Below, one piece after another: positions 1-64,000 of a stretch of DNA of 64,000 nt. The position numbers and the translations under genes are program-made. The number at the start of each line of letters is the position of its first letter. The stretch's first letter is position 1. The DNA is taken from assembly GCF_023653455.1 (NCBI RefSeq), contig NZ_JAKEDR010000001.1, positions 1 to 64,000 on the forward strand, given 5' to 3'. The stretch comes from Paraclostridium ghonii (GTDB lineage Bacteria > Bacillota > Clostridia > Peptostreptococcales > Peptostreptococcaceae). The notes beneath the pieces were generated by a model. The model ran no database searches. It saw only the letters and a program-made list of their open reading frames with translations, and was not told where the DNA came from.

Positions 1-800
1 ATATATTTATTGGTTTCTTCTTTTGATTTTTTATTTCTTTCACCTATCAAAATAACTATATATTTTTCAATATCTTCTCTTGATAAATTTTCTAAGAAAC
101 CATCAGTATACTTCCTTGAATAAAATGAATTAAAGAAGTAGTTTAAATAAGTCAAAATATTATAACAATGACTAAATGACTTTTTTGTAATTATAGTTCT
201 AAAATATTTTTTTACAAGTTCTTTATAATACTCAGGTATGAAAGTGAAGTTTAGGCATTTATTACCTGCTTTACCCGAACTTGCACTAAATTTTACACCT
301 TGAATATTTTTTGCATACCATATATCTTTTTCAGTTTCTTCTCTATCATCATAAAATTCTTTTATAAAAACTAACAATGATGATAAAAAGTTATAATATC
401 GACTATTTAATTTAATTTGATTATTTATAAGATAAAATTTCCATTTATTCATTAATTTATCTTTATCAAAGTTTAGTAAGGTTGATTCATTCTCTAAAAA
501 CGTACCTAATCTCTTTAGTGTATATCCTATTTCTCCAATTAAACTTGCTTTTAAAAATTTATTCTTATAAGAATAAATTAGATAGTATTTTACTTCGTTT
601 TTGATATAAACATTTTCAAATGTTGAGAAATCTAAATATCTATAATGTCTTTGTCTTTTTCCAATAAAAAATGTTTCTGTTAAATCCCATTTATCATTTT
701 CTAACCAATATCCATTATCTTGACTAAGATATTCTATTATCTCATCATACTTACTTTGCTGATTATTTTTTATTTCTTGTAAAATTTTCACTTTATTCAT
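1..800 (-). CDS. Tn554 TnpB-like recombinase (partial, N-terminal part)
   Basis: An open frame starts at ATG 800 and runs off the left edge without a stop, so only about 266 residues are visible. It begins MNKVKILQEIKNNQQ and is preceded by a GAAGGGG ribosome-binding site that abuts the ATG. It overlaps the end of the upstream recombinase gene by 8 bases. The visible part is rich in Tyr, Lys and Asn with no membrane segment. The catalytic domain of a recombinase would lie beyond the window, so no R-H-R-Y residues can be checked. The TnpB call rests on gene order (a larger protein encoded directly after a TnpA-type recombinase, as in Tn554) and on the overlap. It could instead be an unrelated element protein. 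Confidence 0.55.
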   Translation of the reverse strand, partial: MNKVKILQEIKNNQQSKYDEIIEYLSQDNGYWLENDKWDLTETFFIGKRQRHYRYLDFSTFENVYIKNEVKYYLIYSYKNKFLKASLIGEIGYTLKRLGTFLENESTLLNFDKDKLMNKWKFYLINNQIKLNSRYYNFLSSLLVFIKEFYDDREETEKDIWYAKNIQGVKFSASSGKAGNKCLNFTFIPEYYKELVKKYFRTIITKKSFSHCYNILTYLNYFFNSFYSRKYTDGFLENLSREDIEKYIVILIGERNKKSKEETNKY

Positions 801-1920
801 CCCCTTCACTATAAATGTCTAAATTTAAATTAGGTTGAGTTTTGTTAAACTCGCTCGTAATTTCTTCGTCAGAAGGGTGTATATAAGTGTTTAAAGTAGT
901 ATAAATGTTTTTATGACCTGCTCTTATTCTTAATAGTTCAGGTTTCCATCCAGCCATTCTCAATAATGTTAATGAACTATGTCTAAACATATGTGGAGTA
1001 ACATAGATATCTGTCTTTTTCTTTAATGTTCTAAATAAATTATCTACATCAGTATAATTCATAGGTTTATATTTTTTACTTCCACTTAACTTAATAAATA
1101 TATGGTTAGTTTCAACTTCTTCTGTATGATACTCTGCCAAATATTCCATAAATATATCTGCTAAATTTTGGGATATATCTATTCTTCGAGGACTTGATAC
1201 TGTTTTTATTTCAGCATTGTTTTCAAGTTCACCTCGGTCTTTTAAATCAATAACCATATCACTTATATCAAAGTCTTCAATCCATAAAGATAAGGCTTCG
1301 CCTATTCTCATACCCGTTTCATATAACAATGTTAATAGAAACTTATCTCTAAGGTTGTTACAGACTTTTACAAGTGTTCCTATTTCTTCTTTAGATAATG
1401 TCTTTGGCTTAGATTTAGGAACTTTCAGTTTTAATATGTTGCTTGTTACTTTCTTTTGTTCATGTGCTATTCCATATAAGAAGCCTTTAAAGTTTCTACT
1501 TGGCGTAGCCACAAACTTCTTTAGTCTATCAGAAATATTATTACTATATTCTTCGTGTCTTAAAATATAATTATAAAATGCTAATACAGTATTTACTATA
1601 GTATTTACTGTTCTTGGACTTCTTGCTGTTTCTACTTGATGTGTAGGAATGACCTTTAGGCTCTTATATGGATTTTGCAACCAATTCACAAATAAGGCTA
1701 AATCATCAATAGTTACTTTTTGAAAATCTAGCTCTCTTTGTTGTAGATACTCAAAGTATAGCTTTAGATGTTGACAGTACATTCTTAAAGTATTTCTTGC
1801 AAAGTTAGTATTATCTTTAAATCTAATGAACTTTAGTATCGGCTCTATTGGTAATCCATTATCATCTGCTACAAAGTATCTTTCCTTTCCATCTTCTGTT
1901 TTTACTTTTACTACTTCCAT
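793..1920 (-). CDS. Tyrosine recombinase, Tn554 TnpA-like
   Basis: A 375-residue tyrosine recombinase that cuts and rejoins DNA through a covalent phosphotyrosine. An N-terminal SAM-like DNA-binding region spans roughly residues 28-130 and the catalytic domain roughly 172-350. Visible catalytic residues are Arg205 in ETGMRIGEAL, His310 and Arg313 in TPHMFRHSS, His336 in RAGHKNIY and Tyr346 in NTYIH. The start is supported by TAGGAG about 12 bases upstream. The next gene overlaps its 3' end, indicating translational coupling. The length and the paired second gene fit TnpA of the Tn554 group (about 360 residues) better than the cellular XerC/XerD (about 300). Which subfamily it belongs to is inference; the recombinase identity is firm. 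Confidence 0.85.
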   Translation of the reverse strand: MEVVKVKTEDGKERYFVADDNGLPIEPILKFIRFKDNTNFARNTLRMYCQHLKLYFEYLQQRELDFQKVTIDDLALFVNWLQNPYKSLKVIPTHQVETARSPRTVNTIVNTVLAFYNYILRHEEYSNNISDRLKKFVATPSRNFKGFLYGIAHEQKKVTSNILKLKVPKSKPKTLSKEEIGTLVKVCNNLRDKFLLTLLYETGMRIGEALSLWIEDFDISDMVIDLKDRGELENNAEIKTVSSPRRIDISQNLADIFMEYLAEYHTEEVETNHIFIKLSGSKKYKPMNYTDVDNLFRTLKKKTDIYVTPHMFRHSSLTLLRMAGWKPELLRIRAGHKNIYTTLNTYIHPSDEEITSEFNKTQPNLNLDIYSEGDE

Positions 1921-2091
1921 AGTTTAATATACACTCCTATAATTCTGTTTTTATATAATATTTAATTTACTATAAATACTATAATTAAAACAACTATATA
2001 CGAGGTATTCCAAGTATTTCCTGCACTATAAAAGTATATTTAAACTACTATTAATATCATCTAATTACTTACACTATATTTCACTATATTT
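1921..2091. other. Presumed element/chromosome junction
   Basis: This AT-rich stretch separates the recombinase start from the 3' end of mtnN. It carries many ACTATA-type words and no convincing terminator for mtnN. In Tn554, tnpA lies next to one end of the element, so the end of this element should fall here. No terminal core sequence can be fixed without an empty-site comparison. Confidence 0.35.
2072..2091. repeat. Perfect 10-base tandem direct repeat
   Basis: The word cactatattt occurs twice back to back (2072-2081 and 2082-2091), ending exactly at the base before the mtnN stop codon. It may be a recombinase-binding or attachment-site repeat at the element end, or chance in AT-rich DNA. 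Confidence 0.5.
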
Positions 2092-2790
2092 CTATAAATT
2101 TTTTAACATTCTAAGCACTATATCCTTTGAATTATGAGCTGCTTGGCCTACAAATTCTTCATAAGTTACATCAGCACTTCCATCTGCTTTGTCTGACATA
2201 GCTCTTATAACTACAAATGGAGTATGATTTACATAACATACATGTGCTATAGCAGCCCCTTCCATTTCTCCACAGTACCCATTGAATTCTTTTATCAGTT
2301 CATCCTTTAATTCTTTGCTACTTATAAATATATCACCACTTAAAACTCTACCTTTTAAAACTTTATGAGTTTTAACTTCTGCCTTTGAAGATTCATAAGC
2401 TGCATTTATTAATTTTTCATCTGCTTTAAATATTGAGTTATCCATCCTTGGAATCATACCTTTTTTGTCTCCAAATACAGTAGTATCAAAGTCATGTTGT
2501 ATTGCATCTGTAGATATAACTATATCATATACATCTAGTTCTTCATTTAATGCTCCTGCTACACCAGTATTAACTACTGCATCTACATTAAATTCACTTA
2601 TTAATAGTTGAGCACATAATGCAGCATTTACTTTGCCTATTCCACATCTAACTAAAACAATATCTTTGTTTTCTAATTTTCCTACATAAAATTTTAAGCT
2701 AGCTTTTTCTATAGTTTCTTTTATATCCATTATATCTTTTAATATATCTACTTCCTCATCCATTGCGCCTATTATTCCTATTTTGTTCAT
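2092..2790 (-). CDS. mtnN: 5'-methylthioadenosine/S-adenosylhomocysteine nucleosidase
   Basis: A cytosolic 232-residue nucleosidase that removes adenine from methylthioadenosine and S-adenosylhomocysteine, feeding methionine salvage and the activated-methyl cycle. The family signature GAMDEEV near residue 9 carries the catalytic Glu12, and AMSDKADGSA near residue 194 carries the catalytic Asp. The length is typical for the Pfs/MTAN family. An AGGAGG site precedes the ATG. It is a single-gene unit behind a T-box leader and its own promoter. In Bacillus the equivalent gene is more often linked to S-box (SAM) control, so T-box control here is notable. The element end lies directly downstream and no terminator hairpin follows the stop. 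Confidence 0.95.
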   Translation of the reverse strand: MNKIGIIGAMDEEVDILKDIMDIKETIEKASLKFYVGKLENKDIVLVRCGIGKVNAALCAQLLISEFNVDAVVNTGVAGALNEELDVYDIVISTDAIQHDFDTTVFGDKKGMIPRMDNSIFKADEKLINAAYESSKAEVKTHKVLKGRVLSGDIFISSKELKDELIKEFNGYCGEMEGAAIAHVCYVNHTPFVVIRAMSDKADGSADVTYEEFVGQAAHNSKDIVLRMLKNL

Positions 2791-2834
2791 TTCTAAATTC
2801 CTCCTATATGTTATTAGTCTTTAATTTTTAGTAT

Positions 2835-3085
2835 TAAAAAATCCGCCCTAAATAAATAGGACGGATATATTTTCCGCGGTACCACCTAAATTATATGCAC
2901 TTATTTGCATATCACTTAATAATTTCTGCTATAACGTGCAGTCACGATATCAGCTACTCTTTAATTTTAAATTTCACCTAATTCCTCCAAGGTCCATTCA
3001 TTAAATTTATTTATATTGAGCTCTCAGCTTCCTCAATTCTCTGTATTAAATAATCATTTTAACTACTAATCCTCTTCATTGGATA
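2835..3085 (-). promoter_or_regulatory. T-box leader of mtnN, probably methionine-specific
   Basis: On the minus strand, Stem I begins near 3082 (GAAGAGG, then AGTA) and includes the GGAAGCTGAGAG segment. The T-box sequence AGGTGGTACCGCGG lies at 2887-2874. A G-C-rich terminator follows at 2866-2835 (ATCCGTCCTA pairing with TAGGGCGGAT, then six T). The specifier region reads GAATGGACC: AUG (Met) at 2997-2995 or UGG (Trp) at 2996-2994, depending on register. The acceptor-binding bulge UGGU matches a tRNA with A73, as in tRNA-Met; bacterial tRNA-Trp usually has G73. The gene's role also favours Met. The T-box itself is certain; the specifier is less so. Confidence 0.9.
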
Positions 3086-3103
3086 TTTATATTTTTTATT
3101 TAT

Positions 3104-3132
3104 ATAATATGTTTTAATTTTCAAAAAGTCAA
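3104..3132 (-). promoter_or_regulatory. Sigma-A promoter of the mtnN T-box
   Basis: The -35 TTGACT (3132-3127) and -10 TATTAT (3109-3104) are separated by 17 bases on the minus strand. The predicted start lies just upstream of T-box Stem I. Confidence 0.7.
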
Positions 3133-3171
3133 CCATTTAAACTACATATTTTTTTCTTCCTTCTAATTCCC

Positions 3172-3203
3172 ACAAAAAATAAGCTATCTATTAAATAGAT
3201 AGC
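3172..3203 (-). terminator. Intrinsic terminator downstream of ileS
   Basis: The stem GCTATCTA/TAGATAGC (3183-3190 and 3196-3203) is followed on the minus strand by TTATTTTTTG. It ends the ileS transcript after the structured repeat at 3207-3279. Confidence 0.75.
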
Positions 3204-3206
3204 AAG

Positions 3207-3279
3207 GATAAATATTATAGTTTTAGCGACATTTAAAAGCATCTTTTAAGCTTTTTGGAGCAAAACTATAATATTTATC
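3207..3279 (-). repeat. Structured intergenic element, family 1, copy 1 (ileS 3' UTR)
   Basis: Perfect 18-base arms (3207-3224 and 3262-3279) enclose a 37-base core, with an inner hairpin TTAAAAG/CTTTTAA at 3233-3249. On the minus strand the core starts TTTTGCTCC and ends GTCGCTAAAA, and both words recur in the copy at 51517-51582. The arms of the two copies differ in sequence yet each is fully self-complementary. The element lies between the ileS stop and its terminator. A smaller AAGCTTT/AAAGCTT hairpin flanks it at 3282-3308. I do not recognise the family. Confidence 0.7.
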
Positions 3280-3320
3280 TGAAGCTTTATACTATTTATA
3301 GAAAGCTTATTTACATTTAA

Positions 3321-6300
3321 CTATTTTCTTGTAACTTTTATACCTGTCATATGATCATTTAAGTTATGTTTTTCCATACTTTCATCATCAACTCTGTTTA
3401 TATTTAAAGCTAAAGTTTCTGTTTTTATATATCCAGAGTATTCATTTATAGCATTAGCTATTTCGTCATCTGAACAATAATCTATATCTATGTTATCTAA
3501 AACATCAAAATCATTAGATTTTCTTAATTGTTGTACTTTAGATATAAATTCTCTTGCATATCCTTCATTTATTAAACTTTCATTTAAAGTTGTATCTAAT
3601 ATTACAAATAGATTATTTTCCATAGTAACATTAAATCCTTCTTTAGCTGATATATTAACTAGTACGTGTTCTTTGTTAAACTTAAACTCTTCAGAATCTA
3701 TCTCTACAGCTATAGACTCTCCAGATTCTATCTTAGGAACAACTTCACTTGCATCAAGCTTATTTAATGCCCCTGCAAAGAATTTCATTTTAGGTCCAAG
3801 TACAGGCCCTAAAACTTTAAAGTTTGGCTTTAATGTAAAGTTCATATATTCACTTAAATCTTTAGCAAATACAACTTCCTTAACATTAAGTTCTTCTTTT
3901 ATTAAGTCTACAACGTCACTTATACTATCTTCATATTTTCCATCTACTAATACTTTTTGTATTGGTTGACGAACTTTTATTCTTGTAGCTTCTCTAGATG
4001 CTCTACCTAATGTAACTAAGTTCTTAACTAAGTCCATTTTTTCTTCTAGATTTATATCTATTAAATCTAAATTAGCTTTTGGATACGTTGCTAAATGAAC
4101 TGAATCTTCATTAGTTAAGTTTCTATATATTTCTTCTGATATAAATGGTGTAAATGGTGCTATTAACTTGCAAAGTTCTGTTAATATTTCATAAGTTGTA
4201 TTATATACTGATTTTTTATCTTCAGTTAATTCAGTAGCCCAGAATCTTCTTCTTGAACGTCTTATATACCAGTTAGATAAATCTTCATTTATAAATTCTT
4301 GTATCATTCTAACAGTTTTGTTTAATTCAAATATTTCTAAGTTTTCTTCTACTTCTTTCTTTAAATTGTTAAATTTAGATAATATCCATCTATCAAGTTC
4401 TGGTCTATCTTTATATTCAACAAAGAAATCGCCTGGATTTATATTATCTGTATTTGCATATAATGTAAAGAAGTTATATACATTTTTCATAGTTCCTAAG
4501 AACTTACTTTGAACTTCTTTTAATCCATCAACATCAAATCTTGTTGGAGTCCATGGTGGAGATACGTATAGTAAATACCATCTTAGGGCATCTGCACCAT
4601 ATTGATCAAATAATTCAAAAGGATTTACTGTGTTCCCTCTTGATTTACTCATTTTCTTACCTTCTTTATCTAAAACTAAATCATTAACTAAAACTCTCTT
4701 GTATGGAGCTTTACCTGTAACAAAAGTAGATATAGCAAGTAATGAATAGAACCATCCTCTTGTTTGGTCTATCCCTTCACAGATAAAATCTGCTGGGAAT
4801 AATTCATCAAAGTTTTCTTTATTTTCAAACGGGTAGTGATGTTGTGCAAATGGCATAGATCCACTATCAAACCAACAGTCTATAACCTCGGTTACTCTAT
4901 TCATAGTTCCACCACATTTTTCACACTTAAAGTGTATATCGTCTACATATGGTCTGTGTAACTCTACAGTTTCTGCATCTATATTTTCTATAGCTTTCTC
5001 AGCTAATTCTTTTCTAGAACCTACAGATTCTTTATGTCCACATTCACACTTCCATACATTAAGTGGTGTTCCCCAATATCTACTTCTAGATATCGCCCAG
5101 TCATTTAAGTTTTCTAACCAGTTTCCAAATCTTCCTTCTCCTACAAAGTTTGGATACCACTCAACTCCGTTATTATTTTCTATTAACTTATCTTTTAACT
5201 TAGTCATTTCTATATACCAGCTTGGTTTTGCATAGTATAAAAGTGGAGTTTGACATCTCCAACAATGAGGATAGTTATGTGCTACTTTTTCTTTACTGAA
5301 TAATTTATTTTCTCCGTGTAGCCATTTTATTATCTCAACATCTACTCCATCTTCCATTACAAACTTACCTTTCCATGGAGTAGTTGTAAATTTACCTGAT
5401 TCACAAACTGGTTGTAATACTGGTAAGTCGTATTTTCTACCTAAATTGTAGTCATCTTCTCCAAATGCAGGAGCTGTATGAACTATACCTGTACCATCTT
5501 CAGTTGTTACGTAATCCCCTAAAGTTATGAAAAATGCTTTTTTATCAGCTTCAACAAAAGGCATTAATTGTTCATATTCAACATACTCTAAATCTTTACC
5601 TTTTAACTCTTCTATAACTTCATAGTCTTCTCCTAAAACTTTATTAGCTAAAGCTTTAGCAACATAGTAAACTTCATCATTTTGCTTAACTTTTATATAA
5701 TCTATTTCAGGCCCTACTGTTAATGCAACATTTGATGGTAATGTCCAAGGAGTTGTTGTCCATGCTAAGAAATACTCATTAGCATCTTTTCTCTTAAACT
5801 TAGCTATTACTGTATTATTTTTTATTTCTTTGTATCCTTGTGCAACCTCATGTGATGCAAGACCTGTCCCACATCTTGGACAATATGGAAGTATTTTATG
5901 ACCTTCATATACATATCCTTCTTTATTAAACTTATCTAGTATCCACCATACAGATTCTATATAGTTATTATCTAAAGTTATATAAGGGTTGTCTAAATCT
6001 ATTTCATAAGCCATTCTTTCAGTCATGTCTCTCCATTGTTTTTCAAATGTGAAAACAGACTCTCTACACTTTTGGTTAAACTTATCTAGTCCATAAGCTT
6101 CTATTTGTTGTTTATCTGATAAACCTAATTCTTTTTCTACTTGTATTTCTACTGGTAATCCGTGCGTATCCCATCCAGCTTTTCTTTTTACTTGATATCC
6201 GTTCATAGTTTTATATCTACAAACAGAGTCTTTTAAAGTTCTAGCTATAACATGGTGTATTCCTGGGTTTCCATTTGCAGTTGGAGGCCCTTCATAGAAT

Positions 6301-6428
6301 ACGAAACTTGGATCATCTTTTCCTTTTTCTAAAGTTTTTTCTAGCATATTTATGTCATTCCAGTAATCAGATACTTTAGCTTCAGCTTCTTTTACAGAAG
6401 AATCTACTAATGATTTAAATTTAGTCAT
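3321..6428 (-). CDS. ileS: Isoleucyl-tRNA synthetase, GXHH (IleRS2-type)
   Basis: A 1035-residue class I synthetase that charges tRNA-Ile. PPTANGNPGIHHV near residue 48 holds the first ATP signature, here Gly56-Ile-His-His59 (GXHH) instead of the usual HXGH. KKMSKSRGN is the second signature. The editing domain (WTTTPWTLPSN) lies near residues 223-233, and the tRNA-binding and zinc-type Cys pairs are present. The length and the swapped signature fit the eukaryote-like IleRS2 branch, some members of which are reported to be strongly mupirocin-resistant. A GGAAGG ribosome-binding site precedes the ATG. The gene is preceded by an Ile T-box and followed by a structured repeat and a terminator, so it is a single-gene unit. 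Confidence 0.97.
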   Translation of the reverse strand: MTKFKSLVDSSVKEAEAKVSDYWNDINMLEKTLEKGKDDPSFVFYEGPPTANGNPGIHHVIARTLKDSVCRYKTMNGYQVKRKAGWDTHGLPVEIQVEKELGLSDKQQIEAYGLDKFNQKCRESVFTFEKQWRDMTERMAYEIDLDNPYITLDNNYIESVWWILDKFNKEGYVYEGHKILPYCPRCGTGLASHEVAQGYKEIKNNTVIAKFKRKDANEYFLAWTTTPWTLPSNVALTVGPEIDYIKVKQNDEVYYVAKALANKVLGEDYEVIEELKGKDLEYVEYEQLMPFVEADKKAFFITLGDYVTTEDGTGIVHTAPAFGEDDYNLGRKYDLPVLQPVCESGKFTTTPWKGKFVMEDGVDVEIIKWLHGENKLFSKEKVAHNYPHCWRCQTPLLYYAKPSWYIEMTKLKDKLIENNNGVEWYPNFVGEGRFGNWLENLNDWAISRSRYWGTPLNVWKCECGHKESVGSRKELAEKAIENIDAETVELHRPYVDDIHFKCEKCGGTMNRVTEVIDCWFDSGSMPFAQHHYPFENKENFDELFPADFICEGIDQTRGWFYSLLAISTFVTGKAPYKRVLVNDLVLDKEGKKMSKSRGNTVNPFELFDQYGADALRWYLLYVSPPWTPTRFDVDGLKEVQSKFLGTMKNVYNFFTLYANTDNINPGDFFVEYKDRPELDRWILSKFNNLKKEVEENLEIFELNKTVRMIQEFINEDLSNWYIRRSRRRFWATELTEDKKSVYNTTYEILTELCKLIAPFTPFISEEIYRNLTNEDSVHLATYPKANLDLIDINLEEKMDLVKNLVTLGRASREATRIKVRQPIQKVLVDGKYEDSISDVVDLIKEELNVKEVVFAKDLSEYMNFTLKPNFKVLGPVLGPKMKFFAGALNKLDASEVVPKIESGESIAVEIDSEEFKFNKEHVLVNISAKEGFNVTMENNLFVILDTTLNESLINEGYAREFISKVQQLRKSNDFDVLDNIDIDYCSDDEIANAINEYSGYIKTETLALNINRVDDESMEKHNLNDHMTGIKVTRK

Positions 6429-6463
6429 TATAATCCACCTTCCTTTAATTTATTTTTTTTACA

Positions 6464-6715
6464 CAAAAAAACCCGTCCCTGGAAAGGGACGAGTTGTTAC
6501 TCGCGTTACCACCCTAATTTTACAAATGTACGTAATTTATACATTTATAACACTCTTTCAATATAACGGTATTTAACCGGCACAGCTTAATAGATTAATC
6601 GTTCAGCCTGCAGCTTAGGAGTGATTTTCATTTTTATAAATTTATTGGTTCTCAGCTTCCCCCAACTCTCTGTAAAATTATCTAAAAACTACTCTCTCCA
6701 TCATAGCATTTAACA
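6464..6715 (-). promoter_or_regulatory. T-box leader of ileS, isoleucine-specific
   Basis: On the minus strand, Stem I begins near GATGGAGAGAGTAG, with the closing helix GGAG/CTCC. The specifier is AUC (6625-6623) in GAAAATCACTCC. The T-box sequence AGGGTGGTAACGCG lies at 6515-6502, and its UGGU bulge matches the A73 of tRNA-Ile. The terminator stem CGTCCCT/AGGGACG (6491-6474) is followed by TTTTTTT. Uncharged tRNA-Ile should favour readthrough into ileS. The specifier agrees with the gene. Confidence 0.95.
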
Positions 6716-6738
6716 TAATATTAGTTTATATGTATGAA

Positions 6739-6767
6739 ATTTTATAATAAATTGTCCAAATAGTCAA
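6739..6767 (-). promoter_or_regulatory. Sigma-A promoter of the ileS T-box
   Basis: The -35 TTGACT (6767-6762) and -10 TAAAAT (6744-6739) have a 17-base spacer on the minus strand. It lies 8 bases past the divIVA stop, and no terminator separates the two genes. Confidence 0.55.
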
Positions 6768-6774
6768 TATATTT

Positions 6775-7284
6775 TTACTCTAAAGCATCAGATAATTCTT
6801 TTTGAAGTTCCTCAATTCGTTTAACTCCATTTTCATCTATATCTGAAAATATATCATCAACACTTCTAATCTCATCTTCTAGTAAAGATTTAAATTTATT
6901 TCTAAATATCTTAAACTCTTTAACTATTGTATCGTATTCTTTTCTAATTTCAATAACTCTATTGTTAGCTTGTCCTATTATTTGTCTTGATCTAAGCTCC
7001 GCTTCTTCAACTATTATTTTAGCCTTTTTATTAGCAGCGCTACATGTATCTTCAGCTGCAGTTTGAGCTGTTATAAGTGTTGCCTTTAATGTTTCTTCTA
7101 TATTTTCAAATTTACTAATTTGTTCTTGATACATTCTTACTTTATCTTTTAGCTCTAAGTTCTCTCTATATATATTTTCAAAATCTTCTTTGACTAAATC
7201 TAAAAATTCATCTACCTCATCTTCTCTATATCCTCTTATACCTTTTTTAAACTCTTTGTTTTCAATTTCCACTGGAGTTAACAT
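6775..7284 (-). CDS. divIVA: DivIVA-family septum/pole-targeting protein
   Basis: A 169-residue cytoplasmic scaffold that binds curved membrane and organises septum or pole proteins. The N-terminus MLTPVEIENKEF with KKGIRGYREDEVDEFL (about residues 13-28) is the classic DivIVA membrane-binding signature. The rest is predicted coiled coil rich in Glu, Lys and Leu. The length is typical. It closes the ylm cluster (HlyD-like, yggS, sepF, yggT, ylmH, divIVA) with a 12-base gap from ylmH, and the ileS T-box promoter begins right after it. That order is conserved in Firmicutes and links it to cell division. Confidence 0.93.
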   Translation of the reverse strand: MLTPVEIENKEFKKGIRGYREDEVDEFLDLVKEDFENIYRENLELKDKVRMYQEQISKFENIEETLKATLITAQTAAEDTCSAANKKAKIIVEEAELRSRQIIGQANNRVIEIRKEYDTIVKEFKIFRNKFKSLLEDEIRSVDDIFSDIDENGVKRIEELQKELSDALE

Positions 7285-7296
7285 GTATTCCCCTCC

Positions 7297-8082
7297 CTAT
7301 ACCATTAATTTTGCTTTTACTTTTATTTTACCTTTTTTACTTATATTACCTATATCGGCTATTATTACTCTTCCTTTACCTCTTACAGATATAAGAGATT
7401 CCCGTTCTATTATTTTTGATGTAGATATTATTTTCTCATAATCCACAAAAACTTTTTCTGCATTTATAAGCTTTAAACTTTCTTGTCTAGAAATATTGTA
7501 TATTCCACTTATTAGACAATCCAACCTTTGCGATGATACTGTTAAGGATATTTCTTTGTATTTAGGCTCAGAATAGACTACATCATTTTCAGAAATTTCT
7601 TTTACCTTAACATTATTTCTAGCAACTTTTTCTAAATTCATAATTATAAAATCTGAGATATCTCTACTTATAATAACCTGACAAAAGTTATCATGTATAT
7701 TTATATCTCCTATTTTTTCTCTTTTTATACCTAAACTAAGTAAAGATCCTAAATAATCTTTATGCTTTATTTCTTTAAACTTAAAATTCCCCTCTATTTG
7801 TAATACTTTTATAGGTGATTGTATATCTTCATATTCCATATAATATGGAAATATAGATAAAGCACTTCTTTCAGCTTCTTTAAAGCCTCCATACACTTTA
7901 TATTTTATGTCATCGAATCTATTTAATATCGCTATAGAATTTTTTATTTCATAAGGGTTTAGAAAATCTGTATACTTAATATCATAACTTTTAATACATG
8001 AGTATGTTTTATCTATGACCTTAAATATTTTATTTTTTAATTCTATATCTTTAATGTGATTTGTTAGATATATCTTGTCCAT
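7297..8082 (-). CDS. ylmH: YlmH-family S4-domain RNA-binding protein
   Basis: A 261-residue protein of the YlmH family. The C-terminal S4 RNA-binding domain covers about residues 180-245, with VSSQRLDCLISGIY and later RESLISVRGKGRVII visible. The N-terminal two thirds match the family's ferredoxin-like segments. YlmH binds ribosomal 50S/tRNA complexes in Bacillus and takes part in rescue of stalled nascent chains; for this copy that is inferred from family membership. It lies 21 bases after yggT and 12 before divIVA, in one operon. No frameshift or unusual feature was seen. Confidence 0.9.
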   Translation of the reverse strand: MDKIYLTNHIKDIELKNKIFKVIDKTYSCIKSYDIKYTDFLNPYEIKNSIAILNRFDDIKYKVYGGFKEAERSALSIFPYYMEYEDIQSPIKVLQIEGNFKFKEIKHKDYLGSLLSLGIKREKIGDINIHDNFCQVIISRDISDFIIMNLEKVARNNVKVKEISENDVVYSEPKYKEISLTVSSQRLDCLISGIYNISRQESLKLINAEKVFVDYEKIISTSKIIERESLISVRGKGRVIIADIGNISKKGKIKVKAKLMV

Positions 8083-8103
8083 AATTAAACCTACTTTGAT
8101 ATT

Positions 8104-8355
8104 TTAAAATATATTTATTATTAAAATCCTTACAAATTGAAGTACAAATAGTGCAATTATTGGCGAAAAATCTATCGGTCCTTCAATGTATCTAAACATA
8201 AAATTTCTTATAGGACCTTCTATAGGTTCTGTTAACATACCTATCATATCATAGATTTTTGATTGTGTAGCACCTGGAATCCATGACATTAATGCTCTTA
8301 TTATAATTGCATATTGAATAACATTTGTTAAAACTAGTAAAGAGTGTTCTATCAT
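8104..8355 (-). CDS. yggT: YggT/YlmG-family membrane protein
   Basis: A short 83-residue membrane protein with two predicted membrane spans, at about residues 5-25 and 60-82. The family loop between them carries [10 protein letters not shown] and [11 protein letters not shown]. YggT/YlmG proteins lie next to sepF across Gram-positive bacteria and, in plants and cyanobacteria, help distribute nucleoids or division proteins. A precise role here is not known. Ribosome-binding site GGAGTAAGA precedes the start. It sits between sepF and ylmH in the division-linked operon. Confidence 0.88.
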
Positions 8356-8373
8356 TTGAAATCTTACTCCTTT

Positions 8374-8844
8374 TTATTTATTTTGCCACGGGAAAAAAGC
8401 CTTGCTTTCTAACTCTTTTTTCATATTAGCATCTATGTCTACATTGTTAGGTGCTAATATAAATATTGCCTTAGACACCTTTTGGATACTTCCATCTAAT
8501 ACATATACAGCACCATTCATAAAGTCAAATATAGATTTACGAGTAACAGAATCATCTAAATTTTCTAAATTAACTATTACAGCTCTTCTTTGCTTTAATT
8601 GATCAGCTATAGATGTAACTTCTTCGTATTTTTTAGGCTCTACTATTACAACTTTCATTTGTCCGGCTGTATGTATATTTACTATTTTATTGCTTTTAGA
8701 CTGAGCCATAGTTCCCATTCCACCACTTAAATCTTCTGACATCTCTACATCTTCTTCAATTTCCTCTACTTCATCATCCATAAAATCATCTTCTACTTCA
8801 TCTGTCATCCAATCTTTTATTTTACCTATGAAACCATTTCCCAT
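8374..8844 (-). CDS. sepF: SepF, FtsZ membrane anchor and division protein
   Basis: A division protein that binds membrane through an N-terminal amphipathic helix and FtsZ through its C-terminal DUF552 domain. The helix is near residues 1-13 (MGNGFIGKIKDWM). An acidic linker (about 15-40) follows, then the SepF domain (about 60-145) with VVIVEPKKYEE and AVIVNLENLD. I place the start at ATG 8844, where GGAGG has proper spacing; an upstream in-frame ATG at 8853 overlaps that ribosome-binding site. The division cluster in this window has no ftsA, so SepF may be the main FtsZ membrane tether. That last point is inference. Confidence 0.93.
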   Translation of the reverse strand: MGNGFIGKIKDWMTDEVEDDFMDDEVEEIEEDVEMSEDLSGGMGTMAQSKSNKIVNIHTAGQMKVVIVEPKKYEEVTSIADQLKQRRAVIVNLENLDDSVTRKSIFDFMNGAVYVLDGSIQKVSKAIFILAPNNVDIDANMKKELESKAFFPWQNK

Positions 8845-8872
8845 TATTAACATCCTCCATTATATATATTCA

Positions 8873-9577
8873 TTATTTTTTATTATAGTTTCTTTGTCCA
8901 AATATTGAAGTTCCAACTCTAACAAATGTAGCTCCTTCTTCAATAGCTATTCCAAAGTCATTACTCATTCCCATAGATAGTTCTTCCATAGACACATTGT
9001 TTATTTTTTCATTGTCTACTTTATTAGCTAAATCCCTTAGTCCCTTAAATACAAATCTTATTAAACTTTCATCAGCTGTACTAGGAGCCATAGTCATAAG
9101 TCCTTTAACTTTTATATTTGGATAATTATTTGATATAGTTTTTATAAAATCAATAGTATCTTCCTCAAGTATGCCGTGTTTACTTTCTTCTTTTGATATA
9201 TTTACTTGAACTAAACAATTTATTTGCTTGTCTATACTATTTGCTCTCTTTTGAATTTCATCACATAATGATAATCTGTCTATAGAATGTATCATATGTA
9301 CTTTATCAATTATATATTTTACTTTATTAGTTTGCAAACTTCCAATAAGGTGCCATTTCACTCTATCTCCTATTATTTCATACTTTCTAGCCAGTTCTTG
9401 TGGCTTATTCTCTCCTACATCAGTTATTCCATATTCTATAGCTTCATTAACAGCGTCTACATCTACTGTTTTTGTTACAGCTATAAGTTTAACATCTTTC
9501 TTATTCCTATCGGAAACTTTACAATAATCATTAATTTTTTTTTCTATATTGCTTATATTAGATTTTATAGAGCTCAT
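8873..9577 (-). CDS. yggS: YggS/YlmE-family pyridoxal-phosphate-binding protein
   Basis: A 234-residue alanine-racemase-fold protein that binds pyridoxal phosphate and affects vitamin B6 and amino-acid homeostasis; it has no proven catalytic activity in the family. The cofactor lysine lies in KLIAVTKTVD near residue 31. Further signatures are GENKPQEL, WHLIGSLQTNK and the C-terminal LSMGMSNDF. It overlaps nothing but is tightly packed: the HlyD-like gene ends 4 bases upstream and sepF follows after 28. Placement beside sepF is conserved in Firmicutes. Confidence 0.94.
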   Translation of the reverse strand: MSSIKSNISNIEKKINDYCKVSDRNKKDVKLIAVTKTVDVDAVNEAIEYGITDVGENKPQELARKYEIIGDRVKWHLIGSLQTNKVKYIIDKVHMIHSIDRLSLCDEIQKRANSIDKQINCLVQVNISKEESKHGILEEDTIDFIKTISNNYPNIKVKGLMTMAPSTADESLIRFVFKGLRDLANKVDNEKINNVSMEELSMGMSNDFGIAIEEGATFVRVGTSIFGQRNYNKK

Positions 9578-9581
9578 TTTA

Positions 9582-10805
9582 TCACCTGCTTTTGCTAATT
9601 TTTTTCCCTTTTGGATTTAATATCACTTCATCATAAATATTTATAGTCTTTATTCCATTTACACGATTTTTATAACAATCAATAACTATATATTCTTCAC
9701 TCTCATAAAAAGTTCCTTTTAATTCTACAAATTTCTCTTCCCCAGTTTCTGATATTGCATATACACCTTTTTTGCCATCTACTTCTACTAATGCATCTTT
9801 AGGAACTTGTAAGCCTTCGATTGATTTATATATTATATCAAATTCTTTAACTCTTGTATCGTAAATTTGTACATTTTGTTCACTTATAGCCAATATAACT
9901 ATATAGTCATTTCTATCTTTATATATATCATATACATTTGCATTTATTTTTTCAACGTCACTAGATAGAATAATTTTTTGTCCTAAATTTAATTTTTTTA
10001 CTTCTTTTTCATTACAACTTATAGCTACATATTGCTTTAAGTTATTTACTACCCTAGCAACAGGTTCTCCTTTTTTTACCTCTTTATCTTTTTTTATGTC
10101 TATATATTCTTCATTTGTATCTTCTATATCTGATTTTTTAATATCTCCAATACTCTCTATATTTAATTTTTTTTCATTATTATCAAATTTATATGAAACA
10201 ACGCCTGAGTTTTTAGCTTTAAACAATTGAGAATTGTCTTCAATTAAATTAGAAACTTTTTTTGCCTCATTCTCTTTACCTTCTAATGTTTTACTATTTA
10301 AATCACTACCTATTATTTCATTTTTATCATATATAAGTTTTGATAATTTCTTTAAATCATTATCTACATTTATATTTTTAGATAATAAATTATTCTGTAT
10401 GTTTGAACTGTATTTTTTTATACTCTCATTTATATTTTTTATATCTGATTTTACTATCTTTGTATTTCCACATTCTATATTAGATATATCCTTTTTTAGT
10501 TCATTTAGTGTATTTACCGTTTTATCATCTATATTGTCATTATAAATATATGCTACATCCTCATCTTTTTTTATTTTACTTCCTTCTTTTACACAATATT
10601 TTACACTTCCACTCATACTACTTTCTAATAAATATTCATCCCTTATTATTAATCCTTTTTTCTTAAAACTCTCTTTTACGACTTTATTCTCTAAAACTAA
10701 AGTATTTGTATTTTTTTTAATTATACCTCCTAATATATTAGATAATATATAAATACATATAAATAGTAAAATTATCTTAGTATAATTAATTTTTAATTTT
10801 TTCAA
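9582..10805 (-). CDS. HlyD-like membrane-anchored protein of the division cluster
   Basis: A 407-residue protein with one N-terminal membrane span (about residues 8-28) and a long extracytoplasmic region. The region after the anchor (about 35-90) looks like a biotinyl-lipoyl half-motif (SGSVKYCVKEGSKI). A Lys/Asn/Ser-rich, partly coiled-coil segment follows to about 190. A second half-motif and a beta-barrel-like C-terminus (GLQVPKDALVEVDGKKGVYAI) complete the HlyD/RND-adaptor layout. No ABC or RND transporter is adjacent. Related proteins occupy this position ahead of yggS-sepF in other Clostridia; their function is unknown. Its place suggests an envelope role at division, which is inference. 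Confidence 0.7.
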   Translation of the reverse strand: MKKLKINYTKIILLFICIYILSNILGGIIKKNTNTLVLENKVVKESFKKKGLIIRDEYLLESSMSGSVKYCVKEGSKIKKDEDVAYIYNDNIDDKTVNTLNELKKDISNIECGNTKIVKSDIKNINESIKKYSSNIQNNLLSKNINVDNDLKKLSKLIYDKNEIIGSDLNSKTLEGKENEAKKVSNLIEDNSQLFKAKNSGVVSYKFDNNEKKLNIESIGDIKKSDIEDTNEEYIDIKKDKEVKKGEPVARVVNNLKQYVAISCNEKEVKKLNLGQKIILSSDVEKINANVYDIYKDRNDYIVILAISEQNVQIYDTRVKEFDIIYKSIEGLQVPKDALVEVDGKKGVYAISETGEEKFVELKGTFYESEEYIVIDCYKNRVNGIKTINIYDEVILNPKGKKISKSR

Positions 10806-10888
10806 TATATATCCCCCTAAAAATAAGTATAATATTATATTTATTTCTTCAATATAAATACAACTCCTTCTTACTATTTTTATTAACT

Positions 10889-10920
10889 TAAAAAGGGCTA
10901 CATAAAGTAAGCCCTTTTAT
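10889..10920 (-). terminator. Intrinsic terminator downstream of the alanine symporter
   Basis: The stem AAAAGGGCT/AGCCCTTTT (10891-10899 and 10910-10918) has a 10-base loop. On the minus strand it ends in a short T tract, 6 bases past the symporter stop. Confidence 0.7.
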
Positions 10921-10925
10921 ATTTT

Positions 10926-12404
10926 CTAATTTGTATTTTTAGTTTTTTTCTCTATCCAAAAATCAGCATTTTTTATACCTAATTTTATTGGATCAAATAT
11001 TATCTCACTCCTAGGTATTCCAATTTTTTTCTGATATTCATAGTCTTTTAAGCATTTTATAGCAGTATTACTTAAAAGTAATATTGCTATTATATTTAAC
11101 CATGCCATAGCCCCAACACCTATATCTCCTAATGTCCATGCAAGACTAGCAGTCTTCATACATCCATTTCCAACTGAAAACAACATAAATACTCTTAGTA
11201 TATTTATAAATATTTTTTCTCCATTTCCGCTGTGTTTACTAAATATTTTTTTATTCAAATAAACCAAATTCACTTCTGCTATATAGTAATATGCCATTAT
11301 AGTTGTGAATGCAAAAAATAGTAAGGCTATTGCTACAAATGCAGACCCAAATCCAGGTACAAATTTATCTACCGCTGCCTGAGTATACATAGGTCCTATT
11401 TCAACACCTGGAAGATTTTCAATTAAATATCCACCTACACCATTTTCTACATTGTACGTTCCAGTTATAAGTATCATAAATGCTGTAGCTGAGCAGACAA
11501 ATAGTGTATCTACATATACAGAAAATGCTTGAACAAGCCCTTGCTTAGCAGGATGATTTACCTCTGCTGCCGCTGATGCATGAGGCCCTGTTCCTTGACC
11601 TGCTTCATTTGAATAAACACCTCTTTTAACCCCTATAGCTATGGTTGACCCTAATATACCTGCAAAAGCTTGTTCAAACCCAAATGCAGATTTAAATATA
11701 GTTGTAATTATCATAGGAACTTGATTTATATTTAAAATTATTATAATTAGAGCCATAAGTATATATACCAATCCCATAAAGGGAACTATTTTTTCAGCAG
11801 CCGAACTAATTCTTTTTATTCCTCCAAAAATTATAATTCCAAGTGCAGCCATTAATATTAAAGCTATAAAATTTTTTGATACTCCAAATGCATTATTTAT
11901 TCCACTAGCAATTGAGTTTGATTGTACTCCTGGTAAAAAGAACCCCATTGCAATAAGAGTAACTATTGCAAACAATATACCATACCATTTCATACCCAAT
12001 CCTTTTTCTATATAATAAGCAGGGCCTCCTCTATATTGCCCTTTATATTCTTCTTTATAAACTTGAGATAGTGTTGATTCTGCAAATGCAGATCCAGCTC
12101 CAAGAAAAGCTATAGCCCACATCCAAAATATAGCTCCCGGTCCTCCTAAAGCTATTGCCGTTGCAACCCCAGCTATATTTCCAGTACCTATACGACCTGC
12201 TAAGGATGTACATAATGCTTGAAACGATGATATACCTTGCTCCGATGTCTCTCCTTTAAATAATAATATTCCCATTTCTTTAATATTTCTAATTTGAGAA
12301 AATCTTGTTCTAAATGAAAAGTATAACCCTGCTACCAAACATAGCCCAACCAACCACGAGCTCCATATTATCTCATTCAATTTAAAAACTATAAATTCCA
12401 TCCT
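10926..12404 (-). CDS. Sodium:alanine symporter, AGCS family
   Basis: A polytopic transporter (492 residues) that couples alanine or glycine import to Na+ in this family. About 10-11 membrane spans are visible. Signatures include GRIGTGNIAGVATA near residue 67, AFLGAGSAFAEST near residue 97 and GVKRGVYSNEAGQGT near residue 258. I place the start at ATG 12404, preceded by AAAGGAG at good spacing; an in-frame ATG at 12419 overlaps that ribosome-binding site. It is a single-gene unit with its own terminator, separated from spoIVA by another terminator. The exact substrate (Ala, Gly or D-Ala) cannot be read from sequence. Confidence 0.9.
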   Translation of the reverse strand, partial: RMEFIVFKLNEIIWSSWLVGLCLVAGLYFSFRTRFSQIRNIKEMGILLFKGETSEQGISSFQALCTSLAGRIGTGNIAGVATAIALGGPGAIFWMWAIAFLGAGSAFAESTLSQVYKEEYKGQYRGGPAYYIEKGLGMKWYGILFAIVTLIAMGFFLPGVQSNSIASGINNAFGVSKNFIALILMAALGIIIFGGIKRISSAAEKIVPFMGLVYILMALIIIILNINQVPMIITTIFKSAFGFEQAFAGILGSTIAIGVKRGVYSNEAGQGTGPHASAAAEVNHPAKQGLVQAFSVYVDTLFVCSATAFMILITGTYNVENGVGGYLIENLPGVEIGPMYTQAAVDKFVPGFGSAFVAIALLFFAFTTIMAYYYIAEVNLVYLNKKIFSKHSGNGEKIFINILRVFMLFSVGNGCMKTASLAWTLGDIGVGAMAWLNIIAILLLSNTAIKCLKDYEYQKKIGIPRSEIIFDPIKLGIKNADFWIEKKTKNTN

Positions 12405-12496
12405 GTCATCTCCTTTCATTTTTCAGATAATTCTTAAAATTATGATAATATATTTATATACTTTGGTCAAGTCTTTATATAATAATTTTTCACAAA

Positions 12497-12536
12497 AAAT
12501 TAAAAGGTACATACATACGTATGTACCTTTTAATTT
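12497..12536 (-). terminator. Intrinsic terminator of spoIVA
   Basis: Perfect 18-base arms (12497-12514 and 12519-12536) with an ATAC/GTAT loop contain AAAAGGTACATAC and are followed by TTTTTTGTG on the minus strand. The outer base pairs reach into the spoIVA stop codon. Confidence 0.85.
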
Positions 12537-14007
12537 ATAAGATAATAGTTATTATATTTGAACAACCATCATTTATTATTTTTTGTAAAGTTTTTTGTAT
12601 CTTAACTCTTACATCATCTGGCATCATATATAGTTTGCTTTGTAGTTGGTCTTTTACTAAATCGTGTAATGATTTACCAAACATATTGTATTCCCATATT
12701 TCATTTGGATTCTCTTCAAACCCTTTAAGCAAGCTTTCTAACATTTCTTTACCTTGTTGCTCTGTTCCTACACCCGGAGAAATTTCAGTTGATATATCTG
12801 CTTTGATCATATGGATAGATCCTGCTTTCGCTCTTAATCTAACTCCGTATTGTTTCCCTTGTTTAACTATTTCTGGAACATCTAAAGTAAGTTCATCTAT
12901 GGTAGGTGCTACTAATCCATAACCTTTTTCTCTTACATCATTTAATGCTTCCTCAACCTTTTCATATTCTGTGTTAACTTTAGATAATCTAGTTACTAGG
13001 TTTAATAGTTCATATTCACCATCTATTTTAAACCCACTCTTTTCTTCTAAAACATTGTAGAATAAATCTTTTTTAGTTCCTAGATTTATACTTATTATTC
13101 CTTCTCCTAATTCTACATTGTCAACCTGAGTTTCATCTAAGAAATCTAAGTTTTCAAATCCATCTATTACAGTGTTTACATCTCTTATAACTCCAACTTC
13201 GTCTATACTATCTTTTATTGCACATATTATATTATTTTTTATCCAATGATTTTTTTCCAAACCTTCTATCCATTTAGGGAAGTTTATATTTATTTCATTT
13301 ATAGGGAAATCATATAATACATTTTCCATAACTTCTTCTATATCTTCTTCATCCATAGCTAGAACATTTAATGGTATTACAGGCTTATCATATTTTTCTT
13401 CTAATTCTCTTTTTAATTCTAAAGTTGACTCAGCATATGGATCTAATGTATTTAATACTATTACAAATGGTTTTTTAAGTTCTTTTAACTCATTTATTAC
13501 TCTTTCTTCAGGTATTGAGTATGAGTTTCTATCTATTTCAGTAATGCTTCCATCTGTAGTCATCACTATACCTATTGTTGAGTGATCTCTTATAACCTTC
13601 TTAGTACCTATTTCTGCTGCCTTTTCAAAGGTCATAGCTTCATTAGACCATGGTGTAGAAACTAATCTTTGTTTACCATCCTCTTCATGACCTAAAACTC
13701 CATCAACTATGTACCCAACACAATCAACCATTCTAACTTTCATCGAAACATTTTCTTTAATCTTTATCTCTACCCCATCAGCTGGAACGAATTTTGGTTC
13801 AACTGTCATAATAGTTTTTCCTGAACCACTTTGAGGTATTTCATCTTGTGTTCTTTCTCTTTTAAATTCATTTTCTATATTAGGTAATACTAATAATTCC
13901 ATGAATTTTCTTATAAATGTAGATTTTCCTGTTCTAACAGGCCCCACTACACCTACATATATATCCCCTTGAGTTCTTCTTGCTATGTCCTCATATATAT
14001 TATTCAT
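12535..14007 (-). CDS. spoIVA: Stage IV sporulation protein A (spore-coat ATPase)
   Basis: A 490-residue morphogenetic ATPase that polymerises on the outer forespore membrane and forms the basement layer on which the coat assembles. The Walker A GPVRTGKST lies at about residues 22-30. The TRAFAC-type P-loop domain occupies roughly 1-235, followed by the conserved middle and C-terminal domains (VGVIRDVNTV; APTIDELTLDVPEIV; EISPGVGTEQQGKEM). The length matches the family. The gene is monocistronic between two terminators. Its leader carries an inverted repeat that reaches its ribosome-binding site. In Bacillus, sigma-E drives it; I see a GCATATT word upstream but no convincing -10. Confidence 0.97.
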   Translation of the reverse strand: MNNIYEDIARRTQGDIYVGVVGPVRTGKSTFIRKFMELLVLPNIENEFKRERTQDEIPQSGSGKTIMTVEPKFVPADGVEIKIKENVSMKVRMVDCVGYIVDGVLGHEEDGKQRLVSTPWSNEAMTFEKAAEIGTKKVIRDHSTIGIVMTTDGSITEIDRNSYSIPEERVINELKELKKPFVIVLNTLDPYAESTLELKRELEEKYDKPVIPLNVLAMDEEDIEEVMENVLYDFPINEININFPKWIEGLEKNHWIKNNIICAIKDSIDEVGVIRDVNTVIDGFENLDFLDETQVDNVELGEGIISINLGTKKDLFYNVLEEKSGFKIDGEYELLNLVTRLSKVNTEYEKVEEALNDVREKGYGLVAPTIDELTLDVPEIVKQGKQYGVRLRAKAGSIHMIKADISTEISPGVGTEQQGKEMLESLLKGFEENPNEIWEYNMFGKSLHDLVKDQLQSKLYMMPDDVRVKIQKTLQKIINDGCSNIITIIL

Positions 14008-14017
14008 CTATAACCCT

Positions 14018-14059
14018 CCTGCATACAAATTCTTAATAAAGTATATTTTAATATGCAGG
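14018..14059 (-). repeat. Inverted repeat in the spoIVA leader
   Basis: Perfect 8-base arms CCTGCATA (14018-14025) and TATGCAGG (14052-14059) are separated by 26 bases. On the minus strand the second arm runs into the ribosome-binding site GCAGGAGGG. It could be a hairpin that masks initiation or a protein-binding dyad. Confidence 0.5.
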
Positions 14060-14079
14060 TTAATATTACAAAAATAAAA

Positions 14080-14106
14080 AAAAACTAGATTTAAAATCTA
14101 GTTTTC
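14080..14106 (-). terminator. Intrinsic terminator of the der-plsY-gpsA unit
   Basis: The stem AAAACTAGATTT/AAATCTAGTTTT is followed by TTTTTATTTTTG on the minus strand. The gpsA stop codon (14098-14100) lies inside the hairpin. Confidence 0.85.
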
Positions 14107-15111
14107 TTTTACTACCTCTTCAACTTCATGAGTTTTATTTCTCATCATTAACTCATCTACAACTTTATCTGGGTTAGATCCATTGTGAAGAACTGAGTAA
14201 ATAGCATTAGTTATAGGCATTTCTATATTTAAGTTTTTAGATACCTCATACGCAACTTCAGTTGCTGTTATTCCTTCTACTACCATTTTAACTTCTTTTA
14301 AAGTTTCTTCTAAGCTTTTTCCTTGCCCTATAAGTATACCTGCTCTTCTATTTCTACTATGCATACTTGTACATGTAACAATTAAATCTCCTATTCCTGA
14401 TAATCCAGAAAAAGTAGGTATTTTAGCTCCCATAGCAACTCCTAATCTGCTTATTTCTCTTATACCTCTAGTCATAAGAGCTGCTTTAGCATTATCCCCA
14501 TAACCTAATCCATCACATATACCTGCTCCAAATGCAATTATATTTTTCAACGCTCCACCTAATTCAACTCCAACTACATCTGGATTTGTATATACTCTAA
14601 ATTTAGGACTCATGAATGTATCTTGAACTTTTTCAGCAGTTCTTAAGTTTTCTGATGCTACAACTACAGTTGTAGGTATATCTCTTGAAACTTCTTCTGC
14701 ATGAGATGGCCCAGAAAGAACAACATATTCACACTCTGGAATTTCTTGTTCACACACTTCTGATAGTCTTAATCCGCTTCCTTTTTCCAAACCTTTTGCA
14801 ACATCAATTAATATTTGATTATTTTTTACAAACGGTTTAATTTGCTTACAAATGCTTCTTATAGCTTGCGAAGGAACAGCTAAAACTATCATAGAACTAC
14901 CTATTACCGATTCTTCTATATTGGTTGTAACTTTAATATTTGTGGGTATGTTTACATCTGGAAGATAGTCTCTATTTTCTCTAGTTCCATTTATTCTATT
15001 GCATTGATCTTCATTTAAAGTCCATATAGATACATCGTATCCTTTTTTTGCTACTACTAGAGCTAATGCTGTTCCCCAACTTCCAGCTCCTAATACACAA
15101 ATTTTTTCCAT
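14098..15111 (-). CDS. gpsA: NAD(P)-dependent glycerol-3-phosphate dehydrogenase
   Basis: A 337-residue cytosolic enzyme that reduces dihydroxyacetone phosphate to sn-glycerol-3-phosphate for phospholipid synthesis. The Rossmann signature GAGSWGTALA is at residues 7-16. AVPSQAIRS and LSGPSHAEEV follow. The catalytic lysine lies in ELGGALKNIIAFGAG near residue 190, and SRNRRAG-type residues (MHSRNRRAGIL) near 250. The length is normal. It is downstream of plsY, which uses its product, a common and functionally sensible pairing. Its stop codon is within the operon terminator. Confidence 0.97.
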   Translation of the reverse strand: MEKICVLGAGSWGTALALVVAKKGYDVSIWTLNEDQCNRINGTRENRDYLPDVNIPTNIKVTTNIEESVIGSSMIVLAVPSQAIRSICKQIKPFVKNNQILIDVAKGLEKGSGLRLSEVCEQEIPECEYVVLSGPSHAEEVSRDIPTTVVVASENLRTAEKVQDTFMSPKFRVYTNPDVVGVELGGALKNIIAFGAGICDGLGYGDNAKAALMTRGIREISRLGVAMGAKIPTFSGLSGIGDLIVTCTSMHSRNRRAGILIGQGKSLEETLKEVKMVVEGITATEVAYEVSKNLNIEMPITNAIYSVLHNGSNPDKVVDELMMRNKTHEVEEVVKEN

Positions 15112-15140
15112 ATAAACACCACCTAAATATACTTAAAGTA

Positions 15141-15746
15141 TTATTTTTTTTCTCCTAGTTTTCTTTCTGTTCCATTTAATAATCGCTTTATATTTTCTCT
15201 ATGTTTAAATATTGCTAATGCTGATAAAAATAAAGTAACCACTAATCCTTTATAATTTCCTATAAAAAGCATTATTATAGGAGATGTGGATATGCCAACT
15301 ACAGATCCTAGAGAAACATATTTTGTCGCATATACAATCAGTATAAAAAAGGCAAAACAACTTAATGCTATTATAGGATTTACAGCTATCATAGCTCCTA
15401 AAGATGTAGCGACTCCTTTACCTCCTCTAAATCCTATAAATATAGGCCAGTTATGCCCTATTACTACAAATACAACAGCTACATACGAAGCATTTATCAT
15501 ATCTATATGAGCTATAGTAGCTATCAATTTTGCTATTAATACTGCTATTACACCTTTTAACAAATCTCCTACAAATGTCATTATTCCAGCTTTTTTACCT
15601 AATGTTCTAAGTACATTTGTCGATCCTGCATTTCCTGAACCTTGAGTTCTTATGTCTACTCCCATCATTTTTTTAGCTATTATATATGATGTGGATATAC
15701 TTCCTATAAAGTACGCTATTAAAATAATAATTAGGTAATTAATCAT
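15141..15746 (-). CDS. plsY: Acyl-phosphate:glycerol-3-phosphate acyltransferase
   Basis: A 201-residue integral membrane acyltransferase that makes lysophosphatidic acid from acyl-phosphate and glycerol-3-phosphate. Five membrane spans are apparent. The three family motifs are present: GSISTSYI with RTQGSGNAGSTN (about 15-45), GHNWPIFIGFRGGKGVAT (about 98-115), and the C-terminal FKHRENIKRLLNGTE. A GGGGGG ribosome-binding site precedes the start. It lies between der and gpsA; GpsA supplies its substrate. Confidence 0.96.
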   Translation of the reverse strand: MINYLIIILIAYFIGSISTSYIIAKKMMGVDIRTQGSGNAGSTNVLRTLGKKAGIMTFVGDLLKGVIAVLIAKLIATIAHIDMINASYVAVVFVVIGHNWPIFIGFRGGKGVATSLGAMIAVNPIIALSCFAFFILIVYATKYVSLGSVVGISTSPIIMLFIGNYKGLVVTLFLSALAIFKHRENIKRLLNGTERKLGEKK

Positions 15747-15763
15747 TTCTTCCCCCCTAATAC

Positions 15764-17086
15764 CTATTTTCTTTTCTCTCTATAGTCAAACCATACAGGT
15801 GTACCCTCAAATCCAAAGTTCTCTCTTATCTTATTTTCAAGATATCTTTGATATGAGAAGTGAGTAAGTTGTTTATCATTTATAAATAATGTAAACTTAG
15901 GTGGTTGTGTTCCTGTTTGAGATCCATAGTATATCTTAAGTCTCTTACCTTTATCAGACGGTGGTTGGTTAAGAAGCACTGCTTCACCTATTACATCATT
16001 TAATGTTGATGTTGGAACTCTCTTAGCATGTTCTTCAGCTATATAAGTTACTGTTTCTAATATTTTATTCATTCTTTGATTTGTTTTTGCAGATACGAAT
16101 ACTATTGGCGCATAAGCCATAAACGGGAATTTTTCTCTTATATTTTTCGTATATAAACTCATAGTTTTATCATTTTTTTCTATTAGATCCCATTTATTTA
16201 TTACAAATAAACAAGCTTTACCTTCATCATGGGCAATACCTGCTACCTTTGTATCTTGCTCTGTTACACCTTGTTCTGCATCAATTACAATAAGTACTAC
16301 ATCAGCTCTATCAACAGCACTCATAGCTCTTATTACACTGTATTTTTCTACATTTTCATATATCTTACTTTTTCTTCTAAGTCCTGCTGTATCTATTAAA
16401 AGGAACTTATTATCTCCTTTTTCTAAATAAGTATCTATAGCATCTCTAGTGGTTCCTGCTATAGGACTTACTATAACTCTTTCTTCTCCTAGCATATTGT
16501 TTAATATAGAGGATTTCCCTGCATTAGGCTTACCTGTTATAGCAACTCTTATTATATCTTCGTCATACTCTGTGTCTAATCCTTCTGGGAAATTAGCTAC
16601 TACTTCATCAAGTAAGTCTCCAAGACCCATACTATTTGCACTAGATATTCCAAATGGTACTCCTAATCCTAATTCATAAAAATCATATACATTATCAAAT
16701 TGACTTTGACTATCTATTTTGTTTACTACTAATATTACAGGTGTCTTAGTTTTTCTAAGCATTTGTGCTACTTCTTTATCTGCTGCTGTAAGACCTGCTT
16801 TACCATCAACAACAAACATTATAACGTGAGCCATATCCATAGCAAGCATAGCTTGATTTCTCATTTGAGATAATATTATATCATCGCTATTAGGTTCTAT
16901 CCCCCCAGTGTCTACAAGTGTAAAATATTTATTTAACCATTCTACTTCTGTAAAAATTCTATCTCTTGTTACTCCTGGAGTATCCTCAACTATTGAAATT
17001 CTTTTTCCTGCTAACTTATTAAATAAAGTTGATTTTCCAACATTAGGTCTTCCAACTACTGCAACTACTGGTCTATTATCGTTCAT
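15764..17086 (-). CDS. der: Ribosome-assembly GTPase Der (EngA)
   Basis: A 440-residue GTPase with two tandem G domains that acts in 50S ribosomal subunit maturation. The first P-loop GRPNVGKST is near residues 12-20 with DTPG and NKID motifs. The second P-loop GKPNAGKSS is near residue 185, with DTAGLR and NKWD. The C-terminal KH-like domain holds PPKFTLFIND. An AAGGAGG site precedes the ATG. It is in the conserved der-plsY-gpsA order, with the DUF512 radical-SAM gene 14 bases upstream. Confidence 0.97.
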   Translation of the reverse strand: MNDNRPVVAVVGRPNVGKSTLFNKLAGKRISIVEDTPGVTRDRIFTEVEWLNKYFTLVDTGGIEPNSDDIILSQMRNQAMLAMDMAHVIMFVVDGKAGLTAADKEVAQMLRKTKTPVILVVNKIDSQSQFDNVYDFYELGLGVPFGISSANSMGLGDLLDEVVANFPEGLDTEYDEDIIRVAITGKPNAGKSSILNNMLGEERVIVSPIAGTTRDAIDTYLEKGDNKFLLIDTAGLRRKSKIYENVEKYSVIRAMSAVDRADVVLIVIDAEQGVTEQDTKVAGIAHDEGKACLFVINKWDLIEKNDKTMSLYTKNIREKFPFMAYAPIVFVSAKTNQRMNKILETVTYIAEEHAKRVPTSTLNDVIGEAVLLNQPPSDKGKRLKIYYGSQTGTQPPKFTLFINDKQLTHFSYQRYLENKIRENFGFEGTPVWFDYREKRK

Positions 17087-17100
17087 AATAACCTCCTTTT

Positions 17101-18429
17101 TTATTTCAAAATCTTATCAATAAAGTCTTTACCTTCATTTAAGCAAGGCACAACTTCCATCTTCATAATTTTTTGTAATTCTTCTAATGTAATATTGTCT
17201 AAAAATATTTCTTCATCTGCTTTTAACATACTTCTTGGTATATATAAAGTTCGTCCTAAATCCTTATCTTTTAACTGCCCTATTATGTCTGTAGCTGTTA
17301 TAAGCCCAGATACAGTTATAGTTTCTCCGAAGAAATTATTTATTATCTTATAAACTTCTATTTCTACTCCTGGACACTTTTTCATTATGCAATTTGATAT
17401 ATCTTTTATAAACTCGTATGCAGAATGTCCGGTAGCAATAGATATTTTCTTTTTAGAGTTAATTTTTTCATTTGAAATAGTTTCTAGGTAATCTTTTATT
17501 TCTCTTTCTAGTTTACTTATCATACCCACTCCATTTTCAAACTGTATAAATCCTTCATATTCATCATAATCTAGTAATTTTTTATTTGCCATTATATAAA
17601 ACTCATCAGATAAAAATATAAACCTAGTTCCCAATTGCTTTAAATATTTTTCTTGTAATTTATGAACTAACGCTATAGTTTCTCCAGCTGTTTGTTCATT
17701 AAATATTTCTAAATTTGGCAAATGATCTCTATGCTTAGTTATTCCTACTGGAACTGCAGCTGCACTATTTACATATGGATATAATTTTGTTAAATCAGAC
17801 ACTGTTCTTTCTAGCTCTTCTTTATCATTATACCCTGGGCATAAAACAATCTGACAGTTCATCTGTATCTGCGCATCAGCTAATCTCTTCATTATTTCGT
17901 ATAACTTACCAGCAAACTTATTTTTAATCATTTTTTGTCTAAGTTCTGGATTTGTAGTATGAACAGATATATTTATAGGACTTATTCTATATTTAATTAT
18001 GTTGTTTATATCTTCTTCACTCATATTTGTAAGAGTTACAAAGTTTCCTTGTAAAAACGACAGTCTTGAATCATCATCTTTGAAATAAAGTGTCTCTCTC
18101 ATACCTTTTGGCAATTGATCTATAAAGCAAAATACACATTTATTTCTACAACTTTTAGCTTTGTCTATTATAGGATTTGTAAATTCAATTCCTAAATCTT
18201 CATCATAATCTTTTTCTATTTCATATACATATATTTCATTATTTTTCTTTTTTATTTCTACTTCTAAGTATTCATCACTTATTAAGAATCTATATTCTAT
18301 TATATCATGTATAAGTTGATCATTTATAGAAATTAGTAAGTCTCCAACTTCTATGCCTAGTTCCCAAGCGATGCTATCTTTATATACTTTGCTGATTATA
18401 TTATTTGTATTTTTTACATTGACTTCCAT
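17101..18429 (-). CDS. DUF512 radical-SAM protein with PDZ domain
   Basis: A 442-residue protein. An N-terminal PDZ-like segment (about 8-70, DSIAWELGIEVGDLLISIND) is followed by a radical-SAM core whose [4Fe-4S] cluster motif is CRNKCVFC near residue 90. The DUF512 C-terminal domain (about 260-435) contains ATGHSAYEFI and VSGLITATDI. I prefer ATG 18429; an in-frame GTG at 18441 lies in the GTGGTG ribosome-binding stretch. Relatives lie beside der in many Clostridia. The substrate is unknown; any role in ribosome or tRNA modification would be inference from that neighbour. Confidence 0.85.
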   Translation of the reverse strand: MEVNVKNTNNIISKVYKDSIAWELGIEVGDLLISINDQLIHDIIEYRFLISDEYLEVEIKKKNNEIYVYEIEKDYDEDLGIEFTNPIIDKAKSCRNKCVFCFIDQLPKGMRETLYFKDDDSRLSFLQGNFVTLTNMSEEDINNIIKYRISPINISVHTTNPELRQKMIKNKFAGKLYEIMKRLADAQIQMNCQIVLCPGYNDKEELERTVSDLTKLYPYVNSAAAVPVGITKHRDHLPNLEIFNEQTAGETIALVHKLQEKYLKQLGTRFIFLSDEFYIMANKKLLDYDEYEGFIQFENGVGMISKLEREIKDYLETISNEKINSKKKISIATGHSAYEFIKDISNCIMKKCPGVEIEVYKIINNFFGETITVSGLITATDIIGQLKDKDLGRTLYIPRSMLKADEEIFLDNITLEELQKIMKMEVVPCLNEGKDFIDKILK

Positions 18430-18496
18430 AAATTTCACCACTTTTCCTTTATAAGTACATCACATTATATTACCATGTTTACTTTAAAATAGTCAA

Positions 18497-18524
18497 TAAA
18501 AAGGTACCTTTAAAGGTACCTTTA
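18497..18524 (-). terminator. Intrinsic terminator of the YIEGIA unit
   Basis: The stem AAAGGTACC/GGTACCTTT (18500-18508 and 18515-18523) is followed by TTTATTG on the minus strand. The stop codon of the 63-residue gene (18522-18524) is in the stem. Confidence 0.7.
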
Positions 18525-18713
18525 ATGCCTTACTATTATCAGAGTTCCATGAAGCACATCGTGCACCATTCCTCCCATAGTTTTAGATATTATTAATCCT
18601 CTTTCTTGGAGTTCTTTTTCATCTTCTGCATAAAAAACAGGAATATTAGCTGATTTCATTTCTTTATTTGTAGTAACAATAGCTAATGTTGCATCAGTTA
18701 TACCTATATTCAT
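18522..18713 (-). CDS. Small 'capping complex subunit for YIEGIA' protein
   Basis: A 63-residue soluble protein, MNIGITDATLAIVTTNKEM at its start, with one predicted alpha/beta unit and no membrane span. Genes of this kind are found next to YIEGIA-family membrane proteins and carry this name in public annotation; I assign it by size, sequence style and position. It is 3 bases after the second YIEGIA gene and ends the three-gene unit. The biochemical role is unproven. Linkage with sporulation genes of the spoIVA-der region suggests expression in sporulation, which is inference. Confidence 0.75.
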   Translation of the reverse strand: MNIGITDATLAIVTTNKEMKSANIPVFYAEDEKELQERGLIISKTMGGMVHDVLHGTLIIVRH

Positions 18714-18716
18714 ATT

Positions 18717-19643
18717 CTACACTCCTTTTTGTTGTTTTGTATTAAATCTCTTTAATGCCCAGTTGTTACCTCTAGCACTTTCAATAATAGGCGTACTTTT
18801 TACTGCTGCTATTAACTTATTTATATCTTTTTCAATAGGTATATATGGCATTACTAAGCTTTCATTTTTTGGATTTCTTCTTAAAAGTGGTATAAAATCT
18901 GGTTCATCAGGAGTTCTCATAATTCCTAGTCTAGAATATGCTATATTAGCTATAGTTTGTCTTTGACCTTGATTTAGTATTATCCCACTATTTATATAAT
19001 TATCATCTTTAGGTATTATTTCTACAGCTAGTCCATACTCTAGATACCTTTGTCTTGAAGACTCTAAACCTATATTAGAAATTACAACATCATTTACCTT
19101 TAATAGTGGTCCATCAAAAGATATTTTTGCAGGAATAACTTCAGCTATAGAACCTATACTTTCCCTTACAAAAAATTTTTTAAATATAAGTGCTAATCCT
19201 ATCCCTGCACAAGATCCTAAAAAAACACTTCCAAATTCCCCTATATAAAGTTCTGTTTCACATAAGTGATATACTGATGATGTTGCTAAAGCTGTAAGTA
19301 TACATGTATAACTTCTAACTTCATATGTTAAGGATATTTCTTCTATAAATCCAGCACCCCTTTTTACTAAAAGTGATTCTTCCATATCAATTAAAGATTG
19401 TCTTTTGCTATGTCTAACTTGTCTAAATTGACTTGCTGCTAATGATAAAAATGTAATAGATGTGTATGACTTTTTAATTAAAGCAGGAACTAGCATTGCT
19501 CCTAGTGCAGATCCTATAATAGCTAATACAATTTGTGATACTAACATATTGGGCTCTGTTGGATATTGCTTCCTATCTGTTTTTAGTGTTATTAATCTAG
19601 AAACAATCCCAATAACTATACCAATTATGAATATACTTTTCAT
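18717..19643 (-). CDS. YIEGIA-family membrane protein, second paralogue
   Basis: A 308-residue membrane protein with predicted spans near residues 2-18, 28-55 and 100-160, and a soluble C-terminal half. It shares with its upstream neighbour the words SFDGPLLKV or EFDGPLLKV, the NIGLESS(R/K)Q(R/K)YLE segment, PD(E)PEF-type proline patches, and the closing STPI(I/L)(E/D)S(A/S)(R/K)GNN. The two are clear tandem paralogues of equal length. Family members occur in spore formers and I infer a sporulation-envelope role. It lies 3 bases upstream of the small subunit gene. Confidence 0.8.
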   Translation of the reverse strand: MKSIFIIGIVIGIVSRLITLKTDRKQYPTEPNMLVSQIVLAIIGSALGAMLVPALIKKSYTSITFLSLAASQFRQVRHSKRQSLIDMEESLLVKRGAGFIEEISLTYEVRSYTCILTALATSSVYHLCETELYIGEFGSVFLGSCAGIGLALIFKKFFVRESIGSIAEVIPAKISFDGPLLKVNDVVISNIGLESSRQRYLEYGLAVEIIPKDDNYINSGIILNQGQRQTIANIAYSRLGIMRTPDEPDFIPLLRRNPKNESLVMPYIPIEKDINKLIAAVKSTPIIESARGNNWALKRFNTKQQKGV

Positions 19644-19660
19644 TTACTCACCCCTTGAGA

Positions 19661-20587
19661 TTATTTATTTTTATTTCTCTTCCTATATGCATTGTTATTT
19701 CCTTTTGAGCTATCTAATATAGGTGTACTTTTTATAGCTTCTACTGTTAAATCTTTATCTTCAACAAGTGGTATATATCCAAAATTTACAGATTTATCTT
19801 TAGGGTTCGTTCTTGCTATAGGTACAAACTCAGGTTCATCAACATCTCTGTCTATTCCCATATGTATGTATACATTATGAAGCATAACTTGTTGCTGAGC
19901 TGGATCACCTATTATCCCTGCTGAAACCATATCCTTTGGGATAACTTTAAGGCCTATACCCTTTTCCAAATATTTCTGTTTCGAAGATTCTAGTCCTATA
20001 TTAGTTAAAACCACACCACCTACTTTTAGTAATGGTCCATCAAACTCTATAGGCACTACTTCTACATCAACAATATCCTCTAAACTTTTGTTAGATAATA
20101 TTTTTTTAAATATATATCCTACTATAGCAGCTGCTATGATTGATGATATAGTACACATTATAAAATTAACTCCAAATGTGTTAAATGTTGTTATGAAAGC
20201 TATTGAAGCAGCTAATGATGAAAATATACTTAAATAATTTCTAACTTCATAACTTTTCGCTATGTCACTAACATAGGTTTTACCTTTTTTAACTAACTCA
20301 TCTGATTCTAGATTTGTTAATGTTATTTCTTCTTCACTGGCTACTTCTTGGAATTGTTGTATTCCTACTGCTAAAAAAGTAAGTGCTGCAAATTCTTTAT
20401 CTAATAACGCAGGTAAGGCTATCGCTCCAAGTGAAGATGCAATAAATGATAATATAAGTTGCTCTATATAATCTTGTGGTAGCGTAGGTTGTTGCTTGTT
20501 TATTATTCTTAATACTATAAGTCTGGATATAACACCTAAAACTATAGCTACCCCAAATGCACGTCTAAATAATGTAGCATCATCCAT
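19661..20587 (-). CDS. YIEGIA-family membrane protein, first paralogue
   Basis: A 308-residue membrane protein starting MDDATLFRRAFGVA. I use ATG 20587 because AAAGGAGG sits just upstream; an upstream in-frame ATG at 20635 would add 16 residues and lacks such a site. With this start it equals its downstream paralogue in length. Membrane segments lie near 10-28, 38-65 and 115-165. The C-terminal half carries IEFDGPLLKVGG and GYIPLVEDK, then STPILDSSKGNN. It is the first gene of a three-gene unit behind the histidine-kinase terminator. Confidence 0.8.
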   Translation of the reverse strand: MDDATLFRRAFGVAIVLGVISRLIVLRIINKQQPTLPQDYIEQLILSFIASSLGAIALPALLDKEFAALTFLAVGIQQFQEVASEEEITLTNLESDELVKKGKTYVSDIAKSYEVRNYLSIFSSLAASIAFITTFNTFGVNFIMCTISSIIAAAIVGYIFKKILSNKSLEDIVDVEVVPIEFDGPLLKVGGVVLTNIGLESSKQKYLEKGIGLKVIPKDMVSAGIIGDPAQQQVMLHNVYIHMGIDRDVDEPEFVPIARTNPKDKSVNFGYIPLVEDKDLTVEAIKSTPILDSSKGNNNAYRKRNKNK

Positions 20588-20629
20588 ATATTTTCCTCCT
20601 TTGATTTTCACTACATTTATTGTGTGCAA

Positions 20630-20664
20630 AAACACAAAAAAAATTTCCTTAATTAAGGAAATTT
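20630..20664 (-). terminator. Intrinsic terminator after the two-component operon
   Basis: The perfect palindrome at 20641-20664 (AAATTTCCTTAA repeated inverted) is followed by TTTTTTTTGTG on the minus strand. It contains the kinase stop codon (20649-20651). Confidence 0.85.
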
Positions 20665-21935
20665 TTTTTAGGTATAGTAACTGTAAATTCAGTCCCTACA
20701 TTTAATTCACTTTTTATACTTATGGTTCCGTTTAAAGACTTAATAATATGTTTTACTATGGCAAGGCCTAAACCTGTACCTCCTACATCTTTACTCCTTG
20801 CCTTATCTACTCTATAAAATCTTTCAAATATTCTATCTTTATCTTCTTTTGATATACCAATTCCATTATCTGCAACTTTTATGTATATTTCATCTTCATT
20901 TTCATATACATCTGTTTCTACAAACCCTCCATCCGGAGTGTACTTTATAGCATTATCTATTAAATTTAAAAATATCTGCTTTATATAATCACGGTTAGAA
21001 TTAATTAAAATATTATCATCATCAAATTTATATTTTAATTCAATATTTTTTGATTTAGCAGAATTAATAGTTAACTCATACACTTCTTTAAATATATTAA
21101 GTATATCTATTTTTTCAAATGCTATAGTATCTTTATTTTCTATAAACGAAAGAAGCAATATATCATCTATCAGTCTTTTCAATCTATCCGATTCAGTTTC
21201 AATTATTCCTAAAAACCTATCTCTCATTTTTTTATCTATATTTTCATTTATTCTAAGAGTTTCTACAAATCCACTTATAGATGTAAGTGGTGTTTTTAGT
21301 TCATGAGTTACATTTGCAACGAAATCACTTCTCATGTTTTCTAATTTTACTCTTTCAGTTATATTTTCTATGTTTATTATAGAACCAATTATTACATTAT
21401 TACTACTTTGAAGATATATTGGATCTAGTTTTATATTATACACTATATCTTCATCATTTGTAATTTCTTTCATCTCAGTTTTCTTTGATCCTATAAATTT
21501 AGAAATTTCATTTAATATTTTATAATCTTTTATAACGTGATGTATGTTCTTACCTTCTATAATTTCACTTCCATCACTTTTTATTATTTTTTTACCTTCT
21601 TCATTTATCAATAAAACATTTCCATTTATATCAATAGCTAAAATACCATGTGATATACTTTTTACAATAGACTTTAATTGTAAATTTTTATATTGAACTT
21701 CTTGAATAGTATTATCTATTGTATCTATCATATCATTAAAATTGTCAACTAGTTGACCTAATTCTCCTTTTGCTGATATGTTTATTTTTGCATGGAATTC
21801 TTTGTTAGTTATTTTTTTTGAAACAGCTATAAATTCTTTCAAGTAATTTCTTAAATTTATAGCATATCTTATTGAAATTATAGAAACTATAATAGATAGT
21901 AAAACAATTAAAAAATATATGCTTATCTTATCCAT
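20649..21935 (-). CDS. PhoR/WalK-type sensor histidine kinase
   Basis: A 428-residue membrane kinase. One predicted membrane span (about residues 4-25) is followed directly by a HAMP domain (about 28-80), a PAS domain (about 85-185), HisKA with the phospho-acceptor His in VTHELKTPLTS (about 210), and HATPase with NLIDNAIKYT, DNGIGIS and GGTGLGLAI. It lacks the large extracytoplasmic domain and second span of typical PhoR or WalK, so sensing is likely through the membrane or PAS domain. It follows its response regulator with a 13-base gap. The cognate signal cannot be read from sequence. Confidence 0.92.
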   Translation of the reverse strand: MDKISIYFLIVLLSIIVSIISIRYAINLRNYLKEFIAVSKKITNKEFHAKINISAKGELGQLVDNFNDMIDTIDNTIQEVQYKNLQLKSIVKSISHGILAIDINGNVLLINEEGKKIIKSDGSEIIEGKNIHHVIKDYKILNEISKFIGSKKTEMKEITNDEDIVYNIKLDPIYLQSSNNVIIGSIINIENITERVKLENMRSDFVANVTHELKTPLTSISGFVETLRINENIDKKMRDRFLGIIETESDRLKRLIDDILLLSFIENKDTIAFEKIDILNIFKEVYELTINSAKSKNIELKYKFDDDNILINSNRDYIKQIFLNLIDNAIKYTPDGGFVETDVYENEDEIYIKVADNGIGISKEDKDRIFERFYRVDKARSKDVGGTGLGLAIVKHIIKSLNGTISIKSELNVGTEFTVTIPKKNFLN

Positions 21936-21948
21936 ATTAAAACGCCCC

Positions 21949-22641
21949 TTAATCTATTTTGTATCCTATTCCTCTAATAGTTTCTATGTATTTTTCGTCT
22001 TCACTATTTCCTTCTATTTTCTTTCTTAGATACCTTATATGAACATCTACAGTTCTTGTTTCTCCATAATATTCATATCCCCATATTTTGTCTAATAAAT
22101 AATTTCTAGATAAAACTTTTCCTTTATTTTCTAATAGTAATCGTAATAATTCGAATTCTTTAAGTGTTAAATCTATTTTTACATTGCCTTTGATTACCTC
22201 ATGTTTTTGTAAATCTAATTTTAGATTTCCTATGCTTAATATGATTTTGTCATAATTTTCATTATTAGCATTATACCTTCTTAACACAGAATTGCTTCTA
22301 GCTAATAATTCTTTTACACTAAATGGCTTTGTTATATAGTCATCGGCTCCTGAATCTAAACCTTCTACCTTATCATTTTCAATATTTTTAGCAGTTAACA
22401 TTATTACCGGTGTATTTTTTAAATCTTTATCACTTCTAATTTTCTTTAAGAGATCTATACCACTTATATTAGGTAACATCCAATCTAATAATATTAAATC
22501 TGGCATTATTTCTTTTGCTTTTATAAATCCATCAAATCCATCATACGAGTAATGAACTTCATACTCCATAGTTTCTAAGTTAAATTTTAAAAGCTCCACA
22601 ATATGTTTCTCATCATCTATAACTAGCACTTTAGTTTTCAT
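21949..22641 (-). CDS. PhoP/OmpR-family response regulator
   Basis: A 230-residue two-domain regulator. The receiver domain (about 1-120) has DDE at the acidic pocket, the phospho-acceptor Asp in LILLDWMLPN (about 55) and the conserved Lys in ITKPFSVKEL. A linker leads to a winged-helix DNA-binding domain (about 135-228) with RNYLLDKIWGYEYYGETRTVDVHIRYLRKK-type residues, in which TVDVHIRYLR is diagnostic. It pairs with the downstream kinase. Targets are unknown. It starts 17 bases after pgeF, so the operon mixes a regulator with housekeeping genes. Confidence 0.94.
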   Translation of the reverse strand: MKTKVLVIDDEKHIVELLKFNLETMEYEVHYSYDGFDGFIKAKEIMPDLILLDWMLPNISGIDLLKKIRSDKDLKNTPVIMLTAKNIENDKVEGLDSGADDYITKPFSVKELLARSNSVLRRYNANNENYDKIILSIGNLKLDLQKHEVIKGNVKIDLTLKEFELLRLLLENKGKVLSRNYLLDKIWGYEYYGETRTVDVHIRYLRKKIEGNSEDEKYIETIRGIGYKID

Positions 22642-22658
22642 CTTAAGTTAGCCCCTCT

Positions 22659-23369
22659 CTACTTTATTTCAAGTATCATACCTAGCCTCTTTGTTGTTTG
22701 ATTGTGCTTTCTATATGAATGAAACTTATTACTATTACAACTAGTGCATATGTTTAAATTAACTATATTTTCTTTTTTCACACCACAACTTGTTAATATT
22801 AATTCATTTACTTTCCATAAATCTAGATAGTACTTGTTTTCTTTAATTATATAAAATTTTTCATCCCTATTTGTAATAATTGTGTTAAATTTTTCAATTA
22901 AATCTTTTGATACCTCATAACAACAAGGTCCTATTGAAGGCCCCAATACACATAGTAAATCTTTAGGGTTTGTATCATATAACTTTTCCATATTTTCAAT
23001 AGATTTTTGAGTTATTTTTGAATATGTACCCTTCCATCCTGCATGGCAAAGTGCTACAACTTCATGTTTAGGGTCTATAATTGCTATAGGAACACAATCT
23101 GCAACAAAAATTAGTAATGGAGTTTTTCTTAACTTTGTAACTAAAGCATCGCCTTCTTTTATCTTCCCTATACCCTCTGATTCAATTATATTTACTATGT
23201 CTGAGTGAGTTTGTTTATTGTTTGTTAAATTTTTCAAATTCATATTTAACTCTTTACAAAGTTTCTCTCTATCAGTCTTCGATGTCATATCAACATTTAT
23301 GTTTGAAAATGCCAAGTTTACAAAATCACATTTTTTATCTAATTCTTCAAATCTTATATAGTTAGTCAT
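22659..23369 (-). CDS. pgeF: PgeF/YlmD-family multicopper-like (laccase-domain) protein
   Basis: A 236-residue purine-nucleoside/peptidoglycan-editing enzyme family protein (former polyphenol oxidase, DUF152). The metal-binding signature ALCHAGWKGTYSK is present near residue 115, with LGPSIGPCCYEV and the C-terminal SYRKHNQTTKRLGM. I use ATG 23369 because AAGGTGAT precedes it; an in-frame GTG at 23378 would overlap nrdR. The family has adenosine deaminase and phosphorylase activity in some members and guards peptidoglycan composition in E. coli. Which applies here is unknown. It lies 5 bases after nrdR. Confidence 0.9.
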   Translation of the reverse strand: MTNYIRFEELDKKCDFVNLAFSNINVDMTSKTDREKLCKELNMNLKNLTNNKQTHSDIVNIIESEGIGKIKEGDALVTKLRKTPLLIFVADCVPIAIIDPKHEVVALCHAGWKGTYSKITQKSIENMEKLYDTNPKDLLCVLGPSIGPCCYEVSKDLIEKFNTIITNRDEKFYIIKENKYYLDLWKVNELILTSCGVKKENIVNLNICTSCNSNKFHSYRKHNQTTKRLGMILEIK

Positions 23370-23374
23370 ACTTA

Positions 23375-23830
23375 TCACCTTTTTTCTGTTAGTATATTTT
23401 TTAGTTCTTTTACAAATGTATTGATATCTTTAAATTGTCTATATACTGATGCAAACCTTACATAAGATACTTCATCCACATCTTTTAATTTATCCATTAC
23501 CATCTCACCTATCTTCTTGCTTTCTATTTCAGATAAATAAGTTTTATTTATTTCATTTTCTATGTAATGTATTATTTCTTCAACTTGTTCTATCGAAACA
23601 GGTCTTTTTTCTGAAGACTTTAGTATTCCATTTTTAATTTTATTTCTATCGAAATATTCTCTACTATTGTCTTTTTTTATAACCATTACTGGTGTTAATT
23701 CTATTTTCTCGTATGTAGTAAATCTTTTTTTACAAGATTCACATTCTCTTCGTCTTCTTATAGATTGACTATCCGTATGTCTTGAATCAATTACCTTTGA
23801 TTCTTTATAGTTGCAGTAAGGACATAACAA
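23375..23830 (-). CDS. nrdR: NrdR, ribonucleotide-reductase repressor
   Basis: A 151-residue repressor with an N-terminal zinc ribbon and a C-terminal ATP-cone. Zinc ligands are C3-x2-C6 and C30-x2-C33, within MLCPYC and ECESCKKRFTTYE. The ATP-cone (about 48-138) begins VIKKDNSREYFDR. It senses ATP/dATP and binds NrdR boxes upstream of nrd genes in known members. No nrd gene lies in this window. The ylmC gene lies 28 bases upstream. Confidence 0.97.
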   Translation of the reverse strand: MLCPYCNYKESKVIDSRHTDSQSIRRRRECESCKKRFTTYEKIELTPVMVIKKDNSREYFDRNKIKNGILKSSEKRPVSIEQVEEIIHYIENEINKTYLSEIESKKIGEMVMDKLKDVDEVSYVRFASVYRQFKDINTFVKELKNILTEKR

Positions 23831-23858
23831 AGTCTATCCCTCCTTTTTTTTCCTGTCT

Positions 23859-24122
23859 TTATATATTAAACTCATCTAAACTATGATCGTTACCTTGGTT
23901 AACTATAATTGTATCACATCCTATTTTTATTATATCATTCCAAAAAACAACTTGTCCGTCACAATTTCTAGAAAAAAAGTTAACTCCTCCATCGCCTTCA
24001 ATTGTAAATGATAATATCTTTCCTTCATTAGTATCCATCTCTATATCTGTAATAAAGCCCATTCTCTTACCATTTTTTACATTTATTACTTCTTTATCCA
24101 TTATATCAGAAATTCTAATCAT
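23859..24122 (-). CDS. YlmC/YmxH-family PRC-barrel sporulation-associated protein
   Basis: An 87-residue PRC-barrel protein beginning MIRISDIMDKEVINVKNGKRM. The YlmC/YmxH family is small, widespread in spore formers, and controlled by sporulation sigma factors in some species. The WNDIIKIGCDTIIV segment is typical. It starts after the terminator of the GGDEF/HD-GYP gene and is followed by nrdR with a 28-base gap. No catalytic residues are expected. The function is not established. Confidence 0.85.
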   Translation of the reverse strand: MIRISDIMDKEVINVKNGKRMGFITDIEMDTNEGKILSFTIEGDGGVNFFSRNCDGQVVFWNDIIKIGCDTIIVNQGNDHSLDEFNI

Positions 24123-24162
24123 ATTATAATCTACCTCCTCTTAAAAATAAATATGTACAAGA

Positions 24163-24192
24163 ATAAAAAAAAATGACCATATCGGCCATTTT
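24163..24192 (-). terminator. Intrinsic terminator of the GGDEF/HD-GYP gene
   Basis: On the minus strand, the stem AATGGCC/GGTCATT (24190-24184 and 24178-24172, one G-U pair) is followed by TTTTTTTATTC. It abuts the stop codon at 24192-24194. Confidence 0.8.
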
Positions 24193-25877
24193 TAATTATT
24201 TTTTAATTCTATCATACTTATAAATTTTTCTACCAGCATAGGATCAAACTGACTTCCTGAACATCGCCTTAGTTCTTTTATAGCTTCTTTATGTCCTTTT
24301 CTAGTATTATATGGCCTATGAGATGTCATTGCATCAAAACTATCTGCTATAGATATAATCCTTGCTAAATAAGGAATCTCTTCTCCTTTTAGATTATCAG
24401 GGTAACCTCTTCCATCATATCTTTCATGGTGATGTTTTATAGCTGGTAGCAACTCTTCAAAAGCTTTAATATGTTTTATCAAGGATATCCCTAACTGCGG
24501 ATGTTGTTTTAACATCTCATATTCTGAATCTGTAAGACTTCCTTTTTTGTTTAAAACTTCTTCTGGAATTTCAATTTTTCCTATATCATGAAGATAAGCT
24601 GCTAATTTTAAACTTAACTTATCCTTTTCATTTAATTTTAAATAGTTAGAAAACCAACCTAAGTAAATTGCTACTCTTTCTGTATGACCATATGTATATC
24701 TATCTTTTTTATTTATCATATTTATAAGTCTTTTTAATGATTTAGCTGTTTCTTTATCTATATATATATGATCTGAAATTTCTTCTAAAACACTATAGTA
24801 TACCTCTACTCTATTCTTATTAAGTGATTTTGCTCTATAAAGTGCATCATCCGCAGTATTTATAAACTGATGTTTATTGCTCGCTCTTAGAGGATATGAT
24901 GATACTCCTATTGATATAGTCATATTTTTATTTGGTTGATTTTCTTGACCATAAAAATATGTGTTTTCTATATTAGTTCTAATTCTTTCTCCTACGCTTA
25001 TAGCCTCTTCTTCTATAGTATTTGGAAGTATTACAGCAAATTCTTCTCCGCCATACCTTGCAACAATATCATTCTCCCTTACACTTTCTTTTAATATCTG
25101 CCCTACATCTTTTAAAACCACATCCCCTGCTTGATGCCCATTTATATCATTATAATTTTTAAAATAATCAATATCCATAAAAAGCATTGATATAGAAGTG
25201 TTTTCATTATCAGCGAATTCCATTAAAGTTTCTAAAGATTCCTGGAAGTATCTATGATTATACAAACCTGTTAATTCATCTACATTAGCTAAGTTTTGAA
25301 GTTCTTTACTATGTTCTTTTTCAATATTTACGTACATGCCTAGTATCCATGAAGTTACAAAAAATGCACTTACTATAACTATATCAATTTGAAAATAATT
25401 CGTAATTAACTCTTTAGCAGGCTCTTGAAGATGAGTTCCAAATTGTATTGAAAGTATATCTACTCCACAAACTAATATAGAACAAACTATAGATACAATC
25501 ATGGCATAATTTCTTCCAAATTGTATTGCCGCGATTATGATTATAAAAATATATAGAAATTTATACGGACTTTCTTCTTTTCCTGTTGACATTATTACAA
25601 CTGTACATATTAGCATTAATAAAATTGTTTCTATGTTATCTCTAGGTTTTGCTGGATTGTCCATAAACTTATACTGCCTCTTCGATAACCATATAAAATA
25701 AACTATAAGAAGTATTATTATTGCAACTATATATATATAAAATAGCATGTAGTAGTAGCTTTTTATTGTTGTATAAGAACTTATCATGGCAACCATACCT
25801 AAAAGCATATATATAACCTTTATTGTAGCTAATATTTCAAATAATTTTTTATTCCTTATATTTTCAAACTCATTCAT
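24192..25877 (-). CDS. Bifunctional membrane GGDEF / HD-GYP cyclic-di-GMP enzyme
   Basis: A 561-residue membrane protein. Five or six membrane spans fill about residues 12-185. A GGDEF domain (about 195-360) has the active-site ARYGGEEF and an intact RxxD inhibitory site (REND, exactly five residues upstream). An HD-GYP domain (about 375-555) has LHDIGK, HHERYDGRGYP and the other expected His/Asp residues. Both halves look active, so the protein could make or degrade c-di-GMP depending on membrane input. It lies directly downstream of the agr unit, separated by a strong palindrome. That neighbour suggests, but does not show, a link between peptide signalling and c-di-GMP. Confidence 0.93.
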   Translation of the reverse strand: MNEFENIRNKKLFEILATIKVIYMLLGMVAMISSYTTIKSYYYMLFYIYIVAIIILLIVYFIWLSKRQYKFMDNPAKPRDNIETILLMLICTVVIMSTGKEESPYKFLYIFIIIIAAIQFGRNYAMIVSIVCSILVCGVDILSIQFGTHLQEPAKELITNYFQIDIVIVSAFFVTSWILGMYVNIEKEHSKELQNLANVDELTGLYNHRYFQESLETLMEFADNENTSISMLFMDIDYFKNYNDINGHQAGDVVLKDVGQILKESVRENDIVARYGGEEFAVILPNTIEEEAISVGERIRTNIENTYFYGQENQPNKNMTISIGVSSYPLRASNKHQFINTADDALYRAKSLNKNRVEVYYSVLEEISDHIYIDKETAKSLKRLINMINKKDRYTYGHTERVAIYLGWFSNYLKLNEKDKLSLKLAAYLHDIGKIEIPEEVLNKKGSLTDSEYEMLKQHPQLGISLIKHIKAFEELLPAIKHHHERYDGRGYPDNLKGEEIPYLARIISIADSFDAMTSHRPYNTRKGHKEAIKELRRCSGSQFDPMLVEKFISMIELKNN

Positions 25878-25903
25878 GCTTTTCTCCTAAATCCCCTTTT
25901 TAA

Positions 25904-25941
25904 TTAATAAACCATAAGGATATATCCTTATGGTTTATTAA
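25904..25941. terminator. Perfect 38-base palindrome at the end of the agr unit
   Basis: 19-base arms with no loop (25904-25922 and 25923-25941) include AAACCATAAGGATA. It lies 3 bases from the AgrD-like stop codon. It probably ends the agr transcript, though neither strand has a long T tract, so pausing or RNase-resistant 3'-end formation is also possible. Confidence 0.6.
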
Positions 25942-25943
25942 AA

Positions 25944-26063
25944 TTATTCTTCTCTTAATGATTTTGGCATTTCTGGTTCAAAAAATGCCATAGCACACAT
26001 TGTAGATGCACTACTCCCTAAATTCATTATAAAATCTGAGAATAAGTTTGATAAAAAGCTCAT
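25944..26063 (-). CDS. agrD: AgrD-like autoinducing-peptide precursor
   Basis: A 39-residue open frame too short for most gene callers. An amphipathic N-terminal helix (MSFLSNLFSDFIMNLG) is followed by SSASTMCAMAFF, the candidate thiolactone peptide, and an acidic C-terminal tail EPEMPKSLREE. This matches AgrD architecture, including the Pro-Lys-x-Leu motif of the tail. Aligned on that motif, the ring would be CAMAF (five residues), with the tail preceding Cys23. The mature ends are inferred. GGGGG precedes the ATG, and the gene starts 21 bases after agrB. Ring size, exocyclic tail and the presence of a second F could differ in the real product. Confidence 0.88.
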   Translation of the reverse strand: MSFLSNLFSDFIMNLGSSASTMCAMAFFEPEMPKSLREE

Positions 26064-26084
26064 ATCTAATCCCCCTTAAAATAT

Positions 26085-26726
26085 TTATTTAAGAAAACAA
26101 TCTAATTTTAATATAATTGTTTCTCCTAACTTAGTTATTGCTATAGTTTGTAAAATAATTCCTAGTTCTATACAATACACAAACATAGCCACATCATAAT
26201 TTAAAAACCCAGTTACCCTAAATATCAAAAGTAAAATTATGATTATAATATACATATTAAGCCTTTTAAATAATTTTTTTCTAAGTTTTTTTCTTGTAGA
26301 CTCTTTTTTTAAAGGCTTATTTTTTGTTCCAATTGGTGCTTTTTTATAAAAAATATAATAGCATGATATTATACTTACTATGCTGAAAACATATATAAAA
26401 CTATAACCCCCATATTTGTTAAATAAAACTGAAATGTATGTTAATATCAATGCTGTTATAATCCCTATTATTAAACATCTATTTGGAGAAGTTGCATGTA
26501 CACCACCTGAAAACTTTTTTAAACTAGATGCAACAATAGTTATTAATACAACTTCTATTGTTTTTCCTATAATTATACCAACTAAAACAGTTGATAAAAA
26601 AGCTAATACCGTATGTAACCAAATAAATAATCCATAATTCATAATTTCTATTTCTTCTTTAGTCTTATTTGCTTTGCTCCCTATCTTATTTGAAATATTA
26701 TAAGAAATATTTTCTATTACAGCCAT
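26085..26726 (-). CDS. agrB: AgrB-family membrane protease for peptide maturation
   Basis: A 213-residue membrane cysteine protease that cleaves the AgrD C-terminus and forms the thiolactone ring. The catalytic pair is His77 and Cys84 in FSGGVHATSPNRC, the same numbers as in S. aureus AgrB. Membrane segments lie around 35-65, 85-105, 115-130 and 155-205. A basic stretch (KNKPLKKESTRKKLRKKL) is consistent with the family. An eight-G tract (26733-26740) acts as or near the ribosome-binding site. It is the middle gene between a sensor-like membrane protein and the AgrD-like peptide. Confidence 0.95.
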   Translation of the reverse strand: MAVIENISYNISNKIGSKANKTKEEIEIMNYGLFIWLHTVLAFLSTVLVGIIIGKTIEVVLITIVASSLKKFSGGVHATSPNRCLIIGIITALILTYISVLFNKYGGYSFIYVFSIVSIISCYYIFYKKAPIGTKNKPLKKESTRKKLRKKLFKRLNMYIIIIILLLIFRVTGFLNYDVAMFVYCIELGIILQTIAITKLGETIILKLDCFLK

Positions 26727-26748
26727 AGCTCTCCCCCCCCTATATATA

Positions 26749-27210
26749 CTAAATTTTACTTATTATTTTAGTTATTAAGTTTAATATAATAATCAATAAA
26801 ATAAATATTATTAATGATGGAAGTGATAATATAGCACTATTTATGCTTGTATTATTAGTTAGTGCTTCTGTTGGTATTTTTAAAATCTCATTAGCCATAA
26901 CCATGTATATAACTTCACTCATGGCTAAGCATATATAAATCTTAGACACATTAAGTACAGTTGTTATAATCTGCTGATTTTCAAATTTATAAAAAATTAT
27001 TCCTATTATAAACATACTAAATACTGTATGTATACCAAAACTTATAGGCATCATTCTTATGCATGTTAATAAAATTAAAAAAAATAAAGAGTTTTTGATA
27101 AGATTTGTTAATTCTATCCTTAAGCCAAATAAAATATATCCAGCTAAAATTAGAAAAACGCTTTCTGGAAAGCTTCTGATTATTAAATATGATAATGATG
27201 AATCCAACAT
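26749..27210 (-). CDS. AgrC-like sensor-domain membrane protein lacking a kinase
   Basis: A 153-residue membrane protein with five or six predicted spans (about residues 8-27, 37-52, 58-76, 88-106 and 125-150). The N-terminus RSFPESVFLILAGY with an MPISFGIHTV motif resembles the membrane sensor half of GHKL (AgrC/ComD-type) kinases. No HisKA, HATPase or linker helix follows; the gene stops and agrB starts after 22 bases. It could receive the peptide for a kinase elsewhere, act as a decoy or immunity-like sink, or assist AgrB. The sensor-like call is by recall and pattern; a search would be needed to confirm it. Confidence 0.6.
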   Translation of the reverse strand: MLDSSLSYLIIRSFPESVFLILAGYILFGLRIELTNLIKNSLFFLILLTCIRMMPISFGIHTVFSMFIIGIIFYKFENQQIITTVLNVSKIYICLAMSEVIYMVMANEILKIPTEALTNNTSINSAILSLPSLIIFILLIIILNLITKIISKI

Positions 27211-27246
27211 TCAATTCTCCCTCTTTACTAATATTATCCAACATAA

Positions 27247-27275
27247 ATTATAGCATAATTTACATTTTTTTACAA
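27247..27275 (-). promoter_or_regulatory. Sigma-A promoter of the agr unit
   Basis: The -35 TTGTAA (27275-27270) and -10 TATAAT (27252-27247) have a 17-base spacer with TG at the extended -10 position on the minus strand. It lies between the sigG terminator and the sensor gene, so the unit has its own vegetative-type promoter. Confidence 0.7.
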
Positions 27276-27297
27276 TTGATATGATATTATGCACAAA

Positions 27298-27341
27298 CTA
27301 AAAAAAATATGCAAAAGTAATATTACTTTTGCATATTTTTT
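27298..27341 (-). terminator. Intrinsic terminator of sigG
   Basis: A 17-base near-perfect stem around 27301-27341 (ATGCAAAAGTAA/TTACTTTTGCAT) is followed by TTTTTTTTAG on the minus strand. It touches the sigG stop codon. Confidence 0.85.
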
Positions 27342-28113
27342 ATATATACTTTCTCATATTTTTCAAAGCATTTTTTTCTATTCTAGAAACTTGTGCTTGA
27401 GAAATACCAATCTCATCAGCAACTTCAATCTGAGTTCTACCTTTATAAAATCTTAAATCTAAAACCAATCTCTCTCTACCATTCAATTTCTTTATAGCTT
27501 CTTTAAGTGCTATTTCTTGTAACCAATTTTCGTCTGTATCTTTTTTGTCCTGAACTTGGTCCATTACAAATATAGCATCTCCATTGTCTTGATATACAGG
27601 GTCAAATAATGATATGGGATCTTGAATAGCGTCTAAAGCCATTACCACATCTTCAACATCCAGTTCTAACTCTTTAGCTATTTCCGAAACAGTTGGTTCC
27701 TTAGAATTAGATCTTACCAATCTCTCTCTTACTTGGAGAGCCTTGTATGCAATGTCTTTTAAGGACCTACTCACCCTTATAGGATTATTATCTCTTAGAT
27801 ACCTCCTTATCTCTCCTATAATCATAGGGACTGCATAAGTTGAAAACCTTACATTTTGACTTAAGTCAAAATTATCAATCGCCTTTATAAGACCTATACA
27901 ACCTATTTGAAATAAATCGTCAATATTTTCTCCTCTGTTATTAAACTTTTGAATTACACTTAAAACCAATCTTAGGTTTCCTCTTACAAATTCTTGCCTA
28001 GCTTCTTCATCTCCATTTTTTATTTTAATAAGGAGTTCTGTCATTTGATTATTTTTAAGAACGGGTAACTCAGAGGTATTTACTCCACAGATTTCAACTT
28101 TATTTATTTGCAT
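27340..28113 (-). CDS. sigG: RNA polymerase sigma-G, late forespore
   Basis: A 257-residue sigma-70-family factor that drives late forespore genes. Region 2 (about 65-135: DDLFQIGCIGLIKAI, FSTYAVPMIIGEIRRYLRDN) and region 4 (about 205-255: LVLDLRFYKGRTQIEVADEIGISQAQVSRIE) are intact. An N-terminal segment with VNTSELPVL is typical of sigma-G. There is no pro-sequence. It follows sigE by 89 bases; a GTATA word lies in between but no convincing sporulation promoter. The spoIIGA-sigE-sigG order is the conserved one. Confidence 0.96.
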   Translation of the reverse strand: MQINKVEICGVNTSELPVLKNNQMTELLIKIKNGDEEARQEFVRGNLRLVLSVIQKFNNRGENIDDLFQIGCIGLIKAIDNFDLSQNVRFSTYAVPMIIGEIRRYLRDNNPIRVSRSLKDIAYKALQVRERLVRSNSKEPTVSEIAKELELDVEDVVMALDAIQDPISLFDPVYQDNGDAIFVMDQVQDKKDTDENWLQEIALKEAIKKLNGRERLVLDLRFYKGRTQIEVADEIGISQAQVSRIEKNALKNMRKYI

Positions 28114-28202
28114 TACAACTCAGTCCTCTCTTAAAAAGTATTTCTTATACAATTATTTACATCTAGTATATTTTTATACTGTTTAAGAGTAATTATTTAT
28201 AT

Positions 28203-28934
28203 CTAAACAAATTTTTTCATCTCTTTTTTTAGCCTAGATATTATCTTTTTCTCTAATCTAGAAATATATGATTGAGATATGCCTAACATTGTCGCTACTT
28301 CTTTTTGTGTTCTTTCATTTCCTTTACTGCATAATCCAAATCTTAGCTCCATAATTTGTTTTTCTCTATCTGAAAGTCTATCTAATGCCATAACTAAAAG
28401 ATCCTTATCTATTTCTTCTTCTATTAGCTTATATATTTCATCATTTTCTGTACCTAATATATCAGACAATAAAAGTTCATTCCCATCTAAGTCAACATTA
28501 AGAGGCTCATCAAACGATACCTCAGTTTTCTTTTTATTGTTTTTTCTTAAATACATAAGTATTTCATTTTCTATGCATCTAGAGGCATATGTAGCTAATT
28601 TAATATTTTTATTTAATTTAAATGTATTTACAGCTTTTATTAGCCCTATTGTCCCTATTGAGATTAGGTCTTCTACATCAATTCCTGTATTTTCAAATTT
28701 TCTAGATATATAAACAACTAACCTTAGGTTTCTTTCAATTAAAATAGTTTTTATGCTTTCATCATTTTCTAAATTTTGTAATAGTTCTTGCTCTTCTTTA
28801 CTAGAAAGAGGAGGTGGCAATATATTTACGCCTCCTAAATAATACAATCCCTTTGGATTTAATAATCCTAGTTTTGATAATAATTTGAAAAAATAACTTA
28901 TACACTTTGACTTTAATTTTATAAAAGTTCTCAT
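28203..28934 (-). CDS. sigE: RNA polymerase pro-sigma-E, early mother cell
   Basis: A 243-residue sigma factor made as an inactive precursor. The first about 25-30 residues ([21 protein letters not shown]) form the basic hydrophobic pro-sequence removed by SpoIIGA. Region 2 ([30 protein letters not shown]) and region 4 ([24 protein letters not shown]) follow. GGGGG precedes the ATG. It begins 20 bases after spoIIGA, forming the classic spoIIG operon. Confidence 0.97.
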
Positions 28935-28954
28935 AAAGCTATCCCCCTTAAAAT

Positions 28955-29797
28955 TTATATACTCATTAATAGTTGTGGATTCAATATAGCGTTATAACCA
29001 TCTTCTTTGAAATTCGAAAGACCCAATATAACATTAGGTATTTTCCGTCCATCAACTTTTATGTAATCTGATTTTATCCCTATAACTATATTGCTATCAT
29101 TTATCTGTTTAACAGGTATCATTCTAATTCTATAAGATATACTCTTATCAATATTGTCTATAACTTTATCAATTGAGCTTATGTTTATATTTTTTAGATC
29201 TAGATTTTGGAATTCTTCAGGTAAAATCTCATATAATTTATTAGCGCTTATAATAACAACTTCACTTTTGCTTATAGGGTCTTTTAATAAATTACCCGTA
29301 TCCATTAAAGCTTTAAGCTCTATTTCTTTTTCATCTATGCATACAGTCATATCTTTTTTCATGCTTGTCATATATTTTAATTCTTTTATATCATTATAAA
29401 TATATTTTAAGATTATTCCACTTAAGTATGATACTAAAATTATGAAAGATATAGTTAGATGTGTAAGTCCTGTACAATATATAATAAAAAATGAACTTCC
29501 GGCAATAAAAATATTTACAAAATAAAAAATAATTAATACTCTTATATATTCTTTTCTTGTGTCATGACTAAATGCTATTTTGGTTACAATTAAAATCAAT
29601 AATACCTTCATAGGAATTGAAAAAAATAAATTAAAACTATCAAATAAATATAAAATAGAATAAATCATTCCAATTGCAGCACCTGTCCATTTTTTTTTCA
29701 TTGAACTATGATTTTTAGAAATTATAGATGTGCAACTTATTATTATATAGTTTACTAATAAGTTTTCAATTGCATAATATTCTACATACACCTCCAT
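28955..29797 (-). CDS. spoIIGA: SpoIIGA, sporulation sigma-E processing protease
   Basis: A 280-residue membrane aspartic protease that activates pro-sigma-E in the mother cell. Five membrane spans occupy about residues 5-150. The soluble C-terminal half carries the aspartic-protease motif LMDTGNLL near residue 167 and [18 protein letters not shown] near the end. The length is slightly shorter than Bacillus SpoIIGA (309). An eight-G run abuts the start codon, leaving little room for a normal Shine-Dalgarno spacing. It precedes sigE by 20 bases and is the first gene of the operon. Confidence 0.93.
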
Positions 29798-29822
29798 CCC
29801 CCCCCTTGAAACATTTACCTAT

Positions 29823-29870
29823 ATTATAGTTTAGCTTTAGTGAGTTTTATGTCATAATTGATAGTCGAAC
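29823..29870 (-). promoter_or_regulatory. Candidate Spo0A-controlled spoIIGA promoter
   Basis: On the minus strand, -10 TATAAT (29828-29823) and -35-like ATGACA (29855-29850) are 21 bases apart, as in the unusual Bacillus spoIIG promoter. A 0A-box-like AGTCGAA (plus strand, 29863-29869; consensus TGTCGAA) lies just upstream. This arrangement is expected for Spo0A~P activation; it is a prediction. Confidence 0.45.
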
Positions 29871-29899
29871 TGAAATTAATTTATTGTTAAATAAAACAA

Positions 29900-29934
29900 A
29901 AAAACACAAAAAAAAAGAAGATATTATTATCTTC
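29900..29934 (-). terminator. Intrinsic terminator of ftsZ
   Basis: The stem GAAGATA/TATCTTC (29917-29923 and 29928-29934) is followed by TTTTTTTTTGTG on the minus strand. The ftsZ stop codon (29927-29929) is inside it. Confidence 0.8.
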
Positions 29935-31105
29935 TTCTTCTTAAGAATGTTGGAATCTCCATATCATCACTTTCTATGTATGTTGAACTTGTATTTTGTT
30001 TAATAGCAGGTTCTTCTTCTTGCTTTGTATCTGGCATTATTGGCCTTTGAGCCTCTCTTGCCGGATTATGATTCATATTATTTTGTTGAAAATTTTGATT
30101 TTGTCCTTGGTTCATTGCATTGTTTCTGTTAAAATCTATTTCCATATCTTGTCCATCTTCAAATCCTGTTGCTATAACAGTTATAACAAGGTCATCTTTT
30201 AAATCTTCTTTTATTGTAGCTCCAAATATTATATTAGCTTCAGAATCACAAGACTCTTGAACTAATGTAGAAGCTTCATTTATTTCAAATAATCCTAAGT
30301 TCGCTCCACCTGTTATATTAAGTAAAACACCTTTAGCTCCTTTTATAGATGTTTCTAATAAAGGTGATTGTATAGCTTGTCTTGCTGCTTCTATAGCTCT
30401 GTTTTCACCTTGAGCTCGTCCCATACCCATGTGTGCTAGTCCTTTTTCTTTCATTATAGATTGAACGTCCGCAAAGTCTAGATTTATTAATCCTGGCGCT
30501 GCTATTAGATCAGATATAGATTCTATACCTTGTTTTAATACATCATCTGCTATAGAAAATGCTTCTAGCATAGATGTATTCTTCTGAACTATTTGTAGTA
30601 ATCTATCATTAGGTATAGTTATTAAAGTATCAACTTTTGTCTTTAACTCTTTTATACCTTGTTCTGCATTTTTCATTCTTACTTTGCCTTCGAATGCAAA
30701 AGGCTTTGTTACTACTCCTACTGTAAGTATACCCATCTCTTTTGCCAGTTGAGCAACTACAGGTGCAGCTCCTGTTCCTGTTCCTCCACCCATTCCTGCA
30801 GTTACAAATACCATATCCGCACCTTCAAGAACTTTAAGTATTTCATCTTTGCTTTCTTCTGCAGACTTTTTCCCAACTTCTGGGTTTGCTCCTGCTCCTA
30901 GACCTCTAGTAAGTTTCTCTCCAACTTGAATTTTATGCTCAGCTTTAGATGTATATAAAGCTTGTTTATCAGTATTAACAGCTATAAATTCAACACCTTT
31001 AAGTTGTGCTTCAACCATTCTGTTGACAGCGTTGTTACCACCGCCACCTACGCCTATTACTTTGATTCTTGCAAAGTTATCCATTTCTACGTCAAAGTTT
31101 AGCAT
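29927..31105 (-). CDS. ftsZ: Cell-division tubulin FtsZ
   Basis: A 392-residue GTPase that assembles into the Z ring. The GTP-binding motif [12 protein letters not shown] lies near residues 105-116, NADFADVQ-type T7-loop residues ([11 protein letters not shown]) near 208. A flexible Asn/Gln-rich linker (about 320-365) leads to the C-terminal peptide [13 protein letters not shown], which binds SepF and other partners. AAGGAGG precedes the ATG. It is separated from ftsQ by a 610-base gap and is followed by spoIIGA. Confidence 0.98.
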
Positions 31106-31715
31106 CTACAAACCTCCTTATTTAATATCCAAAGTAAATCTATGTATTAATTATATCATTTTATATTAGCATTTTGTTTATTTAACTAACTTATTCCACA
31201 AAAAAGTTCATTTTCCTCTTTTTTTATTGCATAAATTAGATATAATATGTCTTCTTAATAATTGATAAATTATCAAATAATCTTGCCCTAAATACCAATA
31301 TATCTACATAATACATAGGAACTCCTAATTTTTCTTATATAAGTGTAAAATTTACACGTAATATATTACATTTCATATCCTAGCTTACTTATATAAAGAG
31401 CACTCCATTGTATATGTTATTTTAATATAATACCCAACTATTGCAATTAGTGCAATACCACTAATTACCCATATTATACATATTCACATTCTATATTTTA
31501 CTTTGAAATACCCATATTATTCAAGTTTTTTATTCATGTTTTTATAAGAATTTATAAATATAATGTTCTTTCAATAATCATTTACGAAAAATTGATAAAT
31601 TTCAATTAATTCCTAATATTTTTTATTTTACTATATATACGTACAATTCAACTCTAACTTAATATAAAAAAATATATTAGAACAAATACCTATTAGTTAT
31701 ACATACTCCCCCCTA
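31106..31715. other. 610-base gene-free region upstream of ftsZ
   Basis: No frame of useful length is present and the base content is extremely AT-rich. On the minus strand, a TATAAT with TG extension (31155-31150) could be the ftsZ promoter. The word attgataaatt occurs at 31261 and again at 31591; at the first site it is part of the palindrome TTGATAAATTATCAA. ATTGCA/TGCAAT flank 31440-31455. ftsA normally sits in this position; no remnant of it is visible. Confidence 0.6.
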
Positions 31716-32450
31716 TCACGGAGAATATATAGCCTGTTCTTTACTTGTTAAATCAACACTTCCTCCCTTTTTATTGCTAGTTTTTAAATCTACCAATATA
31801 GCTTTTAATCTATTTATGTTATATACTATATCCTCATCAAGCTTTAGGCTAATATTTGTATTGTCATCAGTTTTCATAATCATTGTATTTTGATTTATGT
31901 TTATACTTTCTATCTTTCTTGACATGTTATTTTTTTTCAATGTATCTATAGTTAAAATTATGTAATTTGATTTATTCGAGTTTATTTTAACTTTTGTATT
32001 TACCTGTTTATCCTTTATTTGAATTCCACTTACTAATGGTATATTCTTATTTGTTATTTCTTTCTTCTCAGATAATACTAATCCATCCATACCTAAATAA
32101 ACATAACTTTTACCATCTTTTATTATTGCATCTTCACTGTTCTCCTTTATGTTTATCACTAATTTATCTGGAAATTTTCTAGTAGCTTTAGCATATTTTA
32201 TATATGGGTTTCCTAATAATTTTTCTTCTATATCCTTTAAATTATATTTAAAGATATTTTTCCCCTCTTCTATAGATGCTATTTTTACTACATCATTTTT
32301 AGTTATTTTGTTATTTCCATTTAAACTAACTTCTTTTAATTCAAAAATACTACTACTTATACATATATAAATCAACAATATAACTAGCAAAATAAAAGCA
32401 TATATAGCAAATTTACCTCTCTTATTTAACCTACACTTATTTTTTTTCAT
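31716..32450 (-). CDS. ftsQ: Cell-division protein FtsQ (DivIB)
   Basis: A 244-residue bitopic protein. A basic cytoplasmic start (MKKNKCRLNKRGK) is followed by one membrane span (about 14-34) and a POTRA domain (FELKEVSLNGNNKITKNDV, about 38-105). The beta domain follows to about 240. GGCGGGGTATT precedes the start. It lies between murA and the ftsZ gap. FtsQ joins FtsL, DivIC and the PBP in the septal complex. Low sequence conservation is usual. Confidence 0.9.
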   Translation of the reverse strand: MKKNKCRLNKRGKFAIYAFILLVILLIYICISSSIFELKEVSLNGNNKITKNDVVKIASIEEGKNIFKYNLKDIEEKLLGNPYIKYAKATRKFPDKLVINIKENSEDAIIKDGKSYVYLGMDGLVLSEKKEITNKNIPLVSGIQIKDKQVNTKVKINSNKSNYIILTIDTLKKNNMSRKIESININQNTMIMKTDDNTNISLKLDEDIVYNINRLKAILVDLKTSNKKGGSVDLTSKEQAIYSP

Positions 32451-32546
32451 AATACCCCGCCTTTAGTATTTTATAATATATAAAATACTACATATGAATA
32501 ACTTATCCTTTGTTAGTTTATTTATTTAGTACAAAAATTCGCTTCT

Positions 32547-32605
32547 CTTGAGCGACTACGTCGGCGAACCACTTCATGTCGCCAACGACTTCGTCCGTTG
32601 CTCAA
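32547..32605 (+). repeat. Structured intergenic element, family 2, copy A
   Basis: Outer arms TTGAGCGAC (32548-32556) and GTTGCTCAA (32597-32605) pair fully only if a G-U pair is allowed, which favours a plus-strand RNA. An inner GGCGA/TCGCC hairpin lies at about 32563-32584. A second copy at 58399-58467 shares CTTGAGCGACTA, CACTT, GCCAACGA and GTTGCTCAA. Its GC content is far above the surroundings. Confidence 0.7.
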
Positions 32606-32607
32606 AA

Positions 32608-32706
32608 TCTTTTTTACGCTCAAAACATAGTACATTAATATAACTAAGTCTCATAGGTTATCCACGATTTTTTAGCGAGTGTAATTTCCTTAAGCGTAAA
32701 AAAAGA
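32608..32706. repeat. Long inverted repeat between murA and ftsQ
   Basis: The arm TCTTTTTTACGCT (32608-32620) is matched by AGCGTAAAAAAAGA (32693-32706) with one extra A, 72 bases apart. It adjoins the family 2 element, so the whole 32540-32710 stretch could fold as one compound structure. Confidence 0.5.
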
Positions 32707-32750
32707 AATCGTAATAGTGTTTAAAACTAATTCGACTTCTTTTTTTTATA

Positions 32751-34004
32751 TTAAATTTTAATTATATTTGCACCAAGATTTTTTAGTGTTTTTTCAATAT
32801 GCTCATAACCTCTCTCTACATGGCTTATGTTTACAACCTCTGTTATTCCTTCTGCTGCTAATCCTGCTAATACTAAAGCTGCTCCTGCTCTTAAATCTGG
32901 AGCCTTAACTGTAGCCCCAATAAGTTTATTCACACCTTTTACCATACATATATTATCAGTTACATTTATTATATTTGCTCCCATTTTTACAAGTTCTCCA
33001 CAATGCATAAACCTGTTTTCAAATATTGATTCATGAAAAATGCTACTTCCTTCACTTAAACATAACAATGCCATAAGCTGAGATTGCATATCAGTTGGGA
33101 ACCCTGGGTGAGGTGATGTTTTTATTATATCTATAGGTAAGATTTTACTTGGAGATTTGATTATTAATCCATTATCTTTATATTCTATGTCACACCCTGT
33201 TTGCTCTAATCTACTTACTATAGGATGTATATGGCTTTTTATAACTTTATCAACTTCTAAATTCCCACCTGTTATAGCACTAGCTATCATATAAGTTCCT
33301 ATTGCAATTCTGTCAGGAATTATTGTATGAGTTACAGAATGTAATTTATCTACACCCTCAATTTGTATGCAGCTAGTTCCTGCCCCATTTACTTTTGCTC
33401 CCATTGAATTTAAAAAGCTTTGTAAGTCTTCTATTTCAGGCTCTCTTGCTGCATTATTTATTATTGTTATTCCCTTTGCTTTTACGGCTGCCAGCATTGC
33501 ATTTTCTGTAGCCCCAACACTTGGAAATGCTAAATTTATAGTGTTTCCCACTAAATATTCTCTATTACAGTGTATATATCCTCTATCTTCACTTATTTTT
33601 ACCCCTAGCTTATCCAAAGCATATAAATGAAGATCTATAGGTCTAGCACCTATGGAACACCCTCCTGGGTAGCTTATACTTATATTATTGAGTCTTCCTA
33701 TCATCGCACCCATAACTATAATAGATGATCTTAACATTTTCATATGATCTTCTTTAACGCTATTAATATTAATATTCGCACTATCTATATATAAAGTGTA
33801 CTCACTATATTCAACTTTACATCCTAGACTTCTTAATATGTCAGTCATCACATGAACATCTGATATATCAGGAATATTTTTTATTATATTTTTAGATTCA
33901 TTCAGTATAGATGCAGCCATTATAGGCAATACAGAGTTTTTTGCTCCTCTTATATCCAGCCTACCTTCTACTTTATTGCCTCCACTGATTATATACTTTG
34001 ACAA
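32751..34004 (-). CDS. murA: UDP-GlcNAc 1-carboxyvinyltransferase
   Basis: A 417-residue enzyme that adds enolpyruvate to UDP-GlcNAc, the first committed step of peptidoglycan synthesis and the fosfomycin target. KYIISGGNKVEGRLDIRGAKNS opens the family fold (KVEGRLDIRGAKN is diagnostic), and the catalytic Cys is in YPGGCSIGARP near residue 113. I propose a TTG start at 34004 (LSKYIISGG), with GGGGGG six bases upstream; an ATG at 34025 lies ahead of this site and would add seven unusual residues. Firmicutes often have two MurA copies; only this one is in the window. Confidence 0.94.
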   Translation of the reverse strand: MSKYIISGGNKVEGRLDIRGAKNSVLPIMAASILNESKNIIKNIPDISDVHVMTDILRSLGCKVEYSEYTLYIDSANININSVKEDHMKMLRSSIIVMGAMIGRLNNISISYPGGCSIGARPIDLHLYALDKLGVKISEDRGYIHCNREYLVGNTINLAFPSVGATENAMLAAVKAKGITIINNAAREPEIEDLQSFLNSMGAKVNGAGTSCIQIEGVDKLHSVTHTIIPDRIAIGTYMIASAITGGNLEVDKVIKSHIHPIVSRLEQTGCDIEYKDNGLIIKSPSKILPIDIIKTSPHPGFPTDMQSQLMALLCLSEGSSIFHESIFENRFMHCGELVKMGANIINVTDNICMVKGVNKLIGATVKAPDLRAGAALVLAGLAAEGITEVVNISHVERGYEHIEKTLKNLGANIIKI

Positions 34005-34088
34005 AAGTATCCCCCCTAGTAGCAAGTGTTTTAAGTCTAAAATATAACTTCTTATATTTTTAATACTATGTACTAGAGGGGGAATATG

Positions 34089-35297
34089 TTACTTTTTATT
34101 TTTTATTCCTATTGTTTTAACTTCTTTTATTTCATCTTTATTTATTTTTTCATCTTTATTTTCAACCTTAGCCTCTTTTTTCGGCTTTTTATTATTTCTA
34201 TTGTAAACTTCCATAACTTCTTTATATATTATGTCTATAGCTTCTGGTTTTCCTATTTCTTTACTCGCATTAGCCATATCTATTAAAAGCTCTCTATCAC
34301 CTAATAATTTAAAAACTGTATCATTTAAACTTTCTGCTGTAAGATTTTTTTCTAAAATCGCTATACCAGCACCTTTACTTTCTATACTTTTAGCATTATA
34401 TTCTTGGTGATTTTCTGCAGTATAAGCCTTAGGTATTATTATAGATGGTTTTCCTAATGCTGTTATTTCAGCTAAAGATATAGCTCCTGCACTTCCTATA
34501 ACCATATCACAAGCTGCTAGGGCACTTGCCATATCTTCTAAATATGGTACTACTTTTTGATATTGCTTTAATTGTAAATCATTTATATCTTTTATAAACC
34601 CATCGTAGAAATTCTTACCTGTAGCATATATAAATGCTACATCTTCATTTACAAGATTTCTTATTACTAACTTCATAGAATCATTTATTTTTCTAGATCC
34701 ACCACTACCACCGTAGCATAAAACCATTTTTTTATCTTCTTGTATTCCTAATTTTCTTCTTGCACTACTTTTTTTAGATATAAGAATTTCTTTTCTAACT
34801 GGATTTCCTGTAAGTACTAATTTTCTTCTAGTTTCTTCTGGAAATCTCACGTGAGAATCTTCGAAACTTGTTAGTACTTTTGTTACCATTTTTGCTAAAA
34901 TTTTATTAGTAACTCCAGGAAAAGAATTTTGCTCATGGATTATAGCAGGAACTTTATTCATAGATGCATTAAATAATACCGGACCACTAACATATCCTCC
35001 AGTTCCTATAACAACATCTGGCTTAAACTTTTTAACAATTCTTCTTGATTGTTCTAATCCCTTAAAAAGTTTAAATACTCTTTTTACATTATCAAAATCT
35101 ATTTTTCTTTTAAATCCTTGTACTGTAACAGTTTTTAATTCATATCCATATTTAGGAACTATTTCAGATTCTATTCCTTTTTCAGTTCCTACAAATACTA
35201 TTTCAGCATCTGGATTTTCTTCTTTTATCTTATTTGCTATAGCGATGGCAGGATACACATGTCCTCCTGTTCCACCACCAGATAATAAAACTTTCAT
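34089..35297 (-). CDS. murG: Lipid II synthase MurG
   Basis: A 402-residue membrane-associated glycosyltransferase that transfers GlcNAc onto lipid I. The N-terminal GGGTGGHVYPAIA (residues 7-19) and YGGSGGSRKIND and SAGAISLAEI further on are signature loops. About 40 extra C-terminal residues, rich in Lys and Glu (NRNNKKPKKEAKVENK), extend beyond the usual 355-365. The tail is likely disordered. It follows ftsW by 17 bases. Confidence 0.96.
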   Translation of the reverse strand: MKVLLSGGGTGGHVYPAIAIANKIKEENPDAEIVFVGTEKGIESEIVPKYGYELKTVTVQGFKRKIDFDNVKRVFKLFKGLEQSRRIVKKFKPDVVIGTGGYVSGPVLFNASMNKVPAIIHEQNSFPGVTNKILAKMVTKVLTSFEDSHVRFPEETRRKLVLTGNPVRKEILISKKSSARRKLGIQEDKKMVLCYGGSGGSRKINDSMKLVIRNLVNEDVAFIYATGKNFYDGFIKDINDLQLKQYQKVVPYLEDMASALAACDMVIGSAGAISLAEITALGKPSIIIPKAYTAENHQEYNAKSIESKGAGIAILEKNLTAESLNDTVFKLLGDRELLIDMANASKEIGKPEAIDIIYKEVMEVYNRNNKKPKKEAKVENKDEKINKDEIKEVKTIGIKNKK

Positions 35298-35314
35298 TAA
35301 CTTTCATCTCCTGT

Positions 35315-36445
35315 CTAATTCATTTTTACATGCTTAGAGACATTAAGCACAATCCCTATTGCTGCCATAAATATTGTAAGGGAGGTTCCTCCATAACTTA
35401 TAAATGGTAAGGCGACTCCTGTAACAGGCATTGATGATGTTGCAACAGCTATATTTAAAGCTGCCTGAATCCCTATTTGCCCCCCGATACCTACAACAAG
35501 CATGCACGAAAATACATCAGGGCATTTAATTGCGATTCTTATACATCTATAAACTAAAAATACAAATAGCATTATTACTATTGCACATCCTACAAGCCCA
35601 AGCTCTTCTCCTATTATTGCGAATATAAAATCATTTTGTGGTTCTGGTATGTAAAAGTATTTTTGTCTGCTTTTTCCTAGACCAAGGCCAAATAGTCCGC
35701 CTGATCCTAATGCATATAATCCTTGTATGACTTGATATCCTGCTCCAAGAGGATCTTTAAACGGATCTAAAAATGATGTTACACGCGCAAGTCTATATGG
35801 AGCTGCTAATACCATTACTGTGAATAGTCCAACTCCTGCACCAAACATTGCATAAACAAGTTTCATATCCATTCCTGCTACAAATATCATTACAAATGTA
35901 ACTAATATTACTGTTCCAGCAGTTGATAAATTGGGTTGTAATATTATTAATGCAAAGAAAATACTAGGTATTATAAGAAGTGGTATAACTCCTTTTGTTA
36001 ACGATTTTATTTTATCGTACTTTAATTCTATTAATTTAGCAGTTATTATTATAGTTGCAAATTTAGCTAACTCTGCAGGTTGTACTGTTAAACCTCCAAT
36101 ACCCAACCATCTTTGAGCTCCATTTAATGATGTTCCAAGTGGTGAAAGTACTAATAGCAATAATATAATAACTACTATTCCTAATATTTTTGCATTTTTA
36201 TACCAAAATCTATAGTCTATCCTAGATGTGAAAATCATGGCAATAAATCCTATGGTTGCATAAATTATATTTCTTTTTAAAAAGAAATAGGAATCATCTA
36301 GTTTAAATGTAGATTGTATAAAACTAGCACTAAAAACCATTATGATTCCTATAAATACTAATAACATAGTTGTATAAAATATAACATTGTCAAAATCAGT
36401 TTTTATCCCCCTACTAACACTTTTTTTTACTATCTCTTTCGGCAT
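35315..36445 (-). CDS. ftsW: FtsW/SpoVE-type lipid II polymerase
   Basis: A 376-residue SEDS-family peptidoglycan glycosyltransferase with ten predicted membrane spans. The RFD... segment DYRFWYKNAKIL, the GAQRWLGIGGLTVQPAELAKF loop near residue 110, and PEPQNDFIFAIIGEELG near 265 are typical. In the division cluster it may serve division (FtsW), spore cortex (SpoVE) or both; the sequence does not decide. It is followed by murG and preceded by murD with a 33-base gap. Confidence 0.93.
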   Translation of the reverse strand: MPKEIVKKSVSRGIKTDFDNVIFYTTMLLVFIGIIMVFSASFIQSTFKLDDSYFFLKRNIIYATIGFIAMIFTSRIDYRFWYKNAKILGIVVIILLLLVLSPLGTSLNGAQRWLGIGGLTVQPAELAKFATIIITAKLIELKYDKIKSLTKGVIPLLIIPSIFFALIILQPNLSTAGTVILVTFVMIFVAGMDMKLVYAMFGAGVGLFTVMVLAAPYRLARVTSFLDPFKDPLGAGYQVIQGLYALGSGGLFGLGLGKSRQKYFYIPEPQNDFIFAIIGEELGLVGCAIVIMLFVFLVYRCIRIAIKCPDVFSCMLVVGIGGQIGIQAALNIAVATSSMPVTGVALPFISYGGTSLTIFMAAIGIVLNVSKHVKMN

Positions 36446-36478
36446 TAATTAGAACTACCTCCATTCCAAGTTATATAT

Positions 36479-37837
36479 CTATAATTTATATATATTTTCT
36501 TTGAAGTCTAATCCTCTTGCCTCGAAGTTTGGGTACATATCCCAACTTGCACAAGCTGGTGATAATAAAACTACATCTCCTGATTCAGCTATTTCATAAG
36601 CTTTTTTTACTGCAGCTTCCATACTTTCAACCTTTGATATATTTGTAAGTCCATGCTCTTTTGCAGTTGCTTCTATTTTATCTGCAGTCTGTCCTAGCAG
36701 AACTAATGCTTTTACATTTTTAGTTGCATATTTAATCATTTCTGTAAAGTCGCTTTGTTTTTCATATCCTCCAGCTATTAAAACTATAGGTTTTTCATAT
36801 GAAGTTATAGCCTTGATAGTTGAATCTGGATTAGTTCCTTTAGAATCATTTACAAACATAATGCCATCTTTATTTGTAATAAACTCCAATCTATGTTCTA
36901 CACCTTTAAATGTTTTTAAAGTGTCCCTTATGACATCTATATCAATATTTGATACATAAGCCATAAGAATTGCCGACATAGCATTTTCTAAGTTATGATT
37001 TCCTGGTAAGCTTAACTCATTTTTATTCATAAGAACTATTTCTTTACCTTCTATCTTTACAACTATATTGTTGTTTTTATCTAGATATGCTCCTTGTTTT
37101 ACTTCTTCTTTTATTGAGAAATACAAAACATTAGCATTGTTGTTCTTTGACAATTCCCTGACGATAGAATCATCATAGTTCAATATAGAAAAATCAGTTT
37201 TATCTTGGTTTTTGAATATTCTAGCTTTAGCATTTATATAGTTTTCCATAGTATGGTGTCTATTTAAATGATCTTCTGTAATATTTATTATAGTGCTTAC
37301 CTTTGGTTTAAACTCTTCAATACTTTCTAATTGGAAACTACTTAATTCAGTTACAAGATACGAGTTTTCATCAGTTAAATCAACAGTATCTATAACTGGG
37401 TTTCCTATATTCCCAACTATATATGTATCTTTATTTGCCTTTTTAAACATTTCTCCTACTAAACTAGTAGTTGTTGTTTTTCCATTTGTTCCTGTTATTC
37501 CTATAAATATAGGGTTTTTAGATAATTTATATGCTAATTCAACTTCTCCTATTATCTTAATATGTGCAGATTTTAACTTTTCTATAAAAGGTAAATCTAA
37601 AGGTACTCCAGGAGATACTATAGTTAAATCTATATTTTCTATATTTTCAAGGTGATGACCCAAAACATATTCTATATTATCTAAATTATCTATTTCTTCT
37701 AATATTCCTTCTAATTTATCTTTAGCCTTTATATCATTTACTATGATATTTGCGCCTAGCTTATTTAATTTTTTTATTGTTGATACACCAGTTTTTGCTA
37801 GTCCTACAAGTAAGACATTTTTGTTTTTTAAATCCAT
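36479..37837 (-). CDS. murD: UDP-MurNAc-L-alanine:D-glutamate ligase
   Basis: A 452-residue Mur ligase that adds D-Glu to the growing stem peptide. ATP-binding GITGTNGKTTTTS is near residue 113, the central ELSSFQLESIEEF near 165 and the C-terminal NDSKGTNPDST near 318 with SPACASWDMYPNFEARG near 428. The length is normal. Starts 18 bases after mraY. Confidence 0.97.
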   Translation of the reverse strand: MDLKNKNVLLVGLAKTGVSTIKKLNKLGANIIVNDIKAKDKLEGILEEIDNLDNIEYVLGHHLENIENIDLTIVSPGVPLDLPFIEKLKSAHIKIIGEVELAYKLSKNPIFIGITGTNGKTTTTSLVGEMFKKANKDTYIVGNIGNPVIDTVDLTDENSYLVTELSSFQLESIEEFKPKVSTIINITEDHLNRHHTMENYINAKARIFKNQDKTDFSILNYDDSIVRELSKNNNANVLYFSIKEEVKQGAYLDKNNNIVVKIEGKEIVLMNKNELSLPGNHNLENAMSAILMAYVSNIDIDVIRDTLKTFKGVEHRLEFITNKDGIMFVNDSKGTNPDSTIKAITSYEKPIVLIAGGYEKQSDFTEMIKYATKNVKALVLLGQTADKIEATAKEHGLTNISKVESMEAAVKKAYEIAESGDVVLLSPACASWDMYPNFEARGLDFKENIYKL

Positions 37838-37855
37838 TTTCCTAACCCCCGTAAA

Positions 37856-38818
37856 TTAGAATACTGCTATTATTCCTATCCAAGCTAATACTATAGATGT
37901 TATCCAAAATACAAATATAACTTTTGTTTCAGGCCATCCACATTGCTCAAAGTGATGATGTATTGGGGCCATTTTGAATATTCTTTTCTTTCTTAGCTTA
38001 TAAGATCCTACTTGAAGTATAACAGATATAGCTTCTGCAAAATAAATACCTCCAACTATAGGTATTATAAGGACATTATTTGTAAGCACGGCAAATGATA
38101 TAACCGCTCCACCTAATGCCATAGATCCTGTATCACCCATAAATACTCTTGCAGGATATGAGTTGAATCCTAAGAATCCTATACATGCACCTAATGTAGC
38201 AGCTGCTAGTATAGCTACGTCTGTATTCCCGTAACTAGCTGCAAGCAGCATAAAAAATCCCGATACTATAACAGTTATTCCCGATGCTAATCCATCTAAA
38301 CCATCTGTTAAATTTACTGCATTTACAGTTCCAAGTATTACAAACACCATAACTGGAACATATAAAGGTCCTAAATTAATCGTAAAACTTGTAAATGGTA
38401 TTAATAATTGAGCCGCACTTGCTGAGTTAGTGTATTGATAATACGCTAATACTGTTGCTAATGCAATTTGTAGTAAAATCTTTTGATATGCTTTTAAACC
38501 TAATGATCTTTTAAATTTTATCTTTAAAAAGTCATCTACAAATCCTACAAATCCAAAACCTGTTATACATAAAAGCCCCATTGTCATATCTGAGCTTACT
38601 TTTGTTCTTGTAAGAACTGTAACTAGTATTGCTACTATCATCATTATTCCACCCATAGTAGGTGTTCCATTTTTTTGTAAATGTGTTTGCGGTCCATCAT
38701 CTCTTACAGTTTGACCGAACTTAAATTTAGTTAGCATAGGTATAAATATCGGTCCTAATATAATAACTATTAGAAATGAAATCATCGCTGTATACGTAAG
38801 TTGTGTTATTCCTAACAT
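37856..38818 (-). CDS. mraY: Phospho-MurNAc-pentapeptide translocase
   Basis: A 320-residue membrane enzyme that makes lipid I from UDP-MurNAc-pentapeptide and undecaprenyl phosphate. About ten membrane spans are visible. Active-site Asp residues lie in FVDDFLKIK near 112 and in NLTDGLDGLA near 170, and MGDTGSMALGG near 227 is the third motif. The PIHHHFEQCGWPE loop is intact. It lies between murF and murD. Confidence 0.97.
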   Translation of the reverse strand: MLGITQLTYTAMISFLIVIILGPIFIPMLTKFKFGQTVRDDGPQTHLQKNGTPTMGGIMMIVAILVTVLTRTKVSSDMTMGLLCITGFGFVGFVDDFLKIKFKRSLGLKAYQKILLQIALATVLAYYQYTNSASAAQLLIPFTSFTINLGPLYVPVMVFVILGTVNAVNLTDGLDGLASGITVIVSGFFMLLAASYGNTDVAILAAATLGACIGFLGFNSYPARVFMGDTGSMALGGAVISFAVLTNNVLIIPIVGGIYFAEAISVILQVGSYKLRKKRIFKMAPIHHHFEQCGWPETKVIFVFWITSIVLAWIGIIAVF

Positions 38819-38860
38819 AATATAACTCCTCTCCCTTGTTGGCTATCTCTTTAATATTGT

Positions 38861-40234
38861 CTACCTGTTTAAATATTGTACTATATTTTCTAGTTGCATA
38901 CCTCTTGATGCCTTAACTAAAACTACGTCATCCTTATTTATTATATCACTTAATTTCTCGATTGCTATTTCTTTATTGTCAAAATGGTATACATTAGAGC
39001 TATTTAAACCTAGTTTAATACACTCATCACTTATGTATTTTGAGCTTTCTCCTATTGTTATTAAAACATCCACATTGTTTATCGCATACTCTCCTACAAG
39101 CCTATGACCATATTCTGAATGTTCTCCCATCTCAAACATATCTCCAAGTATTGCTACTTTTCTTTTTTTGTATCTTCCCAATATATCTAATGCTGCTTTC
39201 ATAGAATCTGGGCTTGCATTATATGCATCATTTATTATTGTTAAATATTCTTTTTTTATTATGTCTAATCTCATCTTACTTGCTTTAAAGTTTTTAAGCC
39301 CATCTTTTATATCTTTTAAATCCATACCTAATCTCAATCCTACAAGGATAGCTGCCATAGCATTATATATATTATGTTTACCTACAGTAGGTATGTATAT
39401 ATATTCTTTTTTATTGTTTATCATACATTCAAAACTTAGTTCATCTTCTCCTATATTATACTCTGTACAATATATATCATTATTGTTATCAAATCCAAAG
39501 GTTTTTAAATCATAATTTAATTCATTTTTACATATTTTTTTTAGATATTTATCGTCTCCATTTACTATTAATGTATTAGATTCATCAAAGTTTGAAGCTA
39601 TTTCTAGCTTTGCTTTTAATATACCTTCTTGAGACCCTAAATTTTCTATATGAGATAATCCTATATTTGATATAACCCCCACTTTAGGATTAACCATTTT
39701 AGCTAAATACTCTATCTCTTTAAAATTAGACATTCCCATTTCTATTATTGCACAGTCATGGCTAGGTTTTAAATTGAACAATGTAAGCGGAACCCCTATA
39801 TGGTTATTAAAATTACCTTCATTTTTTAAAGTATTAAACTTTGTTGATATAGCTGCATATATCATATCTTTTGTTGTAGTTTTACCTACACTACCTGTAA
39901 CTCCAATATAAGGAATCTCAAATTTACATTTATAGAAATTTGCTATATCTCCAAGTGCTTTAGTTGTATCTTCTACTTCTATTAAATTTATATCCGAACT
40001 TTCAAATTTTATGCCATTACTTCTATTTTTTATAAAAGTTTTACATCCATTTTCATATGCTGATTGCATAAAATTATGTCCATCTAGGCTCTCACCTATT
40101 ATAGCTATAAATGCATCTGTAGATTTTGCTTTTCTACTATCTATAGCTATACTTTGTATCTTGTCTGATTCATTACCTTTTACTAATGTTCCTTCAGTTG
40201 CTATCACTAGTTCTTTTATGGATAAACATTCCAT
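38861..40234 (-). CDS. murF: UDP-MurNAc-tripeptide:D-Ala-D-Ala ligase
   Basis: A 457-residue Mur ligase that attaches D-Ala-D-Ala. The P-loop is GVTGSVGKTTTKD near residue 108; EMGMSNFKEI and NDAYNASPDSMKAAL (near 312) are MurF signatures. It begins after a 250-base gap with a strong palindrome behind the PBP gene, and an AGGAGG site precedes the ATG. mraY follows after 42 bases. Confidence 0.96.
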   Translation of the reverse strand: MECLSIKELVIATEGTLVKGNESDKIQSIAIDSRKAKSTDAFIAIIGESLDGHNFMQSAYENGCKTFIKNRSNGIKFESSDINLIEVEDTTKALGDIANFYKCKFEIPYIGVTGSVGKTTTKDMIYAAISTKFNTLKNEGNFNNHIGVPLTLFNLKPSHDCAIIEMGMSNFKEIEYLAKMVNPKVGVISNIGLSHIENLGSQEGILKAKLEIASNFDESNTLIVNGDDKYLKKICKNELNYDLKTFGFDNNNDIYCTEYNIGEDELSFECMINNKKEYIYIPTVGKHNIYNAMAAILVGLRLGMDLKDIKDGLKNFKASKMRLDIIKKEYLTIINDAYNASPDSMKAALDILGRYKKRKVAILGDMFEMGEHSEYGHRLVGEYAINNVDVLITIGESSKYISDECIKLGLNSSNVYHFDNKEIAIEKLSDIINKDDVVLVKASRGMQLENIVQYLNR

Positions 40235-40376
40235 ACTAAAACCTCCTTAATAAAGTAAATATACTAAAACATTATAAATCTTTTTATATTAATCATCTAT
40301 ATTTATAATATTTTAATATATAATTTTATAAAATGCTAATTATATTACACTTTTGTAAACCTTTAGAAATCCTAAT

Positions 40377-40413
40377 AAAGAGCAATGTATATAAATTATA
40401 TACATTGCTCTTT
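40377..40413. terminator. 37-base palindrome between the PBP gene and murF
   Basis: Arms AAAGAGCAATGTATATAA (40377-40394) and its complement (40396-40413) surround a single base. It lies in the 249-base gap and may end transcripts from the PBP gene, though neither strand has a clear T tract. The rest of the gap shows no gene. Confidence 0.5.
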
Positions 40414-40483
40414 AAATTCTTAACTAATTAATTATATACTATATATTAATATTTTTGAAGATGTTTATTTCATATATTAGATT

Positions 40484-42469
40484 TTAATTGTCTGTGTAAA
40501 TCACTATACCAGAGTCTTGAGGAACTTCTGATCCTTGAGGAGGAAAAATTTCTTTAACCTTAGCGCTTCCCTCTACTTGAGTATCTGTGTCTTGTATAGG
40601 TTTTAGTTTATTTTCTTCTAACACTTTCAAAGCATCCTCTATACTTAAGTCAACAATATTAGGAACTTTAACTTTAGGTTTTTCATATTTTTGTTTTTCT
40701 TCATCTGTATATTTAGGTTCAACACCTAAATATTTTAATGAGTCATTCATAATCTCTTTTACTATAGGTCCTGCTGTTGTACTACCAAATGCGCTAACTC
40801 CATTTGGCTCATCTACTATAGCTAAAACTACTATTTGCGGATCGTCACAAGGAGCTATCCCTACAAATGAACATACATATTTGCCTTCTGCATAACCTCC
40901 GCCTCCGGCTATAACCTTTTGCGCAGTTCCTGTTTTACCACCTATTTTAAATCCAGGTATGTATGCCGCTTTACCTGATCCTTCACTAACAACAGATTCA
41001 GCTACGTCTAACATTTTCTTAGATGTATCTTCAGATATAACCTGTCTAACTACCTTAGGTTTTATATTTTCAGTCACATTTCCTTGATTATCAACTTTCG
41101 ATTTAACCAATCTAGGTTCCATAAGTTTTCCATCATTTGCTATAGAGCCTATTGCTCTTATTAGTTGCATCGGAGTAACAGATATGGATTGCCCAAATGA
41201 TATAGTTGCTAAATCCAAAGGTTTTACATTTTTTTCATTGTAGAAAATCCCTTTAGCTTCACCTGGTAAGTCTATGTTTGTTTTTTCCATAAATCCAAAT
41301 CCTTCTATATAGTCATATAACTTAGCAACCCCTAATCTCTGTCCTAACTCAACAAATACCGGGTTACAAGAGTTTTGAACAGCTTGCTTAAATTCTTGAG
41401 CACCATGAGGTCTATAATGTCTCCAACATTTTAATTTTTTACCTCCTACAGTAACACTACCTGTACATACAAATTTTTCACCTTCTTTTATAACACCTTC
41501 TTCTACAGCTGCAGATGATGTTATAAGTTTAAACGTAGATCCCGGTTCATATGTATCACTAACTGCAGGATTTCTCCACATTGAGAAATATCCTTTTGTT
41601 TTATCTTTATCGCTATATTTTTCAAGTTCTTTTTCATAGTATGGATATATAGGATTTCTTGAGTCATTAGGGTCGTAGTCAGGTTTTGATGCCATAGATA
41701 AAATATCTCCAGTTTTAGGATCTATTGCTATTGCTGTAACTCTTTTAGCATTATTAATCTCATAAGCTTTTTGAACTGCTTTTTCAGTATAATGTTGTAT
41801 TACTTCATCTATAGTAAGAACTAATCCATTCCCTTGTACTGGTTCATAGTATTTTTCCATTCCATGAGGAATTTCTCTTCCAGATGCATCAGTGCTTACA
41901 ATAAGTCTTCCTGACTTTCCTTTTAAGTGTTTATCATATTCCATTTCTATACCTGCTATTCCAGTTGCATCATCTGATGTATGTCCGATTACATATGGAG
42001 CAAAATTTCCGTATGGATAATATCTTTGGTTATCCTCTGCTACCCAAATTCCTGGCAACTTAGCATCCCTTATTTTTTCTGCAGTCTTATCATCTATCCA
42101 TCTTTTAACTTTTACTAATGCCATGTTTTTCTTTTTTAACAATTTTAAAACATCATCATAGTCTTCTCCTATCATTTCGGATATAGCTTTTGCTGCTTTC
42201 TCTTTATCTTTAACTTCAACAGGCTTAGCCCAAACTGTATACTTAGTAACACTTACAGCTAGCTCTTTCATATTTCTATCATATATAGCACCTCTTTTAG
42301 GTTCTATAGGTATGTCTCTAGTTTGTTGATTCAAAGCTTTTTCTGTAAGCCAATCCCCCTTAATTATTTGTAAGTATCCAGTTCTAAATATAAGCATAGT
42401 AAAAACAAAGCATGCTAGTATCAAAACCATTACTAGCCTTTTTTTACTCAATCTCTTTATTTTACTCAA
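40484..42469 (-). CDS. PASTA-domain class B penicillin-binding protein (SpoVD/FtsI type)
   Basis: A 661-residue transpeptidase that cross-links septal or spore peptidoglycan. A short cytoplasmic start and one span (about 12-30) are followed by the dimerisation domain (RGAIYDRNMKELAVS). The transpeptidase has SxxK in EPGSTFKLI (about 300), SxN in VQNSCNPVF (about 357) and KTG in GGKTGTAQK (about 510). A single C-terminal PASTA domain (about 600-661, KVPNIVDLSIEDALKVL) is present. SpoVD-like members have one PASTA; whether this acts in division, sporulation or both is undecided. Follows ftsL by 11 bases. Confidence 0.93.
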   Translation of the reverse strand: MSKIKRLSKKRLVMVLILACFVFTMLIFRTGYLQIIKGDWLTEKALNQQTRDIPIEPKRGAIYDRNMKELAVSVTKYTVWAKPVEVKDKEKAAKAISEMIGEDYDDVLKLLKKKNMALVKVKRWIDDKTAEKIRDAKLPGIWVAEDNQRYYPYGNFAPYVIGHTSDDATGIAGIEMEYDKHLKGKSGRLIVSTDASGREIPHGMEKYYEPVQGNGLVLTIDEVIQHYTEKAVQKAYEINNAKRVTAIAIDPKTGDILSMASKPDYDPNDSRNPIYPYYEKELEKYSDKDKTKGYFSMWRNPAVSDTYEPGSTFKLITSSAAVEEGVIKEGEKFVCTGSVTVGGKKLKCWRHYRPHGAQEFKQAVQNSCNPVFVELGQRLGVAKLYDYIEGFGFMEKTNIDLPGEAKGIFYNEKNVKPLDLATISFGQSISVTPMQLIRAIGSIANDGKLMEPRLVKSKVDNQGNVTENIKPKVVRQVISEDTSKKMLDVAESVVSEGSGKAAYIPGFKIGGKTGTAQKVIAGGGGYAEGKYVCSFVGIAPCDDPQIVVLAIVDEPNGVSAFGSTTAGPIVKEIMNDSLKYLGVEPKYTDEEKQKYEKPKVKVPNIVDLSIEDALKVLEENKLKPIQDTDTQVEGSAKVKEIFPPQGSEVPQDSGIVIYTDN

Positions 42470-42480
42470 CTAACTCCCTC

Positions 42481-42837
42481 CTATTTAGATACTTCTATGT
42501 ACTTCATCTGGCTTTCTTTAGGATAGTCCATTCCCAATTTTTCATTAGCCTTTTTTTCTATATCTTTGCTTCTAGTTAGCACATCTAGTTCAACTTGCAA
42601 ATTTTCTTTTTCTATAGCTTTATTATGTAATTCAGACTCTAAATCTCCGATTTTGTATTTTAACTTCGCAACTTCACTGTAGCCATACATACATGCAAAA
42701 ATTATGCAAAAAATACTTGCCACAACCCCTAACTTAACACACACCTTTATAAATTTTTTAAACATTCTCCTTTTATAGATATTCTTTTTATTTGTTCTAT
42801 ATTCATTTATATCTTTTATTTTATTTTTTCTCTTCAT
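42481..42837 (-). CDS. ftsL: FtsL-like division protein
   Basis: A 118-residue bitopic protein. A basic N-terminus (KRKNKIKDINEY) is followed by one span (about 29-50) and a leucine-zipper-like coiled coil (about 55-100: VAKLKYKIGDLESELHNKAI). FtsL proteins are poorly conserved, so the call depends on this layout and on position between rsmH and the PBP. A terminator after rsmH means ftsL needs its own promoter; a TATAAT is visible near 42870 but no good -35. Confidence 0.82.
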   Translation of the reverse strand: MKRKNKIKDINEYRTNKKNIYKRRMFKKFIKVCVKLGVVASIFCIIFACMYGYSEVAKLKYKIGDLESELHNKAIEKENLQVELDVLTRSKDIEKKANEKLGMDYPKESQMKYIEVSK

Positions 42838-42937
42838 ATATATCTCCTTACATTTTTATATAAATAGATATATATTATATTTAACTTTTTACATACACCT
42901 TCCTTTTTAGTCTTAATACAAAATTCAAACAATAAAA

Positions 42938-42968
42938 AACAAAAAAGTCTAAGCTTTCGCTTAGACTT
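42938..42968 (-). terminator. Intrinsic terminator of rsmH
   Basis: A 10-base stem AAGTCTAAGC/GCTTAGACTT (42968-42945) with a GAAA tetraloop is followed by TTTTGTTTTTTA on the minus strand. It sits directly after the rsmH stop. Confidence 0.9.
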
Positions 42969-43904
42969 CTATATTCTTTCAGCAACTCTTAATTTTGCAC
43001 TTCTAGATCTTGGGTTTTCTTCTACTTCCTTGTCTGTTGGTAATATTGGTTTTCTGCTTATAACTTTTACTATAGCTTCTTTATCGCACTGGCACAGAGG
43101 TATATGTGGTGGACATATACAGTCTGTTGCTAAATCTCTAAATGCATTTTTTACAATTCTATCTTCTAGAGAATGGAATGTTATTATACATATTCTTCCT
43201 CCATCATTCATAATAGAAGCTGCATCGTCTATCATTTCAGTTATAACTCCCAATTCATTATTAACTTCTATTCTTATAGCTTGAAAAGTTCTTTTAGCAG
43301 GATGTGGTCCATCTATTCTAGCTTTTTTAGGTATAGCTTTTTTTATTATTTCTACTAATTCTCCAGTAGTTTCTATATCCTTTTCTTTACGTAAATCTAC
43401 TATAAACTTAGCTATACGTTTAGCCCAGTTATCTTCTCCATAATCTTTTATTATCTTTGTCAATTCTTCTTCACTATATGTGTTCACAACATCATAAGCT
43501 GAGAAACTGCATCTTATATCCATTCTCATATCTAATGGAGCATCTTGCATATATGAAAACCCTCTATCAGCTTCATCTAATTGATGTGACGAAACACCTA
43601 AATCTGCAAGAACTCCATCTATTTTATATATACCTATTTTTTCTAATTCGCTTTTTAAATTTTGAAAATTACTATGAACAAATTTAACTCTATCACTATA
43701 TTCACTTAATCTTTCTTTTGCTGTATTTATTGCGTTTATATCTTGATCAAACCCTATAAAAAGTCCATCTTTAGATAATCTTTTTACTATTTCTTTAGAG
43801 TGTCCTGCACCACCCATTGTACAGTCTACATACACTCCATCAGGTTTTATGTTTAAATTATCAATACACTCATCTAAAAGTACTGATACGTGATGAAATT
43901 CCAT
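42969..43904 (-). CDS. rsmH: 16S rRNA (cytosine1402-N4)-methyltransferase
   Basis: A 311-residue SAM-dependent methyltransferase acting on 16S rRNA C1402. The N-terminus [16 protein letters not shown] with [14 protein letters not shown] (about 25-38) carries the SAM site; [12 protein letters not shown] and the C-terminal [13 protein letters not shown] are signatures. Its ribosome-binding site AAGGAGCG lies in the 3' end of lgt, with a 3-base gap. mraZ, which usually precedes rsmH, is absent. Confidence 0.97.
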
Positions 43905-43907
43905 ATT

Positions 43908-44663
43908 TTATCGCTCCTTAGTATCATCTATTTCTTGTTTATTTTTCTTTGATAAATATAGGTGAACTATTATTCCACCTATTACCCCTGCTAAACTTAT
44001 TACTTGAGCCATTCTAAGAGGCCCAATCATAAGACTATCAGTTCTAAGTCCTTCTATAAAAAATCTTCCTAAAGAGTATAGTATAACATATAAAACTATA
44101 ATTTGACCCTCATAAGATTTCTTTTTTCTAAACATCCATAAGAATATAAATACTCCTAAATTCCATATAGACTCATATAAAAAGGTAGGATGAACCTTTA
44201 CTCCATCTACCATTATTCCCCAAGGTAAGTCAGTTGGCCCACCATGAGCTTCTTTATTTATAAAGTTACCCCATCTTCCTATTGCTTGAGCTAAAGGCAT
44301 TCCAATTATTACAGTATCTGCTAATTTAAAAAAGTTAATCTTTTTATATCTGGAAAATATATATCCAGCTAATATTCCACCTATTAATGCACCATGTATT
44401 GCCATTCCTCCACCTCTAAAGTTAAATATTTGAGATGGATTATTATAATAATCTTTCCAGTTAAACATTACATAATACAACCTTGCACTTATTAATCCAA
44501 CAGGAATAGCAATTATTGCTAAATCTAATATATCGTCTTCTTTAATTCCAACTCTTTCAGCTTCTTTTAAAGCTATTAGTGTTCCTAAAATCATACCTGT
44601 TGACATAAGTATTCCATACCACATCACATCTATTCCAAATATAGTAAATGCAACTCTATCCAT
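43908..44663 (-). CDS. lgt: Prolipoprotein diacylglyceryl transferase
   Basis: A 251-residue membrane enzyme that transfers diacylglycerol to the lipobox Cys of prolipoproteins. Seven membrane spans are expected. The FRGGGMAIHGALIGG loop near residue 82 and the Lgt signature AIGRWGNFINKEAHGG near 125 are present. It sits between the PHP phosphatase gene and rsmH and appears translationally coupled to rsmH. Occurrence next to the division cluster is unusual. Confidence 0.96.
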   Translation of the reverse strand: MDRVAFTIFGIDVMWYGILMSTGMILGTLIALKEAERVGIKEDDILDLAIIAIPVGLISARLYYVMFNWKDYYNNPSQIFNFRGGGMAIHGALIGGILAGYIFSRYKKINFFKLADTVIIGMPLAQAIGRWGNFINKEAHGGPTDLPWGIMVDGVKVHPTFLYESIWNLGVFIFLWMFRKKKSYEGQIIVLYVILYSLGRFFIEGLRTDSLMIGPLRMAQVISLAGVIGGIIVHLYLSKKNKQEIDDTKER

Positions 44664-44673
44664 AAGCTAATCC

Positions 44674-45453
44674 CTACCTTTTAAATAATCTTTTAAATAA
44701 ACCTTGCCTTTCTATGTACTTTATAGGATCTGAAAGGTCTATATCTTTATTTTCTAAAATATATTGTTGATTTTCTTTAAATATCTTTTTAGCTTTCTCT
44801 TGTCCATATTCTTTACTTATATATTCATACACGTCTTTAATTAAAGGTCTTCTTTTTGTACTACTATGTGCATCTGTGCCTATAAAATGAACCATATTAT
44901 TTTCTAAAAAAATCTTACTAATCTTTTCTGCCTCTTTGCCATTTTTTCCAATTACACTTGATCCATTTATTTGAATTAAAGCCCCTTCATTTATACAATC
45001 ATATATTATATTGGGATTTTCCTGTACTTTAGAATACCTTTCTACATGAGCTAGTATAGGAACATAATTTTTTAACTTTAATTCATAAACTATATCTACC
45101 AAATTTTTCGGAAAATTGTTAGGAGAAAATTCCACTAGTATATATTTGCTATTATTTAAACTATAGAATTCTAATTCTTCAAAATTACATAGCAAATCAT
45201 CTGTAAAATAAAGTTCATTTCCCAATAAAACTTCAATATCTATATTTTCCATTTTTAATTTCTCATTAAAATCTTTAACTATCTTTTTTAACTCTTCCCC
45301 ACTTTTATACTTAAAATCCGGATGATAGTGAGATGTGTTTATTATTTTCTTAATACCTTCACTTTGTGCTATTTTTGCCATTTCTATTGATTCTTCTAGG
45401 CTTTTTGAACCATCATCAACTTGTGGCAATATATGACAATGAATATCGATCAT
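44674..45453 (-). CDS. CpsB/YwqE-type PHP tyrosine-protein phosphatase
   Basis: A 259-residue metal-dependent PHP-family phosphatase. The metal-binding start MIDIHCHILPQVDDGS is a strong signature; further His residues lie in TSHYHPDF and LAHVERY, and FIGTDAHSS is near 190. In other Firmicutes such proteins dephosphorylate tyrosine kinases of capsule/exopolysaccharide synthesis. No such kinase or capsule gene is in the window, so the target is unknown. lgt follows after 10 bases. Confidence 0.9.
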   Translation of the reverse strand: MIDIHCHILPQVDDGSKSLEESIEMAKIAQSEGIKKIINTSHYHPDFKYKSGEELKKIVKDFNEKLKMENIDIEVLLGNELYFTDDLLCNFEELEFYSLNNSKYILVEFSPNNFPKNLVDIVYELKLKNYVPILAHVERYSKVQENPNIIYDCINEGALIQINGSSVIGKNGKEAEKISKIFLENNMVHFIGTDAHSSTKRRPLIKDVYEYISKEYGQEKAKKIFKENQQYILENKDIDLSDPIKYIERQGLFKRLFKR

Positions 45454-45533
45454 TTAGCTTTCCCTCCTTTTTATAAACTAAATGATACCATATTACCCAT
45501 AAACCATCAATTTTCTTTATATAATTTATTAGC

Positions 45534-45564
45534 AAGTAAAAAAGTGCTAAAATTAGCACTTTTA
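45534..45564 (-). terminator. Intrinsic terminator of the M16 unit
   Basis: Stem AAAAGTGCTA/TAGCACTTTT (45540-45549 and 45554-45563) followed by TTTTTTACTTG on the minus strand. Confidence 0.85.
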
Positions 45565-45566
45565 AT

Positions 45567-46853
45567 CTATTTAGGTTCCACTATTGAAATTACACAATAC
45601 TCTTCTTTTAAATGATTTTTCAGTCTTTCTTCTATTTCTTTAAATTCAACATTTTTTATAACTTCCATATAATCTAATAGATTAATATCTTTAAATTTAT
45701 ATGCTATAAAGTTATTTGCTATAAAGTTTACTGAGTCAAAATATTTTATAAACTGTCCCATTTTTTTCTTCTTCACTCTATTGAAATCCTCTTCACATAA
45801 ACCTTCTTTTTGGTATTTGTATATATGCTTTAATATTACATCTTTTACTTTTATAGGATTTTCAGATTCTCCACCTATTAAAGTATATCCATAATCAATT
45901 TGAGATGTAAATCCACATCCAAAATTATCATTTATTAATCCACCCATATATAATTCATCAAATATTTCACTACCTCTTTTAAATACCATGTCTAAAAGTA
46001 TTTCTGTAACAACTTCTTTTCGAAGTAGTTCTTTTCCTTTAATACCTACATTGTCATCTTTAAAGCCTATATTAAACATCGGCATTGATATAGGGAAATT
46101 AGCAACTATTTCTTTTTTATTTATTTCTCTAGGTTCTTGTGGATAAAATCTTTCTATTGTATTTTCTAACTTTTCTATATCACTATGATTACTTTTTTTA
46201 GCAATTTCCATTACCTTATCAGCTTCGACATCACCTACAACAAATAAAGCCATATTTCCCGGGTTATAAAATGTATTATAACATTTATAAAGTTCATCTT
46301 TTGTAATTTTATATATACTTTCCACAGTTCCTGCTATATCAACATTTACCGGATAATTTTTATACATAGCTCTTAAACAATTAAAATATACATTCCAATC
46401 TGGGTCATCATCGTACATTTTTATTTCTTGCTCTATTATGCCTTTTTCTTTTTCTACATTTTCATCTGTAAAATGTGGAGTTTGTACATAGTCTATAAGA
46501 TGTTCTAAACTTTCATAAAAGTTATCTGTACACGAAAATAAATATGCAGTCATAGTGAAATTTGTATAAGCATTTGCACTAGCTCCTAATTTAGAGAATT
46601 TATCAAAAGCATTGCCTCCATCGGGTTGTTCAAACATTTTATGCTCTAAAAAGTGTGCTATTCCTTCGTTTACTCTAAATTTTTCATTTTCATTTATCGG
46701 TATAAATTCTAAATCATTAGATCCATAGTTAGTAGCTAATACGGCAAATTTTTTCATAAACCCTTTTTTAGGCATAAAATATATATCAAGACCATTTTCT
46801 AATTTTTCATAATAAAGCTCTTCTTTTAATGTATCATTAAATATCTTTTCCAT
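45567..46853 (-). CDS. M16 zinc metallopeptidase (YmfH-like, active subunit)
   Basis: A 428-residue pitrilysin-type peptidase. The zinc motif HXXEH is intact as His67-Phe-Leu-Glu70-His71, with the distal Glu expected about 75 residues on (IIEQEIKMYDDD). The C-terminal half is the second M16 lobe. It is paired with the upstream gene, which lacks the zinc motif; YmfF/YmfH of Bacillus show the same arrangement. The 9-base gap implies co-expression as a heterodimer. Substrate unknown. Confidence 0.9.
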   Translation of the reverse strand: MEKIFNDTLKEELYYEKLENGLDIYFMPKKGFMKKFAVLATNYGSNDLEFIPINENEKFRVNEGIAHFLEHKMFEQPDGGNAFDKFSKLGASANAYTNFTMTAYLFSCTDNFYESLEHLIDYVQTPHFTDENVEKEKGIIEQEIKMYDDDPDWNVYFNCLRAMYKNYPVNVDIAGTVESIYKITKDELYKCYNTFYNPGNMALFVVGDVEADKVMEIAKKSNHSDIEKLENTIERFYPQEPREINKKEIVANFPISMPMFNIGFKDDNVGIKGKELLRKEVVTEILLDMVFKRGSEIFDELYMGGLINDNFGCGFTSQIDYGYTLIGGESENPIKVKDVILKHIYKYQKEGLCEEDFNRVKKKKMGQFIKYFDSVNFIANNFIAYKFKDINLLDYMEVIKNVEFKEIEERLKNHLKEEYCVISIVEPK

Positions 46854-46862
46854 ACACTCCTC

Positions 46863-48125
46863 CTAATTTCTTAAGAAATAAATAGTATCTAGTTGTAAAT
46901 TTTTAAATGCACTAACTATCTCTTCTTTAGTTACTTGTTCTACATAGTTTATAATATCATCTATACTTAAATTTGTTTTACTTATATCTTGAGAGAATTT
47001 AAAATCTGATAACCCACCTATACTATCTGTCAATGACCTCATTGAACTTATAAGTGATATTTTACTATTTTCAAGTTCTTCATCACTTATTTCTCCTTTT
47101 ATAATGCTTTCTATTTGCTGTCTTACTAAATCTGTTGTTTTTTCATAATTTTGAGTTTCTATTCCAGATGATATAAATAATATACCTTTATATTTTTCTA
47201 AAGATGAATATATATAATAGCATAAACTTTCTTTTTCTCTAATGTTTATAAACATCTTAGAATGTGGTCCCCCACCTAAAATATTACATCCTACAACTAA
47301 AGGATAATATCTTTTTACATCTGCAAAATCCGTATTTGTTCTATATCCCATTACTAACTTACCTTGAGTTATATCCATTTTGTCTACTATATTTTTTACA
47401 GATTTAACATTCTTTTTATATCCTTCTCTAGGTATTTCTATAACTTTTTCCCTTTCAAATTTAAACTTATTATTTATAATGTCTATAACTTTATCTTCAT
47501 CAAATTCACCTTCTATAACAATATCAATAGGCGATGTTTTTAAAATATTTTTATAATGGTTATATAATTCTTTTCCATTTATTTCATCTATTTTTTCTAT
47601 ATATCCATATTCACTTATACTAAATTTTTCATCCTTGCACATTTCTTCAAAACATCTTTCCAGTGAATATCTACCTTTATCATTTATTTTTGCCTTTATT
47701 CTCTCTGCTAGATTTTGTTTTTCTAATTTTAAATATTCTTCTTTAAACCCTCCACCTTCTATAAGTGGATTGTTTATTATTTCATTTAAAAACTCTATTG
47801 AATCTGTAAATACAGGTTCATCTAAATATTGTTCATTAGTTGTTACCAATTTTATATTAAGAACCTGTCTTTCACCTCTTTTACTTACATCTGCTAATAT
47901 AGAAGCTCCATATAAATCTTCTAGTTTATTAGATATTTCTTTTAATGTTTGATATTTATTACTTGCATTTGTTATCATGTTTGGAATTAGTGCATTTTTT
48001 GTAGTCTCATTTTTATCTAGCACCCTTTGTATATATACGCTAACTAAATTTGTTTTAAATTTTTTAGATTGTATTAAAGTCAAATTTATATTTGCATCTA
48101 AATTAATTTTTTTTATATTCTCCAT
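46863..48125 (-). CDS. M16 peptidase-like protein (YmfF-like, inactive subunit)
   Basis: A 420-residue M16-fold protein. Where active members have HXXEH, this one reads NMITNASNKYQTL with no zinc ligands, so it is likely non-catalytic. NILGGGPHSKMFINIREKESLCYYI (NILGGGPHSKMF is enough to place it) is the conserved C-lobe motif that holds Arg-Tyr substrate contacts. It lies 9 bases upstream of the active partner. Loss of the motif is normal for this subfamily rather than decay. Confidence 0.88.
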   Translation of the reverse strand: MENIKKINLDANINLTLIQSKKFKTNLVSVYIQRVLDKNETTKNALIPNMITNASNKYQTLKEISNKLEDLYGASILADVSKRGERQVLNIKLVTTNEQYLDEPVFTDSIEFLNEIINNPLIEGGGFKEEYLKLEKQNLAERIKAKINDKGRYSLERCFEEMCKDEKFSISEYGYIEKIDEINGKELYNHYKNILKTSPIDIVIEGEFDEDKVIDIINNKFKFEREKVIEIPREGYKKNVKSVKNIVDKMDITQGKLVMGYRTNTDFADVKRYYPLVVGCNILGGGPHSKMFINIREKESLCYYIYSSLEKYKGILFISSGIETQNYEKTTDLVRQQIESIIKGEISDEELENSKISLISSMRSLTDSIGGLSDFKFSQDISKTNLSIDDIINYVEQVTKEEIVSAFKNLQLDTIYFLRN

Positions 48126-48134
48126 ATAATCCTC

Positions 48135-49241
48135 CTATTTTTCTATTAACTGTATTTGAGTATACATTTCATCAATGAGTATCTTAACTTTATCCTTCGG
48201 TTCTATATAATGAAATCTAACTTCTGAGGTATCAAGTTCTTTTAGTATACTTTCAACTAAATTTTTATTATACATGTTATCGATTGTACACGTAGGAATA
48301 ACTACATGCAATACATCTACTCCAAATTCTAAAAGTTGTTCTCCTGATTTTATTATATCGTCTTTATTATTTTCTAAAAGTGGTAATTTTATTTGAATTT
48401 TTGTATTTTTCTCTTTTTCTATGTAATTTTTTATTTTTTCTCTAAAAATTATATCTTGTTCTAAATTATTTTCATCTGCTAATCCTATTAGAAGTACCCC
48501 CGAATCTACATCTTCATTTTTTATATTTCCTAAAATTTCATTTGTATATGATTTAGCTAAATTATCGGATTTATAAAAAACATCCGTAAGTTTGACATTT
48601 ACGCCATACTTATTAAGTTCCATACTATCTAATCTTTTATTAAATAACTCAAAATCTTTTCCTTGTGTTATAAACATCGGACATATTATTATATTTTTAT
48701 AACCTAACTCTACAACTTCTTGTACCATATTTTCAAAATATGGTTTTGTGTACATGTATGCATCAACTACTTTATATTTAGGCCCTAGCTTAGATCTTAA
48801 TCCTGATGAAACTTTATGGGCTGTATCCTTGAATTCACTAGTACCTAAACTATCATAATATCCTTTATATTTATGTAAATTATACATACTCGTCAAATAT
48901 GATTTATACCCTTGATCAAAATATATTTCATTTGCACGTTCCCTTAAATTGTATTTTTTTGATTCTCCATCATATACAAGCATTACTAAGGTCTCATCTT
49001 GAATATCCCCATGTTCTATAGATTCAACTTTTATATCGTCTTTTATAAAAACCATAATAGATATATTTATTATAAAAAACGATAGTAAGAATCCAATAAA
49101 TAAGCTTTTATAATTTTTTTCATAATAGATAAAATATGTATATAAGGCTATGGTAGTAACTATAATAAATATATTTTCCATATACCCATCAAATATAATA
49201 CTTAATCCAAATAAAATACCTAAACAAATCGGCATAACCAT
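48135..49241 (-). CDS. Membrane-anchored degenerate chelatase-like protein
   Basis: A 368-residue protein of uncertain function. Three or four membrane spans fill residues 1-68. The soluble remainder has the rhythm of ferrochelatase/CbiX chelatases: VDAYMYTKPYFENMVQEV then GYKNIIICPMFITQGKDFEL, and a second half beginning GVLLIGLADEN. The catalytic His of the family's HG motif is not present: the first half reads VYDGES and the second IGLADE. So it is probably not an active chelatase, and may bind a ligand. The fold assignment is recall and pattern only. It lies 10 bases upstream of the M16 pair. Confidence 0.5.
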   Translation of the reverse strand: MVMPICLGILFGLSIIFDGYMENIFIIVTTIALYTYFIYYEKNYKSLFIGFLLSFFIINISIMVFIKDDIKVESIEHGDIQDETLVMLVYDGESKKYNLRERANEIYFDQGYKSYLTSMYNLHKYKGYYDSLGTSEFKDTAHKVSSGLRSKLGPKYKVVDAYMYTKPYFENMVQEVVELGYKNIIICPMFITQGKDFELFNKRLDSMELNKYGVNVKLTDVFYKSDNLAKSYTNEILGNIKNEDVDSGVLLIGLADENNLEQDIIFREKIKNYIEKEKNTKIQIKLPLLENNKDDIIKSGEQLLEFGVDVLHVVIPTCTIDNMYNKNLVESILKELDTSEVRFHYIEPKDKVKILIDEMYTQIQLIEK

Positions 49242-49267
49242 TGAATCAACTCCATTAAAAGTATAAT

Positions 49268-49296
49268 TTGCATCACTAATATATATGATGTATAAT
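49268..49296 (+). promoter_or_regulatory. Sigma-A promoter of ychF
   Basis: TTGCAT (49268-49273), 17-base spacer, TATAAT (49291-49296). It leaves a leader of about 50 bases before the ATG at 49355. Confidence 0.8.
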
Positions 49297-49354
49297 TAGA
49301 ATGTATGTCTAAATTAAAATAAATATAAGACTTAAGAAGAGAGGAAGATACACT

Positions 49355-50452
49355 ATGAAATTAGGTATAGTTGGTTTACCAAATGTAGGTAAAAGTACAC
49401 TATTTAATGCGATAACTCAAGCAGGTGCAGAATCTGCTAACTACCCTTTCTGTACAATAGAGCCAAACGTAGGTGTTGTGGCTGTTCCAGACGAAAGATT
49501 AGAAAAATTAAGAGAATTATATGACTCTAAAAAAGTTGTACCTACTGCTATAGAGTTTTGTGATATAGCTGGTTTAGTTAGAGGTGCTTCTAAAGGTGAA
49601 GGGCTTGGAAATAAATTCTTATCTCATATAAGAGAAGTAGATGCAATAGTACATGTTGTTAGATGCTTCGAAGATCCTAACGTTGTACATGTTGATGGTT
49701 CTGTAGATCCTTTAAGAGATATAGAAACTATAAACTTAGAGTTAATATTCTCTGATATAGAGATATTAGAAAGAAGAATACAAAAAACTCAAAAAGCTGC
49801 TAAAGCAGATAAAACTTTAGCTTCTGAACTTGAATTTTTAAAAGAAATAATGGCTACTTTAGAAGATAGCAACTGTGTTAGAACTATGGAATTTACTGAA
49901 GATCAACAAATATTTGTTAACTCATTAAATCTACTTACTTCTAAGCCAGTAATATACGCTACTAACGTAAGTGAAGACGATTTAGCTGATGAAGGTCAAA
50001 ATAACGAGTATGTAAGTAGAGTTAGAGAATTCGCTGCAACTGAAAGTGCTGAAGTTGTTGTTGTATGTGCTCAAATAGAAGCTGAAATAGCTGAACTTGA
50101 TACTGAAGAAGAAAAGAAAGAGTTCTTAGAAACTTTAGGTCTTGAGCAATCTGGACTTGATAAACTTATAAAATCTTCATATGCTTTACTTGGACTTATG
50201 TCTTACTTAACTGCTGGACCTCAAGAGGTTAGAGCTTGGACTATAAAAGTTGGAACTAAGGCTCCTCAAGCTGGTGGTAAGATACACTCTGATATAGAGA
50301 GAGGGTTCATAAGAGCGGAAACTATAGCATTTGATGATTTAGTTAATTTAGGAACAATGACAGCTGCTAAAGATAAAGGGTTAGTTAGACTTGAAGGTAA
50401 AGAATATATAGTTAAAGATGGAGATGTTATATTATTCAGATTTAACGTATAG
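49355..50452 (+). CDS. ychF: Redox-linked ribosome-binding ATPase YchF
   Basis: A 365-residue Obg-family P-loop protein. GLPNVGKST (residues 6-14) is the P-loop. The usual NKxD is replaced by NVSE (near 209), which is typical of YchF and goes with ATP rather than GTP binding. A coiled-coil arm (about 125-195) and a TGS domain (about 280-363, VRAWTIKVGTKAPQAGG) follow. GAGGAAG precedes the ATG. It is one of only two plus-strand genes, with its own promoter and terminator. Confidence 0.97.
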   Translation: MKLGIVGLPNVGKSTLFNAITQAGAESANYPFCTIEPNVGVVAVPDERLEKLRELYDSKKVVPTAIEFCDIAGLVRGASKGEGLGNKFLSHIREVDAIVHVVRCFEDPNVVHVDGSVDPLRDIETINLELIFSDIEILERRIQKTQKAAKADKTLASELEFLKEIMATLEDSNCVRTMEFTEDQQIFVNSLNLLTSKPVIYATNVSEDDLADEGQNNEYVSRVREFAATESAEVVVVCAQIEAEIAELDTEEEKKEFLETLGLEQSGLDKLIKSSYALLGLMSYLTAGPQEVRAWTIKVGTKAPQAGGKIHSDIERGFIRAETIAFDDLVNLGTMTAAKDKGLVRLEGKEYIVKDGDVILFRFNV

Positions 50453-50454
50453 CA

Positions 50455-50494
50455 AAAAATGTATCGATATTTATTTTATCGATACATTTTTTTA
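50455..50494 (+). terminator. Intrinsic terminator of ychF
   Basis: Stem ATGTATCGATA/TATCGATACAT (50459-50469 and 50477-50487) followed by TTTTTT. The next 244 bases to the acetyltransferase stop show no gene. Confidence 0.95.
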
Positions 50495-50738
50495 TATAAC
50501 TTTCAATAACTAGATGTTTATTTTTCATAAAACTCTATTTATTGAAACTCTTTGTTATTCACTTGAAGGTTCATTTAAAAACTTCTTTATTTGAGATTTT
50601 AATACTAGCTTGTCTATAAGTTTATTTATTTTTTCATGAAAATAAAATGTTAATTTTGTAGACTATTTTAGCTATAAAAAAGTAGGGTCATATTGATGTT
50701 TTCTTACTTTTTAATTTGCTTATATTAAAATTGTTCCT

Positions 50739-51245
50739 TTATACTTCTATTTCAAATCCATACTCAGATAATACAAAATCGTCAATTCTTTCTTTATAGA
50801 TTCCATCAACTTTATTAAATCCATTCTTTAAATATAAATTTATTGCTGGTTTATTTATATCTACAACAAATAATCTTAGGTATTTACAACCCTTTTGTTT
50901 AGTTAGTTCAATAGCATGCTTAATCATTATGCTACCAATTCCTCGATTTAAATAATCAACATTAACCCCAAATCGGTCTAGATATAATGCCCTGGTATGT
51001 ATATTTTCCCATTTAACATGACCTTCTTCACTATTTGATTTACTTAATACAAATGATGCAACTATATCATCATTCTCCTCTACCAGTAAATATAGGCAGT
51101 TATTTTCAATATCATCAGCAAAAAACTCATAGGGGTAGATATCGTCCCAAATCTGTATGTTGTTTTTATTCATGTTGTCAATTATTTTTCCATATACAAC
51201 TTTGAGCTTGGGTAAATCATAAATATTAGCTAATCTAAAATTCAT
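50739..51245 (-). CDS. GNAT-family N-acetyltransferase
   Basis: A 168-residue acetyl-CoA-dependent acetyltransferase. The acetyl-CoA-binding motif lies in NRGIGSIMIKHAI near residue 100, and INLYLKNGFNKVDG near 137 is motif B. The substrate is unknown; such genes are common single units. It lies alone between the ychF terminator and the murE 3' region. The AGGTGCTGAA site precedes the ATG. Confidence 0.9.
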   Translation of the reverse strand: MNFRLANIYDLPKLKVVYGKIIDNMNKNNIQIWDDIYPYEFFADDIENNCLYLLVEENDDIVASFVLSKSNSEEGHVKWENIHTRALYLDRFGVNVDYLNRGIGSIMIKHAIELTKQKGCKYLRLFVVDINKPAINLYLKNGFNKVDGIYKERIDDFVLSEYGFEIEV

Positions 51246-51401
51246 TTCAGCACCTCCAAGTTCATGTTTTCATCTATACTTTAGTACAATTGCATACTTA
51301 TTTTTATTATAGCATTCTTTCAACTCACTTATTGGCATTTGCCTATACCTAAAATTAATCGTTACTAAAAAAATGAAGTAATCCTTTACCCAAAATTAAA
51401 T

Positions 51402-51449
51402 ATAAAAAAACATAAAAAGCCTGAGAAAAAACAGATTTTCTTCAGGCTT
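51402..51449 (-). terminator. Intrinsic terminator downstream of murE
   Basis: Stem AAGCCTGA/TCAGGCTT (51417-51424 and 51442-51449) extended by A/T pairs, followed by TTTTATG and a TTTTTTT on the minus strand. It ends the murE transcript beyond the structured element. Confidence 0.8.
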
Positions 51450-51495
51450 CTTAAGTATGAGATACTTTTGACTGTGTAGTCAAATATAAAGTAAA

Positions 51496-51601
51496 GTTTT
51501 AAAATAGATTAGCGAAGATTGAATGTATAAGTTTTAGCGACTTTTAAAGCTTGCTTTAGGAGCAAAACTTATACATTCAATCGAGCGGCCTATCCTAAAA
51601 C
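51496..51601 (-). repeat. Structured intergenic element, family 1, copy 2 (murE 3' UTR)
   Basis: Perfect 19-base arms (51517-51535 and 51564-51582) enclose a 28-base core with TTTTGCTCC and GTCGCTAAAA on the minus strand, as in copy 1 at 3207-3279. Extra outer arms GTTTTAAAATAG (51496-51507) and CTATCCTAAAAC (51590-51601) pair completely only on the minus-strand RNA, using two G-U pairs. That supports folding as part of the murE mRNA. It begins 8 bases past the murE stop and lies before a terminator. Confidence 0.75.
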
Positions 51602-51609
51602 CTTTTTAA

Positions 51610-53064
51610 TTATTTATTTTGTAAAAATTCATTAGCTATTTCTTTATCATCAAAGTGATGTTTAACTTTACCTATCACTTGGTAATTTTCATGACCTTTA
51701 CCAGCAATTAATATTACATCGTCTTTTTGTGCCATTTCTATAGCTTCTTTTATAGCTTCTTTTCTATCTATTACAACTTTATAATTTTCTTTAGATTTAT
51801 CTAATCCCTCTAGTATATCTTTTATTATAAGTTGTGGATCTTCTGTTCTTGGATTATCAGATGTTACTATACATATATCTGAAAGATTTTGAGCTGCTTC
51901 TCCCATTAAAGGTCTCTTAACTTTATCTCTATCTCCTCCACACCCAAATACAGTTATTATCCTATTTTTCGCAAACTCTCTCGCTGTTTTTATAACATTT
52001 TCTAATGCATCTGGAGTATGAGCGTAGTCTACTATAACACTTATTCCAGTTTCATTAGATATAGCTTCAAATCTTCCTGCTACTCCACCTGTATTTTTTA
52101 ATCCATTTAAAACTATATCTTTAGGAATTTCAAGAGCATAACATGTTGCTATAACTGCTAGTGTATTATAAACTGTGAATTTACCAGGTACTGGAACAAA
52201 TACATCTTCCTCATAAGTCGGAGTTATAAGTCTATATGAAACTCCTCTAGCTTCTATTTTTATATCTTTAGCCATAAAATCAGCTTCATGATCTATTGCA
52301 TAAGTATAGCATTTAGTATCTAAGTTCTTTATATTGTTGTATATAATTTTTCCGCCTTCATCATCTATATTTATAACATTTGCATTAGTTGTCATATAGA
52401 ATAATTTTTCTTTAGCATTTCTATAGTCTTCTAAATCTTTATGAAAATCTAAGTGATCTGGAGTTAGATTTGTAAATACACCTACTTTGTATTTAGTTTG
52501 AGCTACTCTATTTAGTGCTAATGCATGAGATGAAACTTCCATAGCACAATACTTACATCCATTATTTATCATTTGGTTGAAGTAATCTTGTAAGTCTCTA
52601 CTTTCTGGAGTTGTTGAATTTGACTCTATTTCCTTATCTCCATCGGATATTTTTATAGTACCTATTAATCCGACTTTATTATCCTCTGATGTTAATATCT
52701 CATTTAAAAATGTAGTTATGCTAGTCTTGCCGTTAGTACCAGTAACTCCTACAACATCAAATCTTTGACTTGGATGGTTATAGAAATTATCAGCAACTTT
52801 AGCCATATCTTCTCTAGTATTTTTAACTTTTATAAAAGTTATCCCATCTCTTTGTATATCTTCTTGAACTAAAAATGCTTTAGCTCCTTTTTCTATTGCC
52901 ATATCTATGAAATTATGACCATCAACTGTAAATCCTTTTACACATATAAATAAATCATTTTTCCCTACTTTTCTAGAATCATACTGTATGTTATCTATCT
53001 CAATATCTAAATTACCTTTAGTATTTAAAACATCTAAGCCTTTTATTACTTCTTTTAGTAACAT
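51610..53064 (-). CDS. murE: UDP-MurNAc-dipeptide:diamino-acid ligase
   Basis: A 484-residue Mur ligase that adds the third stem residue. P-loop GVTGTNGKTSITT is near residue 108. The DNPR motif (TSDNPRTEDP near 405) marks meso-diaminopimelate specificity rather than lysine. The HDFK-type loop (NLTPDHLDFHKDLEDY) is typical. It is alone, not in the division cluster where it usually sits, and is followed by the structured element and a terminator. A GGAAGG precedes the ATG. Confidence 0.95.
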   Translation of the reverse strand: MLLKEVIKGLDVLNTKGNLDIEIDNIQYDSRKVGKNDLFICVKGFTVDGHNFIDMAIEKGAKAFLVQEDIQRDGITFIKVKNTREDMAKVADNFYNHPSQRFDVVGVTGTNGKTSITTFLNEILTSEDNKVGLIGTIKISDGDKEIESNSTTPESRDLQDYFNQMINNGCKYCAMEVSSHALALNRVAQTKYKVGVFTNLTPDHLDFHKDLEDYRNAKEKLFYMTTNANVINIDDEGGKIIYNNIKNLDTKCYTYAIDHEADFMAKDIKIEARGVSYRLITPTYEEDVFVPVPGKFTVYNTLAVIATCYALEIPKDIVLNGLKNTGGVAGRFEAISNETGISVIVDYAHTPDALENVIKTAREFAKNRIITVFGCGGDRDKVKRPLMGEAAQNLSDICIVTSDNPRTEDPQLIIKDILEGLDKSKENYKVVIDRKEAIKEAIEMAQKDDVILIAGKGHENYQVIGKVKHHFDDKEIANEFLQNK

Positions 53065-53186
53065 AAATTTAACCTTCCTTACACTATATTTCTTTAATAA
53101 AAAAATTTATACCTATATTATTATATAACAATACTATAAAAATATAAATTGCCTAGCATGCTATTTTCATTGCAAAAAATGCAAAA

Positions 53187-53217
53187 TAAAATAGAGAGGA
53201 TAAAATCCTCTCTATTT
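53187..53217 (-). terminator. Intrinsic terminator of nifJ
   Basis: Stem AAATAGAGAGGA/TCCTCTCTATTT (53189-53200 and 53206-53217) followed by TATTTTGC on the minus strand. Confidence 0.85.
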
Positions 53218-53233
53218 ATATCTTAGATTAGTT

Positions 53234-56200
53234 TTATTGAGCTAATCTTTTGTAACTTTCATATCTATCTTTTGCATTTTCTTCTGCCATGTCAAATAAC
53301 TCATCAGCTATATCTGGGAATTGTTTAGCTATAGCAGCATATCTTACTTGTTTCAATAAGAAGTCTTTGAAGCTTTCAGTTGGTTCTTTAGAATCTAATG
53401 TAAATGGATTCTTACCTTCAGCTTTTAAAGTTGGATTGAATCTGTATAAATGCCAGTATCCACACTTAACAGCTTGCTCTATGTTAGCTTGAGCTCTTCC
53501 CATACCTTCTTTTAATCCATGAGATATACATGGTGAGTAAGCTATTATTAATGATGGTCCATCATATTTTTCAGCTTCTAGTACAGCTTTCATTAATTGA
53601 TTCTTATCTGCACCCATACCAACTTGTGCTACATATACGTTTCCGTAAGACATAGCCATCATACCTAAATCTTTCTTCTTAGATCTCTTACCTGCTGCTG
53701 CGAACTTAGCCATCGCTGCAACTGGAGTTGATTTAGAAGCTTGACCTCCAGTATTTGAGTATATTTCTGTATCGAATACTAATACATTTACATTTTCACC
53801 AGAAGCAAGAACATGATCTAATCCACCGTAACCGATGTCATAAGCCCATCCATCTCCTCCTAGTATCCATTGAGATCTCTTAACTAAGTAATCTTTTCTA
53901 GATTCTATTTCAGCTACTAATGCTTTTATTTCAGTATTTTCTATATTATGAGCATTTGCTAATATTTCAAGTACTTTTTCACTTGCTTTAACAGATGCTT
54001 CGCTATCTTCTTTAGCTTCTAACCAGTTAGCGAATGCTGCTCTTGCTTCATCACATATATCCATAGATATTAACTGTTCCATAGTTTCTGATATTTTAGC
54101 TCTCATTTGTTTAACACCTAAGTACATACCATATCCGTACTCTGCATTATCCTCGAATAATGAGTTTGCCCAAGATGGACCTTTACCTTCATGGTTTACA
54201 GTGTATGGAGTTGATGGAGCTGATCCTCCCCATATAGAAGAACATCCAGTAGCATTTGATATCATCATTCTATCTCCGAATAATTGAGTTACTAACTTGA
54301 TGTATGGAGTTTCTCCACATCCAGCACAAGCTCCTGAGAATTCCATAAGTGGTTGTCTAAATTGACTTCCTTTAACTGTTGTTGGAGCCATTATATCTCC
54401 TTTTGGAGCTACTTTCTTAGTATCAACTGCGAATGCCCAGTTTTCAACTTCAACATCTTGAGTATCAAGAGGTTCCATAACTAAAGCTTTTTCTTTAGCT
54501 GGACATACATCAGCACAGTTTCCACATCCAGTACAGTCCATTGGACTTACTTGAATTCTGTATTGTAATCCTTCAAATCCTTTACCTATTGCTTTCTTAG
54601 TATTGAATTTTTCTGGAGCATTTTTCATTTCTTCTTCATTAACTAATACTGGTCTTATACATGCATGAGGGCATATGTAAGCACATTGGTTACATTGTAT
54701 ACAGTTATCAACTATCCACTCAGGAACGTTTACTGCTATACCTCTTTTTTCATATGCAGCAAGGCCAGCTGGGAATGTACCATCTTCTATTCCATTGAAT
54801 GTACTTACAGGTAAGTTATCTCCTTCTTGTGCATTCATTGGTCTTAATATATCTTTTACGAAAGCTGGTTCATTTGATTCGTCTTTAGCATCATCTTTAG
54901 CATCTGCCCAGTTAGATGGTATATTAACTTTAACTAAAGCATTCATACCTCCATCAACAGCTTGGTAGTTCATATTAACTATTTTTTCACCTTTTTTACC
55001 GTAAGCTTTCTTTATAGAACCTTTTAAGTAATCTACAGCATCAGACTCTGGTATTATTTGTGTTAATTTGAAGAATGCAGATTGCATTATCATATTTATT
55101 CTATTTCCAAGCCCTATTTCTTGACCTAACTTAGTAGCATTTACTGTATAGAATTGGATATCATTTTTAGCCATGTAATTTTTCATAGCTGCAGGTAAAT
55201 TTTCGTTTAACTCATCTTCATTCCATATAGTGTTAAGAACGAATATTCCACCTTTCTTTAATCCTTTTAATAGATCGTATTGATATACATAAGATTGATT
55301 GTGACAAGCAATGTAATCAGCTTCATCTATTAAGTAAGTTGATCTTATAGGAGCATCTCCAAATCTTAAGTGAGACATTGTTATACCACCAGATTTTTTA
55401 GAGTCATATGCAAAGTAAGCTTGAGCATACTTCTCAGTGTTATCTCCTATTATTTTTATAGCTTGTTTATTAGCTCCAACTGTACCATCTGATCCTAATC
55501 CCCAGAACTTACATCTTACAGTTCCTTTTTGAGCTATTTTTAATTCATCAGATAATTCTAAAGAAGTGTTAGTAACATCATCAACTATACCTAATGTAAA
55601 TTGATCTTTAGGATTTTCTAATTTTAAGTTATCGTAAACTGTTTTTATATGAGTAGGAACAGTATCTTTTGATCCTAATCCATATCTTCCACCTATTACC
55701 ATAGGAGCATTTTCTTTTCCATAATATATTGATTTAACGTCTAAGTATAATGGTTCTCCAGTTGCTCCTGGCTCTTTAGTTCTATCTAGTACACATATTC
55801 TCTCAACTGTTGATGGCATAGCATCTACAAAATGTTGCATTGAGAATGGTCTGTATAGATGTACTTTAACTAAACCGTATTTTTCACCTTGTGCATTTAA
55901 TGCATCTATTGTTTCTTCTATAGCTTCTGTTACAGATCCCATAGCTACTATTACGTACTTAGCATCTTCTGCTCCATAGTAATCAAATAATCCATGTTTT
56001 CTTCCTGTTAACTCAGAAATTTGGTTCATATATTTTTCAACTATTCCAACTATGTCATTGTAATATTTATTTGAAGCTTCTCTTGTTTGGAAGTATATAT
56101 CAGGGTTTTGTGCTGTACCACGAGTTACAGGGTGATTTGGTGATAAAGATCTATTTCTGAACTCTTGAACAGCTTCCATATTTAATAATTTAGCATAATC

Positions 56201-56767
56201 TTCATTTTCTAATAATTCAACTTTTTGTATTTCATGAGATGTTCTGAATCCATCAAAGAAATGTATAAATGGTAATCTACCTTCTATTGCAGCTAAATGT
56301 GCAACTGGTGCTATATCAGCAACCTCTTGAACAGATCCAGAAGCTAATAATACGCATCCTGTTTGTCTTGCTGACATAACGTCTTGGTGGTCACCGAATA
56401 TTGATAAAGCTTGAGATGCTAGCGCACGAGCACTTACATGGAATACTCCAGGTAATAACTCCCCAGCTACTTTATACATATTTGGTATCATAAGTAATAA
56501 ACCTTGTGATGCAGTGAATGTTGTTGTTAATGCACCAGCTTGTAATGAACCGTGGAATGCTCCTGCAGCCCCTGCTTCTGATTGCATTTCTACAACACTA
56601 ACCTTTTGTCCAAATACGTTTTTTCTTCCTTGTGCAGCCCATTCGTCAACAACTTCAGCCATCGTAGATGATGGAGTTATTGGATATATTGCAGCTACAT
56701 CTGTAAATGCATATGCAACATGAGCAGCAGCAGTGTTACCATCTACTGTTTTCATAATTTTTGCCAT
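53234..56767 (-). CDS. nifJ: Pyruvate:ferredoxin (flavodoxin) oxidoreductase
   Basis: A 1177-residue single-chain enzyme that converts pyruvate and CoA to acetyl-CoA, CO2 and reduced ferredoxin, central to clostridial energy metabolism. The N-terminal domain begins MKTVDGNTAAAHVAYAF. Two [4Fe-4S] clusters are in CIQCNQCAYICPHAC and CTGCGNCADVCP (about 690-760). A further cluster Cys and thiamine-diphosphate site lie in SGACAGCGETPY and GGDGWAYDIGYGG. GGAGGATAC precedes the ATG. Codon use is of the highly-expressed kind. It is monocistronic. Confidence 0.98.
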   Translation of the reverse strand: MAKIMKTVDGNTAAAHVAYAFTDVAAIYPITPSSTMAEVVDEWAAQGRKNVFGQKVSVVEMQSEAGAAGAFHGSLQAGALTTTFTASQGLLLMIPNMYKVAGELLPGVFHVSARALASQALSIFGDHQDVMSARQTGCVLLASGSVQEVADIAPVAHLAAIEGRLPFIHFFDGFRTSHEIQKVELLENEDYAKLLNMEAVQEFRNRSLSPNHPVTRGTAQNPDIYFQTREASNKYYNDIVGIVEKYMNQISELTGRKHGLFDYYGAEDAKYVIVAMGSVTEAIEETIDALNAQGEKYGLVKVHLYRPFSMQHFVDAMPSTVERICVLDRTKEPGATGEPLYLDVKSIYYGKENAPMVIGGRYGLGSKDTVPTHIKTVYDNLKLENPKDQFTLGIVDDVTNTSLELSDELKIAQKGTVRCKFWGLGSDGTVGANKQAIKIIGDNTEKYAQAYFAYDSKKSGGITMSHLRFGDAPIRSTYLIDEADYIACHNQSYVYQYDLLKGLKKGGIFVLNTIWNEDELNENLPAAMKNYMAKNDIQFYTVNATKLGQEIGLGNRINMIMQSAFFKLTQIIPESDAVDYLKGSIKKAYGKKGEKIVNMNYQAVDGGMNALVKVNIPSNWADAKDDAKDESNEPAFVKDILRPMNAQEGDNLPVSTFNGIEDGTFPAGLAAYEKRGIAVNVPEWIVDNCIQCNQCAYICPHACIRPVLVNEEEMKNAPEKFNTKKAIGKGFEGLQYRIQVSPMDCTGCGNCADVCPAKEKALVMEPLDTQDVEVENWAFAVDTKKVAPKGDIMAPTTVKGSQFRQPLMEFSGACAGCGETPYIKLVTQLFGDRMMISNATGCSSIWGGSAPSTPYTVNHEGKGPSWANSLFEDNAEYGYGMYLGVKQMRAKISETMEQLISMDICDEARAAFANWLEAKEDSEASVKASEKVLEILANAHNIENTEIKALVAEIESRKDYLVKRSQWILGGDGWAYDIGYGGLDHVLASGENVNVLVFDTEIYSNTGGQASKSTPVAAMAKFAAAGKRSKKKDLGMMAMSYGNVYVAQVGMGADKNQLMKAVLEAEKYDGPSLIIAYSPCISHGLKEGMGRAQANIEQAVKCGYWHLYRFNPTLKAEGKNPFTLDSKEPTESFKDFLLKQVRYAAIAKQFPDIADELFDMAEENAKDRYESYKRLAQ

Positions 56768-56909
56768 AGTATGTATCCTCCTTGTACATTCCTCCCAAAA
56801 TAGTCATTGATATTCTATATTGAGTAAATATTTGAATAGTTTAAGCCTTTCAAGTTAATAATTCTACATTAACTTACAAATTCCTTCTATTTCAATATAT
56901 AATTTTGTT

Positions 56910-56959
56910 TTTTGTATACCTTTAAAGTCAATATTACATATATACCCCATTTTGTATAC
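56910..56959. repeat. Direct repeat in the nifJ upstream region
   Basis: TTTTGTATAC occurs at 56910-56919 and 56950-56959, 40 bases apart, near four helix turns. It could be an operator for the nifJ promoter. No confident -35/-10 pair was identified. Confidence 0.4.
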
Positions 56960-56981
56960 TTCAAACAATTTTATGCGTTTT

Positions 56982-57656
56982 TTAATATCCTTGTGTTTCA
57001 GAATCCTCACCTTTAGCAATTGCAATAGATGCACTTGCTCCTATTCTTGAACATCCAGCTTCCATTACAGCTTTTGCATCATTTTGATTTCTTACTCCAC
57101 CTGAAGCTTTTACACCTATACTAGGTCCGACAATATCTCTCATAAGTTTTATATCTTTTGGAGTTGACCCCCCAGTTCCAAAACCTGTTGATGTTTTTAC
57201 ATAATCAGCTCCAGCTTTAACTGATAATTCACAAGCTATTTTCTTTTCTTCATCATTCAAATAACATGTTTCTATTATTACTTTCACTAAAGCTTTTTTA
57301 TTAGCAGCATCTACAACCGCCTTTATATCATTTAGCACATAGTCATATTTTTTATCTTTTAATGCTCCTATGTTTATAACCATATCAACTTCATCTGCAC
57401 CTTTGTTAATAGAATCTTTAGTTTCAAAACCCTTTACTTCTGACGTATTTGCTCCTAAAGGAAATCCTATAACAGTACATACCTTTACATTAGAACCTTC
57501 TAACTCTTTTTTTGCAAGCTCTATATTTGCTGGATTTATACATACTGAAAAGAAATTGTATTCTTTTGCTTCCTTACATATTTGCTTTACATCATTTTCT
57601 GTTGCAAAAGCCTTTAAAATAGTATGATCAATAATTTTTGCTATATTATTATCCAT
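56982..57656 (-). CDS. deoC: Deoxyribose-phosphate aldolase
   Basis: A 224-residue class I aldolase that splits 2-deoxyribose-5-phosphate to glyceraldehyde-3-phosphate and acetaldehyde. The Schiff-base lysine lies in [15 protein letters not shown] near residue 153, with [10 protein letters not shown] near 185 as the second conserved Lys site. The length is normal. It stands alone, without the usual deoxyribose or nucleoside phosphorylase neighbours. It is divergent from the HxlR-type regulator. AAAGGAGAC precedes the ATG. Confidence 0.96.
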
Positions 57657-57691
57657 AAATATGTCTCCTTTTTATTTTATAATACTACTTT

Positions 57692-57697
57692 ATTATA
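57692..57697 (-). promoter_or_regulatory. Candidate deoC -10 element
   Basis: TATAAT on the minus strand (57697-57692) is preceded by TG-type TTTGC. No clear -35 matches, so this is a weak prediction. Confidence 0.35.
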
Positions 57698-57808
57698 GCA
57701 AACATATACATTTTTTGCATATATTCATTAGTTATTATAATTTACAGAGTATTATATTTTTATTAAAAATTTTAAAGGTATCAACTAATAGATAGCTTGT
57801 GAAATTCA

Positions 57809-57871
57809 TGATATAATAGTATCAATTAAGCTTTTTTATAACAAGTAGGTACTTTTTTGTTTTATAGTACC
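57809..57871 (+). promoter_or_regulatory. hxlR promoter and possible self-operator
   Basis: Extended -10 TGATATAAT (57809-57817) lacks a clear -35. Downstream, GGTAC (57848-57852) and GTACC (57867-57871) form an inverted repeat 19 bases centre to centre, between the promoter and the start. This is a natural site for autoregulation. Confidence 0.4.
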
Positions 57872-57905
57872 CAAAAGTATACTATTAAAATTCAAGGTGG
57901 TTATT

Positions 57906-58301
57906 ATGAAAATTCAGCTAGAGGTGCAAGATCATTCTAAATGTCATATGAACGAAAGATGTAATAAATATGAAATGTGTCCAATAAATTTGGTACATAA
58001 AATTCTTTCAGGAAAATGGAAAATATTGATTCTTTGGTATTTAATGCCTACTCCGCTTAGGTTTAGCGATTTAAGACGAAAACTTCCTGATGTTACACAA
58101 AAAATGTTAACTCAGCAGTTAAGAAGCTTGGAATCTCATAACTTGATATACAGAAAAGTATACCCTGTAGTTCCTCCAAAGGTAGAGTATGGACTTACAG
58201 AGTGTGGAGAAAAACTTATGCCTGTTTTAGAAAGTATGTATAGTTATGGAATAGATTATCTTCAAAACAATAATCTAGATAGCTTAAACTTAGAAAAATA
58301 A
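57906..58301 (+). CDS. HxlR-family winged-helix regulator
   Basis: A 131-residue DNA-binding protein of the HxlR/MarR-like type. GKWKILILWYL near residue 34 and RFSDLRRKLPDVTQKMLTQQL (RFSDLRRKLP is diagnostic) are the family core, followed by the wing at VYPVVPPKVEYGLTECG. Start ATG 57906 has AAGGTGG upstream; an in-frame GTG at 57897 lies within that site. Three N-terminal Cys (DHSKCHMNERCNKYEMC) exceed the single Cys usual for redox-sensing members. It faces deoC divergently. Confidence 0.9.
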   Translation: MKIQLEVQDHSKCHMNERCNKYEMCPINLVHKILSGKWKILILWYLMPTPLRFSDLRRKLPDVTQKMLTQQLRSLESHNLIYRKVYPVVPPKVEYGLTECGEKLMPVLESMYSYGIDYLQNNNLDSLNLEK

Positions 58302-58398
58302 TTTTTTATATAACAATATTTTAATTAATTTAAATTTATAAAATCTATATTTTAGTTAGATTATTACTCAATATAAATTTTATAAATAAAAAAATACT

Positions 58399-58467
58399 CT
58401 TGAGCGACTATATCTTCAAATCACTTTACATAGCCAACGAACTTAAGTAGAAGTTACGTTGCTCAAG
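58399..58467 (+). repeat. Structured intergenic element, family 2, copy B
   Basis: CTTGAGCGAC (58399-58408) and GTTGCTCAAG (58458-58467) pair with one G-U on plus-strand RNA. Shared blocks with copy A (32547-32605) are the arms, CTA after the first arm, CACTT and GCCAACGA. The inner segment differs in length. It lies between convergent hxlR and pduL. Confidence 0.65.
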
Positions 58468-58483
58468 TTTCTAAGTTGTGAAT

Positions 58484-58515
58484 AAAAAAAAGCATGTGAA
58501 AATCACATACTTTTT
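58484..58515 (-). terminator. Bidirectional intrinsic terminator, pduL / hxlR
   Basis: Stem GCATGTGA/TCACATAC (58492-58499 and 58503-58510), with T tracts on both strands (TTTTTTT on plus, TTTTTTTT on minus). It serves convergent genes. Confidence 0.85.
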
Positions 58516-58524
58516 TTATTTATA

Positions 58525-59094
58525 TTATTCAGCTATTAATTCTACCATATCACCGTTTCTAACAGCTGCTGCATTTCCTTCTTCAACATCAACATGCATT
58601 TCTAAAGCAAAGTTAGCATTAGCTCTTACTAATACATTTTCAAATACTATAGCTCTAGGTCCGAAAGTTTTAACTTTAACTATTTGCTTGTCTTTTACTC
58701 CAAATTTAGCTGCATCATCTAAACTCATGTGTATATGTCTTGATGCAACTATAACACCTTCTGTTAATTCTACTTCACCTGCTGGTCCAACTAATTTAAC
58801 TCCTGGAGTTCCTTCTACATCTCCCGATTCTTTTATTGGAGCCTTAACACCTAAAGTAAATCCGTCTGCTAAAGATATTTCAACTTGTGTGTTAGGTCTA
58901 GCTGGTCCTAAAACTCTAACTCCTTTTATAGTTCCTTTAGGTCCTACTAAGTCTACTTTCTCTTCACAAGCATATTGTCCTGGTTGGCTTAATGGCTTGA
59001 ATTCTACTAATTGATGACCCGCTCCAAATAATGTTTCTATATCATCTTGACTTAAATGAACGTGTTTATTTGATAATGCTATTGGTAATTTCAT
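58525..59094 (-). CDS. pduL: Phosphate propanoyltransferase / phosphotransacylase
   Basis: A 189-residue PduL-type phosphotransacylase that interconverts acyl-CoA and acyl-phosphate (acetate or propionate formation). Two zinc-binding His motifs, LSNKHVHLS (residues 7-15) and ASRHIHMSLDD (about 116-126), and the C-terminal GPRAIVFENVLVR are signatures. No N-terminal microcompartment-targeting extension is present and no shell-protein gene is nearby, so it likely works free in the cytosol in acetate metabolism. An AGGAGG lies upstream. Confidence 0.93.
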   Translation of the reverse strand: MKLPIALSNKHVHLSQDDIETLFGAGHQLVEFKPLSQPGQYACEEKVDLVGPKGTIKGVRVLGPARPNTQVEISLADGFTLGVKAPIKESGDVEGTPGVKLVGPAGEVELTEGVIVASRHIHMSLDDAAKFGVKDKQIVKVKTFGPRAIVFENVLVRANANFALEMHVDVEEGNAAAVRNGDMVELIAE

Positions 59095-59177
59095 TTATAA
59101 AGTCCTCCTAAATTTTTTAAAATATTGCAATACAATTATACATAATATTCTTAATAAAATCAAATTTTATTCTAATT

Positions 59178-60440
59178 TTACTTTAATAAATTATTTATTA
59201 AGTCAAAATATCCTGGAAATGATATATCTATACAAGTTGTGTTATCTAATGTTACTTTGCCTTGTGAAATAAGCGAAGCCACTGAAAAAGCCATAGCTAT
59301 TCTATGATCATTAAATGTTTTTATATAAGATCCTTTCAGGATAGTTTTACCTTTTATCACCATTCCATCTTCTAATTCTTCTATGTCGGCTCCCATGTTT
59401 TTTAAATTATCAACAACAGCTTTAATCCTATTGCTTTCTTTAACTTTAAGTTCTTTTGCATCTTTTATTATAGTTGTACCTTGAGCTTGAGTTGCTAAAA
59501 TAGCAATTACTGGAATTTCATCTATTAGCCTAGGTATTAAGCTTGAATCTATAGTTGTACTGACTAAGCTCTCACTATATCTAACAACTAAATCTCCTAC
59601 TATCTCTCCACCTTCTAATCTTTTATCTATAATCTCAAAATTTCCATTCATAGCTTTTAATACATCTATTATTCCTGTTCGAGTTTCATTTAATCCAACA
59701 TTTTTAATAAAAACTTCTGAACCTTTCATTATACTAGCACCTACAATTATAAATGCTGCTGATGAAATATCACCTGCTACATTTATGTTTCCTACGGAGA
59801 AAAGATCTTTTACAGGATTTACATCTATTTTAAGGTCGTTAGATTTTATATCAGCTCCAAAAGAATTTAACATTATCTCAGTATGATTTCTACTTTTAGA
59901 TTTTTCAATTATAGTACTTTTACCACTAGCATATAAAGATGCTAAAATTATAGATGATTTTACTTGGGCAGACGCTACAGGCATGTTGTATTCTATTTTA
60001 TTTAGATTACCTCCCTGTATAGTTATAGGCGTAAAATTAGCATCATCTTTTCCTTTTATGTTACACCCCATCAATCTTAATGGGTCTGTTACTCTTTTCA
60101 TAGGTCTTTTACCTATGGATTTATCACCTATTATTGTAGACTCAAATTCATTACCTGCAAGTATTCCCATCATAAGTCTTATTGTAGTTCCTGAATTTCC
60201 AACATTTAAGATATCCTTAGGTTTTTTTAATCCTCTAAGACCAACTCCATTTACAATAACTTCCCTATCATTTATAGATATATTCACACCCATTTTTCTA
60301 AAACAATCAACTGTACTTAAACAATCTTGCCCCATTAAAAAATTATTTATTCTTGTAGTTCCTTTTGCTATAGATGAAAACATTATAGCCCTATGGGATA
60401 TTGACTTATCTCCAATCAATTCTACTGTTCCTTTAAGCAT
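59178..60440 (-). CDS. aroA: 5-enolpyruvylshikimate-3-phosphate synthase
   Basis: A 420-residue enzyme of the shikimate pathway. Signatures: GDKSISHRAIMF (residues 11-22), NSGTTIRLMMG (about 83-93), PVASAQVKSSIILA (about 154-167) and KVKESNRIKAV (about 334-344). The length is typical. Its start overlaps aroB by 8 bases, so translation is coupled. Last gene of the aroC-aroB-aroA unit. The active-site Gly and Pro positions look normal for a class I/II family, which I cannot classify further by eye. Confidence 0.97.
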   Translation of the reverse strand: MLKGTVELIGDKSISHRAIMFSSIAKGTTRINNFLMGQDCLSTVDCFRKMGVNISINDREVIVNGVGLRGLKKPKDILNVGNSGTTIRLMMGILAGNEFESTIIGDKSIGKRPMKRVTDPLRLMGCNIKGKDDANFTPITIQGGNLNKIEYNMPVASAQVKSSIILASLYASGKSTIIEKSKSRNHTEIMLNSFGADIKSNDLKIDVNPVKDLFSVGNINVAGDISSAAFIIVGASIMKGSEVFIKNVGLNETRTGIIDVLKAMNGNFEIIDKRLEGGEIVGDLVVRYSESLVSTTIDSSLIPRLIDEIPVIAILATQAQGTTIIKDAKELKVKESNRIKAVVDNLKNMGADIEELEDGMVIKGKTILKGSYIKTFNDHRIAMAFSVASLISQGKVTLDNTTCIDISFPGYFDLINNLLK

Positions 60441-61461
60441 TAGTACACCTCTTTATTACATTTAAAATTTCATTATCTTTAATATTATCAAAAACTTCTA
60501 CCTTGCCTCTTCCTACAGGGATTACTAAATTTATATTTCCAAAGCTATTTTTTTTATCACTTTTCATAAGATTAAGTATTTCCTCTGGACTTTCATATTT
60601 AAATGAAATAGGTATGTTTAATAAATTAGATACATATATGAACTTTTGATAATACTCATTATCTATAAACCCTTTATCTAGCGCTAAATTAAATGCCATA
60701 TTAGTCCCTATGTTAACTGCAAATCCATGGCTTAATCCACAAAGTTTTTCTATACCATGTCCAAATGTATGCCCTAAGTTTAATATTTTTCTAAGCCCAT
60801 TTTCTTTTTCATCTTTACTTACTACTTCCCACTTTATATCTGTACATTTTTTTATAATATAAGATAATACATCTTCATTTCTAGATAATATCCCTTTACT
60901 ATTATCAACTATATAGTTTAAAAATTCATAATCATATATAAATGAGTATTTTAAAGCCTCTGCTAATCCACTTAAATACTCACTTTCTCCTAAAGTCTTT
61001 AATGAATTAACGTTTATATATGTAAGTTTAGGCTGATAAAATGTTCCTACTATATTTTTTATATTACCTATATTTATACCCGTTTTACCCCCAACAGATG
61101 AGTCAACTTGAGATAGTAATGTTGTAGGTACTTGGATTAAGTCAATTCCTCTCATATATGTAGATGCTACAAATCCAGTTAAATCACCTACAACACCTCC
61201 ACCTAGTGCTATTAGTACTGATTTTCTAGTTATGCCTACCTCTATACAAAATTTAATTATTTTTTCATAAACATTTAAAGACTTTGAATTTTCACCACTA
61301 CTAACTATAAATACTTCTACATTTTCATATTTTAAATTATTTCTAAAATCTTCAAATTGATATTTATATACATTTTCATCCGCTATTATAAGAATTTTAT
61401 CATATTTATTATTTAATCCAAAACTATTATAATCATATTCAATTTTTATACATTTTTCCAT
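60433..61461 (-). CDS. aroB: 3-dehydroquinate synthase
   Basis: A 342-residue NAD+- and metal-dependent synthase that forms the first carbocycle of the shikimate pathway. GGGVVGDLTGFVASTYMRG (GGGVVGDLTGFVA near residue 88) is the NAD-binding signature; QVDSSVGGKTGIN and LNLGHTFGHGIE hold metal and substrate residues. It overlaps aroC by 16 bases and aroA by 8, suggesting tight coupling. Confidence 0.97.
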   Translation of the reverse strand: MEKCIKIEYDYNSFGLNNKYDKILIIADENVYKYQFEDFRNNLKYENVEVFIVSSGENSKSLNVYEKIIKFCIEVGITRKSVLIALGGGVVGDLTGFVASTYMRGIDLIQVPTTLLSQVDSSVGGKTGINIGNIKNIVGTFYQPKLTYINVNSLKTLGESEYLSGLAEALKYSFIYDYEFLNYIVDNSKGILSRNEDVLSYIIKKCTDIKWEVVSKDEKENGLRKILNLGHTFGHGIEKLCGLSHGFAVNIGTNMAFNLALDKGFIDNEYYQKFIYVSNLLNIPISFKYESPEEILNLMKSDKKNSFGNINLVIPVGRGKVEVFDNIKDNEILNVIKRCTNA

Positions 61462-62618
61462 CCTCTATCACCTAACCTATCCATATATGAAGTATAACTT
61501 TTATTTATATCTTCAATGTTATCCATACCAAACTTTTCTAAAAAGAATTGTAAAATTACAAATGCTACTACATTTTCACATACAATACTACATGCTGGAA
61601 CAGCACAAGTATCTGATCTTTCTACACTTGCTTTAAAGTTTTCTAAAGTTTTCATATTTATAGAGTTTAAAGGCTTATACAATGTAGGTATAGGTTTCAT
61701 TGCACATCTTATTATTATTTCATCTCCATTAGTCATTCCACCTTCTATACCACCTAATCTATTAGTATTTCTATATATTCCTTTTTCCTTATCATAAAAA
61801 ATTTCATCCATAACATCTGAACCACTATTATTTGCAACATTAAATCCTATTCCTATTTCTACTCCCTTTATAGCTTGAATACTCATTACATTCATAGCTA
61901 TATGTGCATCTATTTTTTTATCATAGTGTACATATGAACCTAATCCAGGAGGTACGTTTTTGATTCTTACCTCTATAACTCCACCTAATGTATCTTTTTC
62001 ACTTTTAGCTTTATCAATTTCTGATATCATTAATTTTTCTACATTTTTATCAACACATCTAACTTCACTTAAATCAGAATTATTTTTTATAAATTCAAAA
62101 TTGCATATTTCATCAACTTTTGCATTTCCAATTTGTACAACATGTGATGCAAAGTCTATATCAAAAACTTTTAAGACTTGTTTACATATTGATCCTACCG
62201 CAACTCTACTAGCAGTTTCTCTTGCACTTGATCTTTCTAAAACATTTCTAGCATCGTCAAAATCATATTTTAAAGATCCTATTAAATCAGCATGACCTGG
62301 TCTTACATGTTCAACTTTTCTAGTTTCTCTATCAATATCCTCAGTTGGATTCATATATTTAGTCCAATTTCCATAATCCTTGTTTTTTATTTGTATAGCT
62401 ATAGGACCACCAATTGTAGTTTTTCCTCTAACTCCACTTAATAATTCAACTTTATCACTTTCTATTTTCATACGTCCGCCTCGACCATATCCAGATTGAC
62501 GTTTTTTCATTTCTAGATTTATTTCATCCATATTTAAGTTAACATTAGCTGGAATTCCATCTATTATTGATGTTAAACATTTACCGTGTGATTCTCCACT
62601 AGTTATATATCTAAGCAT
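61446..62618 (-). CDS. aroC: Chorismate synthase
   Basis: A 390-residue FMN-dependent enzyme that makes chorismate. The N-terminal ITSGESHGKCL and RQSGYGRGGRM, the central RPGHADLIGSLKY (about 106-118), and SSARETASRVAVG (about 132-144) are family signatures. AAAGGAGAC precedes the ATG at 62618. It is the first gene of the aro unit and is separated from the flavoprotein gene by a terminator. Confidence 0.98.
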   Translation of the reverse strand: MLRYITSGESHGKCLTSIIDGIPANVNLNMDEINLEMKKRQSGYGRGGRMKIESDKVELLSGVRGKTTIGGPIAIQIKNKDYGNWTKYMNPTEDIDRETRKVEHVRPGHADLIGSLKYDFDDARNVLERSSARETASRVAVGSICKQVLKVFDIDFASHVVQIGNAKVDEICNFEFIKNNSDLSEVRCVDKNVEKLMISEIDKAKSEKDTLGGVIEVRIKNVPPGLGSYVHYDKKIDAHIAMNVMSIQAIKGVEIGIGFNVANNSGSDVMDEIFYDKEKGIYRNTNRLGGIEGGMTNGDEIIIRCAMKPIPTLYKPLNSINMKTLENFKASVERSDTCAVPACSIVCENVVAFVILQFFLEKFGMDNIEDINKSYTSYMDRLGDRGWKNV

Positions 62619-62645
62619 AAATGTCTCCTTTCACTTGTAGAAGAT

Positions 62646-62675
62646 ATAAAAAAAGCTTGTTGTTACCCAAGCTCT
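62646..62675 (-). terminator. Intrinsic terminator of the flavoprotein unit
   Basis: Stem AGCTTG/CAAGCT (62673-62668 and 62659-62654) followed by TTTTTTTATATC on the minus strand. The flavoprotein stop codon (62663-62665) lies in the loop. Confidence 0.8.
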
Positions 62676-63253
62676 TTTATATCTTCTACATAATTATTTA
62701 TATTAATATTTAAAATTTCTTTTTCTCTTTCATTTGCTTTAAAAAATAATTTATCACTACTATTTATGTAATGATTATATGATAACTTAGTATTTATACT
62801 TTTAAAGAAAAAGTCCATTACTATCTGTCCACCTTTAAACTGTGATGTATATGGTTCACTACCACCAACAGCAATATACATTCCAACTCTTTTTTTATTT
62901 CTATCAATAGATGGTTTTTTTAATATATACTTGCTAGCATATATTGCTTGTGTCCTATCAACAACAGTTTTAACTTTAGCGGATATACAGTCAAAATGAA
63001 CAGGGCTAACTACTATGGTTCCTTTGGATTTATCAAACATATCATACATAGGAGTCATATCATCTTTAAATTTACAAAACCCTTTTTTTTCACAAAATCC
63101 ACAAGCCGTACAGTATTCTATATTCATATCATATATATTAAAAACTTTGTAAGTTATTTTATTTTGATTCAATTTTTCTGTTATTGAGTTTATTATGCTC
63201 ATACAGTTTTTATTTTTTCTTGGACTTCCATTGATTATTAAAATCTCACTCAT
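62663..63253 (-). CDS. Iron-sulfur flavoprotein, NADPH-dependent FMN reductase family
   Basis: A 196-residue flavodoxin-fold electron carrier. FMN-binding ILIINGSPRKNKNC opens the protein, followed by a compact Cys motif CTACGFCEKKGFC (C-x2-C-x2-C-x5-C), typical of Isf-type [4Fe-4S] clusters. I use ATG 63253, which has AAGGAG seven bases upstream; an in-frame ATG at 63286 overlaps the PP2C gene. Donor and acceptor are unknown. It is 10 bases from the upstream phosphatase gene. Confidence 0.88.
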   Translation of the reverse strand: MSEILIINGSPRKNKNCMSIINSITEKLNQNKITYKVFNIYDMNIEYCTACGFCEKKGFCKFKDDMTPMYDMFDKSKGTIVVSPVHFDCISAKVKTVVDRTQAIYASKYILKKPSIDRNKKRVGMYIAVGGSEPYTSQFKGGQIVMDFFFKSINTKLSYNHYINSSDKLFFKANEREKEILNININNYVEDIKELG

Positions 63254-63263
63254 ATTAATCTCC

Positions 63264-64000
63264 TTATATATCTTTAAGAGTAACAATTAATATATCATCC
63301 TCAAAATCACTTTTTTGTGAAAACTCCCATAACTTAGATTTTAAAACAGTTACAATATCTTCTTTATATAAACAACTAGTTTCCTCTAAAAATGATTTTA
63401 ATCTTTCAACTCCAAACTCTTCTTTATTATGGTTTTTTATTTCTAATATACCATCTGTATATAAAGAAACAGTTTTAAATTTAGATATATCTACTTCCTT
63501 GTCAGAATATTCTACTTCTTGTAATATACCTATAGGGATTCCTTTACTACATTTTATAAATGAAGCTTTGTTATTTTTATCCACACCTATCGGGTAGTAA
63601 TGCCCTGCATTAGATACAATCATTTTATCTTCATTACTTTTTATTACCCCAATTACACAAGTTGTGAAAACTCCCATTTTATCAAACTCATCAAATAGAA
63701 ATTGATTTATATTCTCCATTATTTCACTAGGTTTATCATATTGTTTTGCTAAAACTTTAAATGCACCCTTTATCATTGCTACCACATAGTTTGATACAAT
63801 ACCATGTCCCATTACATCTGCTAATATAGTTACAACTGTTCCATCATCTTTTTTTATAGTATGATAGAAATCTCCGCCCACTACTTTTGCTGGTTTATGA
63901 AAATATCTTAATTCTCTATTATTATCTAAAATTTTATTTCCCTTGTTCATTATAAGCTTTTGCTGTTGGTTTAAAATCTTAAGTTCATTTTCTAAAACTT
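63264..64000 (-). CDS. PP2C/SpoIIE-type serine phosphatase (partial, 5' end missing)
   Basis: The C-terminal part of a PPM phosphatase; the frame stays open to the right edge (LENELKILNQQQKL precedes the internal Met), so the start is outside. The catalytic domain begins at about window position 63910, with KVVGGDFYH, then ADVMGHGIVSNY, NAGHYYPIG and the closing DDILIVTLKDI. These hold the metal-binding Asp residues. The upstream coiled-coil linker suggests an N-terminal sensor or receiver domain. An internal ATG at 63950 is not the real start. The target could be an anti-sigma-factor antagonist, as is common. Confidence 0.85.
   Translation of the reverse strand, partial: VLENELKILNQQQKLIMNKGNKILDNNRELRYFHKPAKVVGGDFYHTIKKDDGTVVTILADVMGHGIVSNYVVAMIKGAFKVLAKQYDKPSEIMENINQFLFDEFDKMGVFTTCVIGVIKSNEDKMIVSNAGHYYPIGVDKNNKASFIKCSKGIPIGILQEVEYSDKEVDISKFKTVSLYTDGILEIKNHNKEEFGVERLKSFLEETSCLYKEDIVTVLKSKLWEFSQKSDFEDDILIVTLKDI

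Follow-up and report, generated by a model that had tools for sequence, protein, structure and literature searches.

A four-gene Agr-type cassette of Clostridia with a candidate receptor half and a c-di-GMP enzyme

The canonical agrBDCA system consists of AgrB with a His/Cys pair, AgrD with a Cys ring and an acidic tail, the kinase AgrC, and AgrA. Extracellular signals reach c-di-GMP turnover in two described systems: RpfC/RpfG, which carries a diffusible signal factor to an HD-GYP domain, and NspS-MbaA, where a separate sensor protein controls a membrane c-di-GMP enzyme. In clostridia, some agrBD loci come without a gene for the receptor. One account (PMC10602386) gives the receptor of AgrD1 from the C. 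difficile Agr1 system (agrB1D1) as unknown and names VirS/VirR, a kinase pair encoded elsewhere, as the receptor for the agrBD locus of C. perfringens, which has no receptor operon of its own. No AgrC1 or AgrA1 has been identified in C. difficile, according to another source (PMC8534292). The incomplete Agr systems of C. autoethanogenum are described with kinases, and that description uses none of the words c-di-GMP, diguanylate or GGDEF (PMC8748961).

Here we analyze a locus of the spore-forming bacterium Paraclostridium ghonii within a 64,000-nucleotide stretch of DNA (the window). The locus resembles agrBDCA of S. aureus in having an AgrB with His/Cys, an AgrD with a Cys ring and acidic tail, and a membrane sensor, but it has no AgrC kinase or AgrA, its putative sensor half is a separate protein (here called X), and the neighboring candidate output is a c-di-GMP enzyme. 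It shares with C. difficile Agr1 an AgrBD pair lacking an adjacent AgrC/AgrA, and with C. perfringens the lack of a receptor operon of the AgrC/AgrA kind, although in C. perfringens the receptor lies elsewhere whereas the present unit itself encodes a candidate receptor. The likeness to RpfC/RpfG and NspS-MbaA lies in the path from an extracellular signal to c-di-GMP turnover, and for NspS-MbaA also in the separate sensor protein, but those systems belong to other bacteria and have neither an Agr peptide nor an AgrC-like sensor half. The cassette seems, from its gene content, to be an Agr signaling system with a receptor half and a c-di-GMP enzyme instead of a kinase relay, found in several families of Clostridia. 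In searches of open-licence PubMed Central, no title or abstract opening described an agrBD locus with X or a GGDEF-HD-GYP protein as partner.

Layout of the unit and its parts

The unit lies on the minus strand between sigG and ylmC, ends at 24192, and reads X, agrB, agrD, and a gene for a membrane domain joined to GGDEF and HD-GYP domains. Its promoter, TTGTAA-N17-TATAAT with an extended -10 element (27247..27275, minus strand), has 10 of 12 matches. A promoter scan alone does not rise above chance (26 sites found, 27.7 expected); both hexamers and their 17-bp separation are shared by all five same-genus loci examined (the window and L031-L034), where the promoters stand 35-36 bp before the ATG and one of the five reads TATACT. 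The genes sigG and sigE lie upstream of X, and a Pfam and NCBIfam search of the window placed neither a kinase nor a regulator in the interval from sigG to the c-di-GMP gene, so the AgrC kinase and AgrA regulator of an Agr operon are missing here. These features agree with the initial annotation, which had placed sigE and sigG upstream of a single sigma-A-driven unit without agrC/agrA; its promoter stands, but its count of three genes becomes four, since the c-di-GMP enzyme is part of the unit, which extends to 24192. Elsewhere in the window are two T-box leaders (2854-3088 and 6482-6713, minus strand).

The first three genes are not chance frames, because they encode conserved proteins (X is 26-80% identical to 22 aligned relatives), and their products were correctly described from the start: a 153-residue membrane protein, an AgrB with His77/Cys84, and a 39-residue AgrD with a predicted CAMAF ring. 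X (26749..27210, minus strand) is a five-helix membrane protein that we propose as the sensor half of a split AgrC-like receptor. The agrB gene (26085..26726, minus strand) encodes a 213-residue protein of the AIP-processing membrane endopeptidase type that scores 118.4 bits against PF04647 (cut-off 23) and carries the catalytic His77 and Cys84; the spacing His-x6-Cys recurs in all 33 distant AgrBs, and a search of phages gave no AgrB match. The agrD gene (25944..26063, minus strand) encodes the precursor, in which the predicted ring CAMAF is followed by FEPEMPKSLREE. With this Cys ring and charged tail it scores 25.1 bits against NCBIfam TIGR04223 (cut-off 19) and 17.5 bits against the staphylococcal AgrD model PF05931 of Pfam, under the cut-off of 22.7. 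The ring pattern Cys-x-x-x-Phe is found in 24 of 25 family loci, with variable positions 2-4.

The source genome carries two further AgrB genes. A second agr locus (L057, on contig C7; 2258-10616) encodes AgrB, an AgrD containing ECCCIAFHYEPEIPNELLEE, an AgrC-type kinase and a LytTR regulator, and adjoins YcaO, Lant_dehydr_C and nitroreductase genes, as in a cluster for an azole-modified, bacteriocin-like peptide. The third AgrB (L058, on contig C345; 4050-4637; 73 bits) adjoins neither an AgrD nor a GHKL kinase that could be recognized readily.

A conserved RNA hairpin (25904..25941, minus strand) separates agrD from the enzyme gene. Of 71 family genomes, 11 contain the pattern CCATAAGG-N2-12-CCTTATGG, each of them once and always in the gap between agrD and the enzyme gene. 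In an alignment of the spacers of 23 of the 25 family loci (all except L053 and L054), 98.1% of the cells are paired, and changes on both sides are seen for 10 of the 14 pairs; none of 500 shuffles equaled the alignment in paired percentage, number of changed pairs or covariation score, and four of 500 reached the number of pair types. Most spacers of at least 33 nt in other lineages hold different hairpins, as judged by eye, and the 6-12 nt spacers of three loci (L142, L143, L144) hold none. In the window no T-run follows the hairpin on the coding strand, which suggests a partial terminator or a stability element; the hairpin may set the amount of enzyme made per peptide precursor.

The last gene (24192..25877, minus strand) encodes a 561-residue membrane-anchored GGDEF and HD-GYP protein, the proposed output subunit, with scores of 166.6 bits against PF00990 and 151.1 bits against PF13487. 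It carries GGEEF, the inhibitory I-site, HDIGK, HHE and GYP, and by these motifs seems to be a candidate maker and breaker of c-di-GMP. All catalytic motifs are present in 35 of 36 aligned enzymes, the window included (the L146 enzyme lacks GG[DE]EF), and the inhibitory site in 23 of 36. Alignment and structure modeling delimit an N-terminal membrane domain (the N domain; 25308..25877, minus strand) of six helices (pLDDT 83.8, pTM 0.80). This domain scores 18.4 bits against 6TM_PilS (PF25323), under the cut-off of 27, and a PDB sequence search returned designed and oxidase proteins at E 0.012 to 0.5, which led nowhere.

Conservation and joint absence of the four genes

In a search of 71 family genomes, 27 matched X at E <= 0.01, 25 of them clearly; the two weak matches L029 and L030 (regions L055 and L056) were dropped, as no agr genes are found there, and so was, for the same reason, the weak match L178. 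The order X-AgrB-AgrD-GGDEF_HD is kept on one strand in the window and in all 24 other clear family loci, counting loci in which AgrB (L046) or X (L053) is truncated or displaced and loci at contig ends (L047 and L051). The X-AgrB-AgrD order of the initial annotation is kept in relatives, then, with the enzyme gene as its fourth member. Romboutsia lituseburensis and Anaerosolibacter carboniphilus are two named relatives that have the unit. The block sits beside sigG in 19 of the 25 family loci and elsewhere in six (L045, L048, L050, L051, L053 and L054).

Outside the family, all four genes are found in 22 of the 30 distinct loci examined (L138-L158, L161-L166 and L168-L170). In L146, L147 and L149 the enzyme frame as called overlaps agrD at its 5' end; the enzyme is split in two in L161 and cut in L154, and it has no recognized N domain in L144, L147, L151 and L153. 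Among the other arrangements, L141 has X-AgrB-AgrD with no adjoining enzyme gene, L150, L152 and L156 are incomplete at a contig end or fragment, L155 has an inverted AgrB, and L165 and L169 have X and the enzyme with no AgrBD beside them, in genomes that each have three AgrBs elsewhere. In L163, X-AgrB-AgrD lies near an N domain that is fused to a histidine kinase in place of the enzyme. Neighboring X copies are seen in six loci (L142, L147, L151, L153, L154 and L155). As a separate observation, the gene immediately before X in Clostridium senegalense and Parasporobacterium (L139 and L140) encodes a DUF5317 membrane protein, and genes of 187-199 aa that look similar occur in L145, L148 and L158.

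The cassette sits in many places, because the genes flanking it fall into 11 to 21 groups, a number that depends on the cut-off: 11 without an identity limit, and 14, 18 or 21 at 35, 40 or 45% identity (50 loci other than the window, including the duplicates L160=L138 and L167=L143).

The strongest single result comes from genomes in which the site next to sigG is empty. A sigG match at E 1e-100 was found in 54 of the 71 family genomes, of which 19 have the block there and 34 have no X there (the remaining one, G047, was left out of this judgement). In 20 of 20 genomes examined among the 34, sigG is followed by ylmC, nrdR, pgeF, phoP and phoR, so that X, agrB, agrD and the enzyme gene are absent together, and six of the 20 carry all four genes elsewhere. 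This joint absence ties the c-di-GMP gene to the agr genes. We rejected the explanation that the c-di-GMP gene is a mere neighbor on the basis of the empty site and the moved copies.

X and the N domain also occur together across the wider set of 297 genomes, in which the X profile matched 63 and the N-domain profile 48, in counts that are inflated by genome relatedness and shared inheritance. X lies within 5 kb of 36 of 38 N-domain places at E < 1e-30; the exceptions are G121, whose enzyme lacks a neighboring X or AgrBD, and G047, which was left unjudged. Conversely, the N domain is near all 36 strong X places (E < 1e-20), in 35 on the enzyme and in one on a kinase (G182, the locus L163), and near none of 46 weaker X rows (82 X rows were counted, leaving out a second piece in G065 and the rows of G019 and G078, against 38 N-domain rows). 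A unit with a sensor and no output does not agree with these counts.

Kinship of X to the sensor halves of GHKL kinases

X has no Pfam match over cut-off and none in NCBIfam or PHROGs, and a search of plasmids gave no match. Comparison with the PDB returned chance-level rows only, with a best fold-search E of 1.3 (none <= 0.001) and sequence rows at E 0.31 and 0.85. The model of X (pLDDT 90.5, pTM 0.84) has five long helices. R52, P55, I56, F58, G59 and H61, at the loop between helices 2 and 3, are invariant in 23 close rows; across 69 wider rows only G59 is invariant, with R52, F58 and H61 kept at >= 90%. This loop holds 0.19 Lys/Arg per sequence, compared to 1.39 in loop 1 and 0.87 in loop 3, and the C-terminal end holds 3.38, but the long loop 4 holds 1.54. 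By the positive-inside rule, the conserved RxxPIxFGxH loop is probably outside, a weakly marked assignment, and the C-terminus is probably inside.

An X-like stretch forms the N-terminal half of a 458-aa GHKL kinase in a locus of the same genus (L159), on which Pfam finds SPOB_a and HATPase domains, and a second fused GHKL kinase with an X-like N-terminus lies in the source genome on contig C155 (L070/L203), where it is cut by the contig end. Comparing X to these N-termini with hhalign gave probabilities of 95.7-98.3% (E 9e-9 to 2e-14), against 0.2-0.8% for control profiles of AgrB, ECF, DUF5317-like proteins and the N domain. Among 29 further membrane-rich stretches, the 25 that are neither X nor fused kinase gave at most 1.1% against X, bar one, the N domain of one of the enzymes themselves, at 15% over 36 columns. 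Seven other GHKL sensors, some cut at contig ends, gave a weak 40% match to one (the sensor L066 was left out of this comparison). The fused kinase in L159 lacks the His of the conserved X loop.

These comparisons support X, in kind, as the sensor half of a GHKL (AgrC-type) receptor. The reading of X as resembling half of AgrC, as in the initial annotation, fares well where two GHKL kinases are concerned, but not for the canonical AgrC of the genome itself: X has no detectable similarity to the AgrC of the agrBDCA locus on contig C7 (probability 0.1). The N-terminus of that AgrC matches only itself (one of 71 family genomes), and no canonical AgrC profile could be built for that reason.

X-like proteins also occur beside separate kinases. 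Of 20 regions with weak X matches that we examined, 11 have the order AgrB-AgrD-X-kinase, with short kinases of 281-310 aa carrying two hydrophobic N-terminal segments (three were called in L185). In three loci (L171, L175 and L176) X and a short kinase lie by AgrB and a 241-aa regulator, with AgrD found only in L176, where Pfam recognizes receiver and LytTR domains. In all, 14 AgrB loci place X next to a short GHKL kinase encoded by its own gene; the kinases in L175, L176 and L179 were confirmed by Pfam and the rest assigned with a custom profile built from five of the kinases. X plus the short kinase looks like a split AgrC-like receptor, given the kinship of X to the fused kinase and the hydrophobic segments, which number five plus two in the fused kinase and five in X.

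X seems to switch partners. On a tree of 91 X sequences (without L053, L160 and L167), having a kinase partner needs two changes and having the enzyme as partner eight, compared to 14.9 and 28.9 in shuffles; eight is too high, because the label "other" for L150, L152, L154 and L156 comes only from contig ends or fragments, and the fused kinase row forms a long branch of unsure placement.

Two minor observations concern these more distant loci. In five split-kinase loci (L179, L180, L181, L185 and L188) the AgrD precursor has Ser or Thr at the position of the ring Cys, which would perhaps give lactones rather than thiolactones. In 13 loci (L172, L173, L174, L177 and L190-L198), an X-like protein was found in a stretch without AgrB, where the two neighbors that we tested are, in L174, a component of an ECF transporter and, in L193, an amidohydrolase.

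Proposed signaling route and its alternatives

We consider it fairly probable that X and the N domain form the peptide receptor, and c-di-GMP the output, of a four-gene Agr-type quorum-sensing cassette. AgrB would cut and cyclize AgrD to give a five-membered thiolactone, CAMAF, which may carry a short tail and would leave the cell. X together with the six-helix N domain would then receive the peptide, as X and a short membrane kinase may do as a split AgrC in other Clostridia, and binding would shift the balance between c-di-GMP synthesis and breakdown. Binding, contact between X and the enzyme, and the direction of the effect are inferred.

An alternative that we regard as unlikely is that the N domain is the whole peptide receptor and X an accessory that tunes or stabilizes it. 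As a complete-looking six-helix input domain the N domain could sense alone, and it is seen fused to a histidine kinase in L163 and on the G121 enzyme, which has no X beside it; against this account, X is present at 36 of 38 N-domain places, shows homology to the sensor halves of kinases, and is the obvious candidate for the sensor where short kinase subunits adjoin it. It is somewhat more doubtful that a pair of the AgrC/AgrA type, encoded elsewhere in the genome, senses the peptide and that X and the enzyme do another job. The source genome has room for such a pair, with 12 GHKL matches of at least 52 bits (two of them short fragments) and 15 LytTR matches, and the naming of VirS/VirR as the AIP receptor of C. 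perfringens, in a passage of PMC10602386, is a precedent for a receptor pair elsewhere, but it would not explain why four genes move and vanish together.

That X aids AgrB in peptide processing or export is very improbable. X immediately precedes agrB in all 25 family loci, but it also occurs apart from AgrBD in L165 and L169 and as part of fused kinases, and AgrB matches 120 of the 297 genomes against 63 for X; we rejected X as an AgrB accessory on the first two of these grounds. Hardly credible is the suggestion, raised in the initial annotation, of a stand-alone sensor that may only bind and sequester the peptide, passing no signal on: Pfam and NCBIfam do recognize no kinase (dimerization or HATPase) or other catalytic domain in X, but X co-occurs with a signaling enzyme or kinase in most X-bearing AgrB loci examined, and the enzyme is kept with X in 11 to 21 neighborhoods and lost or moved with it.

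Returning to a receptor formed by X and the N domain, we lean, if only slightly, towards a general class in which a cyclic peptide acts on c-di-GMP within one membrane complex, the AgrC sensor half X being an interchangeable module that joins a short membrane kinase in some cases and a GGDEF-HD-GYP enzyme in others, with members spread over several families of Clostridia. With such a class, the receptor could be put to the test for at least one group of "orphan" AgrBD loci. If the proposal is true, a large group of clostridial agrBD loci without a receptor gene would gain a receptor and an output, an Agr peptide signal need not pass through a two-component relay, and X would name an unannotated sensor family that can be paired with different outputs. 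C. difficile Agr1 was set aside as a member: none of 36 named loci in a one-pattern scan for X is from Clostridioides, and eight genomes of one genus (g4, taken as a guess to be Clostridioides) have no match to X or the N domain, so the cassette is probably not the missing C. difficile receptor.

The direction of the effect is a guess, based on riboswitches and on reports from C. difficile, that the peptide lowers c-di-GMP. At high density, breakdown of c-di-GMP would increase, which would relieve riboswitch control of flagella and a brake on sporulation. The source genome has one c-di-GMP-I riboswitch (L208, 1501-1587) and two c-di-GMP-II riboswitches (L209, 793-877; L210, 1501-1583), a set-up similar to that known from C. 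difficile. In C. difficile, c-di-GMP is reported to inhibit early sporulation (PMC8653836), and an agr locus to raise the expression of flagellar genes and to influence the transcript levels of GGDEF/EAL genes (PMC3754575). Judged by eye, the c-di-GMP-I riboswitch of the source genome lies ahead of flgB, flgC and fliE, and the two c-di-GMP-II riboswitches lie by genes that resemble response regulators.
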